From: Cellulomonas flavigena DSM 20109
GTDB lineage: Bacteria > Actinomycetota > Actinomycetes > Actinomycetales > Cellulomonadaceae
Length of the DNA stretch: 64,000 nt
Assembly: GCF_000092865.1 (NCBI RefSeq)
Contig: NC_014151.1
Coordinates: 1,178,001-1,242,000, forward strand
Direction of reading: 5' to 3'
Below are positions 1-64,000 of the stretch, piece after piece. A model generated the notes under the pieces. It made no database searches, was not told the DNA's origin, and saw only the letters and a program-made list of their open reading frames with translations. The first letter of the stretch is position 1. Every line of letters begins with the position of its first letter. The translations under genes and the position numbers were made by a program.

Positions 1-622
1 CCAGGTCGCCGTCAAGGCGCGCGCGGCGGGCCCGCCCGAGGACGGCGTGTGGGCGCACCTGAAGTACGAGGGTGGCGTGCACCGCGTCCAGCGCGTGCCC
101 GTGACGGAGTCGCAGGGTCGGATCCACACGTCCGCCGCCGGCGTCATGGTGTTCCCCGAGGCCGACGACGACGGCGACGTCGACATCGACCAGAACGACC
201 TGCGCATCGACGTCTACCGCTCGTCGGGCCCCGGTGGCCAGTCGGTCAACACGACGGACTCCGCCGTGCGGATCACGCACGTGCCGACCGGGATCGTCGT
301 GTCGATGCAGAACGAGAAGTCCCAGCTGCAGAACCGTGAGCAGGCGATGCGCGTCCTGCGGGCGCGACTGCTCGCGGCGCGGCAGGAGGAGGCGGCCGCG
401 GCGGCGAGCGAGGCGCGGCGGTCCCAGGTGCGCACGGTGGACCGCTCGGAGCGGATCCGGACGTACAACTTCCCGGAGAACCGCATCGCCGACCACCGCA
501 CGGGCTACAAGGCGTACAACCTCGACCAGGTGCTCGACGGCGACCTCGGGCCCGTCATCGCGTCGGCGGTCGAGGCCGACGACGCGGCGCGTCTGGCGGC
601 CGCGGGCGGTGGCGTGGCGTGA
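1..622 (+). CDS. prfA: Peptide chain release factor 1, C-terminal part (cut by window edge)
   Basis: Class I release factor that recognises UAA and UAG in the ribosomal A site and triggers release of the finished protein. The reading frame is already open at base 2, so the N-terminal part lies outside the window. Visible are the [13 protein letters not shown] block of the catalytic domain and the GGQ motif (bases 233-241), whose glutamine is the substrate of the enzyme encoded next door. The C-terminal end looks complete. The stop overlaps the GTG start of prmC, so the factor and its methyltransferase are translationally coupled. Identity is certain from the motifs; only the start is unseen. 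Confidence 0.96.
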
Positions 623-1533
623 GCGGCGTGGACGCCGGCCCCGGCCTGCGGGCGTACGTCGACGGCGCGGCCGCCGTCCTCACCGAGGCCGGCGTGCCCT
701 CGCCGCGGCACGACGCGCTCGCCCTGGCCGCGTACGCGCTGGGCCTGCCCCGCGTGGAGCCGGTCATGGCGCCGCCCCTGCCCGAGGGCTTCGCGGCGCA
801 GTACGCCGAGCTCGTCGAGCGGCGCCGCAGCCGCGAGCCGCTGCAGCACATCGTCGGTCACACCGTCTTCCGGTACGTGACGCTGCGCGTCGAGCCCGGC
901 GTGTTCGTGCCCCGGCCCGAGACCGAGACGGTCGCGCAGCTCGCGGTCGACGAGGCGGCGGCGGTGGCGGCCCGGGGCGGCAGTCCCCTCGTCGTCGACC
1001 TGTGCACGGGCACGGGCGCGATCGCCGTGTCCGTCGACACCGAGGTCGCCGCGAGCCGCGTCGTCGCCGTCGACCTCTCGGACGAGGCGGTCGGGCTCGC
1101 GCGCCACAACGCGGGCGCGGTCGCGAGCCGCGCCCTGCGCGTCGTGCAGGGCGACGTGCGCGATCCCGCGCTGCTCGCCGAGCTCGACGGCACGGTCGAC
1201 GTCGTCGTCTCCAACCCCCCGTACATCCCGCCCGACGCGGTGCCGCTGGACCCCGAGGTCCGCGACCACGACCCCGACCTCGCGCTCTACGGCGGGGGCT
1301 CCGACGGGCTCGACGTACCGCGCGCCGTGATCGCGGCGGCGGCGCGGCTGCTCGCGCCCGGCGGCCTGCTCGTCATGGAGCACGCCGAGGTGCAGGACGC
1401 CCAGGCGCGCGCGGCGGCCGCCGCCACCGGTGCGTTCGAGGACGTGCGCACCGTGCCGGACCTCACCGGCCGACCCCGGACCCTCGTCGCGCGGCGGATC
1501 GCGCGCGCGGTCGTGGGAGACTCGCCCGCGTGA
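619..1533 (+). CDS. prmC: Release factor glutamine N5-methyltransferase
   Basis: SAM-dependent enzyme that methylates the glutamine of the GGQ motif of release factors. The protein has 304 residues, slightly longer than the usual 275-290. It shows an N-terminal helical substrate-binding part, a SAM-binding segment ([14 protein letters not shown]) and the catalytic NPPY motif starting at N199. The GTG start overlaps the prfA stop (GTGA), the classical prfA-prmC arrangement. Its own stop overlaps the next GTG, so the chain continues without a gap. Confidence 0.95.
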
Positions 1534-2240
1534 GCCTCCCGCGCATCAAGGACGTCACCGACCCGGCGACCTGGGGCCCTGCCGTCGACGAGGCGGTCCA
1601 CGCCGTCGGTCGCGGCGAGCTGGTCGTCCTGCCCACCGACACCGTCTACGGCATCGGCGCCGACGCGTTCGACGCGCGGGCCGTCCAGGCCCTGCTCGAC
1701 GCCAAGGGGCGGGGGCGGCAGATGCCGCCGCCCGTCCTCATCCCGGACGTGCGGACCCTCGACGGCCTGGCCACCGACGTGCCGGACGCGGTCCGGGCGC
1801 TTGCGGAGACGTTCTGGCCCGGCGGCCTCACCGTGATCCTGCGGGCGCAGCCGTCGCTGGCGTGGGACCTGGGGGAGACGCACGGCACGGTCGCGCTGCG
1901 CATGCCGGACCACCCGGCCGCGCTCGCGCTGCTGCGGCGCACGGGCCCGCTCGCCGTCTCGAGCGCCAACCGCACGGGCCGGCCGGCGGCCACGACGGCC
2001 GCGGAGGCGCACGAGCAGCTCGGGGACGCGGTGGCCGTCTACCTGGACGGCGGGACGGCGCCCGGGGGAGTGGCCTCGACGATCGTCGACGCCACGGGCG
2101 ACGCGCTGCGCGTGGTGCGGCTCGGGGCGCTCGACCTCGCGACGCTCGCGACCGTGGCCCCGGTCATGGCGCCGCCTCCGCCGCCCGCGGCCGCCCCGGG
2201 GCCCACGCCGGGCGAGGGGTCGGGGACGCCCGCGTCGTGA
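1530..2240 (+). CDS. tsaC: L-threonylcarbamoyladenylate synthase (YrdC domain)
   Basis: Makes threonylcarbamoyl-AMP from threonine, bicarbonate and ATP, the first step of the t6A37 modification of ANN-decoding tRNAs. About 236 residues. The YrdC-type fold covers roughly residues 10-205, with the LPTDTVYGIG nucleotide-binding segment, a KGR motif and a conserved SSAN segment. The last 30 residues are proline and alanine rich and probably unstructured; there is no C-terminal Sua5 domain. The start is the GTG overlapping the prmC stop. This prfA-prmC-tsaC-wecA order is a familiar actinobacterial block before the ATP synthase operon. Confidence 0.93.
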   Translation: MSLPRIKDVTDPATWGPAVDEAVHAVGRGELVVLPTDTVYGIGADAFDARAVQALLDAKGRGRQMPPPVLIPDVRTLDGLATDVPDAVRALAETFWPGGLTVILRAQPSLAWDLGETHGTVALRMPDHPAALALLRRTGPLAVSSANRTGRPAATTAAEAHEQLGDAVAVYLDGGTAPGGVASTIVDATGDALRVVRLGALDLATLATVAPVMAPPPPPAAAPGPTPGEGSGTPAS

Positions 2241-3349
2241 GGACCTACCTGCTCGTCTCGATCATCGCCGCGGTCGTCAGCTACCTGACGACCCCGCTGG
2301 CCCGGTGGTGCGCGTTGCGCTGGGGCGCCATCACGGCGGTGCGCGACCGCGACGTGCACGCCGTGCCCACGCCCCGCCTCGGCGGCATGGCGATGTTCGC
2401 GGGCCTGCTGGTCGCGCTGCTCATCGGGTCGCAGATGCCCTTCCTGGAGCCGGTGTACGCCAACCCGCGGCCGATCTTCGGCATCGTCGGGGGAGCGGCG
2501 CTGGTGTGCGCGCTGGGTGTGGCGGACGACATCTACGACCTCGACTGGCTCACCAAGCTCATGGGCCAGGTGCTCGCCGCGGGCTTCCTGGCGTGGCAGG
2601 GCGTGCTGCTGTACCAGCTCCCGATCGGGGCCGTGCTCAGCGGATCGTCGCGCACCGCGGTCTTCGTCACCGTCGTCTCCGTCGTCGTGGCGATGAACGC
2701 GGTGAACTTCGTCGACGGGCTCGACGGGCTGGCCGCGGGGGTCCTGGCGATCGGCGGTGCCGCGTTCTTCGTCTACGCCTACCTGCTGACGACGGACACC
2801 AGCCGGGACGACTTCTCGAGCCTCGCGACCCTCGTCGTGGGGGTGCTCGTCGGGGCGTGCGTGGGCTTCCTGCCGCACAACCTGTACCCCGCGCGCATCT
2901 TCATGGGTGACTCCGGCTCGATGCTGCTCGGCTTCGTGATGGCCTCCGCGGCGATCGTCGTCACCGGGCAGATCGACCCCGCGGCCGTCGTCGACCGCGT
3001 GCAGTTCCCCGCCTACGTGCCGATCCTGCTGCCCGTCGCGGTGCTCGTGCTCCCGCTGCTCGACATGGGCCTGGCCATCGTGCGCCGGTTGCTGAAGGGG
3101 AAGAGCCCCTTCCACCCCGACCGGCTGCACCTGCACCACCGGCTGCTCGCGCTCGGCCACAGCCACCGCCGCGCGGTGCTCATCATGTACGTGTGGACGG
3201 CCGTGCTCGCCTTCGGCGTGGCCGCCCTGGCCGTCCTGTCGACCACCACCGTGCTCGTCGCGACCGGCGTCGGCGTGCTCGTCGCCACCGCCCTGACCCT
3301 CGGCCCGCTGCGCGGGCGCACCCCGACCTCCGTGGAGGCCCTGCCATGA
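2237..3349 (+). CDS. wecA: Undecaprenyl/decaprenyl-phosphate GlcNAc-1-phosphate transferase (WecA/MraY superfamily)
   Basis: Integral membrane enzyme that moves a HexNAc-1-phosphate from its UDP-sugar to a polyprenyl phosphate, starting cell-wall glycan linkage units. 370 residues with about ten or eleven hydrophobic helices. Signature motifs are present: DDIYDLDW with the metal-binding aspartates at 97-98, NFVDGLDGLAAG, MGDSGSM, and the cytoplasmic HPDRLHLHHRLL histidine loop. The GTG start overlaps the preceding stop. Being outside a dcw cluster and having the histidine loop favour WecA/TagO over MraY; the exact sugar is inferred. Confidence 0.92.
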   Translation: MRTYLLVSIIAAVVSYLTTPLARWCALRWGAITAVRDRDVHAVPTPRLGGMAMFAGLLVALLIGSQMPFLEPVYANPRPIFGIVGGAALVCALGVADDIYDLDWLTKLMGQVLAAGFLAWQGVLLYQLPIGAVLSGSSRTAVFVTVVSVVVAMNAVNFVDGLDGLAAGVLAIGGAAFFVYAYLLTTDTSRDDFSSLATLVVGVLVGACVGFLPHNLYPARIFMGDSGSMLLGFVMASAAIVVTGQIDPAAVVDRVQFPAYVPILLPVAVLVLPLLDMGLAIVRRLLKGKSPFHPDRLHLHHRLLALGHSHRRAVLIMYVWTAVLAFGVAALAVLSTTTVLVATGVGVLVATALTLGPLRGRTPTSVEALP

Positions 3350-3789
3350 CGACCGACCCGACGACCCCGGCGCCCGACCCCACGGCCGCCGTCTTCCGCC
3401 GGGCGCTGCGGGACACCGCGCTGCTGCTGGGCACGTTGGCGGTCCTCGGCATCGGCGTCGGTGCGTTGGTCGCCGGCCTGCCGGGAGTGTGGGGCGCGCT
3501 CGTGGGCGTCGGCCTCGCGCTGGTGTTCTCCGGCACGACCGTGGTCGCGATGCTCCGCACGCTGCACTCACCTCCGCACACCATGGCGGCTGTGGTGATG
3601 GGCACGTGGCTCGCCAAGGTGCTCGTCGTGGTGGTGGTGCTCGCCGTGCTGCGTGACCAGGACTTCTACTCCCGCGGGGTGCTGGCGGCAGTGCTCGCCC
3701 TGGGGGTCGTGGGGTCCGCCTTCCTCGACTACCGGGCGGTCGCCAACGGGCGTGTGCCGTACGTCGAGCCGGGTGCCGGCGGACGGTGA
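3346..3789 (+). CDS. Small AtpI-like membrane protein upstream of ATP synthase
   Basis: 147 residues with four predicted membrane segments and a short charged N-terminus. The ATG overlaps the wecA stop (ATGA). Position directly before atpB is where atpI, an assembly or magnesium-supply factor of the Fo sector, normally lies, and the four-helix layout fits. Sequence similarity to AtpI cannot be judged by eye, so this is a positional assignment. It is translated with the upstream genes; the 141-bp gap to atpB suggests the ATP synthase genes also have their own promoter. Confidence 0.75.
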   Translation: MTTDPTTPAPDPTAAVFRRALRDTALLLGTLAVLGIGVGALVAGLPGVWGALVGVGLALVFSGTTVVAMLRTLHSPPHTMAAVVMGTWLAKVLVVVVVLAVLRDQDFYSRGVLAAVLALGVVGSAFLDYRAVANGRVPYVEPGAGGR

Positions 3790-3843
3790 CCTGCATCACC
3801 ACATCCGGCGGCCGGGAGGGCCGGACCTAGGTCACCCATGGGT

Positions 3844-3849
3844 TAGGCT
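3844..3849 (+). promoter_or_regulatory. Possible -10 box for the atp operon
   Basis: TAGGCT fits the actinobacterial TAnnnT pattern and lies 80 bp before the likely atpB start, in the only sizeable gap of the region. The -35 region (near 3821-3826) is poor, so this is a weak candidate. Confidence 0.3.
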
Positions 3850-3930
3850 TCCACCATCCACGACGGCCAGGTGCTGCCGGTGTGCCCGCGACGAGGCGGC
3901 ACCGCCGCATCACGACCACAGGAGACCGCC

Positions 3931-4737
3931 CTGTCCAGCATCGCGACGACCATGCCGCTCGCCGCGGACGAGAACGTCTTCCACACGCCCTCGATCGCCG
4001 ACTTCTTCCCGCACCCGGTGCTGCTCGAGGGGACCTTCCTCGAGTTCAACCGGATGCAGCTCGTGCGCATCGTCGCCGCGATCGTCCTGGTGACGATCAT
4101 GGTGATCGCGGCCCGTCGCGCGAAGCTCGTGCCCCGCCGCGGCCAGAACGTCGCCGAGCTCCTGCTGGACTTCGTCCGCGTCAACGTCGCTGAGGACATC
4201 ATCGGCAAGGAGAAGGCGCACAAGTACGTCGCGCTGCTCACGACGATCTTCTTCGCGATCCTCGCGTTCAACCTCACGGGCATCATCCCGGGCCTCAACA
4301 TCGCCGGGACCTCGCTCATCGGCCTGCCGGTCATGCTCGCACTGTGGGTGTACGTCATGTACCTCGGCGCCGGCATCCGCGCGCACGGGCTGGGGGGGTT
4401 CCTCAAGTCGAGCCTCTTCCCGCCCGGCGTGCCGCCGTTCCTCTACGTGCTGCTGACGCCGGTCGAGTTCCTCACCGTGTTCATCCTGCGCCCGGTGACG
4501 CTGGCCGTGCGACTCATGGCCAACATGGTCGCGGGTCACCTCATGCTCGTGCTCTGCTTCGCCGCGACGGACTTCTTCGTCCGGTCGATGTCGGGCATGA
4601 CCGTGTTCGCCGTCCCCAGCCTGCTCGGCGGCTTCGCGATCACCCTCTTCGAGGTCTTCGTCGCGGCGCTGCAGGCCTACATCTTCGTGGTGCTCGCGGC
4701 TGTCTACATCAGCCTGTCGATCTCCGAAGAGCACTGA
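3931..4737 (+). CDS. atpB: F1Fo ATP synthase subunit a
   Basis: Fo stator subunit that forms the proton half-channels facing the c-ring. Five or six hydrophobic helices; the essential arginine is in LAVRLMANMVAGH (R194 counted from the start used here). About 268 residues. I chose CTG at 3931 because AGGAG lies six bases before it, whereas the first ATG (3952) has no ribosome-binding site nearby. The ATG start would shorten the protein by seven residues and is the alternative an automatic annotation might use. First gene of the atpBEFHAGDC operon. Confidence 0.93.
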   Translation: MSSIATTMPLAADENVFHTPSIADFFPHPVLLEGTFLEFNRMQLVRIVAAIVLVTIMVIAARRAKLVPRRGQNVAELLLDFVRVNVAEDIIGKEKAHKYVALLTTIFFAILAFNLTGIIPGLNIAGTSLIGLPVMLALWVYVMYLGAGIRAHGLGGFLKSSLFPPGVPPFLYVLLTPVEFLTVFILRPVTLAVRLMANMVAGHLMLVLCFAATDFFVRSMSGMTVFAVPSLLGGFAITLFEVFVAALQAYIFVVLAAVYISLSISEEH

Positions 4738-4771
4738 CACCACCCCCGCGGGGTCGTGGTCCCGCACGTAG

Positions 4772-5645
<874 letters not shown>

Positions 5646-5646
<1 letters not shown>

Positions 5647-6458
5647 TGCGCGGGACCAGTCGCGCCTCCCTGCAGGTGGTGGAGAACCGGTTCGCTCCGG
5701 TGATCCGTGCCGCCGGCAGCCAGGCACGCACCGTCGGCGAGGAGCTGTTCGCGCTCGTCGACGCGCTCGACTCGTCGGGATCGCTGCGTCGCACGCTCGC
5801 GGACCCGTCGCTCGCGGGTGAGCCCAAGAGCGCGCTGGTCGCGCGGCTCCTCGACGGTGCGGACTCCCGCACCGTCGAGATCGCGCAGGCGCTCGTGGCC
5901 TCCCGGTGGTCGGCGGACGCCGACCTCACGGAGGCGACCGAGCGCCTGGCGTTCGTGGCCCTGCTGACGTCGGCCGAGGCCGACGGCACGCTCGTGCAGG
6001 TGGAGGAGGAGCTGTTCGCGGTGACGCGGGCGCTCGCCGGGCAGCGCGAGGTGCGCCGCGCGCTGCAGGACGACACCTATCCCGCGCAGGCGCGCGGTTC
6101 CCTGGCCGAGCAGCTGCTCGGCGGTCAGGGCACCCCCGTCACGCGTGCGGTCGTGCGACGCGCCGCGGCCGCTCCGCGCGGGCGTCGGTTCGTCACCACG
6201 CTGCAGCACGTCGGCGACGTCGTCGCCGAGCTGCGCAGCCGCGAGGTGGCCACCGTCGTCTCGGCCTCGCCGCTCACCGCGGCGCAGACCGGCCGCCTCA
6301 CGGACCTGCTGGGCCGCGCGCTCGGCCGGGCCGTCCAGGTCAACGTCGTCGTCCAGCCCGACGTCGTCGGGGGTCTGCGCGTGCAGGCCGGCCCCGACGT
6401 CATCGACGCGACCGTCCTGTCCCGACTCGCCGACGCCCGCCGGCAGCTGGCCGGCTGA
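5646..6458 (+). CDS. atpH: F1Fo ATP synthase subunit delta
   Basis: Connects the peripheral stalk to the top of the F1 alpha3beta3 head. 270 residues, much longer than the roughly 180 of E. coli delta but normal for Actinobacteria, which carry an extended N-terminal helical domain. The C-terminal segment around [15 protein letters not shown] is the recognisable OSCP/delta signature. TGATG overlap with atpF. Confidence 0.94.
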
Positions 6459-6526
6459 CACCGCCGGACCCCGGCCCCACGACACACCGCACGCGCGAGA
6501 CGCGTGCGTCAGATGAGGAGAACGCC

Positions 6527-8155
<1,629 letters not shown>

Positions 8156-8157
8156 GC

Positions 8158-9054
8158 ATGGCGGGTCAGCAGCGCGTCTACAAGGCGCGGATCAAGAGCA
8201 CCCAGTCGCTCAAGAAGATGTTCCGCGCCCAGGAGCTCATCGCGGCCTCGCGCATCGGCAAGGCGCGTGACCGGGTCGCCATGGCGACGCCGTACTCGCG
8301 CGCGATCACGCGTGCCGTGTCGGCGGTCGCCACGCACTCGGACGTGTCGCACCCGTTCCTCGTGGAGCGGGACGACACGAAGCGCGTCGCGGTGCTCGTC
8401 ATCGCGTCGGACCGTGGCATGGCGGGCGCCTACTCGGCGAGCGTCATCCGCGAGACCGAGCGGCTCGTGCAGCGCCTGGAGTCCGAGGGCAAGGAGGTGG
8501 CGCTCTACGTCTCCGGGCGCCGCGCCGTCGCCTACTACACCTTCCGCCAGCGGGAGCTCGCGGGGCAGTGGAGCGGGTTCTCCGACGCGCCGACGCCCGA
8601 GGTCGCCGACGAGATCGCGGACACGCTCCTGACGGCGTTCCGTGCACCGGCGGACGAGGGTGGCGTGGGCGAGGTCCATGTCGTCTTCACCCAGTTCGTC
8701 AACATGGTCACGCAGCGCCCCCGGGTGATCCGGATGCTGCCGCTCGAGGTCGTCGAGGGCGTCGCGCCCGCAGGCGAGCACGACGCGCTGCCGCTGTACG
8801 AGTTCGAGCCGAGCCCCGAGGACGTGCTGGACGCGCTGCTGCCGCGCTACGTGCGCACGCGCATCTACGCCAACCTCCTGCAGGCGGCGGCCTCCGAGCT
8901 CGCCGCGCGCCAGCGGGCCATGCACACGGCCACGGACAACGCCGAGGACCTCATCCGCACCTACACGCGACTGGCCAACCAGGCGCGTCAGGGCGAGATC
9001 ACCCAGGAGATCAGCGAGATCGTGTCGGGCGCCGACGCTCTCGCGTCCGCCTGA
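8158..9054 (+). CDS. atpG: F1Fo ATP synthase subunit gamma
   Basis: Central rotor shaft that couples c-ring rotation to catalysis. 298 residues with the N-terminal [20 protein letters not shown] coiled-coil segment and the C-terminal [17 protein letters not shown] helix that form the shaft. The ATG start immediately follows atpA. Confidence 0.96.
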
Positions 9055-10608
<1,554 letters not shown>

Positions 10609-10656
10609 GCCTGCGGGCACTGACGGCGTACCCCACGGACTCCAGGAGGCAGCACG

Positions 10657-10941
10657 GTGGCACAGCTCGAGGTCGACGTCGTGGCGGCGGGCGGCAAGGT
10701 CTGGTCCGGCGCCGCGCGCCAGGTGTCGGCGCCTGCCGCCGACGGTGACATCGGCATCCTCGCCGGGCACACCCCGATCCTGTCGGTGCTGCGGCCCGGC
10801 TCGGTGCGGGTGGTTCCTGCCGGCGGTGGCGCGCCGCTGTCCTGGCACGTCGACGGCGGGTTCCTGTCGGTCGACTCGGACCAGGTGACGGTGGTGGTCG
10901 ACTCGGTCACGTCGGCGGGCACCGCCGCGGCCGGGCACTGA
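10657..10941 (+). CDS. atpC: F1Fo ATP synthase subunit epsilon
   Basis: Rotor foot subunit that can hold the enzyme in an inhibited state. Only 94 residues: the N-terminal beta-sandwich (GDIGILAGHTPILSVL) is intact but the C-terminal two-helix inhibitory arm is almost absent, as in other actinobacterial epsilon subunits. GTG start after CAGGAGG. Last gene of the operon. Confidence 0.93.
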   Translation: MAQLEVDVVAAGGKVWSGAARQVSAPAADGDIGILAGHTPILSVLRPGSVRVVPAGGGAPLSWHVDGGFLSVDSDQVTVVVDSVTSAGTAAAGH

Positions 10942-10971
10942 CGCGGACGACGGCGGCGTGGAGGTCGCGGC

Positions 10972-11418
10972 GTGAGCGGTGCGGCAGGGGTCGCCGTCGT
11001 CGTGGCGTCGTTGCTCGCCGCCGTCGTCGTCGTGGCGGGTCTGTGGCTCTCGCGCACACGCACGCTGTCGCGGCGCGTCGGGGCGTTCCAGTGCATCCTC
11101 GTGGAGCTGCACCGGGGTGAGTCGTCGGCCGCGCGCGGCGTGGGCCAGTACGGCTCGATGACGCTCTACTGGTGGCGCCGCTACTCGATCGTCCCGCGTC
11201 CGGCCCGCGTGTGGTCGCGCAGCAGCATCGAGGTGCTCGAGCGTACGGTGCTGCCGTTGGTCGCGGGTCGACCCCAGGCCGTCGTCGCGCGCTGCCGGGT
11301 CGTCCCGTCCTCGGGCGGGCCGTCGAGGGAGATCACGCTGCAGATGTCCGCCGACGCCTACGCCGGGTTCACGTCGTGGCTCGAGGCCACGCCGTCCCGG
11401 GTCGGCAGGGTCATCTGA
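10972..11418 (+). CDS. DUF2550 family membrane-anchored protein
   Basis: 148 residues. One N-terminal membrane helix (about 4-24) is followed by a cytoplasmic domain rich in arginine with the [24 protein letters not shown] and [14 protein letters not shown] segments typical of DUF2550. This family is found almost only in Actinobacteria next to atpC and nucS, and the position agrees. Function is unknown. GTG start 30 bases after atpC, probably the same transcript. Confidence 0.85.
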
Positions 11419-11471
11419 CGCCCTGCGCCGGCCGCCGCCACCGCAACCGCAGCAACTGGAGGAGAGCGCGC

Positions 11472-12167
11472 ATGCGCCTGGTCGTCGCCGAGTGCGCCGC
11501 GCGGTACACGGGACGGCTGTCGGCCCACCTGCCGCGCGCCCGTCGCCTGGTCGTCGTCAAGGCTGACGGGTCGGTGCTCCTGCACTCGGACGGCGGCTCG
11601 TACAAGCCGCTGAACTGGATGAGCCCGCCCTGCACGCTCGCGGTCGGGGAGCCCGACGACGAGCAGCGTGCCGCCGGGATCACGCAGGTGTGGACGGTGC
11701 AGCACGCCAAGTCCGACGACCGGCTGGTCGTCGACCTGTACGACGTGCACCACGACTCCGCGCACGACCTGGGTGTCGACCCCGGCCTGGTGAAGGACGG
11801 CGTCGAGGCGCACCTGCAGGAGCTCCTCGCGGCGCAGATCGCTCTCCTGGGCACCGGGCACACGCTCGTGCGCCGGGAGTACCCGACCGCGATCGGGCCC
11901 GTCGACATCCTCGCGAAGGGTCCCGACGGCGGCACCGTCGCCGTGGAGATCAAGCGGCGGGGCGACATCGACGGTGTCGAGCAGCTCACGCGGTACCTCG
12001 AGCTGCTCAACCGCGACCCGCTGCTGAAGCCGGTGCGCGGCGTCTTCGCCGCCCAGGAGATCAAGCCGCAGGCCCGCGTGCTCGCGGTGGACCGCGGGAT
12101 CTCCTGCCTCGTCCTGGACTACGACGCGATGAAGGGTGTCGACGACGTCGACTCGCGGCTGTTCTGA
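11472..12167 (+). CDS. nucS: Mismatch-specific endonuclease NucS/EndoMS
   Basis: Endonuclease that cuts both strands at certain mismatches and provides mismatch correction in Actinobacteria that lack MutS/MutL. 231 residues. The N-terminal beta-rich dimerisation domain starts [20 protein letters not shown]. The C-terminal RecB-like nuclease domain has the DIL...[21 protein letters not shown] active-site region with E159 and the following lysine. ATG at 11472 with GGAGAG upstream. The extreme C-terminus (DVDSRLF) resembles the sliding-clamp binding tail known in the family; clamp binding here is inferred. Confidence 0.94.
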
Positions 12168-12187
12168 CGGGGGGCGGCCTGGCGGCT

Positions 12188-12214
12188 TGAACATGTTCAA
12201 CCAAACATGTTCAC
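12188..12214. promoter_or_regulatory. Tandem palindromes, probable TetR-family operator
   Basis: TTGAACATGTTCAA (12188-12201) is a perfect 14-bp palindrome. A second, shorter copy with the AACATGTT core lies at 12205-12212. The two centres are 14 bp apart, and the pair sits 46 bp before the regulator start, where an autoregulatory operator is expected. Its A+T-rich sequence stands out from the surroundings. Confidence 0.6.
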
Positions 12215-12259
12215 TCGGGGTATGAGCCCTCGACGCACCCTGCACGCGGCGGTGGCCGC

Positions 12260-12922
12260 GTGAGCCCGCGGCGGTCCGCGGAGGAGACCCGCGAGCTGAT
12301 CCGCGCCACCGCGCTGCGTCTCTTCCGCGAGCGGGGGTACGACGCGACGACGATGCGCGTCGTCGCGCAGGAGGCCGGAGTGGCGGTCGGGAACGCCTAC
12401 CACCACTTCGGCTCCAAGGACGACCTCGTGCAGGAGCTCTACCGCGAGGTCAACCGCGAGCACGCCGAGCGGGTGCGGCCCCTGCTCGCCGACGGCGGCG
12501 ACCTGGCGCACCGCCTGCGTCTCGTGTGGCACGCGGTGGTCGACGTCTTCGCGCCGTACCACCGGTTCGGGGTCGAGTCGATCGGTGCCGCGATCCGGCC
12601 GGGCTCGCCCGCGAGCCCGTTCTCGGCATCGTCCGCGGCGACGGCCGAGCACAGCCTGGCGCTGTTCCGCGAGGTGGTCGAGGGTGCGCGTCCCGCGGTG
12701 CCCGCGGCGCTCCGCCGGGACCTGCCCGAGCTCCTGTGGCTCGCGCAGCTGGGCCTGACGGTGTTCTGGGTCCACGACCCGAGCCCTGGCGCGCGTCGGA
12801 CGCACGCTCTCGTCGACGGGGCCGCGCCGCTCGTCGCACGGCTCGTGGGGCTCGCGCGGCTCCCGGTCGCCTCCGGTCTGGCGCAGGACGCGCTGCGCCT
12901 CGTCGCGTCGGTGCGGTCGTGA
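12260..12922 (+). CDS. TetR family transcriptional regulator
   Basis: 220 residues. N-terminal TetR helix-turn-helix at about 8-55 (ETRELIRATALRLFRERGYDA, then VAQEAGVAVGNAYHHFGSKDDLV). The rest is a helical ligand domain without a recognisable ligand signature. The GTG at 12260 puts the helix-turn-helix at the usual distance from the N-terminus. It probably represses its own transcript through the palindromes just upstream, and the overlapping membrane gene is its likeliest target. Ligand unknown. Confidence 0.9.
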   Translation: MSPRRSAEETRELIRATALRLFRERGYDATTMRVVAQEAGVAVGNAYHHFGSKDDLVQELYREVNREHAERVRPLLADGGDLAHRLRLVWHAVVDVFAPYHRFGVESIGAAIRPGSPASPFSASSAATAEHSLALFREVVEGARPAVPAALRRDLPELLWLAQLGLTVFWVHDPSPGARRTHALVDGAAPLVARLVGLARLPVASGLAQDALRLVASVRS

Positions 12923-13359
12923 CGCGGCTGTGGACCGTGCCGGCCGTCGCAGGCGTCGTGGCGGCGGTGCTGACGGTGTGGCTGGTGCGGGCGTGCCAGG
13001 TGCTGGCGGCCGACGGCTGGGGTGCGACGGTCGTCACCGCTCCGACGCTGCTGCTCGTCTACGCCGCGGGTCCGGCGGTGCTCTGTGCGGTGCCGCTGGT
13101 GCTGATCGCGCGTACGGTGCTCGGCCGCGCGGGCAGGTCGCTGCCGGTGCACGCGGGTCTCGGTCTGCTCTGCGGTCTGCTCGTCGGCGTCGTGCAGACC
13201 GGCGTGCTGCTGTCGTCCTGGCCGTGGCAGGTCGGCGGGGTCGCTGACGAGCTCATCGGCCTGCCCGCGCTCGGCGGGCTCGTGGGCGGCGTGGTCGCCG
13301 GCCTCGTCGCCCGCCGCCTGGACGCGTCGGAGCGCCCTGGCCGTCCCGACGCGTGCTGA
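12919..13359 (+). CDS. Small four-helix membrane protein, co-transcribed with TetR regulator
   Basis: 146 residues with about four hydrophobic segments, glycine and valine rich, and no motif I recognise. The GTG overlaps the TetR stop (GTGA), so the two are translationally coupled. It faces the LamG gene tail to tail with nine bases between the stops. Function unknown; membership in the TetR-controlled unit is the only useful clue. Confidence 0.8.
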   Translation: MTRLWTVPAVAGVVAAVLTVWLVRACQVLAADGWGATVVTAPTLLLVYAAGPAVLCAVPLVLIARTVLGRAGRSLPVHAGLGLLCGLLVGVVQTGVLLSSWPWQVGGVADELIGLPALGGLVGGVVAGLVARRLDASERPGRPDAC

Positions 13360-13368
13360 CGGCGGGGC

Positions 13369-16104
13369 CTACCGCGCGGCGAAGTGCGCCTGGACCGTGG
13401 CCGGTGACAGCACCGTGGTGTACAGGGCGACCTCGTCGAGCTGACCGGCGAAGTGGTTGATGCCGGCGGCGGGCTGGTCCGGGTTCGGCTGGATCCGCGC
13501 CAGGTTGATGTCGGTCGCCGTGGTGAGGTCCACCGTGCTTCCCGTACCGGACGACGTGGTGCCGTCCACGTACAGGGTGATCGGTCCGGACTTCTGCCGG
13601 GTGAAGACGACGTGGTGCCACCGGCCGTCGAGGTAGCCGGCGGCCGACGTGATGCTGGTGTTGCCCTTCCCGCTCGCGGCCGAGGTGCCCGCCACGACGG
13701 CGCCGTCGGCGCGCACCGAGATCCCGAAGTCGTTCGCGTTGTTCCAGCTGGCGCTCGCGTGGAGCAGGCCGGTGTTCTGTTCCCAGTCGCTGCTCTCGCC
13801 CCCGGCGGAGGACCCCTTGAACCAGAACTCGATCGAGAAGTCGGCGTGGAGCTGGCGGGCCAGGCGCGCGTGGTCGTCGGTCCCGTCGAACGTCGCGGCA
13901 CCGCCGCCGCCGGTGGTGAGCGCGCCCGGTTGACGCAGGAGCGGCCCGTTGACGTACTGCCCGTGGTTCGTGCCCACGCTGTCGGACAGCGCGGGGGAGG
14001 CGGTCACCGCGAAGTTGTCGAGGTGCATGCCCGTGGAGTCGGTGATCGTGGTGACGATCGGGGCGGTGTTCGGGACGTCCCACGCGAACCCGGACGCCAA
14101 CCCGGCGCGCCCGGGCCCGAGGATCGGTGCGGTGTCCGTCACGGCCACGCGCGCGACGCCGTCGACGAGCAGCCGGATCGTGCTGCCCACCATCTCCAGG
14201 GACAACCGGTACGACGTGCCGGCCGTGAGGGTCTGTGCGTGGTCACCGAGGTACGTGTAGACGTTGTCGACGACGCGGAAGAGGTACCACCTGCCGGGCC
14301 CCGTCTCGTACCGCGCGACGTAGTAGGTGCCCATGGTGACGCTCGGGTCCACGCGGCCGACGACCCCCACGATGTCGTTCGGCACCGTCGACCTCACATG
14401 GATGTCGGCGCTGACGGTGTAGTTGGCCGTGGGCGGCGTCCCCGACACGAGGTACAGGGAGGCGTAGGAGTCGACGCCGTCCCGCCGGAGCCGGCCTGCG
14501 TCCGTCACGACCATCGGCACGGGGGCGAGGATCCCGTGAGGCAGCCACGTCGCCCGGGTCTCGCCGCTGCGGCTCTCGAGGGTGGCTCCTGCGGTCGACG
14601 TGAAGGTGTCGCGCGTGACCTCGCCGCCGTCGTCCATCTCGTAGTAGCTGAGCAGGCCGGGTGTGCTCATGACCACGGCCGGGTACGGCGCCCGCAACCG
14701 GACGATCGCGGGCCCGGTCGTGACCCGCTGGTTGCCGACCCGGTCGGTGACGACGTACCGGTACTGGTAGCACCGTGCGCTGGTCACGACGTCGGCGACC
14801 GGGGACGACGCGGGATCGGTGCCGCCCGGGACGGTCACCCAGGCGGACCACGGCGCGCTGCACAGGCCGCCGACGAGCGGTGTGTCGGACCGCTGCAGCA
14901 CGCGTGAGCCGATGCCCGAGCCGGCGTCCGTGCCGGTGGTGAACGAGACGCTCACGGTCGTGCTCGACCGGACGCCGTCGGGGTACGCGATCGTCCCCGG
15001 TTCCGGTGCCTCGTCGTCCGCGACGAGCGTGAAGGGCGCGGGCGCGGAGGTGTTCCCCGCGCGGTCGGTCGCCGTGACGGTGCGTGTCCCGGGCCCCGCC
15101 GGCGTCCCGGTCCACCGGTAGGTGACGACGCCGGTGCCGCCGGGCGTCGACGTCCAGCCGCTGCCGAGCGTCGGGAAGACGTACGTCGCGATCCCCGAGG
15201 CGGTGTCGGAGGCGGTCGCCGTGAGGGTCACGGCGCCGCTCGGCGCGGCCGACCGGTAGTGCACCGTCGACCCGGTGCCGGACCAGGCGGTGCTCGAGAA
15301 GCCGGAGAACGTCAGCGAGGGGGCGAACGGCGGGACCGTGTCGACCTTGACGTCGCCGCTGGTGTACGTCGTGGTGTTGCCGAGCGTGTCCGCCACGGTG
15401 AGCAGGTACCGGTGGCAGGACTGGTCCGCCACGGTGTCGGTCGGCGCCCCGCCGGGGTCGGTCGCGACGAGCACGGCCGTGCCGAACGTCCCGCAGGTGC
15501 CGTCGGTGAGGGGCGCCGAGGCGCGATGCAGGGTGCTGCCGGGCGCGATCCCGGCGGGGTCCGTGCCGGGCGACGTCACGAGGGTCAGTGTCGTGGTGCG
15601 CGAGTAGCCGGCCGTCAGGCCCGTGGCCTCCACCGTGCCGCCCGTGGGGCCGTCGCCGTCGTCGCCGACGACCGTGACCACGGCGCTGCGGCCGCTCTCG
15701 GCGCCGGACCAGCCACCGATGCGCGGCGTCACGGTGTAGACCCAGCGGCCGGCCGGCACCGGTGCCTCGGTGCAGGATGTGCCGGGCACGATGCCGCTGC
15801 ACGCCGTGAGGACGGTCTGCTCGACCAGGGTGTCCGCGTCGTAGCGGCGCACGAGGTGGCCGGGCGCAGGGTCGCCCGACGCGAGCGTCCCCGCCGCCCA
15901 GGTCAGGGTCGCGCTCGTGCCGTCGAGCAGCACGGTGGGCGCCGAACCGGGGCCGACGCTGCCGGCGGCGGCGGCGCCGCGGCCGCCTGCGCCGGAGTCC
16001 ACCGTCCACCACGCCTGGCTGCCGAGACCGAGCGCGACGACGAGCACGACGACGAGCGGGGCGACGAGCCGGCGTGCGCGGTGCCGTGCGTGGCGGGGCG
16101 TCAC
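13369..16104 (-). CDS. Large secreted surface protein with Ig-like and LamG-type domains
   Basis: 911 residues from the GTG that overlaps the preceding stop. Residues 13-30 form one membrane or signal helix after a very basic start (RHARHRARR). About 60-500 are Ig-like beta repeats with phrases such as TVTATDRAGNTSAP and RVGNQRVTTGP. About 500-700 look like a concanavalin-type domain (YYVARYETGPGRWYLFR). About 715-911 are a typical LamG/concanavalin domain (IEFWFKG, DGRWHHVVFTR, LDEVALY). No LPXTG sorting signal is seen. Last gene of a four-gene operon with three small anchored paralogues. Probably an adhesin or sugar-binding surface protein; the ligand is unknown. Confidence 0.85.
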   Translation of the reverse strand: MTPRHARHRARRLVAPLVVVLVVALGLGSQAWWTVDSGAGGRGAAAAGSVGPGSAPTVLLDGTSATLTWAAGTLASGDPAPGHLVRRYDADTLVEQTVLTACSGIVPGTSCTEAPVPAGRWVYTVTPRIGGWSGAESGRSAVVTVVGDDGDGPTGGTVEATGLTAGYSRTTTLTLVTSPGTDPAGIAPGSTLHRASAPLTDGTCGTFGTAVLVATDPGGAPTDTVADQSCHRYLLTVADTLGNTTTYTSGDVKVDTVPPFAPSLTFSGFSSTAWSGTGSTVHYRSAAPSGAVTLTATASDTASGIATYVFPTLGSGWTSTPGGTGVVTYRWTGTPAGPGTRTVTATDRAGNTSAPAPFTLVADDEAPEPGTIAYPDGVRSSTTVSVSFTTGTDAGSGIGSRVLQRSDTPLVGGLCSAPWSAWVTVPGGTDPASSPVADVVTSARCYQYRYVVTDRVGNQRVTTGPAIVRLRAPYPAVVMSTPGLLSYYEMDDGGEVTRDTFTSTAGATLESRSGETRATWLPHGILAPVPMVVTDAGRLRRDGVDSYASLYLVSGTPPTANYTVSADIHVRSTVPNDIVGVVGRVDPSVTMGTYYVARYETGPGRWYLFRVVDNVYTYLGDHAQTLTAGTSYRLSLEMVGSTIRLLVDGVARVAVTDTAPILGPGRAGLASGFAWDVPNTAPIVTTITDSTGMHLDNFAVTASPALSDSVGTNHGQYVNGPLLRQPGALTTGGGGAATFDGTDDHARLARQLHADFSIEFWFKGSSAGGESSDWEQNTGLLHASASWNNANDFGISVRADGAVVAGTSAASGKGNTSITSAAGYLDGRWHHVVFTRQKSGPITLYVDGTTSSGTGSTVDLTTATDINLARIQPNPDQPAAGINHFAGQLDEVALYTTVLSPATVQAHFAAR

Positions 16105-16583
16105 GGGTCCGCCCGCAGGTACACCGAGAACGTCGCGCCCTGGCACGCGTCCGGCGCGTCGGCGCCCATCGCGAGCGCCGCGGGCAGGGTGACGTCGAGT
16201 GTGCCGGCCGCGCCGCCGACCCGGGGCGGCACGGTCCACCCCGCACCACCGTTCGTCTGGTCCGTGAAGGACAGCGCGGACACGTCGCAGCCGGACGTCG
16301 TGTCGAACCCGCCGGTGCCCCGGGCCGTGTCGAGCAGCAGGGCGGGCACCACGAGGGTGACGGGGTTCGGGTTCGTCACCGTGAGGCTCACCTCGGCGGT
16401 CCCCCCGGGGTAGAGCCGGGTGGTCGGGGTCCCGGGGGAGAGGGTCACGGGCACCGTCGTGCCGGTCGTCGCGGTCCCCGCGCCCGTCCCGGCGGCGGAC
16501 CACACCGCGTACGAGGTGCCGGCCGCGGCGACGACGAGCACGGCCGCGAGCACCCCGGTGCGCGTGCCTGCGCGGGCGTTCAC
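16101..16583 (-). CDS. Small membrane-anchored protein, two-cysteine paralogue C (SipW-type-like signal)
   Basis: 160 residues. A basic start is followed by a hydrophobic segment at about 10-28 ending in SYAVWSAAG, like the signals of SipW-dependent (TasA/camelysin-type) proteins. The domain has a PGGTAEVSLTVTNPNPV strand pair, a first cysteine in SGCDVSALSFTD, and a second in the C-terminal DACQGATFSVYL. This pattern recurs in the two genes upstream. GTG start with GGGAGG at five bases. It overlaps both neighbours by four bases. Function unknown; probably an exported Ig-like subunit. Confidence 0.82.
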   Translation of the reverse strand: MNARAGTRTGVLAAVLVVAAAGTSYAVWSAAGTGAGTATTGTTVPVTLSPGTPTTRLYPGGTAEVSLTVTNPNPVTLVVPALLLDTARGTGGFDTTSGCDVSALSFTDQTNGGAGWTVPPRVGGAAGTLDVTLPAALAMGADAPDACQGATFSVYLRADP

Positions 16584-17116
16584 GAGGACCTCCCGACGGC
16601 CGTGAACGCGAGCGTGACGGTCGCGCCCTGGCAGCCGTCCTGGTTGACGGGCCGGTCGACGAGCTCGATCCGCGGCCACGTGGCGGGAGGGGCGGAGGTG
16701 CCGCTCAGGCGTGCGGTGCTCCGGGCGTCCACGTCCACGGCGAGAGAGGCAGGCGCTTGGGTCAGCACGAAGTCGGCCGGGGTGCACGGGCGGTCGTCGT
16801 CGGCCTGCGGTGCGCTGAGGTCCACGATCTCGACCACCAGGTCGGTCACCACCACGGCCTGGTCGCCGCGGTGGGTGACCGCGACGTCGATCGGGCTCGT
16901 GGTCCCGGGGCGCAGCTCCCGGATGGTGCTGCCGCTGATCTCGAGGGAGGTGCCGCCGCCGGCGGCGTCGACGCCGCTCGCTCCGGCTCCGGTGACGCCC
17001 TGTCCTGCGCCGAGGCGGCCGAGCAGGAAGCCCACGAGGACGAGCGCGAGAGCGCCCGCGCCCCACAGGAGGACGGACGCGCGGCGCGGCGAGGTTCTCG
17101 TGCTCAGGGCGTCCAC
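16580..17116 (-). CDS. Small membrane-anchored protein, two-cysteine paralogue B
   Basis: About 178 residues with one membrane helix near the N-terminus (VLLWGAGALALVLVGFLLG) and an exported beta domain. Cysteines lie in PCTPADFVLTQ and in the C-terminal NQDGCQGATVTLAF, matching the neighbouring paralogues. The start is uncertain. The GTG at 17116 is used here, but GAGGAGG (17116-17122) overlaps it and is correctly spaced (8 bases) only for a CTG at 17107. A longer GTG start at 17170 would fall inside an inverted repeat. Translationally coupled to the next gene. Confidence 0.78.
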   Translation of the reverse strand: MDALSTRTSPRRASVLLWGAGALALVLVGFLLGRLGAGQGVTGAGASGVDAAGGGTSLEISGSTIRELRPGTTSPIDVAVTHRGDQAVVVTDLVVEIVDLSAPQADDDRPCTPADFVLTQAPASLAVDVDARSTARLSGTSAPPATWPRIELVDRPVNQDGCQGATVTLAFTAVGRSS

Positions 17117-17143
17117 CTCCTCGCCGTGAGGTCCGGTCGTGCG

Positions 17144-17178
17144 TGTGGGCGGGCGGACACGCGGGTCCACCCGCCCAC
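17144..17178 (-). terminator. Intergenic stem-loop between paralogues A and B
   Basis: GTGGGCGGG and CCCGCCCAC form a 9-bp G+C stem around a 16-17 base loop just after the stop of paralogue A. No T-run follows, so it may lower rather than stop read-through into the downstream genes, giving more of the first product. Confidence 0.4.
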
Positions 17179-17194
17179 GCGGCAGGTGCGCAGG

Positions 17195-17725
17195 TCAGCT
17201 GACGGCGTAGGCCAGCTCCACGGTCGCGCCCTTGCAGGCGTCCTGGTTCCTGGCCGCGTCGTTCGCGAAGGCGATGGTCGCGCCGCCCCAGGTGTCGCCC
17301 GTGTCGACCTCGGCGTTCACGGTCATCACCTCGCCGGTGAGCGTGTAGTCCTCGGTGCTGCACCCGGCCACCGGGTCGCCGTTGACGTCCACCACGGCGG
17401 CGATGCTCGCCGTCACCGTCGCGACGTACACCGGGCCTTCGTTGGGGTTCGTGAACGTGCCGGAGAGCGGCTGGGGGCCGATGCCCGGGCCCATGTCCGA
17501 CACGGTGCTCGTCTGGTTCGCCGTGAGGGGCGCCGTGGTGCCGGTGCCAGCCTCGCCCGTCCCTGAGCCGCCGGCCGTCCAGTAGGCGAACGCGATGCCG
17601 CCGGCCAGGAGCGTCAGGGCGCCGGTCGCCAGGACGACGCGGTTCGTCTTCTTCTTCGTGGTGCGCGTGGGTTCTCCCGGGTGTCCGAAGGCCGCCGGAC
17701 GACGTGCCGGCCGACATCTCGGCAT
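17195..17725 (-). CDS. Small membrane-anchored protein, two-cysteine paralogue A
   Basis: 176 residues from the first ATG. A lysine-rich stretch (TKKKTNR) precedes a hydrophobic helix at about 30-48 that ends FAYWTAGG, a SipW-type-like signal. The exported domain has TNPNEGPVYVATV, a cysteine in GCSTEDYTLTG and a C-terminal NQDACKGATVELAY motif. The ATG at 17725 has no ribosome-binding site. GGGAG instead lies five bases before an ACG (17668), the natural position for a start just ahead of the basic stretch. First gene of the operon that ends with the LamG protein. Function unknown. Confidence 0.8.
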   Translation of the reverse strand: MPRCRPARRPAAFGHPGEPTRTTKKKTNRVVLATGALTLLAGGIAFAYWTAGGSGTGEAGTGTTAPLTANQTSTVSDMGPGIGPQPLSGTFTNPNEGPVYVATVTASIAAVVDVNGDPVAGCSTEDYTLTGEVMTVNAEVDTGDTWGGATIAFANDAARNQDACKGATVELAYAVS

Positions 17726-17860
17726 CGGCAGGTCGCTCGTCCAACGTGACCTCGTCCGCGCACCTCACCTGGCCGGCGCCGAGGAACCGCCACGATCGCG
17801 GGGAGCGACCCGCCGACGGGCGATCCGCCCCCGGGCGCGGGCGGGGTACAGGATGCGGTC

Positions 17861-19105
17861 ATGACGACCGCCGTCCCGGCCCTCGCCGGCGCCGTCCTCG
17901 TCCGCGGCGACGTCGTGACACCGTCCGCGGTGGCACGCGACGCCGTCGTCGCGGTCCGTGCCGGCACGATCGTGTGGGTGGGGCCGTCCGGCGAGGTCGC
18001 GGAGGACCTGCTGCCCGCGCCGGCCCCGGGTCTGGTCGTGCTGCCCGGGCTGGTCGACCTGCACTGCCACGGCGGCGGGGGAGCGGGCTTTCCCGACGCG
18101 ACCGGGCTCGAGGACGTGCGCCACGCCGCGGACGAGCACCTGCGCCACGGCACGACGACGCTCGTCGCGTCGCTGGTGACGGCACCTCGGGACGACCTGC
18201 TGACGCGGACCGCGCTGCTCGCCGACGCGGCCGACGCCGGGGTCGTCGCGGGTGTGCACCTCGAGGGACCGTTCCTCTCGGTCGCGCGGTGCGGTGCGCA
18301 GCACCCCGACCACATGTGCGTGGGGGACGCGGCCCTCGTGCGCGAGCTCGCCGCCGCGGCGCGCGGTCACCTGCTGACCATGACGGTCGCGCCCGAGGTC
18401 CCGGGGGTGGCCGACGGGGGCGACGACGTCCTCGCCGCGCTCGTCGGGGCGGGCGCGCTGCCCTCCGTGGGCCACACCGACGCGACCGCCGAGGTCACCG
18501 AGGCGGCGATCGCGCGGGCCTTCGACCTGCTGGCCACCGTGCCGCAGGCGCGGGGTGCGCGCGGCACGGCCACCCACCTGTTCAACGGCATGCGTCCCCT
18601 GCACCACCGCGACCCCGGCCCCGTGGCGGCGTGCCTCGCGGCAGCGGCGCGCGGTGAGCTCGTCGTCGAGCTCGTGGCCGACGGCACGCACCTGGCGCCC
18701 GCGACGGTGCGCTCGGTGCTCGACCTCGTCGGGCCGGACGGCGTCGTGCTGGTCACGGACGCGGTCGCGGCCGCCGGTGCGGCCGACGGCGACCACCGCC
18801 TGGGCCCGCACGCCGTGCGGGTGGTCGACGGCGTGGCGCGGGTCCTCGAGGTCGCGCCGGACGGCACGGCGTCGGCGGGGGCGATCGCGGGCGGCACCGC
18901 GCACCTGCTCGACGTCGTGCGCGGCACGGTCGCGGCGGGTGTACCTCTCGTGGCGGCGGTCCGCGCCGCCTCGACCACGCCCGCCGACGTCCTCGGGCGG
19001 CGGGACGTCGGTGCCCTCGTCCCGGGTCGCCGGGCGGACCTCCTCGTCACGACGGCCGACCTGCGCCCGGTCCGGGTGGCGCGCGGGGGTGTCTGGGTCG
19101 CCTGA
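17861..19105 (+). CDS. nagA: N-acetylglucosamine-6-phosphate deacetylase
   Basis: Amidohydrolase that turns GlcNAc-6-phosphate into glucosamine-6-phosphate and acetate, in chitin and cell-wall amino sugar use. 414 residues. Metal site HCHGG (H68, H70), HLEGPF with E135, [16 protein letters not shown] and the late VLVTDAVAA segment are all present. The ATG at 17861 follows CAGGAT by six bases; this could be a short ribosome-binding site or a -10 box of a leaderless transcript. No other nag gene lies alongside. It converges on the LacI gene. Confidence 0.94.
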
Positions 19106-19113
19106 GGCGACCC
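19095..19113. terminator. Hairpin enclosing the nagA stop codon
   Basis: GGGTCGCC TGA GGCGACCC is a perfect 8-bp stem whose 3-base loop is the nagA stop codon itself. It lies between convergent genes and could end both transcripts, although no T-run follows on either strand. Confidence 0.5.
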
Positions 19114-19119
19114 GTGCGG

Positions 19120-20127
19120 TCAGCGTGCCGGCGGCGCGGTCGACGAGCGTTCGACGAGCTGCGGCGGCAGGAGCCGGATCTCGGCCGGCTCGTGGCGCTC
19201 GACGCGCGCCATGGCCATCTCGACGGCGACGCGCCCGATCGTGTGGGCGGGGATCTCGACGCTCGTCATGGGCAGCGGCTGCGCGAGCGCGACGTCGGGC
19301 GGGCACACGGCCAGCACCGAGACGTCGTCGGGGACGCGCAGGCCGCGCTCGCGGAGCGCCGAGAGGACCCACGGCAGGGCGAGCTCGTTGTGCACGACGA
19401 GCCCGGTGACGTCGGGCTGGTCGGCCAGCACGCGGGCCACGGCGTCGGCGGCACCGGCCGACGATGCCTCGCACGGCTCGACGACGCCCCGGACGCCCGC
19501 GTCGGCCGCGCCCAGCGTGAACCCTTCGACGAGCCGCTCCGCGTACGAGGTGTGACGTTCCATCACCGCACGCGGGGACCCGACCAGCGCGACCCGGCGG
19601 TGCCCCAGGGACGCGAGGTGCGCGACGGCGGTGCGCCCGACGGCGGCGAAGTCGAGGTCGACGCAGGACAGGCCCTCGGGGTCGCGGGGGAGGCCGATGA
19701 GGACGGCGGGCTGGCTCAGCTCGGCCAGCACGGGGACGCGCGGGTCCTCCGCCTCGACGTCGAGCATGACGAACGCGTCCACCATCGACCCGAACGCCAC
19801 CCGCTCCATGCCGGCGATCTCGTCGGAGGTGAGCAGCAGCACGTCGTGGTCGAAGGTGCGGGCGGCCGTGACGACCCCGGTGACGAACTGCATGATGACC
19901 GCCACGTCGACGTCGACCCGCAGGGGTGCCATGAGGCCGATGACGTCGGTGCGGCTGGACGCGAGCGCGCGCGCGCCGGCGTGCGGGCGGTAGCCGAGGT
20001 CCCGGATGGCGCGCTCGACGCGTTGCCGTGTGGGCGCGGAGATCGGCCGCTTGCCGGACAGCACGTAGGACACGGTGGAGGTCGACACCCCCGCCGCCCG
20101 TGCCACGTCGTCGATGGTGGTCGCCAC
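19120..20127 (-). CDS. LacI family regulator, probable CelR/CebR-type repressor of the beta-glucosidase
   Basis: 335 residues. Helix-turn-helix at 2-25 ([27 protein letters not shown]), the hinge with ALAS, then a periplasmic-binding-protein-like effector domain. The GTG at 20127 has GGAG four bases upstream and puts the helix-turn-helix right at the N-terminus; upstream extensions are non-coding. Divergent from the GH1 gene with 246 bp between them, containing a CelR-like operator. In cellulolytic Actinobacteria such regulators respond to cellobiose; that ligand is inferred here. Confidence 0.92.
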
Positions 20128-20230
20128 GTCGCTCCGTTCGTCACGCGCTCGTCGGTGGACGTTCCCCCGCGTGGTGCCGATCACCCTAGCGGCGCCCGCC
20201 GGGCCGGGCAGGGTGGGGCGGTACGGCGTG

Positions 20231-20264
20231 GCGGAGTCGTCCCAGGGGTGCGGGAGCGGTCCCA
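20231..20264. promoter_or_regulatory. CelR/CebR-like operator, with a weaker second copy
   Basis: CGGGAGCGGTCCCA (20251-20264) matches 12 of 14 bases of the known CebR/CelR box TGGGAGCGCTCCCA. A weaker version, GCGGAGTCGTCCCA (20231-20244, 9 of 14), lies exactly 20 bp upstream, about two helical turns. Both are in the divergent region between the LacI gene and the beta-glucosidase. Confidence 0.65.
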
Positions 20265-20271
20265 GGCTGTG

Positions 20272-20277
20272 TATCGT
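20272..20277 (+). promoter_or_regulatory. Possible -10 box of the beta-glucosidase gene
   Basis: TATCGT, preceded by TG, lies eight bases after the CelR-like operator and about 97 bp before the ATG. A repressor on the operator would cover the -35 region. A second frame, TATCGA at 20277-20282, is also possible. Confidence 0.4.
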
Positions 20278-20373
20278 ATCGATTCGACCCGCGGGCACCG
20301 AGGCCGCGCGGGTCCGTCGGCCCCCACCGCCGGCCGACCCTCACCAGCTCCCGCCCCCACCGGAGGCCATGCC

Positions 20374-21822
20374 ATGACCAGCACGACGAGGCCGTCCGGC
20401 CGCGCGTTCCCCGCCGACTTCCTCTGGGGGTCGGCGACCGCGTCCTACCAGATCGAGGGCGCCGTGGCCGAGGACGGCCGCGCGCCGTCGATCTGGGACA
20501 CCTTCTCCCACACGCCGGGCAAGGTCCTCGACGGTGACACGGGTGACGTCGCGGTCGACCACTACCACCGCGTGCCGCAGGACGTCGCGATCATGCAGGA
20601 CCTCGGCCTGCAGGCCTACCGGTTCTCAATCTCGTGGTCGCGCGTGCTGCCGGCGGGCACCGGCGAGGTCAACCAGGCCGGCCTGGACTTCTACTCCGAC
20701 CTCGTCGACCGCCTGATCGCCGCCGACATCAAGCCCGTCGTGACGCTCTACCACTGGGACCTGCCGCAGACGCTGGAGGACGCGGGCGGCTGGACCAACC
20801 GTGCGACCGCCGAGGCGTTCGCGGCGTACGCCCGCGTCGTCGCGCGGGCGCTGGGCGACCGCGTGCACCTGTGGACGACGCTCAACGAGCCGTGGTGCTC
20901 CGCGTTCCTCGGCTACGGTTCCGGCGTGCACGCCCCCGGCGTGACCGACCCGGCCGCCGCGCTCGCCGCCGTGCACCACCTCAACCTCGCGCACGGGCTG
21001 GCCGCGACCGCGATCCGCGAGGAGCTCGGTGCTGCCACGCCCGTTTCGATCACCCTCAACCTGCACGTCACCCGGGCGGCCTCGCCCGCACCCGCCGACG
21101 TCGAGGCGAAGCGCCGCATCGACACGATCGCCAACGAGGTCTTCCTCGGCCCGCTCCTCGAGGGTGCCTACCCCGAGCGGGTGTTCGCCGACACCGCCGC
21201 CATCTCCGACTGGTCCTTCGTGCAGGAGGGCGACCTCGAGCTCATCCGGGTCCCGATCGACCTGCTCGGCGTGAACTACTACTCGACCGGCCGCGTCCAG
21301 CACGGCACGCCGCCCGTCGGCGACGGCACGCCGGGCCCGGACGGGCACCGGTCGTCCGTCGTCAGCCCGTGGATCGGCGCCGACAACGTCGAGTGGCTCC
21401 CGCAGCCGGGTCCCCACACCGCGATGGGGTGGAACATCGAGCCACAGGGCCTCGTCGACCTGCTGCTCGAGCTCCACGAGCGCTACCCCGAGCTGCCGCT
21501 GGCGATCACCGAGAACGGCGCCGCGTTCTACGACACGGTGACCGACGACGGCCGCGTCCACGACCCCGACCGCGTCGCGTACCTGCACGACCACGTCGAC
21601 GCCGTCGGGGAGGCCCGCGACAAGGGCGTCGACGTGCGGGGCTACTTCGTGTGGTCCCTGTTCGACAACTTCGAGTGGGCGTACGGCTACGACCGCCGGT
21701 TCGGCGTCGTGCACGTCGACTACGACACGCAGGTCCGCACGCTCAAGGACTCCGCGCGCTGGTACCGCGAGCTCGTCCGCACCGGCACGATCCCGACGCC
21801 GGAGTCCGCCGCCTCGCTGTGA
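20374..21822 (+). CDS. GH1 beta-glucosidase
   Basis: 482 residues; cytoplasmic, no signal peptide. Hydrolyses beta-glucosides such as cellobiose. The family 1 N-terminal signature [19 protein letters not shown], acid/base glutamate E172 in TLNEPW and nucleophile E380 in ITENGA are all present. The ATG at 20374 has GGAGG eight to ten bases upstream; an earlier ATG at 20369 is in another frame. The adjoining LacI gene and operator suggest induction by cellodextrins taken up from cellulose. No transporter genes are in the window. Confidence 0.95.
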
Positions 21823-21827
21823 CCCCC

Positions 21828-21877
21828 GCCGTCCGGGACCCGCACGCGCCACCGGCGCGTGGTGGGTCCCGGACGGC
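21828..21877 (+). terminator. Strong hairpin terminator after the beta-glucosidase
   Basis: GCCGTCCGGGACCC pairs with GGGTCCCGGACGGC (14 bp), continued by CACGCGCC with GGCGCGTG around an ACC loop, interrupted only by a one- or two-base bulge. It begins six bases after the stop. There is no T-run, which is common for actinobacterial terminators. Confidence 0.75.
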
Positions 21878-21917
21878 GCGTTGGTGCCGCACGCCGAGTC
21901 CGGGTGAGGATGGAGGC

Positions 21918-22223
21918 GTGCCCCGTTCCCGCCGCTCCGAGCGCCGTCCGTACGGTGCGCCGTACGTGCCGCTCGACGTCGAGCGCGCCACCGGCGGCCG
22001 CCGCGCCGAGACCGGGCCCGACGGCGAGTGGGTCGTGCAGCGCGTCCGCGGCTCCGACCGCGAGTACCGCTGCCCGGGCTGCGACCAGGTCGTCGCACCC
22101 GGCACCCCGCACGTCGTCGCGTGGCGGACCGACTCGTGGCGCGGCGACGGCCTCGACGAGCGTCGTCACTGGCACCCCGCGTGCTGGGACGCACGCACCC
22201 GACGCGGGCCGACGCGCCGATGA
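21918..22223 (+). CDS. Small zinc-ribbon-like protein
   Basis: 101 residues, arginine rich at both ends. CPGCDQVV and the later RRHWHPACW supply cysteine and histidine residues in the spacing of a small metal-binding domain found in many unannotated actinobacterial proteins. GTG start at 21918 with GGAGG close by. The stop overlaps the ATG of the HAD gene (ATGA). Function unknown; nucleic acid binding is possible from composition but not shown. Confidence 0.75.
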   Translation: MPRSRRSERRPYGAPYVPLDVERATGGRRAETGPDGEWVVQRVRGSDREYRCPGCDQVVAPGTPHVVAWRTDSWRGDGLDERRHWHPACWDARTRRGPTRR

Positions 22224-23115
22224 GCGCCACGGGCTCCGGCGTCCTCGCGACGCTCACGGACGACGTCAGGCTCGTCGCGAGCGATCTCGACGGCACGCTG
22301 CTGGCGCCCGACGGCACGGTCTCGGGGCGCACGGCCGCGGCGCTCGCGGACGCCGAGGACGCCGGTCTCGACGTCGTGTTCGTGACCGCGCGTCCGCACC
22401 GGTGGCTCGAGGACCTCGCCGTGCACGTCGCCGGCCACGGCGTCGCGATCTGCGCCAACGGCGCGTCCGTCGTCGACGTCGCCGGGCTCCGCGTGCTCGA
22501 GGAGCACGGTATGGAGGCCGCCCGTGTCGCCGAGGTCGTCGCGCGTCTGCGCGCCGCGTGGGGCGAGGTGCACGTGGCCGTCGAGAGCGCGCAGGGACTC
22601 GCGCTCGAGCACGGGTTCGCCTCCGACCACCCGCGCCCCCCCCCGGAACGCCGTGCGCCGCGCGCATCGAGGACGTGCTGCCGGCGACCACGCTCAAGCT
22701 CCTCGTGCGTGCTCCCCGCCGTACGCAGGACGCCGACCTGTTCGTCGCCGAGGCGCAGCAGGTGGTGGGCGACCTCGCGCTCGTGAGCTCGTCCGCGGCC
22801 GGAGCGCTCGGCGAGATCGCCGCCCCGGGCGTCACCAAGGCCGCGACGCTCGCGCGGTGGACGGCGGCGCGCGGCATCGCACCGCGTCAGGTCTGGGCGG
22901 TCGGCGACGCCCCGAACGACCTGCCGATGCTCACCTGGGCGGGGCGGGCGTTCGCCGTCGCCAACGCCCACCCCGACGTGCTCGCGGCGGCGAGCGTCAC
23001 CGTGCCCTCGAACGCCGACGACGGCGTCGCTGCGCTGCTCGGGACGGCCGCCGCCCTCGCGCGCTCCCGCTCCTCGCACCACCGGACCACCACCCGATCC
23101 CTGGAGGACGCGTGA
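22220..23115 (+). pseudogene. HAD family (Cof-type) phosphatase, frameshifted at a C9 run
   Basis: Cof/YbjI-like HAD hydrolase split between two reading frames. The first part starts at ATG 22220 and carries motif I, DLDGTLLAPDG, with D22. The second part carries the late motifs, VTKAATLARW and VGDAPNDLPML, and ends at 23115. The frames change at a run of nine cytosines (22636-22644); ten or seven would restore one continuous protein of about 298 residues. Nothing else is damaged, so this is a recent mutation, a switchable tract or a base-call error. It overlaps the alpha/beta hydrolase start by four bases. Confidence 0.8.
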
Positions 23116-23849
23116 CCACCACCCCGATCGTCCTGCTGCACGCCTTCCCGCTCGACCACCGCATGTGGGAGGACGTCGCGGCGGACCTGCCCGGCACCGT
23201 CCTCACGCCGGACCTGGCCGTGCCGGCGGGCGACGCACCGCCGTCGCTCGAGGCCGCGGCGGACCGGGTCGCGGACGCCATCCGCGCGGCAGGGAGCGGC
23301 CCGGCCGTCGTCGCCGGGCTGTCGATGGGCGGCTACGTCGCCCTCGCGCTGGTCGAGCGGCATCCCGGGCTCGTGGCGGCGCTCGCGCTCGTCGACACGA
23401 AGTCGACCGCCGACACCCCGCAGGCGGCGGCCAAGCGCCTCCAGGTCGCCGCCGACGTGGCGGCGGCCGGCACCGTGGACCCCGTGCGCGGCATGCCGGA
23501 CGTGCTGCTGGGGGAGACGACGCGCACCGCGCGTCCCGAGGTCGTGGAGCGGGTCACGGCGTGGGTCGGCGAGCAGGACCCGTCCCGCGTCGCGTGGGCG
23601 CAGCGGGCGATGGCGGCACGTCCCGACCGCACCGCCGTGCTGCAGGGCTTCACCGGGCCGGTCACCGTCGTCGTGGGGGACGAGGACACCATCACGGGCG
23701 TGGACGAGGCGCGGCACATGGCCGAGGCGTCGTCCCAGGCGCTGCTCGTCGTCGTGCCGCGTGTCGGTCACCTGTCGGCGGTCGAGGACCCTGCGGCCGT
23801 GCGCACGGCGCTGGTCGAGCTCGCGCAGCGCGTCTCCGAGGCGGGCTGA
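23112..23849 (+). CDS. Alpha/beta hydrolase
   Basis: 245 residues, a compact alpha/beta-hydrolase with the HAFPLDHRMW oxyanion region, nucleophile elbow GLSMGG, a catalytic aspartate candidate in VVGDEDTITG and the histidine in PRVGHLSAVE. Substrate cannot be predicted; esterases and lactonases of this size look alike. The GTG overlaps the stop of the HAD frame (GTGA), so expression depends on ribosomes reaching that stop. Confidence 0.9.
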   Translation: MTTTPIVLLHAFPLDHRMWEDVAADLPGTVLTPDLAVPAGDAPPSLEAAADRVADAIRAAGSGPAVVAGLSMGGYVALALVERHPGLVAALALVDTKSTADTPQAAAKRLQVAADVAAAGTVDPVRGMPDVLLGETTRTARPEVVERVTAWVGEQDPSRVAWAQRAMAARPDRTAVLQGFTGPVTVVVGDEDTITGVDEARHMAEASSQALLVVVPRVGHLSAVEDPAAVRTALVELAQRVSEAG

Positions 23850-23871
23850 GCGGGGACGGGCGCGGGCGCTC

Positions 23872-24345
23872 TCAGACCTCGCCGGACAGCACCCGGGCGA
23901 GCGCGTCGCGCATGTCGATCGACTCGCCGTCCTTGCCGCCGGCACCGATGACGAGCGGCGGGTCCTGCGGCGTGGGGTGCACGCCGCGCAGCCGCGAGAC
24001 GAGGCTCGACGGCGCCGTCAGGACGTAGAACTCCCCGGCCGTGTCGACGCCGACCGTCTCGTCGCGACGCAGGTACCAGCCGGCCAGCGGCGTGCGGTAG
24101 CGCGACCGGCCGTCGTACGAGCGCACGTGCAGCGCGACGGGTGCCACCCCGCGGGCCCGCGCTGCCTCGAGGAACTCCGCGATCATCGCCCGCGCCCGGG
24201 TGGACTCGGCGTGCTGACGCGCCGCGAGCGCGGCGGCGTGCGCCGCGGCAGCCTCGCGTCGTTCGGCCCGCCACCGGGCCGCCTGCGGGTCCTGCGGCGC
24301 CGGGCCGTCCGTCGGACCGCCCGGCACCGGAGGCTGCGACGTCAC
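23872..24345 (-). CDS. Hypothetical protein, co-transcribed with the DivIVA-type gene
   Basis: 157 residues. The first 60 form an alanine and arginine rich helix (RWRAERREAAAAHAAALAARQ), followed by a compact alpha/beta domain with VALHVRSYDGRSRYRTPLAGWYL and a conserved-looking SIDMRDALARVLSGEV end. No family recognised. GTG at 24345, 22 bases after the stop of the long coiled-coil gene, so probably the same mRNA. Function unknown. Confidence 0.75.
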   Translation of the reverse strand: MTSQPPVPGGPTDGPAPQDPQAARWRAERREAAAAHAAALAARQHAESTRARAMIAEFLEAARARGVAPVALHVRSYDGRSRYRTPLAGWYLRRDETVGVDTAGEFYVLTAPSSLVSRLRGVHPTPQDPPLVIGAGGKDGESIDMRDALARVLSGEV

Positions 24346-24367
24346 CGCGCGCTCACGTCGTGGTGGC

Positions 24368-26629
24368 TCAGCGCGACCCGGACGACGCGTCGCGCGACGC
24401 GTCCTCCGGGCGCACGGCGGGCGACGGGACCACGGGGATCGCGGCCGACACGGGGGCCGGACGCGACTTCCCGGTGCGCGCGGGCCGGGCCGGACGTGCC
24501 GGCCCGGCGGGCGGGGCCGTGGCAGCGGGAGCCTCGTCGGGCGCCTCGTCGGCGGCGGGAGCGTCCGTGCCGGCCGGGGCGTCGTCGGCCGGAGCCTGGT
24601 CCGTCGGGACGTCGCCGTCCGTCGCGACGTCGTCCGTCGTCGTGGCCGTCTCGTGCGCGGCTGCGTCTGCTGCGTCGTGCGCTGCAGCGTCGTCCACGGC
24701 AGCGCCGTCGGACGCGACCGGCGCCGACCCGGTGCGGGACTCCTCCCGCGCCGCCGACTGCTCCTGCTCGAACCTCGCCTCGATGCGGCCGGCCTTCTCG
24801 AGGGTCGCGCGGTCCGGGTTGGTGCCCAGCAGGTTGCGCAGCTCGTCGAGGTACGACGTGATCGACTCCCGCTGCCGGTGCAGGTCCTCGACCTGGCGGG
24901 TCGCGGTCGTGCGCTCGCGCTCGGACTCGGCCAGCGCGTCCGAGATCTGCTTCTCCGCGTGCTCGCGCGCCTCGGCGACGACGCGGTCGGCGTTGCGACG
25001 GGCGTTGGCGAGCAGCTCGGCCGCCTGCCTCTCGGAGTCGACCCGCACCTTCTCGGCGTGCGCGAGCGCCTTGGCCACGCGCTCCTCGGCCTCGGCGGCG
25101 TGGGACTCGGCGTCGGCGACGAGTCGCTCCGTCTCGGCCCGCGCGGACTCGTGACGGTCGGCGTCGTGCCGCTCGGCCGCCTCGTGCTGCGCGGCGATCG
25201 CGAGCTCGGCGTCCGCCAGCTGCTGCTCGGCGCGGCGCACGAGCTCGTCGGCGCGCGTGCGGGCCTGCGTCGTCGCCTCGGTGATCGCGCGGTGCGCCTC
25301 GGTCTGCAGCCGCTCGACCTCGAGGCGCGTGCGCTCGCGCAGCTCGGTGGTCTCGCGCTCCGCGGCCGCGACGAGCTCGGCGGTCTCGCGCTCCGTCGTG
25401 GTGCGCAGCTCGTCCGTCTCGCGCTCCGCGGTCTCGCGCAGGTGGGCGACCTCGTAGCCGGTGCGCTCGCGCTGCTCGGTGGTCTCCCGGTCCGCCAGCG
25501 CACGCAGCTGCGCCGCGTACTGCTCCGACTCGGTGCGCAGCGTCGCGACCGCGTCCTCGGCCTCGGCGCGGGCGCGGGCGATCTCGTCGCTCGTCGCGGC
25601 CCGCAGCTCACCGGTCTCGCGCTCGGCGGTCGCGCGCACGTAGGCCGCGTACTGCTCCGCCTCGGTGCGCAGCGCGGCGACCTCCGACGCCACCCGCTGC
25701 TGGAGCGCGGCGGCGTCGCGGTCGGCGGCCGCGCGGGTCGCGTCCGCGTACTCGGCCGCCGCGGCGCGCAGGGCCGTGGTCTCCTCGGCGGCCGACTGGC
25801 GCCACGCGGCGACCTCGGCGCTCACCTCGGAGCGCACGCGCGCGGCGTACCGCTCCGCGTCACCCCGCAGCGCGGCGACCTCGGCCTCGACGCGCTGCCG
25901 CAGCTCGGTCGTCTCCTGGTCGGCGGCCTGCCGCAGGTCCTGCGCGTAGCGCTCCGTCTCCTCGCGCAGCGCGGCCGTCTCGCTCTCCGTGCGCGTCCGC
26001 AGCTCGGTCGCGGTCCGCTCGGTGGCGATCCGCAGCTGGGTCGCCTCGTGCTCGACCCGCGCGCGCAGCGTGCCCAGCTCGCGCTCGAGCGACGTGCGCC
26101 GCTCGCTCTCGTCGGTCGCGACGGCGCTCTGGATGCGCGCGGCCTCGCGCTCGGCCGACCCGACGAGCTCCTCGGCGCGGCGCTGGGCGGCGAGCAGCGA
26201 GCTCTCGGCCTCGGCGGCCGCGGTCGTGCGGACCTCGTCGGCCTCCCGCCGGGCGGTCGCGAGCAGCTCGGCGACCTCGTTCTCGGCACGGGCGCGCAGC
26301 TGGCCCGCGGCGAGCTTGGCGCGCGCGAGCGCGTCGGCCGCCTGCGCGTTGGCCTGGCTCATGACGTCGGACGACTGCTCCTCGGCCGAGCGCAGCAGCT
26401 GCTCGATCCGCGAGCCCAGGCCCGCGTAGGTGGGCCGCTCGGCCTCCCGGAGGTGGCGCTGCGCCTCGGTGAGCTCGCCGGCGACCTTCAGCTTCTCCTG
26501 GTCGAGCGCCTCGACCTGCGCGCGCGCGTCGGCGAGCGCCTGCTCGAGCGAGGTGATCGTGGCGTCGACGGCGTCGCGGTCGTAGCCGCGGAAGTTGACG
26601 ACGGGGAACGGGTTCCGGGCTTCGGGCAC
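24368..26629 (-). CDS. Long DivIVA-domain coiled-coil protein
   Basis: 753 residues. The N-terminus (NPFPVVNFRGYDRDAVDATI) matches the DivIVA/GpsB membrane-binding start. About 60-570 is a continuous alanine, glutamate and arginine rich coiled coil with many ERETxEL-type units. About 570-753 is disordered, rich in alanine, aspartate and proline, and ends in serine and arginine. GTG start with a perfect AGGAGG seven bases upstream. The layout resembles actinobacterial polarity proteins (Wag31 start, Scy/FilP-like rod). A role in polar growth or cell shape is inferred. Confidence 0.88.
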   Translation of the reverse strand: MPEARNPFPVVNFRGYDRDAVDATITSLEQALADARAQVEALDQEKLKVAGELTEAQRHLREAERPTYAGLGSRIEQLLRSAEEQSSDVMSQANAQAADALARAKLAAGQLRARAENEVAELLATARREADEVRTTAAAEAESSLLAAQRRAEELVGSAEREAARIQSAVATDESERRTSLERELGTLRARVEHEATQLRIATERTATELRTRTESETAALREETERYAQDLRQAADQETTELRQRVEAEVAALRGDAERYAARVRSEVSAEVAAWRQSAAEETTALRAAAAEYADATRAAADRDAAALQQRVASEVAALRTEAEQYAAYVRATAERETGELRAATSDEIARARAEAEDAVATLRTESEQYAAQLRALADRETTEQRERTGYEVAHLRETAERETDELRTTTERETAELVAAAERETTELRERTRLEVERLQTEAHRAITEATTQARTRADELVRRAEQQLADAELAIAAQHEAAERHDADRHESARAETERLVADAESHAAEAEERVAKALAHAEKVRVDSERQAAELLANARRNADRVVAEAREHAEKQISDALAESERERTTATRQVEDLHRQRESITSYLDELRNLLGTNPDRATLEKAGRIEARFEQEQSAAREESRTGSAPVASDGAAVDDAAAHDAADAAAHETATTTDDVATDGDVPTDQAPADDAPAGTDAPAADEAPDEAPAATAPPAGPARPARPARTGKSRPAPVSAAIPVVPSPAVRPEDASRDASSGSR

Positions 26630-26706
26630 GGGTGATCCTCCTGGGAGAGGGGCCCGGCGGTCGGCTGCGGCCGAGGTCCTCCTCGACGGACCGGTGCCCC
26701 TCGGTC

Positions 26707-26712
26707 AGGATA
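26707..26712 (-). promoter_or_regulatory. -10 candidate for the DivIVA-type gene
   Basis: On the minus strand this reads TATCCT, about 78 bp before the GTG, with TGGTCA 16 bp further upstream as a fair -35. The divergent gene has the same hexamer. Confidence 0.4.
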
Positions 26713-26936
26713 CGCGGCGCACCGCCCGTGACCAGGGGTGTTCGCCCTCCGGGCGGGCGCTGCACGTGCGTCGGGCAGCGGTGCGGGGGAGGCTCGGGAC
26801 GGAGCTCCGCGTGGAGCGCGCCCGGTTCGTCCCGTAACGTCCCGCCCGGACGTCCGCCGCGTGCGGGGCTCGTGGAGGTGGCGTGATGGTCACCCCGGGG
26901 CGGCGTCCCGGTTCTGCCGGTCCGGGCCCGTCTGCC

Positions 26937-26942
26937 TATCCT
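26937..26942 (+). promoter_or_regulatory. -10 candidate for the proline-rich membrane protein
   Basis: TATCCT lies 28 bp before the GTG at 26971, and GGAAGGA provides the ribosome-binding site between them. The 341-bp gap 26630-26970 holds these two divergent promoters and no other gene that I can see. Confidence 0.45.
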
Positions 26943-26970
26943 GGGTCGTTCGTCAGCGGAAGGACAGTGC

Positions 26971-28986
26971 GTGGTCAAGCGACTGGTCGTCGCCGTGGTC
27001 GGGCTCGTGGGTGTCGTCGTCATCGCCCTGGGCGTGGCCTCGGCCACCCTGTGGCGCGCCGACGACGTGCTCGTGGCCGAGCTGCGGGCGGGTGAGCCGC
27101 TCGTCGTCACGGACCCGGGTGTGCTCGAGCTCGCCGCCGACGAGGTGACGGTGCGCGCCGAGGCCGACGGTCCGGTGGTGCTCGCGATCGGCCGGGACAC
27201 GGACGTCGCGGGCTGGGTGGGGGAGGACCCGCACGAGCGCGTCACGGGGCTGTCCGGCTGGCACGCGCTGGCGGCGGAGGAGGTCGCGGCACCGACGCCG
27301 ACCGCGACGGCGCCGGCGGACGACGAGGCGCCGGCCGACGGCGGGTCGGGGGAGGCGCCCGCGGACGGCGGGTCCGCTGCCGAGGGTGACCAGGTCGCCG
27401 ACGGCGAGGCATCCGAGGACGGCGAGGCGGCGGCCGGCCAGGACGCGGCGCCCACGGTCCCGGACCCCTCGGGCTCCGACCTGTGGGTCGCCGAGCAGCG
27501 CGGCGACGGCGAGGCGCAGATCACCTGGACCGCGCAGCCGGGACGCTGGAGCGTGCTGGCCGCGAGCACGCAGGGCACACCGTTGCGGGTCTCGCTCGCG
27601 TGGCCGCAGGTCGTCACCACCCCCTGGTTGTGGCCGGGCGTCGTGGTCGGCTCGCTGCTGGTGCTGCTGTCGGCGGCGCTGCTGCTGCGTGACGTCGTCC
27701 GCGCACGGCGCGGGAAGGACGCGGGGTGGACCCCCGTCGGGACCGGACCCGTCCCCGTCGTCGACGGCTCGGGCACCCCCGTCGGGCTGACGCGTCGTCA
27801 GCTCCGCGAGCTGGCCGCGCACCATGCCGCCGGTGCGGGCGTCCGTGCCCCGCACGACGCCCGGCCCGGCGGCGCGCCGCCCATCGAGCACGGGCAGCCG
27901 GTCCCGGTCGGCGCGGCGGGCACCGTCGGCGCCGCGTCCCAGCCCCCCGCCGACGAGCCGCAGGACGTCCCCGCCGCCCCGGGCGGTGTGCGTGGCGCGT
28001 TCGCGAGCGTCGCGCCGGCCACCCGGCGCGCACTGCGGTCGGTGACGTCACGCGGCGCCGCCGGTGACGCTCAGACCCCCGACGCGCCTGCCGCGGACGT
28101 CCCGGCGACCGCGGCGCCGGTCGGTCCCGAGCGTGCGGACCGGCCCGCGTGGCGACCGACGCCCCCGCCTGCCACGCCGACCCCTGGGGCGGTCTCGCCC
28201 GAGCGCCCGTCCCGTGACGACGCGCCGACCACGGCGGTGCCCGCGGCGTCGGCGGGGTGGACACCCGCCGGTGCGGGCGGCGCGCCGACGTCCGCGGTCC
28301 CCGCACCCACCGGCCGGCCCGGCGGGTCACCGCGATGGTCCGTCGGCAGCGGTGCGTCCCCGTGGACCTCGGGGCACCCGTCGGACTCCGCCCCGTCGAC
28401 GGTCCCTGCCGTGCCCGCCGCCTCGGCGCCCGCCGGCCCGGGGAACCCGGCCGGGGGCGGCGGCCGACCCTCGCCCGCGCACGGCCGCCCGGCGTGGCTC
28501 GGGCCTGCGACGGGTGCGACCCCCGCCGTCCCGGGCGCGAGTCACCGGCTGCCGCCCCCCGGTGCGCCCGGCTCACCCGACGCCCCGCGCCGCCCGGACG
28601 CAGGTCCGGTGCCGAGCGCTCCCGGCGGCGGTCGCGCCGTGCCCCGGGCGGCTGCCGGGGCTCCGGCTCCCCGCCCGGGAGGGTCCGCCCCCCCTGCGCC
28701 CGGCGCCCCGACGGGGCGAGCCACCGGTCCCGACGTGCCACGGCGTCCCGACGCCCCGCGTCCGTCCGGTGCCGCGTCGCCCGTCGCCGGGGCCCCGGTG
28801 CCGTCGCCCGACGCCGCCACGCCCGCGACACCGCGGCCCGCGTGGCTCCGTGACGCACCCGTCCCGACCGGTCCGCGCAGCGGCTCGTCGCCGGAGCAGG
28901 GCGGCGGCTCGCGCGCCGACGCGTGGCGCCGTGCCTGGGGGCTGCCCCCGACGGACGACGACACCGGCTCGCAGGAGGAACGATGA
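26971..28986 (+). CDS. Large proline-rich membrane protein, function unknown
   Basis: 671 residues. Membrane helix at about 4-24, an extracellular domain to 220 that includes an aspartate, glycine and alanine rich spacer (120-165), a second helix at 221-241, then about 430 residues of cytoplasmic proline, alanine and glycine rich low-complexity sequence with repeated RPAW-type phrases (residues with RPAWRPTP, RPAWLGPA, RPAWLRDA). Ends in EER. GTG with GGAAGGA upstream. Overlaps the lipoprotein gene by four bases. The tail could recruit partners by weak interactions; no family recognised. Confidence 0.83.
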   Translation: MVKRLVVAVVGLVGVVVIALGVASATLWRADDVLVAELRAGEPLVVTDPGVLELAADEVTVRAEADGPVVLAIGRDTDVAGWVGEDPHERVTGLSGWHALAAEEVAAPTPTATAPADDEAPADGGSGEAPADGGSAAEGDQVADGEASEDGEAAAGQDAAPTVPDPSGSDLWVAEQRGDGEAQITWTAQPGRWSVLAASTQGTPLRVSLAWPQVVTTPWLWPGVVVGSLLVLLSAALLLRDVVRARRGKDAGWTPVGTGPVPVVDGSGTPVGLTRRQLRELAAHHAAGAGVRAPHDARPGGAPPIEHGQPVPVGAAGTVGAASQPPADEPQDVPAAPGGVRGAFASVAPATRRALRSVTSRGAAGDAQTPDAPAADVPATAAPVGPERADRPAWRPTPPPATPTPGAVSPERPSRDDAPTTAVPAASAGWTPAGAGGAPTSAVPAPTGRPGGSPRWSVGSGASPWTSGHPSDSAPSTVPAVPAASAPAGPGNPAGGGGRPSPAHGRPAWLGPATGATPAVPGASHRLPPPGAPGSPDAPRRPDAGPVPSAPGGGRAVPRAAAGAPAPRPGGSAPPAPGAPTGRATGPDVPRRPDAPRPSGAASPVAGAPVPSPDAATPATPRPAWLRDAPVPTGPRSGSSPEQGGGSRADAWRRAWGLPPTDDDTGSQEER

Positions 28987-30020
28987 ACGCCACCCGCCAC
29001 GCGGCGGCCCCGGGCGCCGCGTCCCGACGGCGTCCGGGCGTGCTGCTGGTGACGGCGGTGCTCCCGCTGCTCGTCGTCGCCGGCTGCAGCACGCCGCTGC
29101 CCACCGCGGACCCGGAACCCGTCCCCGCGGTCCCGCCGCCCGCGGTGTCCGTCGCGCAGGCCCAGCGCGTGCTCGACGCGGTCGCGGACGTCGTGGCCGC
29201 GGGCGACGAGACCAACGACCCCGCAGGCCTGGCGGCGCGGCTCGAGGGACCCGCGCTGGCGATCCGGTCGGCCGAGTACGTGCGGACCGTGGCGACGGGC
29301 GGCGCCCGGCCACCGACCGTGCTGCCCTTCGACGAGCAGGCGCTGATCGTCCCCGAGACCGACACGTGGCCGCGGGTGCAGCTCGTGGTGACGGAGCAGC
29401 CCGCCGACCTCCAGGCGCCCCGCGTGCTCGTGCTGCGCCAGTCGGCCCCGCGCGAGCAGTACAAGCTCTGGGGCTGGGCGCGGCTGCTGCCGTCGGCGCA
29501 GACGCCGGCCACGGCGGCGCCCGAGGAGGGCAGCCCGACGCTCCCCCCGGACGCCGAGGGTCTGCTCGTCACTCCGCGCGACGCGGTCGCGCAGTACACC
29601 GACGTCCTCGCCAACGGCGACGCGTCGCCGCACGTGGGCTCGTTCGCCCCGGACGCCTTCCGGTCGGCGATCGAGTCCGAGCGCTCCGGAGTCGTCACCC
29701 AGCTCGGGGACGCGGCGACGCTGTCCCAGACGTACGCGCCGAAGGGCGAGCCGGTGGTGACGATGCAGACCGCGGACGGCGGCGCGATCGTCGTCAGCGA
29801 GATCGAGACCACGACGACCGTCACGCTGCCCCCGACGGGCGGCAGCATCCAGGTGGAGCCGTTCTACTCGGCGCTGGCCGGAGGTGCGACGACGGCGGGC
29901 ACGAGCCTGACGCGCATCTTCGCCGGCGTCGTCGTGATGTACGTGCCGCCCGCCGGCAGCGATGCGCAGGTGCAGGTCCTCGCGGGCGAGCAGTCGGTCA
30001 CCGGCGCGGCCACGGCGTGA
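28983..30020 (+). CDS. Predicted lipoprotein
   Basis: 345 residues. Arginine-rich n-region, hydrophobic core and lipobox LVVAGC with the lipid-carrying cysteine at C35, so anchored on the outer face of the membrane. The mature part begins with a proline-rich linker and then a mixed alpha/beta domain of unknown type. ATG at 28983 overlaps the stop of the upstream membrane protein and has AGGAGGA just upstream. The pair may work together at the cell surface. Confidence 0.85.
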   Translation: MNATRHAAAPGAASRRRPGVLLVTAVLPLLVVAGCSTPLPTADPEPVPAVPPPAVSVAQAQRVLDAVADVVAAGDETNDPAGLAARLEGPALAIRSAEYVRTVATGGARPPTVLPFDEQALIVPETDTWPRVQLVVTEQPADLQAPRVLVLRQSAPREQYKLWGWARLLPSAQTPATAAPEEGSPTLPPDAEGLLVTPRDAVAQYTDVLANGDASPHVGSFAPDAFRSAIESERSGVVTQLGDAATLSQTYAPKGEPVVTMQTADGGAIVVSEIETTTTVTLPPTGGSIQVEPFYSALAGGATTAGTSLTRIFAGVVVMYVPPAGSDAQVQVLAGEQSVTGAATA

Positions 30021-30056
30021 GCCGGGGCCCGTCGAGAGGGCAGAATCCTCCCGGAG

Positions 30057-30078
30057 CCGTGCACCCGCGGGTGCACGG
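30057..30078. promoter_or_regulatory. Perfect 22-bp palindrome before the thioredoxin-like gene
   Basis: CCGTGCACCCG followed at once by its exact reverse complement, with no loop. A continuous palindrome suits a dimeric DNA-binding protein better than an RNA hairpin. It lies 37 bp after the lipoprotein stop and 39 bp before the next ATG, so it could be an operator or part of an intergenic terminator. Confidence 0.45.
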
Positions 30079-30117
30079 CGAGGACCGACCTGAGCACGAC
30101 GACCTGAGGAGCTCGTG

Positions 30118-31050
30118 ATGTCGCAGCCGTCGCAGCCGCCCCGTCCCCGCCTCGACGCGCGTGGGGCGGTGGACCTGTCGGCGCTGGCACGCCCGTCCAC
30201 GCCACCGCCCGGCAGCCCCGGCGGGCTCGAGGCCGCCGCGGCCTACGTCAAGGACGTCGACCAGTCGACGTTCGCCGACGTCGTGCAGTCCTCCACGCAG
30301 CACCCCGTGGTGGTCGTGCTGTGGGCGCCGTGGAGCGAGGTGAGCCAGCAGGTCGCGGCCGACCTCGCAGCGCTCGCGGCCGAGGACGCCGGCCGGTGGC
30401 TGCTGGCACGTATCGACGCGGAGGCCAACCCCCAGGTGGCGGCTGCGTTCCAGGCGCAGTCCGTGCCGACCGTGGTCGCGGTCCTCGGGGGGCAGCCCGT
30501 CCCTCTGTTCCAGGGGTCGTACCCGCGCGAGCAGGTGCGCGGCGTGCTCGACCAGCTCCTCGCGGCCGCCGAGGCGAACGGCGTCACCGGACGCGTGCAG
30601 GCGGGGCCCGCACCCGAGGCCCCGGCCGAGCCGGCACTGCCGCCGCTGCACCAGGAGGCCTACGACGCGATCGAGCGCGACGACCTCCCGGCCGCGCGAA
30701 ACGCGTACGAGCGTGCGTTGCGCGACAACCCTCGCGACGCGATGGCGCGCGCGGGGCTCGCCCAGGTGGGCCTCATGCAGCGCACGGCGGGCGCCGACCT
30801 CCGCGCGGTGCGCGAGGCGGCAGCCGCACACCCCGACGACGTCGACGCGCAGCTCGCGGTCGCCGACCTCGACGTCTTCGGCGGGGCGGTGGAGGACGCG
30901 TTCGCACGTCTCGTCGACCTGGTGCGTCGCACCGCGGGGGACGAGCGGGAGCGTGTCCGGGTGCGCCTGGTCGACCTCTTCGAGGTCCTCGGGTCGGACG
31001 ACCCGCGGGTCGTCGCCGCGCGCCGGGCGCTGGCCGCCGCGCTCTACTGA
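30118..31050 (+). CDS. Thioredoxin-like/TPR protein (YbbN/CnoX type) without redox cysteines
   Basis: 310 residues. After a proline-rich start, about 40-155 is a thioredoxin fold (VVVLWAPWSEVS, SVPTVVAVLGGQPV); about 180-300 is a TPR-like helical domain. In the active-site position the sequence is WAPWS (69-73), so both cysteines of WCGPC are missing. The domain order is that of the YbbN/CnoX chaperone family; redox activity is not expected. ATG at 30118 has GAGGAG six bases away, better than the GTG at 30115. Confidence 0.88.
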   Translation: MSQPSQPPRPRLDARGAVDLSALARPSTPPPGSPGGLEAAAAYVKDVDQSTFADVVQSSTQHPVVVVLWAPWSEVSQQVAADLAALAAEDAGRWLLARIDAEANPQVAAAFQAQSVPTVVAVLGGQPVPLFQGSYPREQVRGVLDQLLAAAEANGVTGRVQAGPAPEAPAEPALPPLHQEAYDAIERDDLPAARNAYERALRDNPRDAMARAGLAQVGLMQRTAGADLRAVREAAAAHPDDVDAQLAVADLDVFGGAVEDAFARLVDLVRRTAGDERERVRVRLVDLFEVLGSDDPRVVAARRALAAALY

Positions 31051-31126
31051 CCGACGCGCGGGACCGGCCGCCGCCCGGGCCACCGCGCCGGGGGGAACGG
31101 CAGGCAGGCCGCTCGTGGAGCGGAAC

Positions 31127-31155
31127 TTGCGCAGAGCCGGGAGGCTGCGTAACGT
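31127..31155 (+). promoter_or_regulatory. rrn promoter P1
   Basis: -35 TTGCGC (31127-31132), 17-bp spacer, -10 TAACGT (31150-31155). First of five promoter-like elements in the 761-bp gap before the 16S gene. Confidence 0.55.
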
Positions 31156-31285
31156 ACTCCCGGCCGCCCGGCAGGGAGGAACGGACACCGAGCTCGGCTC
31201 GATGGTCGGTCCCCCGGGACGGCTCCCCCCAGAACGACTCGACGACGGCGCTGCGCGCCCGGACGTCGTGCGCATCTCGGGGGCG

Positions 31286-31314
31286 ATCGACCAGGTCGAA
31301 AGACCGTGTACGGT
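31286..31314 (+). promoter_or_regulatory. rrn promoter P2
   Basis: -35 ATCGAC (31286-31291), 17-bp spacer beginning CAGGTC, -10 TACGGT (31309-31314). The -10 and the CAGGTC after the -35 recur in P3 and P4. Confidence 0.5.
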
Positions 31315-31352
31315 CCTCCAGTCGCCGAAGCCCACGGGCTCCGGCGGGGTGG

Positions 31353-31381
31353 TCCGGACAGGTCCCAGCACCAGGTACGGT
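31353..31381 (+). promoter_or_regulatory. rrn promoter P3
   Basis: -35 TCCGGA (31353-31358), 17-bp spacer CAGGTC...AGG, -10 TACGGT (31376-31381). Same architecture as P2 and P4. Confidence 0.5.
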
Positions 31382-31421
31382 CATCCCGCTGCAGCGGCTC
31401 CACGGAGCCGGCGCAGCACGG

Positions 31422-31450
31422 TCGGACCAGGTCCGGCGATCAGGTACGGT
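31422..31450 (+). promoter_or_regulatory. rrn promoter P4
   Basis: -35 TCGGAC (31422-31427), 17-bp spacer CAGGTC...CAGG, -10 TACGGT (31445-31450). It begins 69 bp after P3, and P3 begins 67 bp after P2. Confidence 0.5.
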
Positions 31451-31546
31451 TCACCAGCCGCCGCAGCCCCTCGGGGCGGGCGGGGACGAGCCGAGACCGG
31501 GTCGCAGGACCAGGCAGCCGGGAAGACGGAAGCCGAGAGGCCGAAG

Positions 31547-31575
31547 TTGACCGGGAGCCGCGGATCGGCTAAGTT
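31547..31575 (+). promoter_or_regulatory. rrn promoter P5, the best consensus match
   Basis: -35 TTGACC (31547-31552), 17-bp spacer, -10 TAAGTT (31570-31575). Closest to the sigma-A consensus of the five and nearest to the rRNA, so probably the main start. Confidence 0.7.
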
Positions 31576-31811
31576 TGAACGGTTGCCTCCAGACAGGCCC
31601 GAAAGGGTCCAGTGGATGCGCGTCTGTTCCTTGAGAACTCAACAGTGTGCCAAGTAGTCGATGCCATGTTTGTGGTGTCGAGTCCAGGTCGGATCCACCC
31701 CGTGGTGATGGCTTGGAGTATTGATGCCAGTTGATGCCCACTCTTTGTGGTGGGTTTCTTTGTGTGTCTGTTGCCTGCCGGTCTTCGGGTTGGTGGGTGG
31801 CTGTTTGACAT
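31576..31811 (+). other. rRNA leader with antitermination-type boxes
   Basis: The leader contains TTGAGAACTCAACAGTGTGC (31631-31650), a motif echoed at 33694 before the 23S gene (TTGAGAACTGCACAGTGGAC) and more weakly before 5S. CCCAC/GTGGG (31737-31754) followed by TTTCTTTG forms a small hairpin that may act in processing or attenuation. No coding sequence here. Confidence 0.6.
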
Positions 31812-36847
<5,036 letters not shown>

Positions 36848-36926
36848 CCATCATTCTTGCTACGCGTCCACTGTGCGGTTCCCGAGAAACCAACGGCACC
36901 CGTGTGCTCGTTGACAACTCGACAGC

Positions 36927-37043
36927 GTTACGGCGGTCATAGCGAAGGGGAAACGCCCGGTCCCATTCCGAACCCGGAAGCTAAGCCCTTCAGCGCCGAT
37001 GGTACTGCACTCGCCAGGGTGTGGGAGAGTAGGACGCCGCCGG
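36927..37043 (+). rRNA. rrf: 5S ribosomal RNA
   Basis: About 117 nt. Starts GTTACGGCGGTCATAGCG, contains the conserved CCGAACCCGGAAGCTAAG block, and ends in GACGCCGCCGG, which pairs with the start to close the molecule. 79 bases after 23S. Confidence 0.95.
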
Positions 37044-37053
37044 ACAACCATTC

Positions 37054-37089
37054 ACGAAAGGCCCACCCCTCACGGGGTGGGCCTTTCGT
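37054..37089. terminator. rrn operon terminator
   Basis: ACGAAAGGCCCACCCC, loop TCAC, and the exact reverse complement: a perfect 16-bp stem ending in TTTCGT. Stands 10 bases after 5S. Symmetrical with A and T flanks, so it can also stop glgB transcripts arriving from the other side. Confidence 0.92.
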
Positions 37090-37172
37090 CGTTCCACGGC
37101 CGGCGCGCTCGTGTCACGGCGCGAGGGGCACCGCCCTGGGACGGCGCCCCTCGCCCTCGTGTGCGGGGCCGT

Positions 37173-39404
37173 TCAGCTCGTCGCGGTCGGATCCGGGGTG
37201 CCGGCGGTAGTGTCCTGCGCGGGGGATTCGGCCACGAGCACGACCGCGGCCAGGGGCGGGACGCGGACCTCCGCCGACCATCCGCGGCCGTAGTGCTCGA
37301 CCGGCTCGGCAGTGATCCGCCCGAGGTTGCCCACGCCGGAGCCGCCGTACGCCGCGGCATCGGAGTTGTACGCCTCGTACCAGGTGCCCCCGTGCGGAAG
37401 AGGCAGTCGCCATCCCTCGTGCGGGACCCCGGCGAAGTTCACCACGACGACGGCGGTCGGTGCGTCCGGAGCCTTGCGGACGTAGGCGAGCAGGTTGAGG
37501 TCGGCCTCGTCCGACGCCAGCCACTCGAACCCGTCCGGCGTGTGGTCGAGCGCCCAGAGAGCCGGAGTCCGCCGGTACAGGGCATTGAGGTCGCGCACGG
37601 CCTGGACGACGCCGCGGTGCGCCGGGTCGTCCAGCGCGTGCCAGTCGAGCGACCGCGCCTCGGCCCACTCCGTCTGCTGCGCGAACTCCTGACCCATGAA
37701 CAGCAGCTGCTTGCCGGGGTGCGTCCACTGGTAGGCGAGCAGTGCCCGGACACCGGCGAGCTTCTGCCAGTGGTCGCCCGGCATCCGCTCGTAGAGCGAC
37801 CCCTTGCCGTGCACCACCTCGTCGTGGCTGATCGGGAGCACGAAGTGCTCCGAGAACGCGTAGACCATCGAGAACGTGATCTCGTGGTGGTGGTAGCGCC
37901 GGTTGATCGGTTCCTCGCGCAGGTACCGCAGGGTGTCGTTCATCCACCCCATGTTCCACTTCAAGCCGAATCCGAGGCCCTGCGCGGAGGTGGGGGCCGT
38001 GACGCCGGGCCACGCCGTGGACTCCTCGGCGATCATCATGATCCCCGGGGTCCGGCGGTAGGCCGTCGCGTTCGCCTCCTGGAGGAACGAGATCGCCTCG
38101 AGGTTCTCGCGCCCGCCGTACGCGTTCGGCCGCCACTGGCCGGGCTGGCGGGAGTAGTCGAGGTACAGCATGGACGCGACGGCGTCGACCCGCAGCCCGT
38201 CGACGTGGAACTCCTCGAGCCAGTACGTCGCGTTGGCGACGAGGAAGTTGCGGACCTCGGCGCGGCCGAAGTTGAAGACGTACGTGCCCCAGTCGGGGTG
38301 CTCGCCGAGCAGCGGGTCGGGGTGCTCGTACAGGGCGGTACCGTCGAACTGCGCCAGGGCCCACTCGTCCTTGGGGAAGTGCGCGGGCACCCAGTCGACG
38401 ATGACCCCGATACCGGCGCGGTGCAGGCAGTCGACGAGGTACCGGAAGTCGTCAGGGTGCCCGAACCGTGACGTCGGCGCGTAGTACGACGAGACCTGGT
38501 AGCCCCAGGAGCCGCCGAAGGGGTGCTCCGCGACGGGCAGCAGCTCGACGTGCGTGAAGCCGAGGTCCAGCGCGTACTCGGTGAGCTGGTGCGCCAGGTC
38601 CCGGTAGGACAGCCCCTGCCGCCACGAACCGAGGTGCACCTCGTAGACGCTGACCGGGCCGGCGTGCGGGTCGCGCTGCGCCCGGGCCGCCATCCAGGCG
38701 TCGTCGGACCACTCGTAGCCCGACTCGACGACGACCGACGCGGTCGCGGGCGGGACCTCGGTGCCCTTGGCCAGCGGGTCGGCCTTCTGGCGCCACGAGC
38801 CGTCGGACCCGAGGATCTCGAACTTGTACCGGGCGCCTGCGTCGACGCCCGGGGCGAACAGCTCCCAGATGCCGCTGTCGCCGAGCGACCGCATCGCGTG
38901 CGTCGCGCCCTGCCAGTGGTTGAAGTCGCCGACGACGCGCACCGCGCGCGCGTTCGGGGCCCAGACGGCGAATGCCGTGCCTCGGACCTCGCCGAGCTGC
39001 CCCGGGTAGGTGCGGACGTTCGCACCGAGCACCTGCCAGAGCTGCTCGTGACGGCCCTCGCGGACCAGGTGACGGTCGAGCTCCTGGACCGTCGGCAGGA
39101 AGCGGTACGGGTCGTCGCCGGTCGTCGTCCACCCGTCGTACGTGACCTCGAGGCGGTAGTCCGGCACCTCGGTGCCCGGCAGGAGCGCCGCCCAGACACC
39201 GTCGACCTCGTGCTGCGCAGGGAACGACCCGTCCGCGGTCACGACCTCGACCCGCTCGGCGAGCGGTCGGAGCGCGCGGACGGTCACGGCGCCGTCGCCC
39301 ACGTGGGGGCCGAGGACGGCGTGCGGGTCGTAGTGCGCGCCCGCCGCGACGGCGCGCAGCGTGTCGTGGTCGACGGGCACGGGAGAGGGGGCGGCCGCAG
39401 TCAT
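37173..39404 (-). CDS. glgB: 1,4-alpha-glucan branching enzyme
   Basis: GH13 enzyme that makes the alpha-1,6 branches of glycogen. 743 residues from ATG 39404. Two N-terminal beta domains (a CBM48 around 125-230), then the catalytic barrel with nucleophile D407 in DGLRVDAV, acid/base E460 in IAEES and the [12 protein letters not shown] aspartate segment, then a C-terminal beta domain. Faces the rRNA operon across its terminator. In the GlgE pathway GlgB branches the linear chains made by GlgE. Confidence 0.96.
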
Positions 39405-39532
39405 GTCACTACCCAACCACCCTCGTGCCGTTGTCGCAGGTGATCGTCGGTCGAGCGGCCCCCGCGTGCCGCACGGCGCATCGGGCGGCGGCCCCACCGA
39501 CCGGTGCCACGGGTTCGCCCCGCGCAGCGCCG

Positions 39533-39538
39533 TAGACT
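39533..39538 (+). promoter_or_regulatory. -10 candidate of the alpha-galactosidase gene
   Basis: TAGACT, 27 bp before the GTG at 39566, with GGAGGTG as ribosome-binding site in between. The gap to the divergent glgB is 161 bp. Confidence 0.4.
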
Positions 39539-39565
39539 CACGCGACCCACCAACGGAGGTGAGCG

Positions 39566-41758
39566 GTGCCCCAGCGTCCCGACGAGACGATGTCCACGCC
39601 GTGCGACCCGCAGGGCGGCGCGCGGCCGCCCGAGCTCCTGCACCTGCGGGCCGCAGGCGTCAGCCTCGTCCTCGACCTCGCGGGGATGCCGCGCGTGCTG
39701 CACTGGGGTGCCGACCTCGGTGACCTCGACGACGCTGCGCTGGCGGACCTGCGGCTCGCCGTGCGGCCGGCACCCGCGGGGTTCCCCGTCGACGGCGAGG
39801 TCGTGCCCTCCGTGCTGCCGTCGCAGGCCGAGGGGTGGCTGGGGACCCCCGGCCTCACCGGATCACGCGCCGGGCGTTCGTGGTCCCCGCGCTTCGCGGC
39901 GGGCACACCGTCACTGACGTCCGGCGACGACGGCGGCGCGGTGCTCGTGGTCCCGGCTGCCGACCCGGCGACAGGCCTGGAGCTGGAGCTCGTCGTGGAG
40001 CTCACGCCGCAGGGGCTGGTGCGGCAGCGGGCGACCCTCACGAGCACCGGGGGCGACCCGTACGAGGTCGGCGGTCTGCTGCTCATGCTCCCCGTGCCCG
40101 CGCGGGCCACGACCCTCCTGGACTTCGGCGGGCACTGGGCGCGGGAGCGCGCGCCGCAGCGCACGGCGTTCACGCACGGCACACGGCTGCGCGAGAACCG
40201 CCGCGGCCGCACGGGCTTCGACACCCCGTACGTGCTGGTCGCCGGCACGGACGACCTGGGGCACCGGCGTGGTGAGGCCTGGGGGTGGCACGTCGCGTGG
40301 TCCGGCAACCACCGGACGGTCGCCGAGCGCAGCCACCACCACGCAGGCCTGCTGGGCGGCGGTGAGCTGCTGGGACCGGGCGAGGTGCGGCTGGCCGCGG
40401 GGGAGTCGTACACGAGCCCGTGGGTCTACGGGTCGTACGGCGAGGACGGGCTCGACGCGGTCGCGGCGCGGTTCCACGGCTGGTTGCGGGCACGTCCGCA
40501 GCACCCGCGCAGCCCGCGCCCCGTCACCCTGAACACGTGGGAGGCGGTGTACTTCGACCACGACCTCGTGCGGCTCACGGAGCTCGCCGACGCGGCGGCG
40601 GAGGTCGGTGCCGAGCGCTTCGTGCTCGACGACGGATGGTTCGGCTCCCGTCGCGACGACACCAGCGGCCTGGGCGACTGGTACGTCTCCGACGAGGTGT
40701 GGCCCGACGGCCTCGGGGCGCTGATCGAGCACGTCACGGCGCGGGGGATGCAGTTCGGGCTGTGGGTCGAGCCCGAGATGGTCAACCCGGACTCGGACCT
40801 CGCGCGGGCCCACCCCGACTGGGTGCTCCGCCTGCCGGACCGGCTGCCGCGGCCCGCACGCTCGCAGCAGGTGCTCGACCTGGCACGCCCGGAGGCGTTC
40901 GCCCACGTCCTCGAGCGGCTCGACGCGCTGCTCACCGAGAACGACATCGCGTACCTCAAGTGGGACCACAACCGCGACCTCGTCGACGCAGGGCACGGCC
41001 CCGACGGTGTCCCCGGTGTGCACGGGCAGACGCTCGCCGTCTACCGCCTGCTCGACGCGCTGCGCGCGCGGCACCCGCGCGTCGAGATCGAGTCGTGCTC
41101 GTCCGGCGGGGCGCGGGTCGACCTGGAGATCCTGCAGCGCACCGACCGCGTGTGGGCGTCGGACTGCATCGACGCGCTCGAGCGCCGCTCGATCCAGTGG
41201 TGGACGAACCTGCTGATCCCGCTCGAGCTCATGGGGGCGCACGTCGGGTCCTCCGCCTCCCACGTGACCGGGCGCACCGCGTCGCTCGGGTTCCGGGCCG
41301 GCACCGCCCTCTTCGGCCACCTCGGCATCGAGTGGGACCTGCAGCAGGCGGACGCCGACCAGCGCGCCGAGCTCGCGTCGTGGGTCGCGCTGTACAAGGA
41401 CGTGCGCGGGCTGCTCCACACCGGCGCGAGCGTGCACGCGGACGGCGCCGACCCGGCGGTCCAGGTGCACGGCGTGGTCGCGCAGGACGGGAGCGACGCA
41501 CTGTTCACGATCGCGAGCATCGCGTCGTCCGCGCAGATGCCCGCGGGCACCGTCGCGCTGCCCGGTCTGGACCCGGCGGCGACGTACCACGTGCGCCCGC
41601 AGGAGCCGGGCGGCGGGTCGCGCGGCGGCTGGCCGACGCCGTGGTGGGGCCCCGAGGGCATCCGGACCACGGGACGGGTGCTGGCGAAGGTCGGTGTACG
41701 GGCACCGCACCTGGCGCCGGAGCAGCTCGTCCTGGTGCGGGCGACGCGCGTGGACTGA
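39566..41758 (+). CDS. GH36 alpha-galactosidase
   Basis: 730 residues, cytoplasmic. Hydrolyses terminal alpha-galactosides such as melibiose and raffinose sugars. N-terminal beta-sandwich to about 300, then the barrel with nucleophile D467 in LKWDHNRD and acid/base D533 in SDCIDA, plus WFGSRRDD and the ESCSSGGAR signature. GTG at 39566 with GGAGG upstream. Divergent from glgB and convergent with the maltokinase gene; no galactose genes lie near, so its tie to the glucan cluster is only positional. Confidence 0.94.
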
Positions 41759-41777
41759 GGCGAGCCGGGACGCGGGC

Positions 41778-43060
41778 TCAGCCGAGCAGGCGGTCCAGCC
41801 CGGCCTGCGGGATCGCGGCCCACGTGGGCCGGTTGCGCGCCTCGTACACGGCCTCGTAGAGGGTCTTGTCGAGCTCGAGGGCACGCAGCAGCAGGGTGCT
41901 CGTCGGGTCGTCGGCAGCGCCGTACCCGGTGAGCAGGCCGGCGCGCGCGTCGGCGGCCCAGGCCGCCGCTGCGTCGCCGGTGAGCCCGCCCACGGCAGCT
42001 GCGTAGTCGAACGAGCGCAGCAGCCCCGCGACGTCGCGCAGCGCCAGGTCGGGTCGCACGCGCGCTGCGAGCGGGGCGAGAGGCTCGCCCTCGAAGTCGA
42101 TGACGAACCAGCGTCCCGTGGAGCGCAGCACCTGGCCGAGGTGCAGGTCGCCGTGGACGCGCTGGCGGGCCGGGGCGCTCGCCAGGGCGGCGAGCTCGTC
42201 GACGACCGCGCGCACCGCCGCCTCCCGCACCGTCAGCGCGGGGACGGCCGCAACGGCCCAGGCGAAGCGGTCGGCAAGGGCGCGGGCGGGCGCGGTGGCG
42301 TCCCCCGCGGCCTCCGCGCCGTACGCGCGCACCAGGGCGTCGTGCATGCCCGCCACGGTCGCGCCGAGCTCGGCCGCGGGCCCGCCGAAGGCGCGGCCCT
42401 CACGCGCCCACGTGCACGCCAGCTCGAAGCCGTCCTGCGCGCCGGGCACGAACGCGCTGAGCACGCCGAGGTACCCGACCGCGGTGCCGCCGTCGGGAGT
42501 CGCCCACCGGGCCTGTGCCCAGGCCATCGGCGCCGGGACACCGTCCCAGCCGGCGTCGACGAGCCGGCGCGGCACGTCGATGTCGGGGTTCTCGCCGTCG
42601 GCCACCGAGCGCAGGACCTTGAGGATGCCCGTCGGGCCGCCCGCAGCTCCGGGCAGCACGACGGACGTGTTCGACTGCTCGCCGGTGACGACACGGGCGG
42701 CACGCACGTCCACGTCGGCGCCGGGGCCGTCCGCGGCCGTCAGCCACGCGGCGAGGAACCGGGGGTCGCCGGCGGCGTCGAGAACCGTGCGGCCCCGCAC
42801 GGCGCCCACGACCACCGTCGGGTCCACGTCGTCCGCCGAGGCGTCGGCCAGCACGACCGGCACCTGCAGCACCACGTCCACCGCCCCCGCGCGGGCCCGC
42901 ACCAGCAGCACGCGCACGTCGTCGGCCAGGTGCACCGTGCCCAGGCACGACAGGTGCGCGTCGACCCCCTTGGCCGGGTACCACCGCCGCTGCGGCAGCC
43001 ACGTGCCCAGCAGCCCGACCACGTCGCGGTCGAGCTCGTCGGGTGCCGTCGCGTCGAGGA

Positions 43061-43064
<4 letters not shown>
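41778..43064 (-). CDS. mak: Maltokinase
   Basis: ATP-dependent kinase that makes maltose-1-phosphate, the GlgE substrate. 428 residues: an N-terminal cap ([12 protein letters not shown]) and a kinase-like C-lobe with [10 protein letters not shown] (catalytic) and VIDFEGEP (metal-binding). The GTG overlaps the treS stop (GTGA), so TreS and Mak are made in step; in some relatives the two are fused into one protein, here they are separate. Last gene of glgE-treS-mak. Confidence 0.94.
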
Positions 43065-44976
<1,912 letters not shown>

Positions 44977-44980
<4 letters not shown>

Positions 44981-47199
44981 CGCTGCCCGGGCGCGTGCTC
45001 GAGGTGCACGACGTGCGCGACGCGGACCTGTGGGTCGAGGCGGACGTACACCTCGTCGGACCAGGCGAAGGACTCGCCCGACAGCACGTCGTGCGCGACC
45101 ACCCCACGCCCGGCGGGCAGTCCGAACGCCGAGAGGTCGAGGTGGACTGTGCCCTCGCGCGCACGGTGCGGGTCGATGTTGACGACGACGACGACGGTGT
45201 CCGCGCGTCCCGTGGGGGAGTGCTCGGCGTCGAGGTGGCGCGAGAAGCACACGAGCGCGTCGTCGGTCGTGGGGTGCACGCGCACGTTGCGCAGCTGCTG
45301 CAGCGCGGGGTGCGCGCGGCGGATCTCGTTGAGCCGGCCGATCAGCAGCGCGATGCCCAGGTCGTCCGCCCGTGACCAGTCACGGGGCCGGAACTCGTAC
45401 TTCTCGTTGTCGATCTGCTCCTCGACGCCCGGGCGCGGCACGTCCTCCACGAGCTCGTAGCCCGAGTAGACGCCCCACGTGGGCGAGCCGGTCGCGGCGA
45501 GCACCGCCCGGACCGCGAAGCCCGGCACCCCGCCCTGCTGCAGGTACGGCGGCAGGATGTCGTGCGTCGTCGGCCAGAACGAGGGGCGCAGCCACGGCGC
45601 CTCCGCGCCGCCGACGCGGGCGAGGTACTCCTCGAGCTCGGCCTTGGTGTTGCGCCACGTGAAGTACGTGTACGACTGGTGGAACCCGATCTTCGCGAGC
45701 GTGAGCATCATGGCGGGCCGCGTGAACGCCTCGGACAGGAACAGCACGTCCGGGTGCGACTCGCGCACGTCCGCCAGCAGGCGCTGCCAGAACGACAGCG
45801 GCTTGGTGTGCGGGTTGTCGACGCGGAACGCCGTGACGCCGTGGTCGATCCACACCTGCAGCACGCGGCGGATCTCCGCGTAGATGCCCTCGGGGTCGTT
45901 GTCGAAGTTCAGCGGGTAGATGTCCTGGTACTTCTTCGGCGGGTTCTCCGCGTAGGCGATCGTCCCGTCCGCCCGCGTCGTGAACCACTCCGGGTGCTCG
46001 GCGACCCACGGGTGGTCGGGCGAGGCCTGCAGCGCGATGTCGAGCGCGACCTCCATGCCCAGCGAGCGGGCACGCGCGACGAACGCGTCGAAGTCCTCGA
46101 ACGTGCCCAGGCTCGGTTCGATCGCGTCGTGCCCGCCGTCCGGCGAGCCGATCGCGTACGGGGAGCCCGGGTCGCCGGGCAGCGCCGTCAGCGCGTTGTT
46201 GCGGCCCTTGCGGTACGTCGTGCCGATCGGGTGGACGGGCGTCAGGTACACGACGTCGAAGCCCATCGCCGCGATGCGCGGCAGCTGGTTCGCCGCCGTG
46301 CGCAGCGTCCCCGACGTCCACTCCTGGGTCGTCTCGTCGAACGTCGCGCCGTGCGAGCGCGGGAACAGCTCGTACCACGAGCCGTTCAGCGCGAGCCGAC
46401 GGTGCACCACGAGGGGGTAGGTACGCGAGGTCGTCACCAGGTCGCGCAGCGGGTGCTCCGCGAGGACCTCGCGCACCTCGGTCGACAGCGCGGCGGCGAG
46501 CCGCGCGAGCGGCGGGCGCGTCGTGTCGCGCAGGGCCGTGACCGCGTCGAGGAGCACGCGAGCGCCCCGCGGCGGCACCGCGTCGTCGCCCGTGCGGTGC
46601 GCGGCGCGCTCGAGGACCCGTGTCCCCTCCGTCAGCATGAGCTCGACGTCGATGCCGGCCTCGACCTTGATCGCGGCGTCGTGCGCCCACGTGCCGTACG
46701 GGTCGGACCAGCCCTCGACCCGGAACGACCAGTCACCCTCCGCGTCGGGCACGACGCGCGCGCCGTAGCGGTCCAGTCCCGGCGCGACGTCGGCCATGCG
46801 CACCGAGGAGTGGACCGAGCCGTCGGGGCGCAGCAGCACGGCCGTGGCCCCGAGAGCGTCATGGCCCTCACGGATGACCGTCGCCTCGATCGGCACCGCC
46901 TCGCCGACGACGGCCTTGGCCGGGAACCGGCCCTCCTCGGCGACCGGCGACACGTCGAGCACCGGGATCCGGCCGACCGGGGGCGCGGGTGCCGGGCTCG
47001 GGGACGGCGGCGCCGGGACCGGCGCGGTGGGCGCCGCGGCGGCTGTCGCGGTGGGCGCCGCTGCCGGGGCAGGTGTGGTGGCGGGGGAGGTCGTACCCGT
47101 GCCGGTCGGCTGCTCCGACGCGGGCACGGGGACGTCCGCACGTGGGCGGCCGGGTCGCTCGGCCGGTGACGTGCGACGAGGGCGGCGGGGAGTCGTCAC
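44977..47199 (-). CDS. glgE: Alpha-1,4-glucan:maltose-1-phosphate maltosyltransferase
   Basis: GH13_3 enzyme that extends alpha-1,4-glucan with maltosyl units from maltose-1-phosphate. 740 residues from the GTG at 47199. Nucleophile D461 in [10 protein letters not shown], acid E490 in [23 protein letters not shown] and [17 protein letters not shown] match GlgE. Before the catalytic core there is an unusual disordered stretch, about residues 20-80, of proline, alanine and threonine. The start follows TAGGTT by seven bases, suggesting a leaderless mRNA. First gene of glgE-treS-mak, divergent from glgP. Confidence 0.96.
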
Positions 47200-47206
47200 G
47201 GTCCCG

Positions 47207-47212
47207 AACCTA
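47207..47212 (-). promoter_or_regulatory. -10 box of glgE, leaderless spacing
   Basis: Reads TAGGTT on the minus strand and ends seven bases before the GTG, so transcription would begin at or beside the start codon. No ribosome-binding site is present. Confidence 0.5.
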
Positions 47213-47364
47213 TCCGGCAGGTCGGGGTGGCGGCATCCGGGGACGGCGCGTCGCCCCGCGCGTCGCGCCTGCGTCACCCGCGCCCCGGCCCGTCGTCACG
47301 ACCGACCCGGACGCGTGTCCGGATCAGGCGGTCGCGGAGGGCTGTGCGATCCGTCCGTTCTGCG

Positions 47365-47370
47365 TAGTCT
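47365..47370 (+). promoter_or_regulatory. -10 box of glgP, leaderless spacing
   Basis: TAGTCT ends seven bases before the glgP GTG and there is no ribosome-binding site. The glgE-glgP divergent gap (47200-47377) therefore has matching leaderless promoters at its two ends. Confidence 0.5.
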
Positions 47371-47377
47371 CACGGCC

Positions 47378-49948
47378 GTGAGAGCGATCCGCCGGTTCAC
47401 GGTCCGCACCGTCCTGCCCGAACCCCTCGCCGACCTCGACGAGCTCGCGCACAACCTGCGCTGGTCGTGGCACCCCGGGACCCGTGCCGTCTTCGAAGGG
47501 CTCGACGCTGCGCTCTGGGAGGAGGTCGGCGGTGATCCCGTCGCGCTGCTCGGCGCGCTGGGGCGCGAGCGGCTGGACGAGCTCGCCGCCGACGAGGAGC
47601 AGGTCGCGCGCGTGCGCGCCGCCGCGGCCGACCTGCGCGCGTACCGCGAGCAGCCCCGCTGGTACCAGCGCCAGAGCGCCGACGCGCTGCCCGCGTCGAT
47701 CGCGTACTTCTCGCCCGAGTTCGGCGTCGCCGCGACGCTGCCGCAGTACTCCGGCGGGCTCGGGGTCCTCGCGGGCGACCACCTCAAGGCGGCGTCCGAC
47801 CTCGGCGTCCCGGTCGTCGGCGTCGGCCTGCTGTACCGCGCCGGGTACTTCCGGCAGGCGCTCGACCGGTCCGGGCGGCAGACCGAGACGTACCCGGTGC
47901 TCGACCCCGACGGGCTGCCGCTCACCCTGCTGCGGGAGACCGACGGGGCGCCCGCGCAGGTGCAGCTCGCACTGCCCGGCGGCCGGACGCTGCACGCGCA
48001 GGTGTGGGTCGCGCAGGTCGGTCGGGTGCCGCTGCTGCTCCTCGACTCCGACGTGCCGGCGAACGACGACGCGGCGCGCGCCGTCACCGACCGGCTCTAC
48101 GGTGGCGCGGGCACCCACCGCCTGGAGCAGGAGCTGCTGCTCGGCGTCGGTGGGGTCCGCGCGCTGCGGACGCACGCCCGCTTGACCGACGGGCCCGCGC
48201 CCGACGTCTTCCACACCAACGAGGGGCATGCCGGGTTCCTCGGCGTCGAACGGGTCCGCGAGCTCGTGGTCGACGGCACGTCGTTCGCGACCGCGCTCGA
48301 GCTGGTCCGGGCGACCACCGTCTTCACGACGCACACGCCGGTGCCCGCCGGCATCGACCGCTTCGAGCGCAGGACGGTCGAGCAGTACCTGCAGGCCCTC
48401 GACGAGACGAGGACGCTGCCGCTCGAGGACGTGCTCGCGCTCGGCACCGAGGACCACGAGGGCGGCGACCCACGACTGTTCAACATGGCCGTGATGGGCC
48501 TGCGACTGGCCGGCCGCGCGAACGGGGTCTCCCGGCTGCACGGGCGCGTGTCCCGCGAGATGTTCGCCGGCCTGTGGCCGGGGTTCGACCCGCAGGAGGT
48601 GCCCATCGGCTCGATCACGAACGGCGTGCACGCGCCGACGTGGGTCGCCCCGGAGCTCGCGGCGCTGGCCGCGCACCGCATGAGCGCGCAGGACCTCGCC
48701 ACGGGTGCCGGCTGGGAGGCGGGCGGCACGGTGGGTGACACCGAGCTGTGGCAGCTGCGGCGACGGCTGCGCACCAGGCTCGTCACGGACGTCCGCCGCC
48801 GGCTGCGTGCGTCGTGGCTGCGGCGCGGCGCGCTGCCCGCGGACCTGCGCTGGACCGACGACGCGTTCTCGCCCGACGTGCTCACCATCGGCTTCGCCCG
48901 CCGCGTGCCGACGTACAAGCGCCTGACGCTGATGCTCGCCGATCCCGAGAGGTTCGCGGCGCTGCTGCTCGACGCGGACCGTCCCGTGCAGGTGGTGGTC
49001 GCCGGCAAGGCGCACCCGGCCGACGAGCCCGGCAAGCGGCTCATCGCCGAGCTCGTCGCGTTCGCCGACCAGCACCACGTGCGCCACCGCATCGCCTTCC
49101 TCCCGGACTACGACATGCGCATGGCCGCGACGCTGTACCCGGGTTGCGACGTGTGGCTCAACAACCCGCTGCGCCCGCTGGAGGCGTGCGGCACGTCGGG
49201 CATGAAGGTCGCCCTGAACGGTGGCCTCAACCTGTCCGTGCTCGACGGCTGGTGGGACGAGTGGCACGACGAGGACAACGGCTGGGTCATCCCGACCGCG
49301 GACGGTGTCGACGACGCCGGCGCGCGGGACGCGGCCGAGGCCGCCGCGCTGTACGACGTGCTCGAGCAGCAGGTCGTGCCGACCTTCTACGACCGTGACG
49401 CCGAGGACGTGCCGCGACGCTGGATCGCGATGGTGCGGCACACCCTCGCGACGCTGGGCCCGAAGGTGCAGGCGACGCGCATGGTCGCGGACTACGTTGC
49501 CCACCTGTACGTCCCGGCGGCGGCGTCGGGCGCCGCGCTCGGCGCCGACGGGCTGACGGGTGCGGCGGCGCTCGCGGACTGGCGCGAGCGCGTGCGCGCC
49601 GCGTGGCCGCGCGTGCGGGTCGACCACGTCGACTCCGGTGGTGTGGCCACGTCACCGCAGGTGGGGGACACGCTGCACGTCCAGGCGTGGGTCGCGCTGG
49701 GCGACCTGTCGCCGGACGACGTCGAGGTGCAGGTGCTGCACGGCCCCGTGGCGCCGGACGACGAGATCGCCGAGTTCCGCGTCACGGCCCTGCGCCTGGA
49801 CGACAGCCTCGAGGCGGACCGGTACGGGTACTCCGGGGACGTCGCGCTCACCGCCCCCGGCCCCTTCGGCTACACGGTCCGCGTCGTCCCCCGCCACGCG
49901 GCCCTGACGTCGGTGGCAGCCGCGGGCCTGGTGACCACGGCCCCCTGA
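47378..49948 (+). CDS. glgP: Alpha-glucan phosphorylase
   Basis: PLP enzyme that releases glucose-1-phosphate from the ends of alpha-glucans. 856 residues. DUF3417-type N-terminal domain to about 110 (LAHNLRWSWHPGTRAVFE), then the phosphorylase core with the PLP lysine K610 in CGTSGMKVALNGG. This is the shorter, archaeal/actinobacterial type. GTG at 47378 follows a TAGTCT box by seven bases. A C-rich repeat and a palindrome follow its stop. Confidence 0.95.
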   Translation: MRAIRRFTVRTVLPEPLADLDELAHNLRWSWHPGTRAVFEGLDAALWEEVGGDPVALLGALGRERLDELAADEEQVARVRAAAADLRAYREQPRWYQRQSADALPASIAYFSPEFGVAATLPQYSGGLGVLAGDHLKAASDLGVPVVGVGLLYRAGYFRQALDRSGRQTETYPVLDPDGLPLTLLRETDGAPAQVQLALPGGRTLHAQVWVAQVGRVPLLLLDSDVPANDDAARAVTDRLYGGAGTHRLEQELLLGVGGVRALRTHARLTDGPAPDVFHTNEGHAGFLGVERVRELVVDGTSFATALELVRATTVFTTHTPVPAGIDRFERRTVEQYLQALDETRTLPLEDVLALGTEDHEGGDPRLFNMAVMGLRLAGRANGVSRLHGRVSREMFAGLWPGFDPQEVPIGSITNGVHAPTWVAPELAALAAHRMSAQDLATGAGWEAGGTVGDTELWQLRRRLRTRLVTDVRRRLRASWLRRGALPADLRWTDDAFSPDVLTIGFARRVPTYKRLTLMLADPERFAALLLDADRPVQVVVAGKAHPADEPGKRLIAELVAFADQHHVRHRIAFLPDYDMRMAATLYPGCDVWLNNPLRPLEACGTSGMKVALNGGLNLSVLDGWWDEWHDEDNGWVIPTADGVDDAGARDAAEAAALYDVLEQQVVPTFYDRDAEDVPRRWIAMVRHTLATLGPKVQATRMVADYVAHLYVPAAASGAALGADGLTGAAALADWRERVRAAWPRVRVDHVDSGGVATSPQVGDTLHVQAWVALGDLSPDDVEVQVLHGPVAPDDEIAEFRVTALRLDDSLEADRYGYSGDVALTAPGPFGYTVRVVPRHAALTSVAAAGLVTTAP

Positions 49949-49957
49949 TCCCACCAT

Positions 49958-50002
49958 CTCCCTCCATCCCCGCTCCCTCCATACCCGCTCCCTCCATCCC
50001 CG
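49958..50002 (+). repeat. Three tandem 15-bp C-rich repeats
   Basis: CTCCCTCCATCCCCG occurs three times in a row (49958, 49973, 49988), the middle copy with one change (A for C). The RNA downstream of glgP is thus C rich and G poor, as favoured by Rho, and is followed at once by a palindrome. Confidence 0.85.
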
Positions 50003-50003
50003 G

Positions 50004-50059
50004 CGAACAAGACCTTCTGCCGCTCATGTGACCTCATGAGCGGCAGAAAGCCTTGTTCG
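50004..50059. repeat. Palindromic repeat, copy 1
   Basis: Arms at 50004-50028 and 50035-50059 pair over 25 positions with two mismatches and a 6-base loop. The left arm starts CGAACAAGACCTTCTGCCGC. The same arms occur in copy 2 at 51175-51234, on the other side of the DUF559 gene. Confidence 0.9.
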
Positions 50060-50063
50060 GCGA

Positions 50064-50080
50064 ACCGACCACAGGTCGGT
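50064..50080. repeat. Small inverted repeat
   Basis: ACCGACC, ACA, GGTCGGT: a perfect 7-bp stem four bases after palindrome copy 1, in the leader of the DUF559 gene. Confidence 0.5.
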
Positions 50081-50171
50081 GGCCGGGGTGGTGCATCCAC
50101 AGGTGGGCGGGGCCACGGGCGCTGGGGGTCCGAGGGGATGGTCGGGTTCGGGGGTGAGACCTGCTGCTCCC

Positions 50172-51212
50172 GTGCCCGAGGCGCTGCTCCGACGTGCTCG
50201 TCGGCAGGAGGGGCTCGTCTCGACCCGCCAGTGCGATGCGGCCGGGCTGACACGGCACCGCCGGACCGCGCTCCGGCGCTCGGGTGTCCTGGTGCCCGTC
50301 GTCCGCGGGGTGCTCGACCTCGCGTCCGAGGTCGAGCGGTGGTGGGGAGCCCCGCTGTTCGGTGACGCGGCCGCGGGGCGGGAGGAGCTCCGCGACCCGG
50401 ACCACCTGCGGCGGCGGTCCGCCTGGACGGCGCTGCTCGCGCTCGGACCCGAGCGGGCGGTCGCGGTCGGTGCGTGCGCCCTCGCGCTGTACGGGGTGGA
50501 GGGTCTGCCTCGCGACATCCGCCCCGAGGCCAGTCTCGAGGCCGGGGATGCCGGGGGTGCGACTGTCGTCGCGGAGGACGGCGGCCCCGCCGGCCCGCGC
50601 CGTCCTCGCGGGGTGGCGCGGGCGCGGCAGTTCCGGACGGCGGAGATCCACGTCGTCCGCGGGGCGCGCATGGTGGCACCCGAGCTGGCGCTCGCGCAGG
50701 CGGTGTGCGAGCTGTCGCGGGAGCACGCTGTCGCCGTGCTCGACTCGGCCGTCCAGCAGCGACTGGTGACGCCGGACCTGCTCGCCGTACGCGCGCTGGC
50801 ACGAGGGCGCCGGGGTGCCGCACGGCTCGCTGACTGGTGGGAACTCGTCGACGGTCGGGCGCAGTCACCGCTGGAGACGAGGGCACGACTCCAGTGCGTC
50901 GACGCCTGCATCCCGCCGGACGACCTCCAGGTCCCGGTCCGGGACGTTCGAGGGCGCATCGTGGCGCGCGGCGACCTCGGGTGGCACCTCGCCGGCGACC
51001 GTCTCCTCGTCGTCGAGATCGACGGCCGGGGTCCGCACTCGACCCCGGCGGCCCTCTACCGCGACCGCGAGCGCCAGAACGCGATCGTCGCCTCCGGCAC
51101 CGTCGTCCTGCGCTTCACGGCGGCCGATGTCGGCTCGGCTCGCGTCGTCCCGGTCATCCGGCCACTCCTCGCCGGCCGAACAAGACCTTCTGCCGCTCAT
51201 CGGGCTCTGTGA
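50172..51212 (+). CDS. AbiEi-type/DUF559 nuclease-like protein between two palindromes
   Basis: 346 residues. About 1-45 is a winged-helix domain like the AbiEi antitoxin N-terminus (LLRRARRQEGLVSTRQCDAA). About 240-340 is a DUF559 (Vsr/PD-(D/E)xK-like) domain with SPLETRARL, GDLGW and VVEIDGRGPHS, giving plausible metal-binding acids. No partner toxin gene adjoins it. The GTG at 50172 sits right before the winged helix; in-frame GTGs at 50079 and 50154 would add poorly structured residues. The last 11-12 codons and the stop are formed by palindrome copy 2. Role unknown; defence or mobile-element nuclease are the obvious options. Confidence 0.82.
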   Translation: MPEALLRRARRQEGLVSTRQCDAAGLTRHRRTALRRSGVLVPVVRGVLDLASEVERWWGAPLFGDAAAGREELRDPDHLRRRSAWTALLALGPERAVAVGACALALYGVEGLPRDIRPEASLEAGDAGGATVVAEDGGPAGPRRPRGVARARQFRTAEIHVVRGARMVAPELALAQAVCELSREHAVAVLDSAVQQRLVTPDLLAVRALARGRRGAARLADWWELVDGRAQSPLETRARLQCVDACIPPDDLQVPVRDVRGRIVARGDLGWHLAGDRLLVVEIDGRGPHSTPAALYRDRERQNAIVASGTVVLRFTAADVGSARVVPVIRPLLAGRTRPSAAHRAL

Positions 51213-51234
51213 GCGGCAGAAGGTCTTGTTCGGC
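51175..51234. repeat. Palindromic repeat, copy 2 (perfect)
   Basis: Arms at 51175-51199 and 51210-51234 are exact 25-bp reverse complements with a 10-base loop. It shares its arm sequence with copy 1 and contains the stop codon of the DUF559 gene at the loop/right-arm border. Confidence 0.93.
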
Positions 51235-51283
51235 GGGGGTGTGGGAGGGGTGGGGTGTGGGAGGTGTGGGGTGTGGGGTGGGG
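51234..51283. repeat. G-rich low-complexity tract
   Basis: Runs of three to five G separated by T, GTGT or A, for example GGTGTGGGAGG twice. On the minus strand it is a C-rich RNA right after the stop of the FAD dehydrogenase and before palindrome copy 2, mirroring the glgP side. The G runs could also form a quadruplex. Confidence 0.75.
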
Positions 51284-52939
51284 TCAGAGGGTGTCGACGA
51301 GGGCGCGGCCCGTGACTCGGCCCGTGTGGAGGCAGCCGGCGAGGAACGTGCCCTCCAGGGCGCGGTGGCCGTGGACGCCGCCGCCGCCGAAGCCGGCGGC
51401 CTCCCCGACGGCCCACAGACCGGGGAGCACCTCGCCGTCGGGGCGCAGGACGCGGCCCTCGAGGTCGGTCGCGAGACCCCCGAGGGTCTTGCGGGTCAGC
51501 ACCGACAGCCGGACCGCGTAGAGCGGACCGTGCGCCGGGTCGAGGAGCCGGTGCGGTGGGGCGACGCGGATCGCGCGGTCGACCACGTACCGGCGCGCCA
51601 TGGCGGTGGCGGTGACCTGCAGGTCCTTGCCCAGGCCCGTGGTGACCTGGGCGTCGCGCGCCACGATGGTGGCGGTGAGCGCGTCGGCGTCGATGCGGGG
51701 CGTGCCGGTGAGCGCGTTCATGCCGGCGGCGAGCTCGGCGGGCGTCGTCGCGGCGACGAACTCCGGCGAGCGCTGGGCGAACGTCTCGACGGGGCCCACG
51801 GCGTCACGTCGCACCCGCTGGAGCAGCAGGCGGACGTCGCGGCCCGTGAGGTCGGGGTTCTGCTCCGAGCCGGACAGCGCCAGCTCCTTGCCGAGGATCG
51901 TGCGGTCGAGCACGAACCACGAGTGGTCGTCACCGCGCGCCGTCACGTGCTGCAGCGCGCCGAGCGAGTCGAACCCCGGGAACAGCGGCGCGGGCAGGCG
52001 GTTGCCGTCGGCGTCGAGCCATAGCGAGCTCGGGCCCGGGAGGATGCGGATGCCGTGCCGTGTCCACACCGGGGAGTGGTTCGCGATCCCCTCGGGGTAG
52101 TGCCACATGCGCGCCGGGTGCGCGACGTGCGCGCCGGCCCGCCGGGCCGCCTCGATGCCGGAGCCGTCGACGTGGTCCGGCACGCCCGACAGCATCCGCT
52201 CCGGCAGCCGACCCGCGGACGGCGGCCACGTGGCGCGCACCAGGTCGTGGTTCGCGCCGATCCCGCCGGTGGCGACGACGACGGCCGGCGCGTCGACCGC
52301 GAACTCGCCGACGGCACGCCGCGACGAGGGGGCGCCCCGCTCGGCCTCGTCGGGCGCGAGCACGTCGCCCCGGACCCCGGTCACGCGCCCGTCGGTCGTC
52401 GTGAGGGCCGTCACCCGGTGGCGGAAGCGCACCTCGACGCGACCGTCGTGGTGCGCGTCGAGCAGCATCCGGACGAACGGCTCGAGGATGCCCGGCCCGG
52501 TGCCCCAGGTCACGTGGAAGCGGGGGACCGAGTTGCCGTGCCCGTCGGCGAGATACCCGCCGCGCTCGGCCCACTGCACGAGCGGGAACCAGCGCACGCC
52601 GAGGCGGTGCAACCACGGCCGCAGCCCGCCGGCGGCGAAGTCGACGAACCCCTCGGCCCACGCGCGTCCCCAGCGGTCCGACCCGTCGTCGGCGAACGCC
52701 GCCGAGCCCAGCCAGTCCGCGAGCGCGAGCTCCGCGCTGTCGCGCACGCCGAGGCGACGCTGCTCGGGGGAGTCGACGAGGAACAGGCCGCCGAACGACC
52801 ACCACGCCTGACCGCCGAGGCTCGCGGGTGGCTCGGCGTCGAGCAGGAGCACGCGCCGGCCGGCGGCGAGCAGCTCGGTGGTGGTGACCAGGCCGGCGAG
52901 GCCCGCACCGACGACCACGACGTCGTGGGAGTCCGTCAT
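51284..52939 (-). CDS. FAD-dependent oxidoreductase, ketosteroid-dehydrogenase-like
   Basis: 551 residues. N-terminal dinucleotide-binding VVVVGAGLAGLVTT, ATGGIGANHDLVR in the FAD domain, and a C-terminal GLWAVGEAAGFGGGGVHGHRALEGTF segment typical of the succinate dehydrogenase/fumarate reductase/KstD flavoprotein group. The substrate is not evident. ATG at 52939 is chosen over the GTG at 52948 because a TAGCGT box ends seven bases before the ATG and would exclude the GTG from the mRNA. It interrupts a row of glucan genes without an obvious metabolic link. Confidence 0.88.
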   Translation of the reverse strand: MTDSHDVVVVGAGLAGLVTTTELLAAGRRVLLLDAEPPASLGGQAWWSFGGLFLVDSPEQRRLGVRDSAELALADWLGSAAFADDGSDRWGRAWAEGFVDFAAGGLRPWLHRLGVRWFPLVQWAERGGYLADGHGNSVPRFHVTWGTGPGILEPFVRMLLDAHHDGRVEVRFRHRVTALTTTDGRVTGVRGDVLAPDEAERGAPSSRRAVGEFAVDAPAVVVATGGIGANHDLVRATWPPSAGRLPERMLSGVPDHVDGSGIEAARRAGAHVAHPARMWHYPEGIANHSPVWTRHGIRILPGPSSLWLDADGNRLPAPLFPGFDSLGALQHVTARGDDHSWFVLDRTILGKELALSGSEQNPDLTGRDVRLLLQRVRRDAVGPVETFAQRSPEFVAATTPAELAAGMNALTGTPRIDADALTATIVARDAQVTTGLGKDLQVTATAMARRYVVDRAIRVAPPHRLLDPAHGPLYAVRLSVLTRKTLGGLATDLEGRVLRPDGEVLPGLWAVGEAAGFGGGGVHGHRALEGTFLAGCLHTGRVTGRALVDTL

Positions 52940-52946
52940 GCGTCGC

Positions 52947-52952
52947 ACGCTA
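52947..52952 (-). promoter_or_regulatory. -10 box of the FAD oxidoreductase, leaderless spacing
   Basis: Reads TAGCGT on the minus strand, seven bases before the ATG, with no ribosome-binding site. It lies in the 39-bp gap after glgX. Confidence 0.45.
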
Positions 52953-52978
52953 CCGGCCGTCCCCGCGCGTGGCCGGTC

Positions 52979-55195
52979 TCAGGGGCGCACGTACACCCGC
53001 ATGCTCAGCGGCTCCACGGTGGTCTGCGACCCGACCGCCTGGTGCAGGCCGCCGGAGATCGCCGGTGTCGACACCTCCGACGGGTGCTCCCACACGGAGT
53101 CCCACACCAGCCGCCACGCGTCGCCGACGCCGTCCGCGAGCGTCACGGTGACCGTGTCGAGCGCGCCGTTGACGACGAGCAGCACCTCGTCGTCGTCGGG
53201 GAGCGGGGCGACCCGCACCATCTGGAACGTGCGGACGGACGCGTCGTGCCAGCGGTCGTGGTCGAACGGGGTGCCGTCCGCGCCGTACCAGCCGAGGTCC
53301 GGCGGGCCACCGGGCGTCCGCGGGCGCCCGCTGTAGAACTCCTGCGTGCGCAGCGCGGGGTGGTCGCGACGCAGCGCCACCAGGTGGCGGGCGGTGGCGA
53401 GCAGGTCGCTGCGCCACGGTGTCAGGTCCCACCGCACCCACGACGTCTCGTCGTCGAGGCAGTAGGCGTTGTTGTTGCCGCGCTGCGTGCGCCCGATCTC
53501 GTCGCCCGCCGTGATCATCGGCGTGCCGGCGGCCAGCACGAGGGTCGCGAACAGGTTGCGCACCGAGCGGCGGCGCAGCGGTGCGACGTCGGCCGCCGGG
53601 GAGTCGCGCTGCACAGGGCCCTCGACGCCGTGGTTCCAGGACCGGTTGTCGTCGGAGCCGTCGCGGTTCTGCTCGCCGTTCGCGGCGTTGTGCTTGTGGT
53701 CGTAGGCGACGAGGTCCGCCATCGTGAAGCCGTCGTGCGCCGTGACGAAGTTGACCGACGCGCGGGGCCCGCGCACCAGTGGCGGCGTGCCGTGGCCGAA
53801 CAGGTCGACCGAGCCGGCGAGCCGCGTCGCCAGGTCGCGCACGCGGTGGCCCGGCAGGCCGTGGGCGGCGCGCCCGGGGTCGGCCAGCCAGAACGAGCGG
53901 ACCGCGTTGCGGAACCGGTCGTTCCACTCCGCGAACGGCGCGGGGAACTGCCCCGTCCGCCATCCGCCCGGGCCGACGTCCCACGGCTCGGCGACGAGCT
54001 TGAGCCCCGCCAGCGCGGGGTCCGTGGCCGCGGCGACGAGCGTCGCGTGGTCGGGGCGGAAGCCGTCGGGCCCGCGACCGAGCGTCACGGCGAGGTCGAA
54101 CCGGAAGCCGTCGACGCCGACCACGTCCGCCCAGTACCGCAGCGAGTCGAGCGTCATCGCGACCACGCCCGTGCGGCGGAAGTCGAGCGCGTTGCCGGTG
54201 CCCGTGACGTCGAGGAGCGTGGCGGGCACACCGCCGTCGTGCGTGTAGTAGTACGCGTTGTCCAGCCCGCGCCAGGACACGTGCTGGCCCGGCAGCCCGC
54301 CCTCGCAGGTGTGGTTGTGGACGACGTCGAGCAGCACCTCGAGGCCCGCCTCGTGCAGCGCGTGCACGGTCGCGCGGACCTCGTCGAGGACGGCGCCCGC
54401 CCCGGCGGCGCGCGCCGCGGGCGTCGCGTAGGCGGCGTGCGGTGCGAAGAAGCCGAGCGTGGAGTAGCCCCAGTAGTTCGTCAGCCCGCGGGCGACCAGG
54501 TGCGGTTCGGAGGAGAACGCGTGGATCGGCAGCAGCTCCACCGCCGTCACGCCGAGCGAGAGCAGGTGGTCGACCACGGCGGGGTGCGCGAGTCCTGCGT
54601 AGGTGCCCCGCAGCTCGGGCGGCAGCGCGGGGTGCAGGCGCGTCAGGCCCTTGGTGTGGGCCTCGTAGACGACCGTGCGGGACCACGGGGTCCACGGGCG
54701 GTTCGCGGCCGGGTCCGGGCCGGGCAGCCGGCGCGTGTCGACGACGACGCCGTGCGGCACGTGCGCCGCGGAGTCGCGGCCGTCCCGCGGGCCGTACGGG
54801 TCGCCCACCAGGTCCTCGCCGACGACGTGCCCGTAGGTCTGCGGTCCGTACCCCATCTCACCGGCCAGGCCGCGCGCGTACGGGTCGACGAGCAGCTTGG
54901 CGGGGTTGTAGCGCATGCCGTGCACGGGCTCCCACGGGCCGTCGGCGCGCAGGCCGTAGCGCTGGCCCGGCCGCACGCCGGGCACGGACGCCGACCACAC
55001 GCCCAGGCGCGGTCCTACCAGCGGGACGCGTCGCTCGGTGGGTGCCTCGTGCGGCCCGTCGAGCAGGCACAGCTCGACCGCGGTGGCGTGCGGCGCGAGC
55101 ACCGCGACGTCGACGCCCGTGTCGGTGACGTGCACGCCGAGGTGCACGGGCCCGCGCAGCGGACCGGTCGGCGCGGTGTCGTTCACGGGGACCAT
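52979..55195 (-). CDS. glgX: Glycogen debranching enzyme (isoamylase type)
   Basis: GH13_11 enzyme that cuts alpha-1,6 branches left after phosphorolysis by GlgP. 738 residues. CBM48-like N-terminal domain, then the barrel with nucleophile D367 in DGFRFDLAV, acid/base E403 in LVAEPWD, and the VNFVTAHDGFT aspartate. ATG 55195 is used; a GTG three codons later is possible. Divergent from etfB. Confidence 0.95.
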   Translation of the reverse strand: MVPVNDTAPTGPLRGPVHLGVHVTDTGVDVAVLAPHATAVELCLLDGPHEAPTERRVPLVGPRLGVWSASVPGVRPGQRYGLRADGPWEPVHGMRYNPAKLLVDPYARGLAGEMGYGPQTYGHVVGEDLVGDPYGPRDGRDSAAHVPHGVVVDTRRLPGPDPAANRPWTPWSRTVVYEAHTKGLTRLHPALPPELRGTYAGLAHPAVVDHLLSLGVTAVELLPIHAFSSEPHLVARGLTNYWGYSTLGFFAPHAAYATPAARAAGAGAVLDEVRATVHALHEAGLEVLLDVVHNHTCEGGLPGQHVSWRGLDNAYYYTHDGGVPATLLDVTGTGNALDFRRTGVVAMTLDSLRYWADVVGVDGFRFDLAVTLGRGPDGFRPDHATLVAAATDPALAGLKLVAEPWDVGPGGWRTGQFPAPFAEWNDRFRNAVRSFWLADPGRAAHGLPGHRVRDLATRLAGSVDLFGHGTPPLVRGPRASVNFVTAHDGFTMADLVAYDHKHNAANGEQNRDGSDDNRSWNHGVEGPVQRDSPAADVAPLRRRSVRNLFATLVLAAGTPMITAGDEIGRTQRGNNNAYCLDDETSWVRWDLTPWRSDLLATARHLVALRRDHPALRTQEFYSGRPRTPGGPPDLGWYGADGTPFDHDRWHDASVRTFQMVRVAPLPDDDEVLLVVNGALDTVTVTLADGVGDAWRLVWDSVWEHPSEVSTPAISGGLHQAVGSQTTVEPLSMRVYVRP

Positions 55196-55277
55196 GGTGC
55201 CAGGACACGCGTCCGGGTCGTGTCGCACGTGTTTCCACCAGGCGAACACCCCGCACGGGAGAACCGGACCGGGACGG

Positions 55278-55283
55278 TAGCCT
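55278..55283 (+). promoter_or_regulatory. -10 box of etfB, leaderless spacing
   Basis: TAGCCT ends seven bases before the etfB GTG, and no ribosome-binding site is present, so the mRNA probably starts at the start codon. Confidence 0.5.
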
Positions 55284-55290
55284 GCACGGC

Positions 55291-56085
55291 GTGAGGATCG
55301 TCGTCTGCGTGAAGTTCGTCCCCGACATCCAGTCCGACCGGCAGCTCGGTCCCGACGGGCGCGTCGTGCGGGACGGCGGTGACGGCACCCTCAACGAGCT
55401 CGACGAGAACGCCGTCGAGGCCGCGCTCGTGCTCGCCGAGGAGCACGACGGGGAGGTGGTGGTGCTCACCGTCGGTCCCGACGACGCCGTGGACGCGGTC
55501 CGCAAGGGCCTGCAGATGGGCGCCGACGAGGCCGTCCACGTGCTCGACGACGCCGTCGCCGGGTCCGACGCGATCGGCACCGCGACGGTGCTCGCCGCCG
55601 CGGTCCGCCGCATCGGCGCGGAGGCCCCGGTCGACCTCGTCGTCACCGGCATGGCAGGGCTCGACGGCCTGACGTCGCTGCTCCCGACCGCGCTCGCGGA
55701 GCAGCTCGACCTCCCGGCGCTGCCGCTCGCGTCGGCCCTGACGGTCGACGCCGACGCCCGCACCGTGACCGTGAGCCGCCGCCTCGACCACGCGACGGAG
55801 ACGCTCACCGCGGACATTCCGGCGCTCGTGTCCGTCACGGACGGCATCAACGAGCCGCGGTACCCCAACTTCAAGGGCATCATGGCCGCCCGCAAGAAGC
55901 CCGTGACGACGCTGTCGCTCGCCGAGCTCGGTGTCGACCCGGCGACCGTGGGTGCCGCCGGCGCTCGCACGCGGGTGCTCGAGGCCGCGCCCCGCCCGCC
56001 GCGCGAGGACCGCGTCCTGCTCACCGACACGGGCGACGCCGGCACGCGGCTGGCGGCCTGGCTCGTCGAGCGCAAGCTCGTCTGA
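55291..56085 (+). CDS. etfB: Electron transfer flavoprotein subunit beta
   Basis: 264 residues. AMP-binding subunit of the heterodimeric ETF that takes electrons from acyl-CoA and related dehydrogenases. MRIVVCVKFVPDIQSDRQL start, the conserved NELDENAVEAAL segment and the SVTDGINEPRYPNFKGIM loop identify it. GTG start with probable leaderless mRNA. etfA follows after 51 bases. Confidence 0.94.
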   Translation: MRIVVCVKFVPDIQSDRQLGPDGRVVRDGGDGTLNELDENAVEAALVLAEEHDGEVVVLTVGPDDAVDAVRKGLQMGADEAVHVLDDAVAGSDAIGTATVLAAAVRRIGAEAPVDLVVTGMAGLDGLTSLLPTALAEQLDLPALPLASALTVDADARTVTVSRRLDHATETLTADIPALVSVTDGINEPRYPNFKGIMAARKKPVTTLSLAELGVDPATVGAAGARTRVLEAAPRPPREDRVLLTDTGDAGTRLAAWLVERKLV

Positions 56086-56136
56086 CGCCTCCTGCGTCCC
56101 GCCCCGCACCCACCACCGTCGCCCCGGAGGACCGTC

Positions 56137-57117
56137 GTGACCGCCACCCCCGTGCTCGTCCTGCTCGACCACGCCCCCGACGGGACCCTGCGCCCCCCGG
56201 TGCGCGAGCTGCTCACGCTCGCCCGCACGCTCGCGGGCGACGCCGGCGTGCACGGCGTGTGGGCCGGGAGCGAGGACCCGGCCGCGGCGCTCGACGTGCT
56301 CGCGGCCCAGGGCGTGAGCACCGTGCACCGGCTCGTCACCGACGCCGACCTGCACCTGTCGGCCGTGCTGGCGGACGGGCTGGAGACCGTGGCCGCCGCC
56401 ACGGGCGCGGAGCTGCTGCTGCTCGTCTCGTCGTTCGAGAACAAGGAGGCGGCCGCGCGCCTCGCGGTGCGCACGGGCGCGGGTGTCGTGACGGACGCCG
56501 ACGGGCTGGCCGTGGAGGACGGGCGCGTGATCGCGCACAAGACCGTCCTCGCCGGCACGTGGACGACCCGGTGCAAGGTCGTCGCCCCGCGTGCGGTCGT
56601 CACCGTCAAGGCGAACTCGGTGGTCGCGGAGGACGCCCCGGCGGGGGCGTCGCCGCAGGTCGTCGACCTGCCGGTCGAGGTGCGTGCCACGTCGACGCGC
56701 GTGCGCCTCGTCGAGCGCACCGAGCTGGCGGCGTCGGGCCGCCCCGACCTCGGGTCGGCCCACGTCGTCGTCGTGGGCGGCCGGGGGACCGAGGGTGACT
56801 TCTCGGCCGTCGAGGAGCTCGCCGACGTGCTGGGCGGGGCGGTCGGCGCGACGCGCGTCGCCACCGACGAGGGCTGGATCGGCCACGACGCCCAGATCGG
56901 CCAGACGGGGGTGACGATCGCGCCGCGCCTCTACGTCGGTGCGGGCGTGTCGGGCGCGGTGCACCACCGCGGCGGCATGCAGGCGTCGGGCACGATCGTC
57001 GCGGTCAACGCCGACCCCGACGCGCCGATCTTCGAGATCGCCGACTTCGGCATCGTGGGCGACCTGTTCACCGTGCTCCCGCAGGCGTCCGCGGAGCTGC
57101 GCCGGCTGCAGGGCTGA
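56137..57117 (+). CDS. etfA: Electron transfer flavoprotein subunit alpha
   Basis: 326 residues. FAD-carrying partner of EtfB. The C-terminal FAD domain is clear: VVVGGRGTEGDF, then GWIGHDAQIGQTG, LYVGAGVSGAVHHRGGM and NADPDAPIFEIADFGIVGD. GTG at 56137 with CGGAGGA upstream. No dehydrogenase or ETF:quinone oxidoreductase gene is adjacent. It ends facing a minus-strand phosphotransferase; GACCGGCC/GGCCGGTC arms at 57139 and 57176 may form a loose terminator. Confidence 0.94.
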   Translation: MTATPVLVLLDHAPDGTLRPPVRELLTLARTLAGDAGVHGVWAGSEDPAAALDVLAAQGVSTVHRLVTDADLHLSAVLADGLETVAAATGAELLLLVSSFENKEAAARLAVRTGAGVVTDADGLAVEDGRVIAHKTVLAGTWTTRCKVVAPRAVVTVKANSVVAEDAPAGASPQVVDLPVEVRATSTRVRLVERTELAASGRPDLGSAHVVVVGGRGTEGDFSAVEELADVLGGAVGATRVATDEGWIGHDAQIGQTGVTIAPRLYVGAGVSGAVHHRGGMQASGTIVAVNADPDAPIFEIADFGIVGDLFTVLPQASAELRRLQG

Positions 57118-57185
57118 GCCCGGGGCATCCGTCCGTCGGACCGGCCGAGGCCCGTCCCGCCGGGCATGTGGGTGAGGCCGGTCGG

Positions 57186-58178
57186 TCAGGTCAGCTCGCG
57201 GATCCAGCGCAGCGTCGCGCCGGCCTGCGCGGCCTGGAACGCCCGCAGGTTCGGGATCCCCGGCGGGGCGGGCTGCCCCGCCGACCACGCGAAGTACCCC
57301 GCGAGCCCGGTGAGCGCCGCGCGCAGGTCCGCAGGGCTCACGCCGCGCGACGCCTCGCTGCGCGAGAACAGCCAGGCGGGGTCGCCCGCACCGCCCTGCA
57401 GGGCGACGCTCGGCAGCATGAACGCCAGGTCCACCCAGGGCGCGCCGACGCTCGCGTGCGGCCAGTCGATGAGCCACACCCGGTCGTGGCCCTCCTCGAT
57501 CATCACGTTGTCCGCCCGCAGGTCGCCGTGCACGAGCGCGTCACCCGCGACGACCCGCAGCGAGTCCCGCTCCCAGCGCACGAGGTCGTCGAGGTGCTCC
57601 AGGGCCCACCGGCCCGGCTCGTCCACGAGCGTCGCGACCAGCTCGCGCTGCTCGGGCGACGCCTCCTGCACCGAGCGCCAGCCCGTGAAGTCGTCGCGCA
57701 GCTGCTCCTCGATCCGCGGCAGGCCGTGACCGGCGACGGGCGTGCACCGGGCGAGCTCGTCGAGGGCCGACAGCACGAGTGCCAGGTCGTCGGCGCGCCA
57801 GGGGAGCTCCGGCGAGCGGCCGTGCACCGCGTCGAAGCCGAGCAGCACCCAGTGACCGTCGTCGTCCCACCACCGCAGCGCGGGGGCCAGCACCTGCGGC
57901 GGCAACGCGCTCGCGGCGCGGATCTCGGCGCGCGCGAGCTGCGGCGAGTGCGGGTTCTGGTCGGACGAGACGGCCTTGACGAAGACCGCCCGGCCGTCGG
58001 TGAGCTCCAGGACCGCGCAGAAGCCCGGGGAGAACCCGCTGGTGGCGGACATCTCGGCCGTCACGCGGGCACCGGCCAGCGTCTCGATGCGCTCGCGCAC
58101 CGCCCGGGGAAGGTCACGCCAGTCGAGCCGCTGGCCCCCGAAGGCCAGCGGCAGCGCCATGACGTCGTCGGCACTCAC
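57186..58178 (-). CDS. Aminoglycoside-phosphotransferase-fold kinase
   Basis: 330 residues. Kinase fold of the APH/choline kinase group with VHGDLRADNVMI (catalytic aspartate and asparagine) and VWLIDWPHASVG (metal site). The substrate is unknown; such genes are common and mostly not resistance determinants. GTG at 58178 has AGGAT six bases upstream, which may be a ribosome-binding site or a -10 box. Monocistronic, between etfA and the cysteine desulfurase. Confidence 0.85.
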   Translation of the reverse strand: MSADDVMALPLAFGGQRLDWRDLPRAVRERIETLAGARVTAEMSATSGFSPGFCAVLELTDGRAVFVKAVSSDQNPHSPQLARAEIRAASALPPQVLAPALRWWDDDGHWVLLGFDAVHGRSPELPWRADDLALVLSALDELARCTPVAGHGLPRIEEQLRDDFTGWRSVQEASPEQRELVATLVDEPGRWALEHLDDLVRWERDSLRVVAGDALVHGDLRADNVMIEEGHDRVWLIDWPHASVGAPWVDLAFMLPSVALQGGAGDPAWLFSRSEASRGVSPADLRAALTGLAGYFAWSAGQPAPPGIPNLRAFQAAQAGATLRWIRELT

Positions 58179-58297
58179 GCGCCCATCCTGCCAGCAACGC
58201 ACGGGCGCCCACCGGGGCTTCTCGCAACGGCGGTGGGCAGGAAGCGTGGAGGGACGCGGGAGGCGACGTGCGGGTGGGACCGCCGCGGTGGCGTTCG

Positions 58298-58303
58298 TAG
58301 ACT
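58298..58303 (+). promoter_or_regulatory. -10 box of the cysteine desulfurase, leaderless spacing
   Basis: TAGACT ends six bases before the GTG at 58310; no ribosome-binding site in between. Confidence 0.5.
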
Positions 58304-58309
58304 GTCGCG

Positions 58310-59515
58310 GTGAGCTCTCCCCGCCCCCGCGCGGCCTACCTCGACCACGCGGCGACCACGCCGATGCGCCCCGCGGCGCTCACGGCACTGACGGCGGCCC
58401 TGGGGCACACCGGCAACCCCTCCTCCCTGCACACCGCGGGCCGTGCGGCACGCCGTACGGTCGAGGAGGCGCGCGAGCGGCTCGCGGCGGCCCTCGGTGC
58501 GCGGCCCAGCGAGGTCGTGTGGACCGCCGGCGGCACGGAGGCCGACAACCTCGCGGTCAAGGGACTGTTCTGGGCCCGGCGGACGCAGGACCGCGCGCGT
58601 CGCCGGGTCGTGGTGTCGGCGGTCGAGCACCACGCCGTGCTGGATCCCGCCTTCTGGCTCGCGGAGCACGCCGGCGCGGAGCTGGTGCTGCTGCCGGTCG
58701 ACCGCGACGGGGTCGTCGAGGTCGAGGCGCTGCGCGCCGAGCTGGAGGCGAACGGGGACACCGTCGCACTGGTCTCGGTGATGTGGGCGAACAACGAGGT
58801 GGGCGCGCTGCAGCCGCTCGACGACGTGGTCACGCTCGCCCACCGGCACGGGGTGCCGGTGCACGCCGACGCCGTCCAGGCCGTCGGCCAGGTGCCGGTC
58901 GGGCTGGCGGCGTCCGGGGTCGACGCGCTCACGGTGAGCGGCCACAAGGTGGGCGGCCCGGGCGCGACGGGTGCGCTCCTGACGCGCCGCGGCCTGGAGC
59001 TCACGCCCGTGCTGCACGGCGGTGGCCAGGAGCGCGGCGTGCGGTCCGGAACGCTCGACCCGGCGCTGATCACGGCGTTCGCGGCGGCGGTCGACGAGGC
59101 CGTCGCCGGGCGGGAGGCCCACGCCGCCCGGGTCGGCGCCCTGCGCGACGACCTCGTGCGGCGCGTCCTGGCGCAGGTGCCGGGGGCGACCCTGCGCGGC
59201 CCCGCGGACGCCGCACGGCGCCTGCCCGGCAACGCGCACCTGACGTTCGCGGGCTGCGAGGGTGACTCCCTGCTGTACCTGCTCGACGCCGCGGGCGTCG
59301 AGGTCTCGACGGGCTCGGCGTGCCAGGCCGGGGTGCCCCGCCCGTCGCACGTCCTGCTGGCGATGGGCGTGGGGGAGGACGACGCTCGCGGTGCGCTGCG
59401 GTTCTCGTTCGGGCACCCGTCGACGTCGGACGACGTGGACGCGGCGCTCGCCGCGCTGCCCGGCGCGGTGGAACGGGCGCGCGCCGCCGGCCTGTCGAGC
59501 CTGGTGGACGCCTGA
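58310..59515 (+). CDS. Cysteine desulfurase (NifS/IscS type)
   Basis: 401 residues, PLP dependent. Takes sulfur from cysteine for tRNA thiolation and iron-sulfur assembly. [12 protein letters not shown] start, PLP lysine K213 in [10 protein letters not shown], and persulfide cysteine C338 in [15 protein letters not shown]. Overlap with mnmA (TGATG) suggests it feeds sulfur to the tRNA thiolase. GTG start after a TAGACT box. Confidence 0.95.
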
Positions 59516-60633
59516 TGCGCGTGCTCGCCGCGATGTCCGGGGGCGTCGACTCCGCGGTGGCGGCCGCGCGTGCCGTCGACGCCGGTCACGACGTCGTCGG
59601 CGTCCACATGGCGCTGTCACGTACACCCGCGCAGGAGCGCACGGGATCGCGCGGCTGCTGCTCGATCGAGGACGCGTCCGACGCGCGCCGTGCCGCCGAC
59701 GTGCTCGGCATCCCCTACTACGTGTGGGACATGTCGGAGAGGTTCGAGCGGACCGTCGTCGCGGACTTCCTCGCCGAGTACGCCGCCGGGCGCACCCCCA
59801 ACCCGTGCGTGCGCTGCAACGAGCACGTGAAGTTTGCGGCGCTGCTCGACAAGGCGCTCGCGCTCGGCTTCGACGCCGTCTGCACCGGGCACTACGCGCG
59901 CGTCGTCGAGCGTGCCGGGTCGCGCGAGCTGCACCGGGCCGTCGACCCCGCGAAGGACCAGTCGTACGTGCTGGCCGTCATGGGGCCCGAGCGGCTCGCC
60001 CGGGCCGTCTTCCCGCTCGGCGACGTCGCGTCGAAGTCCGAGGTGCGGGCCGAGGCCGTCGCGCGCGGTCTGTCGGTCGCGGCCAAGCCCGACTCGTACG
60101 ACATCTGCTTCGTCGCCGACGGCGACACCCAGGGGTTCCTGCGGCGCGCGCTCGGCGAGCAGCCCGGGGAGGTCGTCGACGAGTCCGGGCAGGTCGTCGG
60201 GACGCACGACGGCGCCTACGCGTACACCGTCGGGCAGCGCCGCGGGCTCGCGCTGGGCCGTCCGGCACCCGACGGGCGGCCGCGCTACGTGCTCGCGGTG
60301 GAGCCGGTGCAGCGGCGCGTGGTCGTCGGCCCCGCGGAGTCGCTCGACGTCGCGCAGGTGCGCGGCGACGCGGCCGTGTGGTTCGGCGACGTCCCGGCAG
60401 CCGGCGCGACGTGCACGGTGCAGGTCCGCGCGCACGGCACCGACGTACCCGCGCGCGTCCTCGCCGCCGACGCCGGCACGGTGACCGTGGACGTCTCCGG
60501 GGCCGGGCTGCGCGGCGTCGCCGCCGGGCAGTCGCTCGTGCTGTACGACGGCTCGCGGGTGGTCGGGCAGGCCACGGTCGCCGCGACACGGTCCGCCGCG
60601 GACCTCGTCGGCGAGGGGGCGAGGAGCGCGTGA
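59515..60633 (+). CDS. mnmA: tRNA-specific 2-thiouridylase
   Basis: 372 residues. Adds the 2-thio group to U34 of Lys, Glu and Gln tRNAs. PP-loop motif [14 protein letters not shown] at 4-17, catalytic cysteine C101 in NPCVRCN and second cysteine C198 in SYDICF. The ATG overlaps the cysteine desulfurase stop by one base, and its stop overlaps the next gene (GTGA). Confidence 0.96.
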
Positions 60634-61649
60634 CCGCCGTCAGCGGCGTCGGCCCCTGGCCCGGGACCGACGCGCTCGAGGCCGCGACCACGGTCGTCGG
60701 CGACCTGGCCGACACCCCGTCCGAGGTCGAGGGCCTGCCCTTCGCGCCGCTGCTGCCCGCGCGCGGGCCGTGGGGCGACGCGACCGGGGCGGCCGTCGCG
60801 CTGCTCACCGACATGCCCGCCGAGCTCGGGCCGCACGGCTGGAAGCTCGCGGACCGTCCCGGGCGTGACCTGGAGCGGGCGCGTGCCCTCGCACGCGAGG
60901 ACCTCGACGCGCTCGCGGTCGCGGCGCACGGCTACGTCGGCGGGTTCGTCCTGCCCGTCCTGGGGCCGTTCACCTTCGCCGCCGACGTGTACCTCGCCCG
61001 CGGGGACAAGCTGCTGTCCGACCACGGGGCCGTGCGCGACGTCGTCGCCGCGAGCGCCGAGGGCGTCGCCGCACGCGTCGCCGACCTGCGGCGCGTCGTG
61101 CCCGGCGCCGACGTCCGCGTGCTGCTGCGCGAGCCGCTGCTGGCGCCCGTGCTCGCCGGTGCCGTCCCGGGGTTCTCGGGGCGGGCGCCGCTGCGCCGGG
61201 TGCCGGGCCCCGTGGTCGCCGAGGGGCTCGGCGCCGTCGCCGACGCAGCCCGGGGCGCCGGCGCCACGGCCCTCGTCGTGCACGGGGGCACGGCATGGTC
61301 CGCCCTCGCCGCCGTCGGGGCGTCGTCCGCGGACGGCGCGGCGCTCGCCGTCGCCGGGATCGGTGAGCGCGGCTGGGAGGAGGTCGCGCGTGTCGTCGAG
61401 GGCGGCACCGCCCTGTGGGCCGAGCTGCCGCCGCAGGCGTCGTCCCAGTGCGCCGGGCCCGACGTCGTCGGACAGGCCGACGTGCTGCTGCGGCCGTGGC
61501 GGTCCGTCGGGATGCCGGCCGGAGGGCTGCGCGACGTCGTGCTCCTCGCCGGAGCACCGCCGGAGCGCGCCATCCCGGACGATGCGCGCGGCGCGCTCGC
61601 GGGCCTCGTGCGGGCCGCGGGCGTCGTCGCCGAGCGGGCCGAGTCGTGA
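60630..61649 (+). CDS. MetE C-terminal-like protein, probably not a methionine synthase
   Basis: 339 residues with the barrel layout of the cobalamin-independent methionine synthase/uroporphyrinogen decarboxylase superfamily ([21 protein letters not shown] near the start, [13 protein letters not shown] in the middle). In true MetE the middle motif is QVDEP; here an arginine (R167) takes the place of the aspartate. The zinc ligands of MetE (HxC...C) are not seen; the only cysteine is in SSQCAGP. Coupled to mnmA by overlap. Function unknown. Confidence 0.8.
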
Positions 61650-62056
61650 GCGCCCCCACCCGGCGCCCGGCACGCTCGCCGCGTCGCGCGCTCGTGCTCC
61701 TCGTCTGCTCCGGGCTCGCGCTCGTCGGCGTCGTCGTGCTCGCGGTCGGCTGGATCGGTATCGGCACGGCCACGCTGCAGGCCACCGCCGCGCGCACCGA
61801 GCCGTGCCTGCTCGCCTACGTGCCGGGCACCACGGCGGAGGTCCGCTACGAGGTGCTGCCGGCGCGCGCGGTGTGCGAGTGGGACGTCGACGGCGTGCGG
61901 CAGGAGGTCGTGGTGGCGTCCGTGCCGGTGGCCGTGACCGCGCCGGCGCTCCTGCTCGCGCTCGGCGGCGTCGCGGGGACGGTCGCGGCGCTGCTTTCGC
62001 GACGGACGGTCGCACCCGGGCGTGGCGGACCCGTACCGGGCCCGGGCGCGCCATGA
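61646..62056 (+). CDS. Small two-helix membrane protein
   Basis: 136 residues. Membrane helices at about 15-37 and 92-113 flank an exterior loop with two cysteines (EPCLLAY, RAVCEWD) that could form a disulfide. The tail is proline and glycine rich. Overlaps both neighbours by four bases. No family recognised. Confidence 0.75.
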   Translation: MSAPTRRPARSPRRALVLLVCSGLALVGVVVLAVGWIGIGTATLQATAARTEPCLLAYVPGTTAEVRYEVLPARAVCEWDVDGVRQEVVVASVPVAVTAPALLLALGGVAGTVAALLSRRTVAPGRGGPVPGPGAP

Positions 62057-63363
62057 TGTCCGCCGTGGACGACGCGACCCCGAACAGGCAGACCGCCCGT
62101 CCCGGGCTCCGCGGCTGGCTGCGGGACCTGGGGGCGGTCGTCGCGCTCGGCGGGCGGCTGTGGGTCAGGTCGTGGCCGGTGCTGCTGCTCGTCGCGCTGC
62201 TCGCGGTGGCGGGGCGCTACGCCGCCGGGTGGGCCGCGGTGAACGCCGCCGGGTACCACGGCGCGCTGGGGTGGGCCGTGCTCGTGCTCGCACCCCTGAG
62301 CATGGTCGCCGGGATCGTCGCGATGCTGCACGTGCTGCGCCGCGACCTGCCCGACCTCGCGCGGGCCGACGCGTCCTCGTCCGACGGCAATGCGCCCGCG
62401 CGCAGCCTGCTCGACGTGCTCGCCTCCGTCTTCGTGCCGTTCCTCGCGCTCTACGCGTCGTACGGGTACCTGGCCGAGGACCGCGGGCGCTTCTTCAACA
62501 CGGCCGCCGCCCGGGAGTTCAACGAGGGCACGTGGCTGCTGGGCGAGGGGGCCGACTTCTCGTTCACCGAGCTCGCGACGGGCTGGGCGCTCGTCGCGGT
62601 GGTCGTCGTCGCGGTCGTGCTGCGATGGCTGCTCGGGCGCTGGGAGAAGCACCGGCACAGCCGCCCCCTGGCGTTCGCCGGTGCGTATGTCGAGGCGTTC
62701 TGGCTGCTCGTCGTCGCGGCGTACGTCACCGAGCTCCTCGGGGGGGTGTGGGCGTGGGTCGAGAGCCGCCGCGCCGTGGCGATCGTGCTGGACGCCTGGC
62801 TGCGGTTCCTCGAGGCGATCGGGCCCGTGGCCGGGCCCGTCGACACCGTCGTCGACGCCGTGGCGGGAGTCCTGGGCAACCTCGACGACCTCGTCGTGAT
62901 CCCGCTCGCCTGGCTGACCGTCGGTGCCGTCGTGTACGGGCACAAGCTGGCGGACCTGCCGAAGCGGAAGCCGGGCGGACCGGCGGCGTGGCGGCGGGTG
63001 CCGGCGCCGGTGCGGCGGTGGACCACGGAGGCCGCGGCGCCCGTCGTCGGGGACGTGCGCGGGCGGTTCCGCGCTCTGACGGACGGCTTGCGGCGCCTCG
63101 CCCTGGCGGGGCTGGGCCCGATGCTCGTCTTCGCCCTCGCGTTCCTCGTCGCGACGCGCGTCGAGGAGGGCCTCGCGCTGCTCGCACGGGCCACCACGGG
63201 GCCGCAGGACGTCGACACGTGGCTCGCGTTCGCGCCGATGGTCACGGCCGTCGCGACGGCAGTGGGCCTCACGCTGACGATGGCGCTGCTGGCGGCCGGT
63301 GTGCACCGGATGCTGGCCGGCCAGGCTGCGGTGTCGGAGCCGGCCGACGTCGCAGCGCCCTGA
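62053..63363 (+). CDS. Multi-pass membrane protein, function unknown
   Basis: 436 residues with about seven to eight hydrophobic segments, two of them forming a pair at the C-terminus after a cytoplasmic loop rich in lysine and arginine (KLADLPKRKPGG). No catalytic motif seen. Starts ATGATG, the first ATG overlapping the upstream stop. Last gene of the cysteine desulfurase-mnmA chain. Confidence 0.78.
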   Translation: MMSAVDDATPNRQTARPGLRGWLRDLGAVVALGGRLWVRSWPVLLLVALLAVAGRYAAGWAAVNAAGYHGALGWAVLVLAPLSMVAGIVAMLHVLRRDLPDLARADASSSDGNAPARSLLDVLASVFVPFLALYASYGYLAEDRGRFFNTAAAREFNEGTWLLGEGADFSFTELATGWALVAVVVVAVVLRWLLGRWEKHRHSRPLAFAGAYVEAFWLLVVAAYVTELLGGVWAWVESRRAVAIVLDAWLRFLEAIGPVAGPVDTVVDAVAGVLGNLDDLVVIPLAWLTVGAVVYGHKLADLPKRKPGGPAAWRRVPAPVRRWTTEAAAPVVGDVRGRFRALTDGLRRLALAGLGPMLVFALAFLVATRVEEGLALLARATTGPQDVDTWLAFAPMVTAVATAVGLTLTMALLAAGVHRMLAGQAAVSEPADVAAP

Positions 63364-63382
63364 CCTCGCCGCCCGTCCTGGG

Positions 63383-64000
63383 CTACCGGCCGACCTCGAG
63401 CAAGACGTGCTGCGGCATCTGCCACCACAGCACGACGTCCGTCACCTCGACGTCGGCGGGGACGACGAGGACGGGGGAGACCGACCACGTCGCGGGTCGC
63501 GGTGTCTCGGACCCCTCGGGTGCCGAGAGCGCGTCGTCCAGGTCGTCGCCGAGCGACGGCCACGGGCCGGTGGCGTCCTCCGGCACGCACGGCGACGTGG
63601 GTTGCCAGGCACCCCAGCCGTTCGACACGTAGTCGTACCGGGTGCCCGCGGCGTCCCGCACGGCCAGGTGGCAGCCGACGAGGGAGACGTCGGGCTCGGC
63701 CGCCAGCGTGAGGTCCACCTGCACCGCCCGTGTGCCCGGTGGCGGGTCCAGCCCGTCGGGCAGCGAGCGCGCGTCGCCCACCTCGTCCAGACGGACCTGC
63801 ACGTCGATCGGGTACGTGCTGCCGAGGCCGTCGCGGACGACCTGGTGGAAGGCCGCGGTGGCGCCGGGCGCGGCGGTGGTGGGGCGGCGCAGGTCCTGCT
63901 CCCACCACATCGTGCGGACGCGGTCGCCCGCCGAGGCGATCGTCAGCGCCAGGGCGAGCGGCAACGCCGCCAGCGCCCAGCGGTTGCGGCGCCACCAGCC
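63383..64000 (-). CDS. Hypothetical membrane-anchored protein, N-terminus beyond window
   Basis: At least 205 residues visible. The open frame runs through base 64000. Near the visible N-terminal end is a membrane helix after WWRRNRW, followed by an exterior beta-rich domain with VQVRLDEVGDA, a single pair of cysteines (VGCHL, SPCVPE) and DVVLWWQMP. A TTG at 63964 could serve as start but falls inside the helix, so the gene very likely begins outside. Converges on the multi-pass membrane protein. Function unknown. Confidence 0.75.
   Translation of the reverse strand, partial: GWWRRNRWALAALPLALALTIASAGDRVRTMWWEQDLRRPTTAAPGATAAFHQVVRDGLGSTYPIDVQVRLDEVGDARSLPDGLDPPPGTRAVQVDLTLAAEPDVSLVGCHLAVRDAAGTRYDYVSNGWGAWQPTSPCVPEDATGPWPSLGDDLDDALSAPEGSETPRPATWSVSPVLVVPADVEVTDVVLWWQMPQHVLLEVGR

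Follow-up and report, generated by a model that had tools for sequence, protein, structure and literature searches.

The glucan cluster of Cellulomonas flavigena DSM 20109 contains a single AbiEi-DUF559 gene bracketed by two copies of one palindrome, and the question is what the gene and the palindromes are to each other. The window, namely the whole 64-kb stretch of DNA analysed here, shows the order that a preliminary description had given for the locus: the stop codon of a glycogen phosphorylase-type gene (glgP, PF00343) is followed by C-rich repeats, palindrome 1, the AbiEi-DUF559 gene, palindrome 2, G-rich repeats and the stop codon of a convergent gene for an FAD dehydrogenase (PF00890), hereafter the FAD gene. 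That description had left a choice between a small mobile element of the REP/RAYT kind and a gene insulated by paired terminators. As argued below, the unit is likely to be a REP/RAYT-like system whose enzyme is an unrelated nuclease outside the HUH class. The features of the locus are listed in Table 1.

The arms of palindrome 1 (50001-50028 and 50035-50062) enclose a 6-nt loop, and those of palindrome 2 (51172-51199 and 51210-51237) a 10-nt loop. Recomputation gave the same shared 25-base arms as described before, perfect in palindrome 2 and with two mismatches in palindrome 1. Folded as ssDNA, palindromes 1 and 2 reach -27.9 kcal/mol (z -9.1) and -35.6 kcal/mol (z -11.0), and 0 of 200 shuffles fold as well. 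The arm has 4 matches in the window at up to 3 mismatches and 0 in 100 shuffles. The description of the gene as bracketed is correct in that two near-identical copies flank it, but at its 3' end the gene runs into palindrome 2, and its stop codon (51210-51212) lies inside that palindrome. The outer tracts are C-rich on the left and G-rich on the right, as had been noted, with the G-rich repeats spanning 51232-51272. This asymmetry is repeated at 8/8 solo copies of the same palindrome family (family 1) that were examined, at 13/24 copies of a Promicromonospora family and at 4/11 copies of a second C. flavigena family, compared with 15-29% of control gaps.

Table 1 Features of the AbiEi-DUF559 locus (positions in the window)
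Feature	Position	Strand	Remarks
C-rich tract, three ~15-nt repeats, outside palindrome 1	49953..50002		repeat family D3
Palindrome 1, left end of inserted unit	50001..50062		missing at empty sites of relatives
AbiEi + Vsr/DUF559-like nuclease gene, 352 aa from GTG 50154	50154..51212	+	longest ORF from 50079
AbiEi_4 winged-helix part	50178..50312	+	residues 34-78, 50079 numbering
PD-(D/E)xK Vsr/I-Bth0305I-like nuclease domain	50853..51185	+	residues 259-369, 50079 numbering; conserved E, D, ExD, H, N
Palindrome 2, right end of unit; includes the gene's stop codon	51172..51237
G-rich tract outside palindrome 2, near the FAD gene stop (51284)	51232..51279		repeats D6, D11

The likeliest start of the gene is the GTG at which the aligned N-termini begin. 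A database prediction of the protein has 306 aa and is shorter than the product of this alignment-supported start (window 50079-50292). The only Pfam matches of the gene are AbiEi_4, MTES_1575 and DUF559. The N-terminal part matches AbiEi, and the fold of the C-terminal part matches I-Bth0305I/Vsr-type nucleases. Numbered from the GTG, E241 and D274 are conserved in 80/81 sequences and E288, D290 and H295 in 80/80; these five would be the equivalents of the Vsr active-site residues. Fold match and conserved acidic and His residues agree with the earlier placing of DUF559 among the Vsr/PD-(D/E)xK-like nucleases. Unlike I-Bth0305I and Vsr, the nuclease is fused to AbiEi and bordered by palindromes and is not a stand-alone repair enzyme. 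Unlike the AbiEi antitoxin of type IV toxin-antitoxin systems, the protein has an extra nuclease domain, and no AbiEii toxin gene is adjacent; such a system (AbiE) was rejected because no toxin gene lies beside it, its neighbours in the window being glgP and the FAD dehydrogenase gene. Like the fold and the conserved residues, a dN/dS ratio of 0.19-0.33 over 7 pairs speaks for the REP/RAYT-like reading; the in-frame stops that 7/80 homologues have within the matched stretch count against it. Carriage on plasmids or phages was rejected, since a search at E 1e-5 of 72,556 plasmid records and 50,697 phage records gave no match to the protein. There is also no match in NCBIfam at E up to 0.01 and, by sequence search, none among solved structures at E up to 1.

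Relatives show that the unit was inserted. The FAD gene was detected in 63 of 81 genomes of the genus, and the best 30 loci were compared. At eight of these the glgP and FAD stops lie 13-64 bp apart with neither the gene nor a family-1 palindrome, so that the bracketed gene is an inserted unit and the empty site that the preliminary description had proposed to look for in relatives exists. Two of the eight, L171 (genome G048) and L173 (G028), have a different GC-rich hairpin between glgP and FAD, which may be an ordinary terminator. At a ninth locus (L160) the distance is 153 bp, probably owing to a frame problem. At four loci, in C. flavigena itself (G000), G003, G010 and G068, the gap measures 1245-1335 bp and is occupied by the gene. 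There is a hairpin at both ends of the gene in the first three and only a weak upstream one (score 13) in G068. In G003 the unit starts 11 bp past the stop codon of glgP, and the hairpin on its right directly adjoins that of FAD, so that the palindromes are the ends of the unit there. The gene adjoins FAD at four more loci, where glgP has no match in the retrieved stretch. Two of these, in G059 and G079, have a hairpin next to the gene. The lack of one in G025 and G044, and the weakness of the one in G068, again count against a REP/RAYT-like system. At the remaining 13 of the 30 loci, the retrieved stretch has no glgP directly next to the FAD stop. Since the gene is found at this place in seven related genomes, it is not a recent isolated insertion. 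It is probably shared by descent there, with mobility of the gene being old or rare.

The palindrome itself is dispersed in its own genome. The family-1 arm has 17 matches at 10 sites in the 4.12-Mb genome of C. flavigena at up to 3 mismatches (control, 0), and an eleventh site is found at up to 4 mismatches in one retrieved stretch. When the 81 genomes of the genus, G000 included, were searched at up to 2 mismatches, family 1 was absent as a family from the other 80, with a single stray arm in G023. The dispersal in G000 was among the checks that the preliminary description had proposed, and it comes out for mobility. A conserved locus feature of the genus is ruled out by this absence and by the empty glgP-FAD sites. 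An arm variant taken from G003 and G010 (GAACGCGG...) has at least 9 matches in 5 of the 7 genomes in which the gene occupies the glgP place (including G003 and G010), vs 0 of 73 others (Fisher 9e-7, with the threshold picked post hoc; Mann-Whitney 3e-5). G000 is excluded from this test because its family has other arm letters, and the background in non-carriers is 0-8 matches at 2 mismatches.

Other copies of the gene go with other palindromes. Paralog 2 of C. flavigena (3292442, 49% identical) is preceded by a family-2 palindrome, and a degenerate copy spans its stop codon. The family-2 arms have 74+74 matches in G000 (control, 1+0), several of them in tandem arrays of 73-80 bp, and within the genus this family is confined to G000 and G068, with 0-3 matches elsewhere. 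G068 has 37 family-2 arm matches and no close ortholog of paralog 2 (best 54%), so that the pairing of gene and palindrome is not strict; family 2 in G068 is possibly an orphaned, decaying repeat family. Paralog 3 (1916149, 31% identical), which matches AbiEi_1 at E 1.7e-30 and MTES_1575 weakly, has family-3 arms on both sides and a closed hairpin on one side only. The family-3 arms have 110+122 matches in G000 (control, 13+8). In the copies listed, this family, which lies beside the distant AbiEi_1 and nuclease paralog (L268, G000:C1:1915946-1917351), often forms single-arm arrays in G-rich or C-rich tracts and not closed hairpins. The closest paralog in G000, paralog 1 (612697, 60% identical; L269, G000:C1:612463-613773), is frameshifted and has no palindromes nearby, an observation that counts against the reading adopted here. 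Beyond the genus, the arm that flanks the gene in Promicromonospora has 151, 135, 65, 23, 20 and 4 matches in six genomes (control, 0) and no match in six genomes of other genera. In the Promicromonospora genomes with 23 and 20 matches, the listed scattered copies mostly have the variant bases of the gene-flanking copies of the same genome.

The association of gene and palindrome extends to homologous loci. The best 80 of 334 relatives found were compared as named loci; they come from Cellulomonas, Oerskovia, Cellulosimicrobium, Isoptericola, Promicromonospora, Occultella, Antribacter and other genera. Within the first 400 bp on each side, there are 28 hairpins of score at least 16 in 30.9 kb of upstream DNA and 37 in 31.9 kb of downstream DNA. 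The more distant DNA has 59 in 1,073 kb (5.5 per 100 kb), and the matched gene stretch itself has none. This is an enrichment of about 16- to 21-fold just outside the gene. A hairpin is present upstream (within 400 bp) at 27/80 loci, downstream (within 250 bp) at 37/80, on either side at 47/80 and on both sides at 17/80. The 33/80 loci without a hairpin at this threshold count against the REP/RAYT-like reading. Sorted by context, the 80 loci form 30 groups of up to 22 members; the gene is thus often inherited in place, yet it occupies many places overall. Vertical inheritance seems to be the rule for the gene and movement the exception. The small mobile element proposed for the glucan cluster therefore stands insofar as its arm is scattered, its site is empty in some relatives and it is not genus-wide, but it is neither small and unique, being found at many loci in many genera, nor recent, being shared with seven relatives.

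The palindromes agree at both ends of one locus and differ between gene lineages. For 18 loci, the upstream and downstream copies of one locus have a mean score of 21.6, compared with 7.4 between loci. The own partner scores best at 12/18 loci, and at 5/18 only one or two other loci score as high or higher; at the last one, L085, the score of 4 comes from one of two equal upstream hairpins, and the alternative hairpin scores 22. Seven pairs of paralogs from the same genome score 4-13. Palindrome similarity tracks protein similarity (Mantel r 0.42, 0/999): arms are alike in 83% of 18 pairs at 80% protein identity or more, in 55% of 22 pairs at 70-80% and in 0-1% of pairs under 55%. The sequence of the palindrome is thus specific to the gene lineage, and further copies are scattered, mostly between genes. 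Different palindromes were also seen at the same place beside orthologous genes, in L122:8928-8991 vs L095 and in L137:9014-9069 vs L120. Because their flanks are 88% and 92% identical, a palindrome can turn over more quickly than the DNA around it. Common palindromes are found in further close pairs, e.g. L126/L128 and L129/L142.

These matches bear on the view that the palindromes are bidirectional transcription terminators that insulate genes, their common sequence being incidental or due to gene conversion. The hairpins are strong, and palindrome 2 sits between convergent genes, as expected of a terminator. However, terminators need no common primary sequence, yet the two copies at a locus have like arms, and paralogs of the same genome have unlike ones. 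The fall in hairpin density away from the gene and the frequent upstream copy also speak against terminators, and neither stem in the window is followed by a T-run on either strand, which leaves room for terminators that work without one. Paired terminators as the whole explanation are ruled out because the arms match the gene lineage, and termination as the primary role is improbable. The terminator option of the preliminary description leaves the shared, gene-matched arms unexplained, but the preference of the copies for convergent gaps described below fits it, and a side role in termination beside the REP-like role is possible.

Alternatively, the palindromes may be MITE-like repeats moved by another transposase, with the AbiEi-DUF559 gene as cargo or passenger between two copies. 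That palindromes outnumber genes, and are abundant in G068 where a close cognate gene is lacking, would follow from this. Against it, genes of this one family have matching palindromes around or next to them again and again in many genera, and different paralogs have different palindromes. A passenger gene is given a low probability.

Comparison of G000 with the sister genome G010 indicates that the scattered copies are extra DNA. Among 29 clusters of two or more arms, 10 could be placed between collinear blocks, and the gap is longer in G000 at 9 of these 10 (e.g. 126 vs 11 bp, 367 vs 45 bp and 118 vs 64 bp). The exception measures 443 bp in G000 and 519 bp in G010, where the G010 sequence differs. 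None of the 10 G010 gaps has an arm of the respective family or a hairpin of score 13. Some of the compared gaps hold other differences too, and not all are clean footprints. No clean target-site duplication of the classical IS kind was seen in the comparison with G010, flank identity being only about 80%. Because families 1 and 2 are absent in most of the genus, we infer that the palindromes, at least those of these two families, were inserted in G000 rather than lost in G010. Beside the place of a solo palindrome in G000 (L191), an extra segment of ~2 kb in G010 (L199:5312-7689) is bounded by two different palindromes.

The copies are also unevenly placed with respect to gene orientation, as judged from genes called by a simple codon-usage script. 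The 33 distinct sites of family 1 and the Promicromonospora family comprise 15 convergent, 17 tandem and 0 divergent gaps and 1 unclassed site, compared with 2 convergent, 24 tandem and 9 divergent among the other gaps of the same loci (deduplicated background). Convergent gaps are enriched (15/32 vs 2/35, p 1.5e-4) and divergent ones depleted (0/32 vs 9/35, p 0.002). Families 2 and 3 have 3 divergent sites each, and 3/18 (family 2) and 2/19 (family 3) lie inside a gene call.

This placement bears on a further view, in which the AbiEi-type protein regulates its own gene, the palindromes serve as its operators and the scattered copies form its regulon. AbiEi binds inverted repeats at its own promoter, and the AbiEi architecture of the protein, the upstream palindrome at 27 of the 80 homologues and the divergent sites of families 2 and 3 agree with this view. 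A shifting DNA-binding specificity would likewise yield a correlation between protein and palindrome. However, downstream copies are commoner than upstream ones, and the copies of family 1 and Promicromonospora avoid the divergent gaps in which promoters lie and favour convergent ones. Operators would fit neither the tandem arrays nor the extra DNA seen against the sister genome, and the conserved nuclease site is left unexplained. We therefore consider a regulon unlikely.

A REP/RAYT-like reading has close parallels. PMC8266576 and PMC3733652 describe the REP/RAYT system (REPtron) as a single gene bordered by palindromes, with palindromes scattered between genes, often as inverted pairs and in tandem arrays. 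REP palindromes favour convergent and unidirectional gaps and co-evolve with the RAYT gene, which is usually single-copy and is reported not to have been seen to move (PMC8266576; PMC3733652). Layout, dispersal, gap preference and gene-palindrome co-evolution are common to the AbiEi-DUF559 units. Unlike in REP/RAYT, the enzyme joins a PD-(D/E)xK Vsr-like nuclease to AbiEi and is not an HUH tyrosine (Y1) transposase, GTAG stands at the hairpin foot in 0/65 gene-region palindromes, and the units found here, with their arms of about 15-42 nt, are mostly from Micrococcales actinobacteria. Alike in layout and dispersal, but with an enzyme that is not of the HUH kind and with no GTAG, the unit would work like a REPtron but is not one. 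PMC3733652 also describes CGTC-tagged REPs, scattered palindromes with no known transposase whose mobiliser is an open question. Unlike in these, CGTC is not enriched at the foot (10/65 vs 246/1600 random places), and a candidate enzyme is present.

A possible mechanism for such a REP-like nuclease system may be outlined. The AbiEi part would recognise the cognate palindrome, and the nuclease domain would nick or cut it, either as duplex or as extruded hairpin. Host repair or replication might then lay down new copies. The palindromes would thereby spread as non-autonomous units, with the gene bracketed by two of them as the autonomous source. To our knowledge, a hydrolytic nuclease of the Vsr-like fold has no covalent strand-transfer step, and copying of the palindrome would therefore need host repair.

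REP palindromes occur in many bacteria. Their described partner enzyme is the HUH RAYT, and REP families that lack it pose a puzzle (PMC3733652). No earlier report of an AbiEi-DUF559 gene paired with palindromes was found in searches of an open-licence library. On balance, we lean slightly towards the broader view that REP systems arose at least twice, once with the HUH RAYT and once with an AbiEi-fused nuclease of the Vsr/homing-endonuclease type that spreads its own palindromes in actinobacteria. This pair would switch its recognition sequence quickly, so that the ends of orthologous genes in close relatives can bear unrelated palindromes. If true, a second, unrelated enzyme class with scattered palindromes would mean that one parasitic or domesticated strategy evolved convergently. 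Proteins now named DUF559 or 'AbiEi antitoxin' would gain a suggested function, and a large natural set of protein-palindrome pairs that differ in specificity would become available for direct testing.
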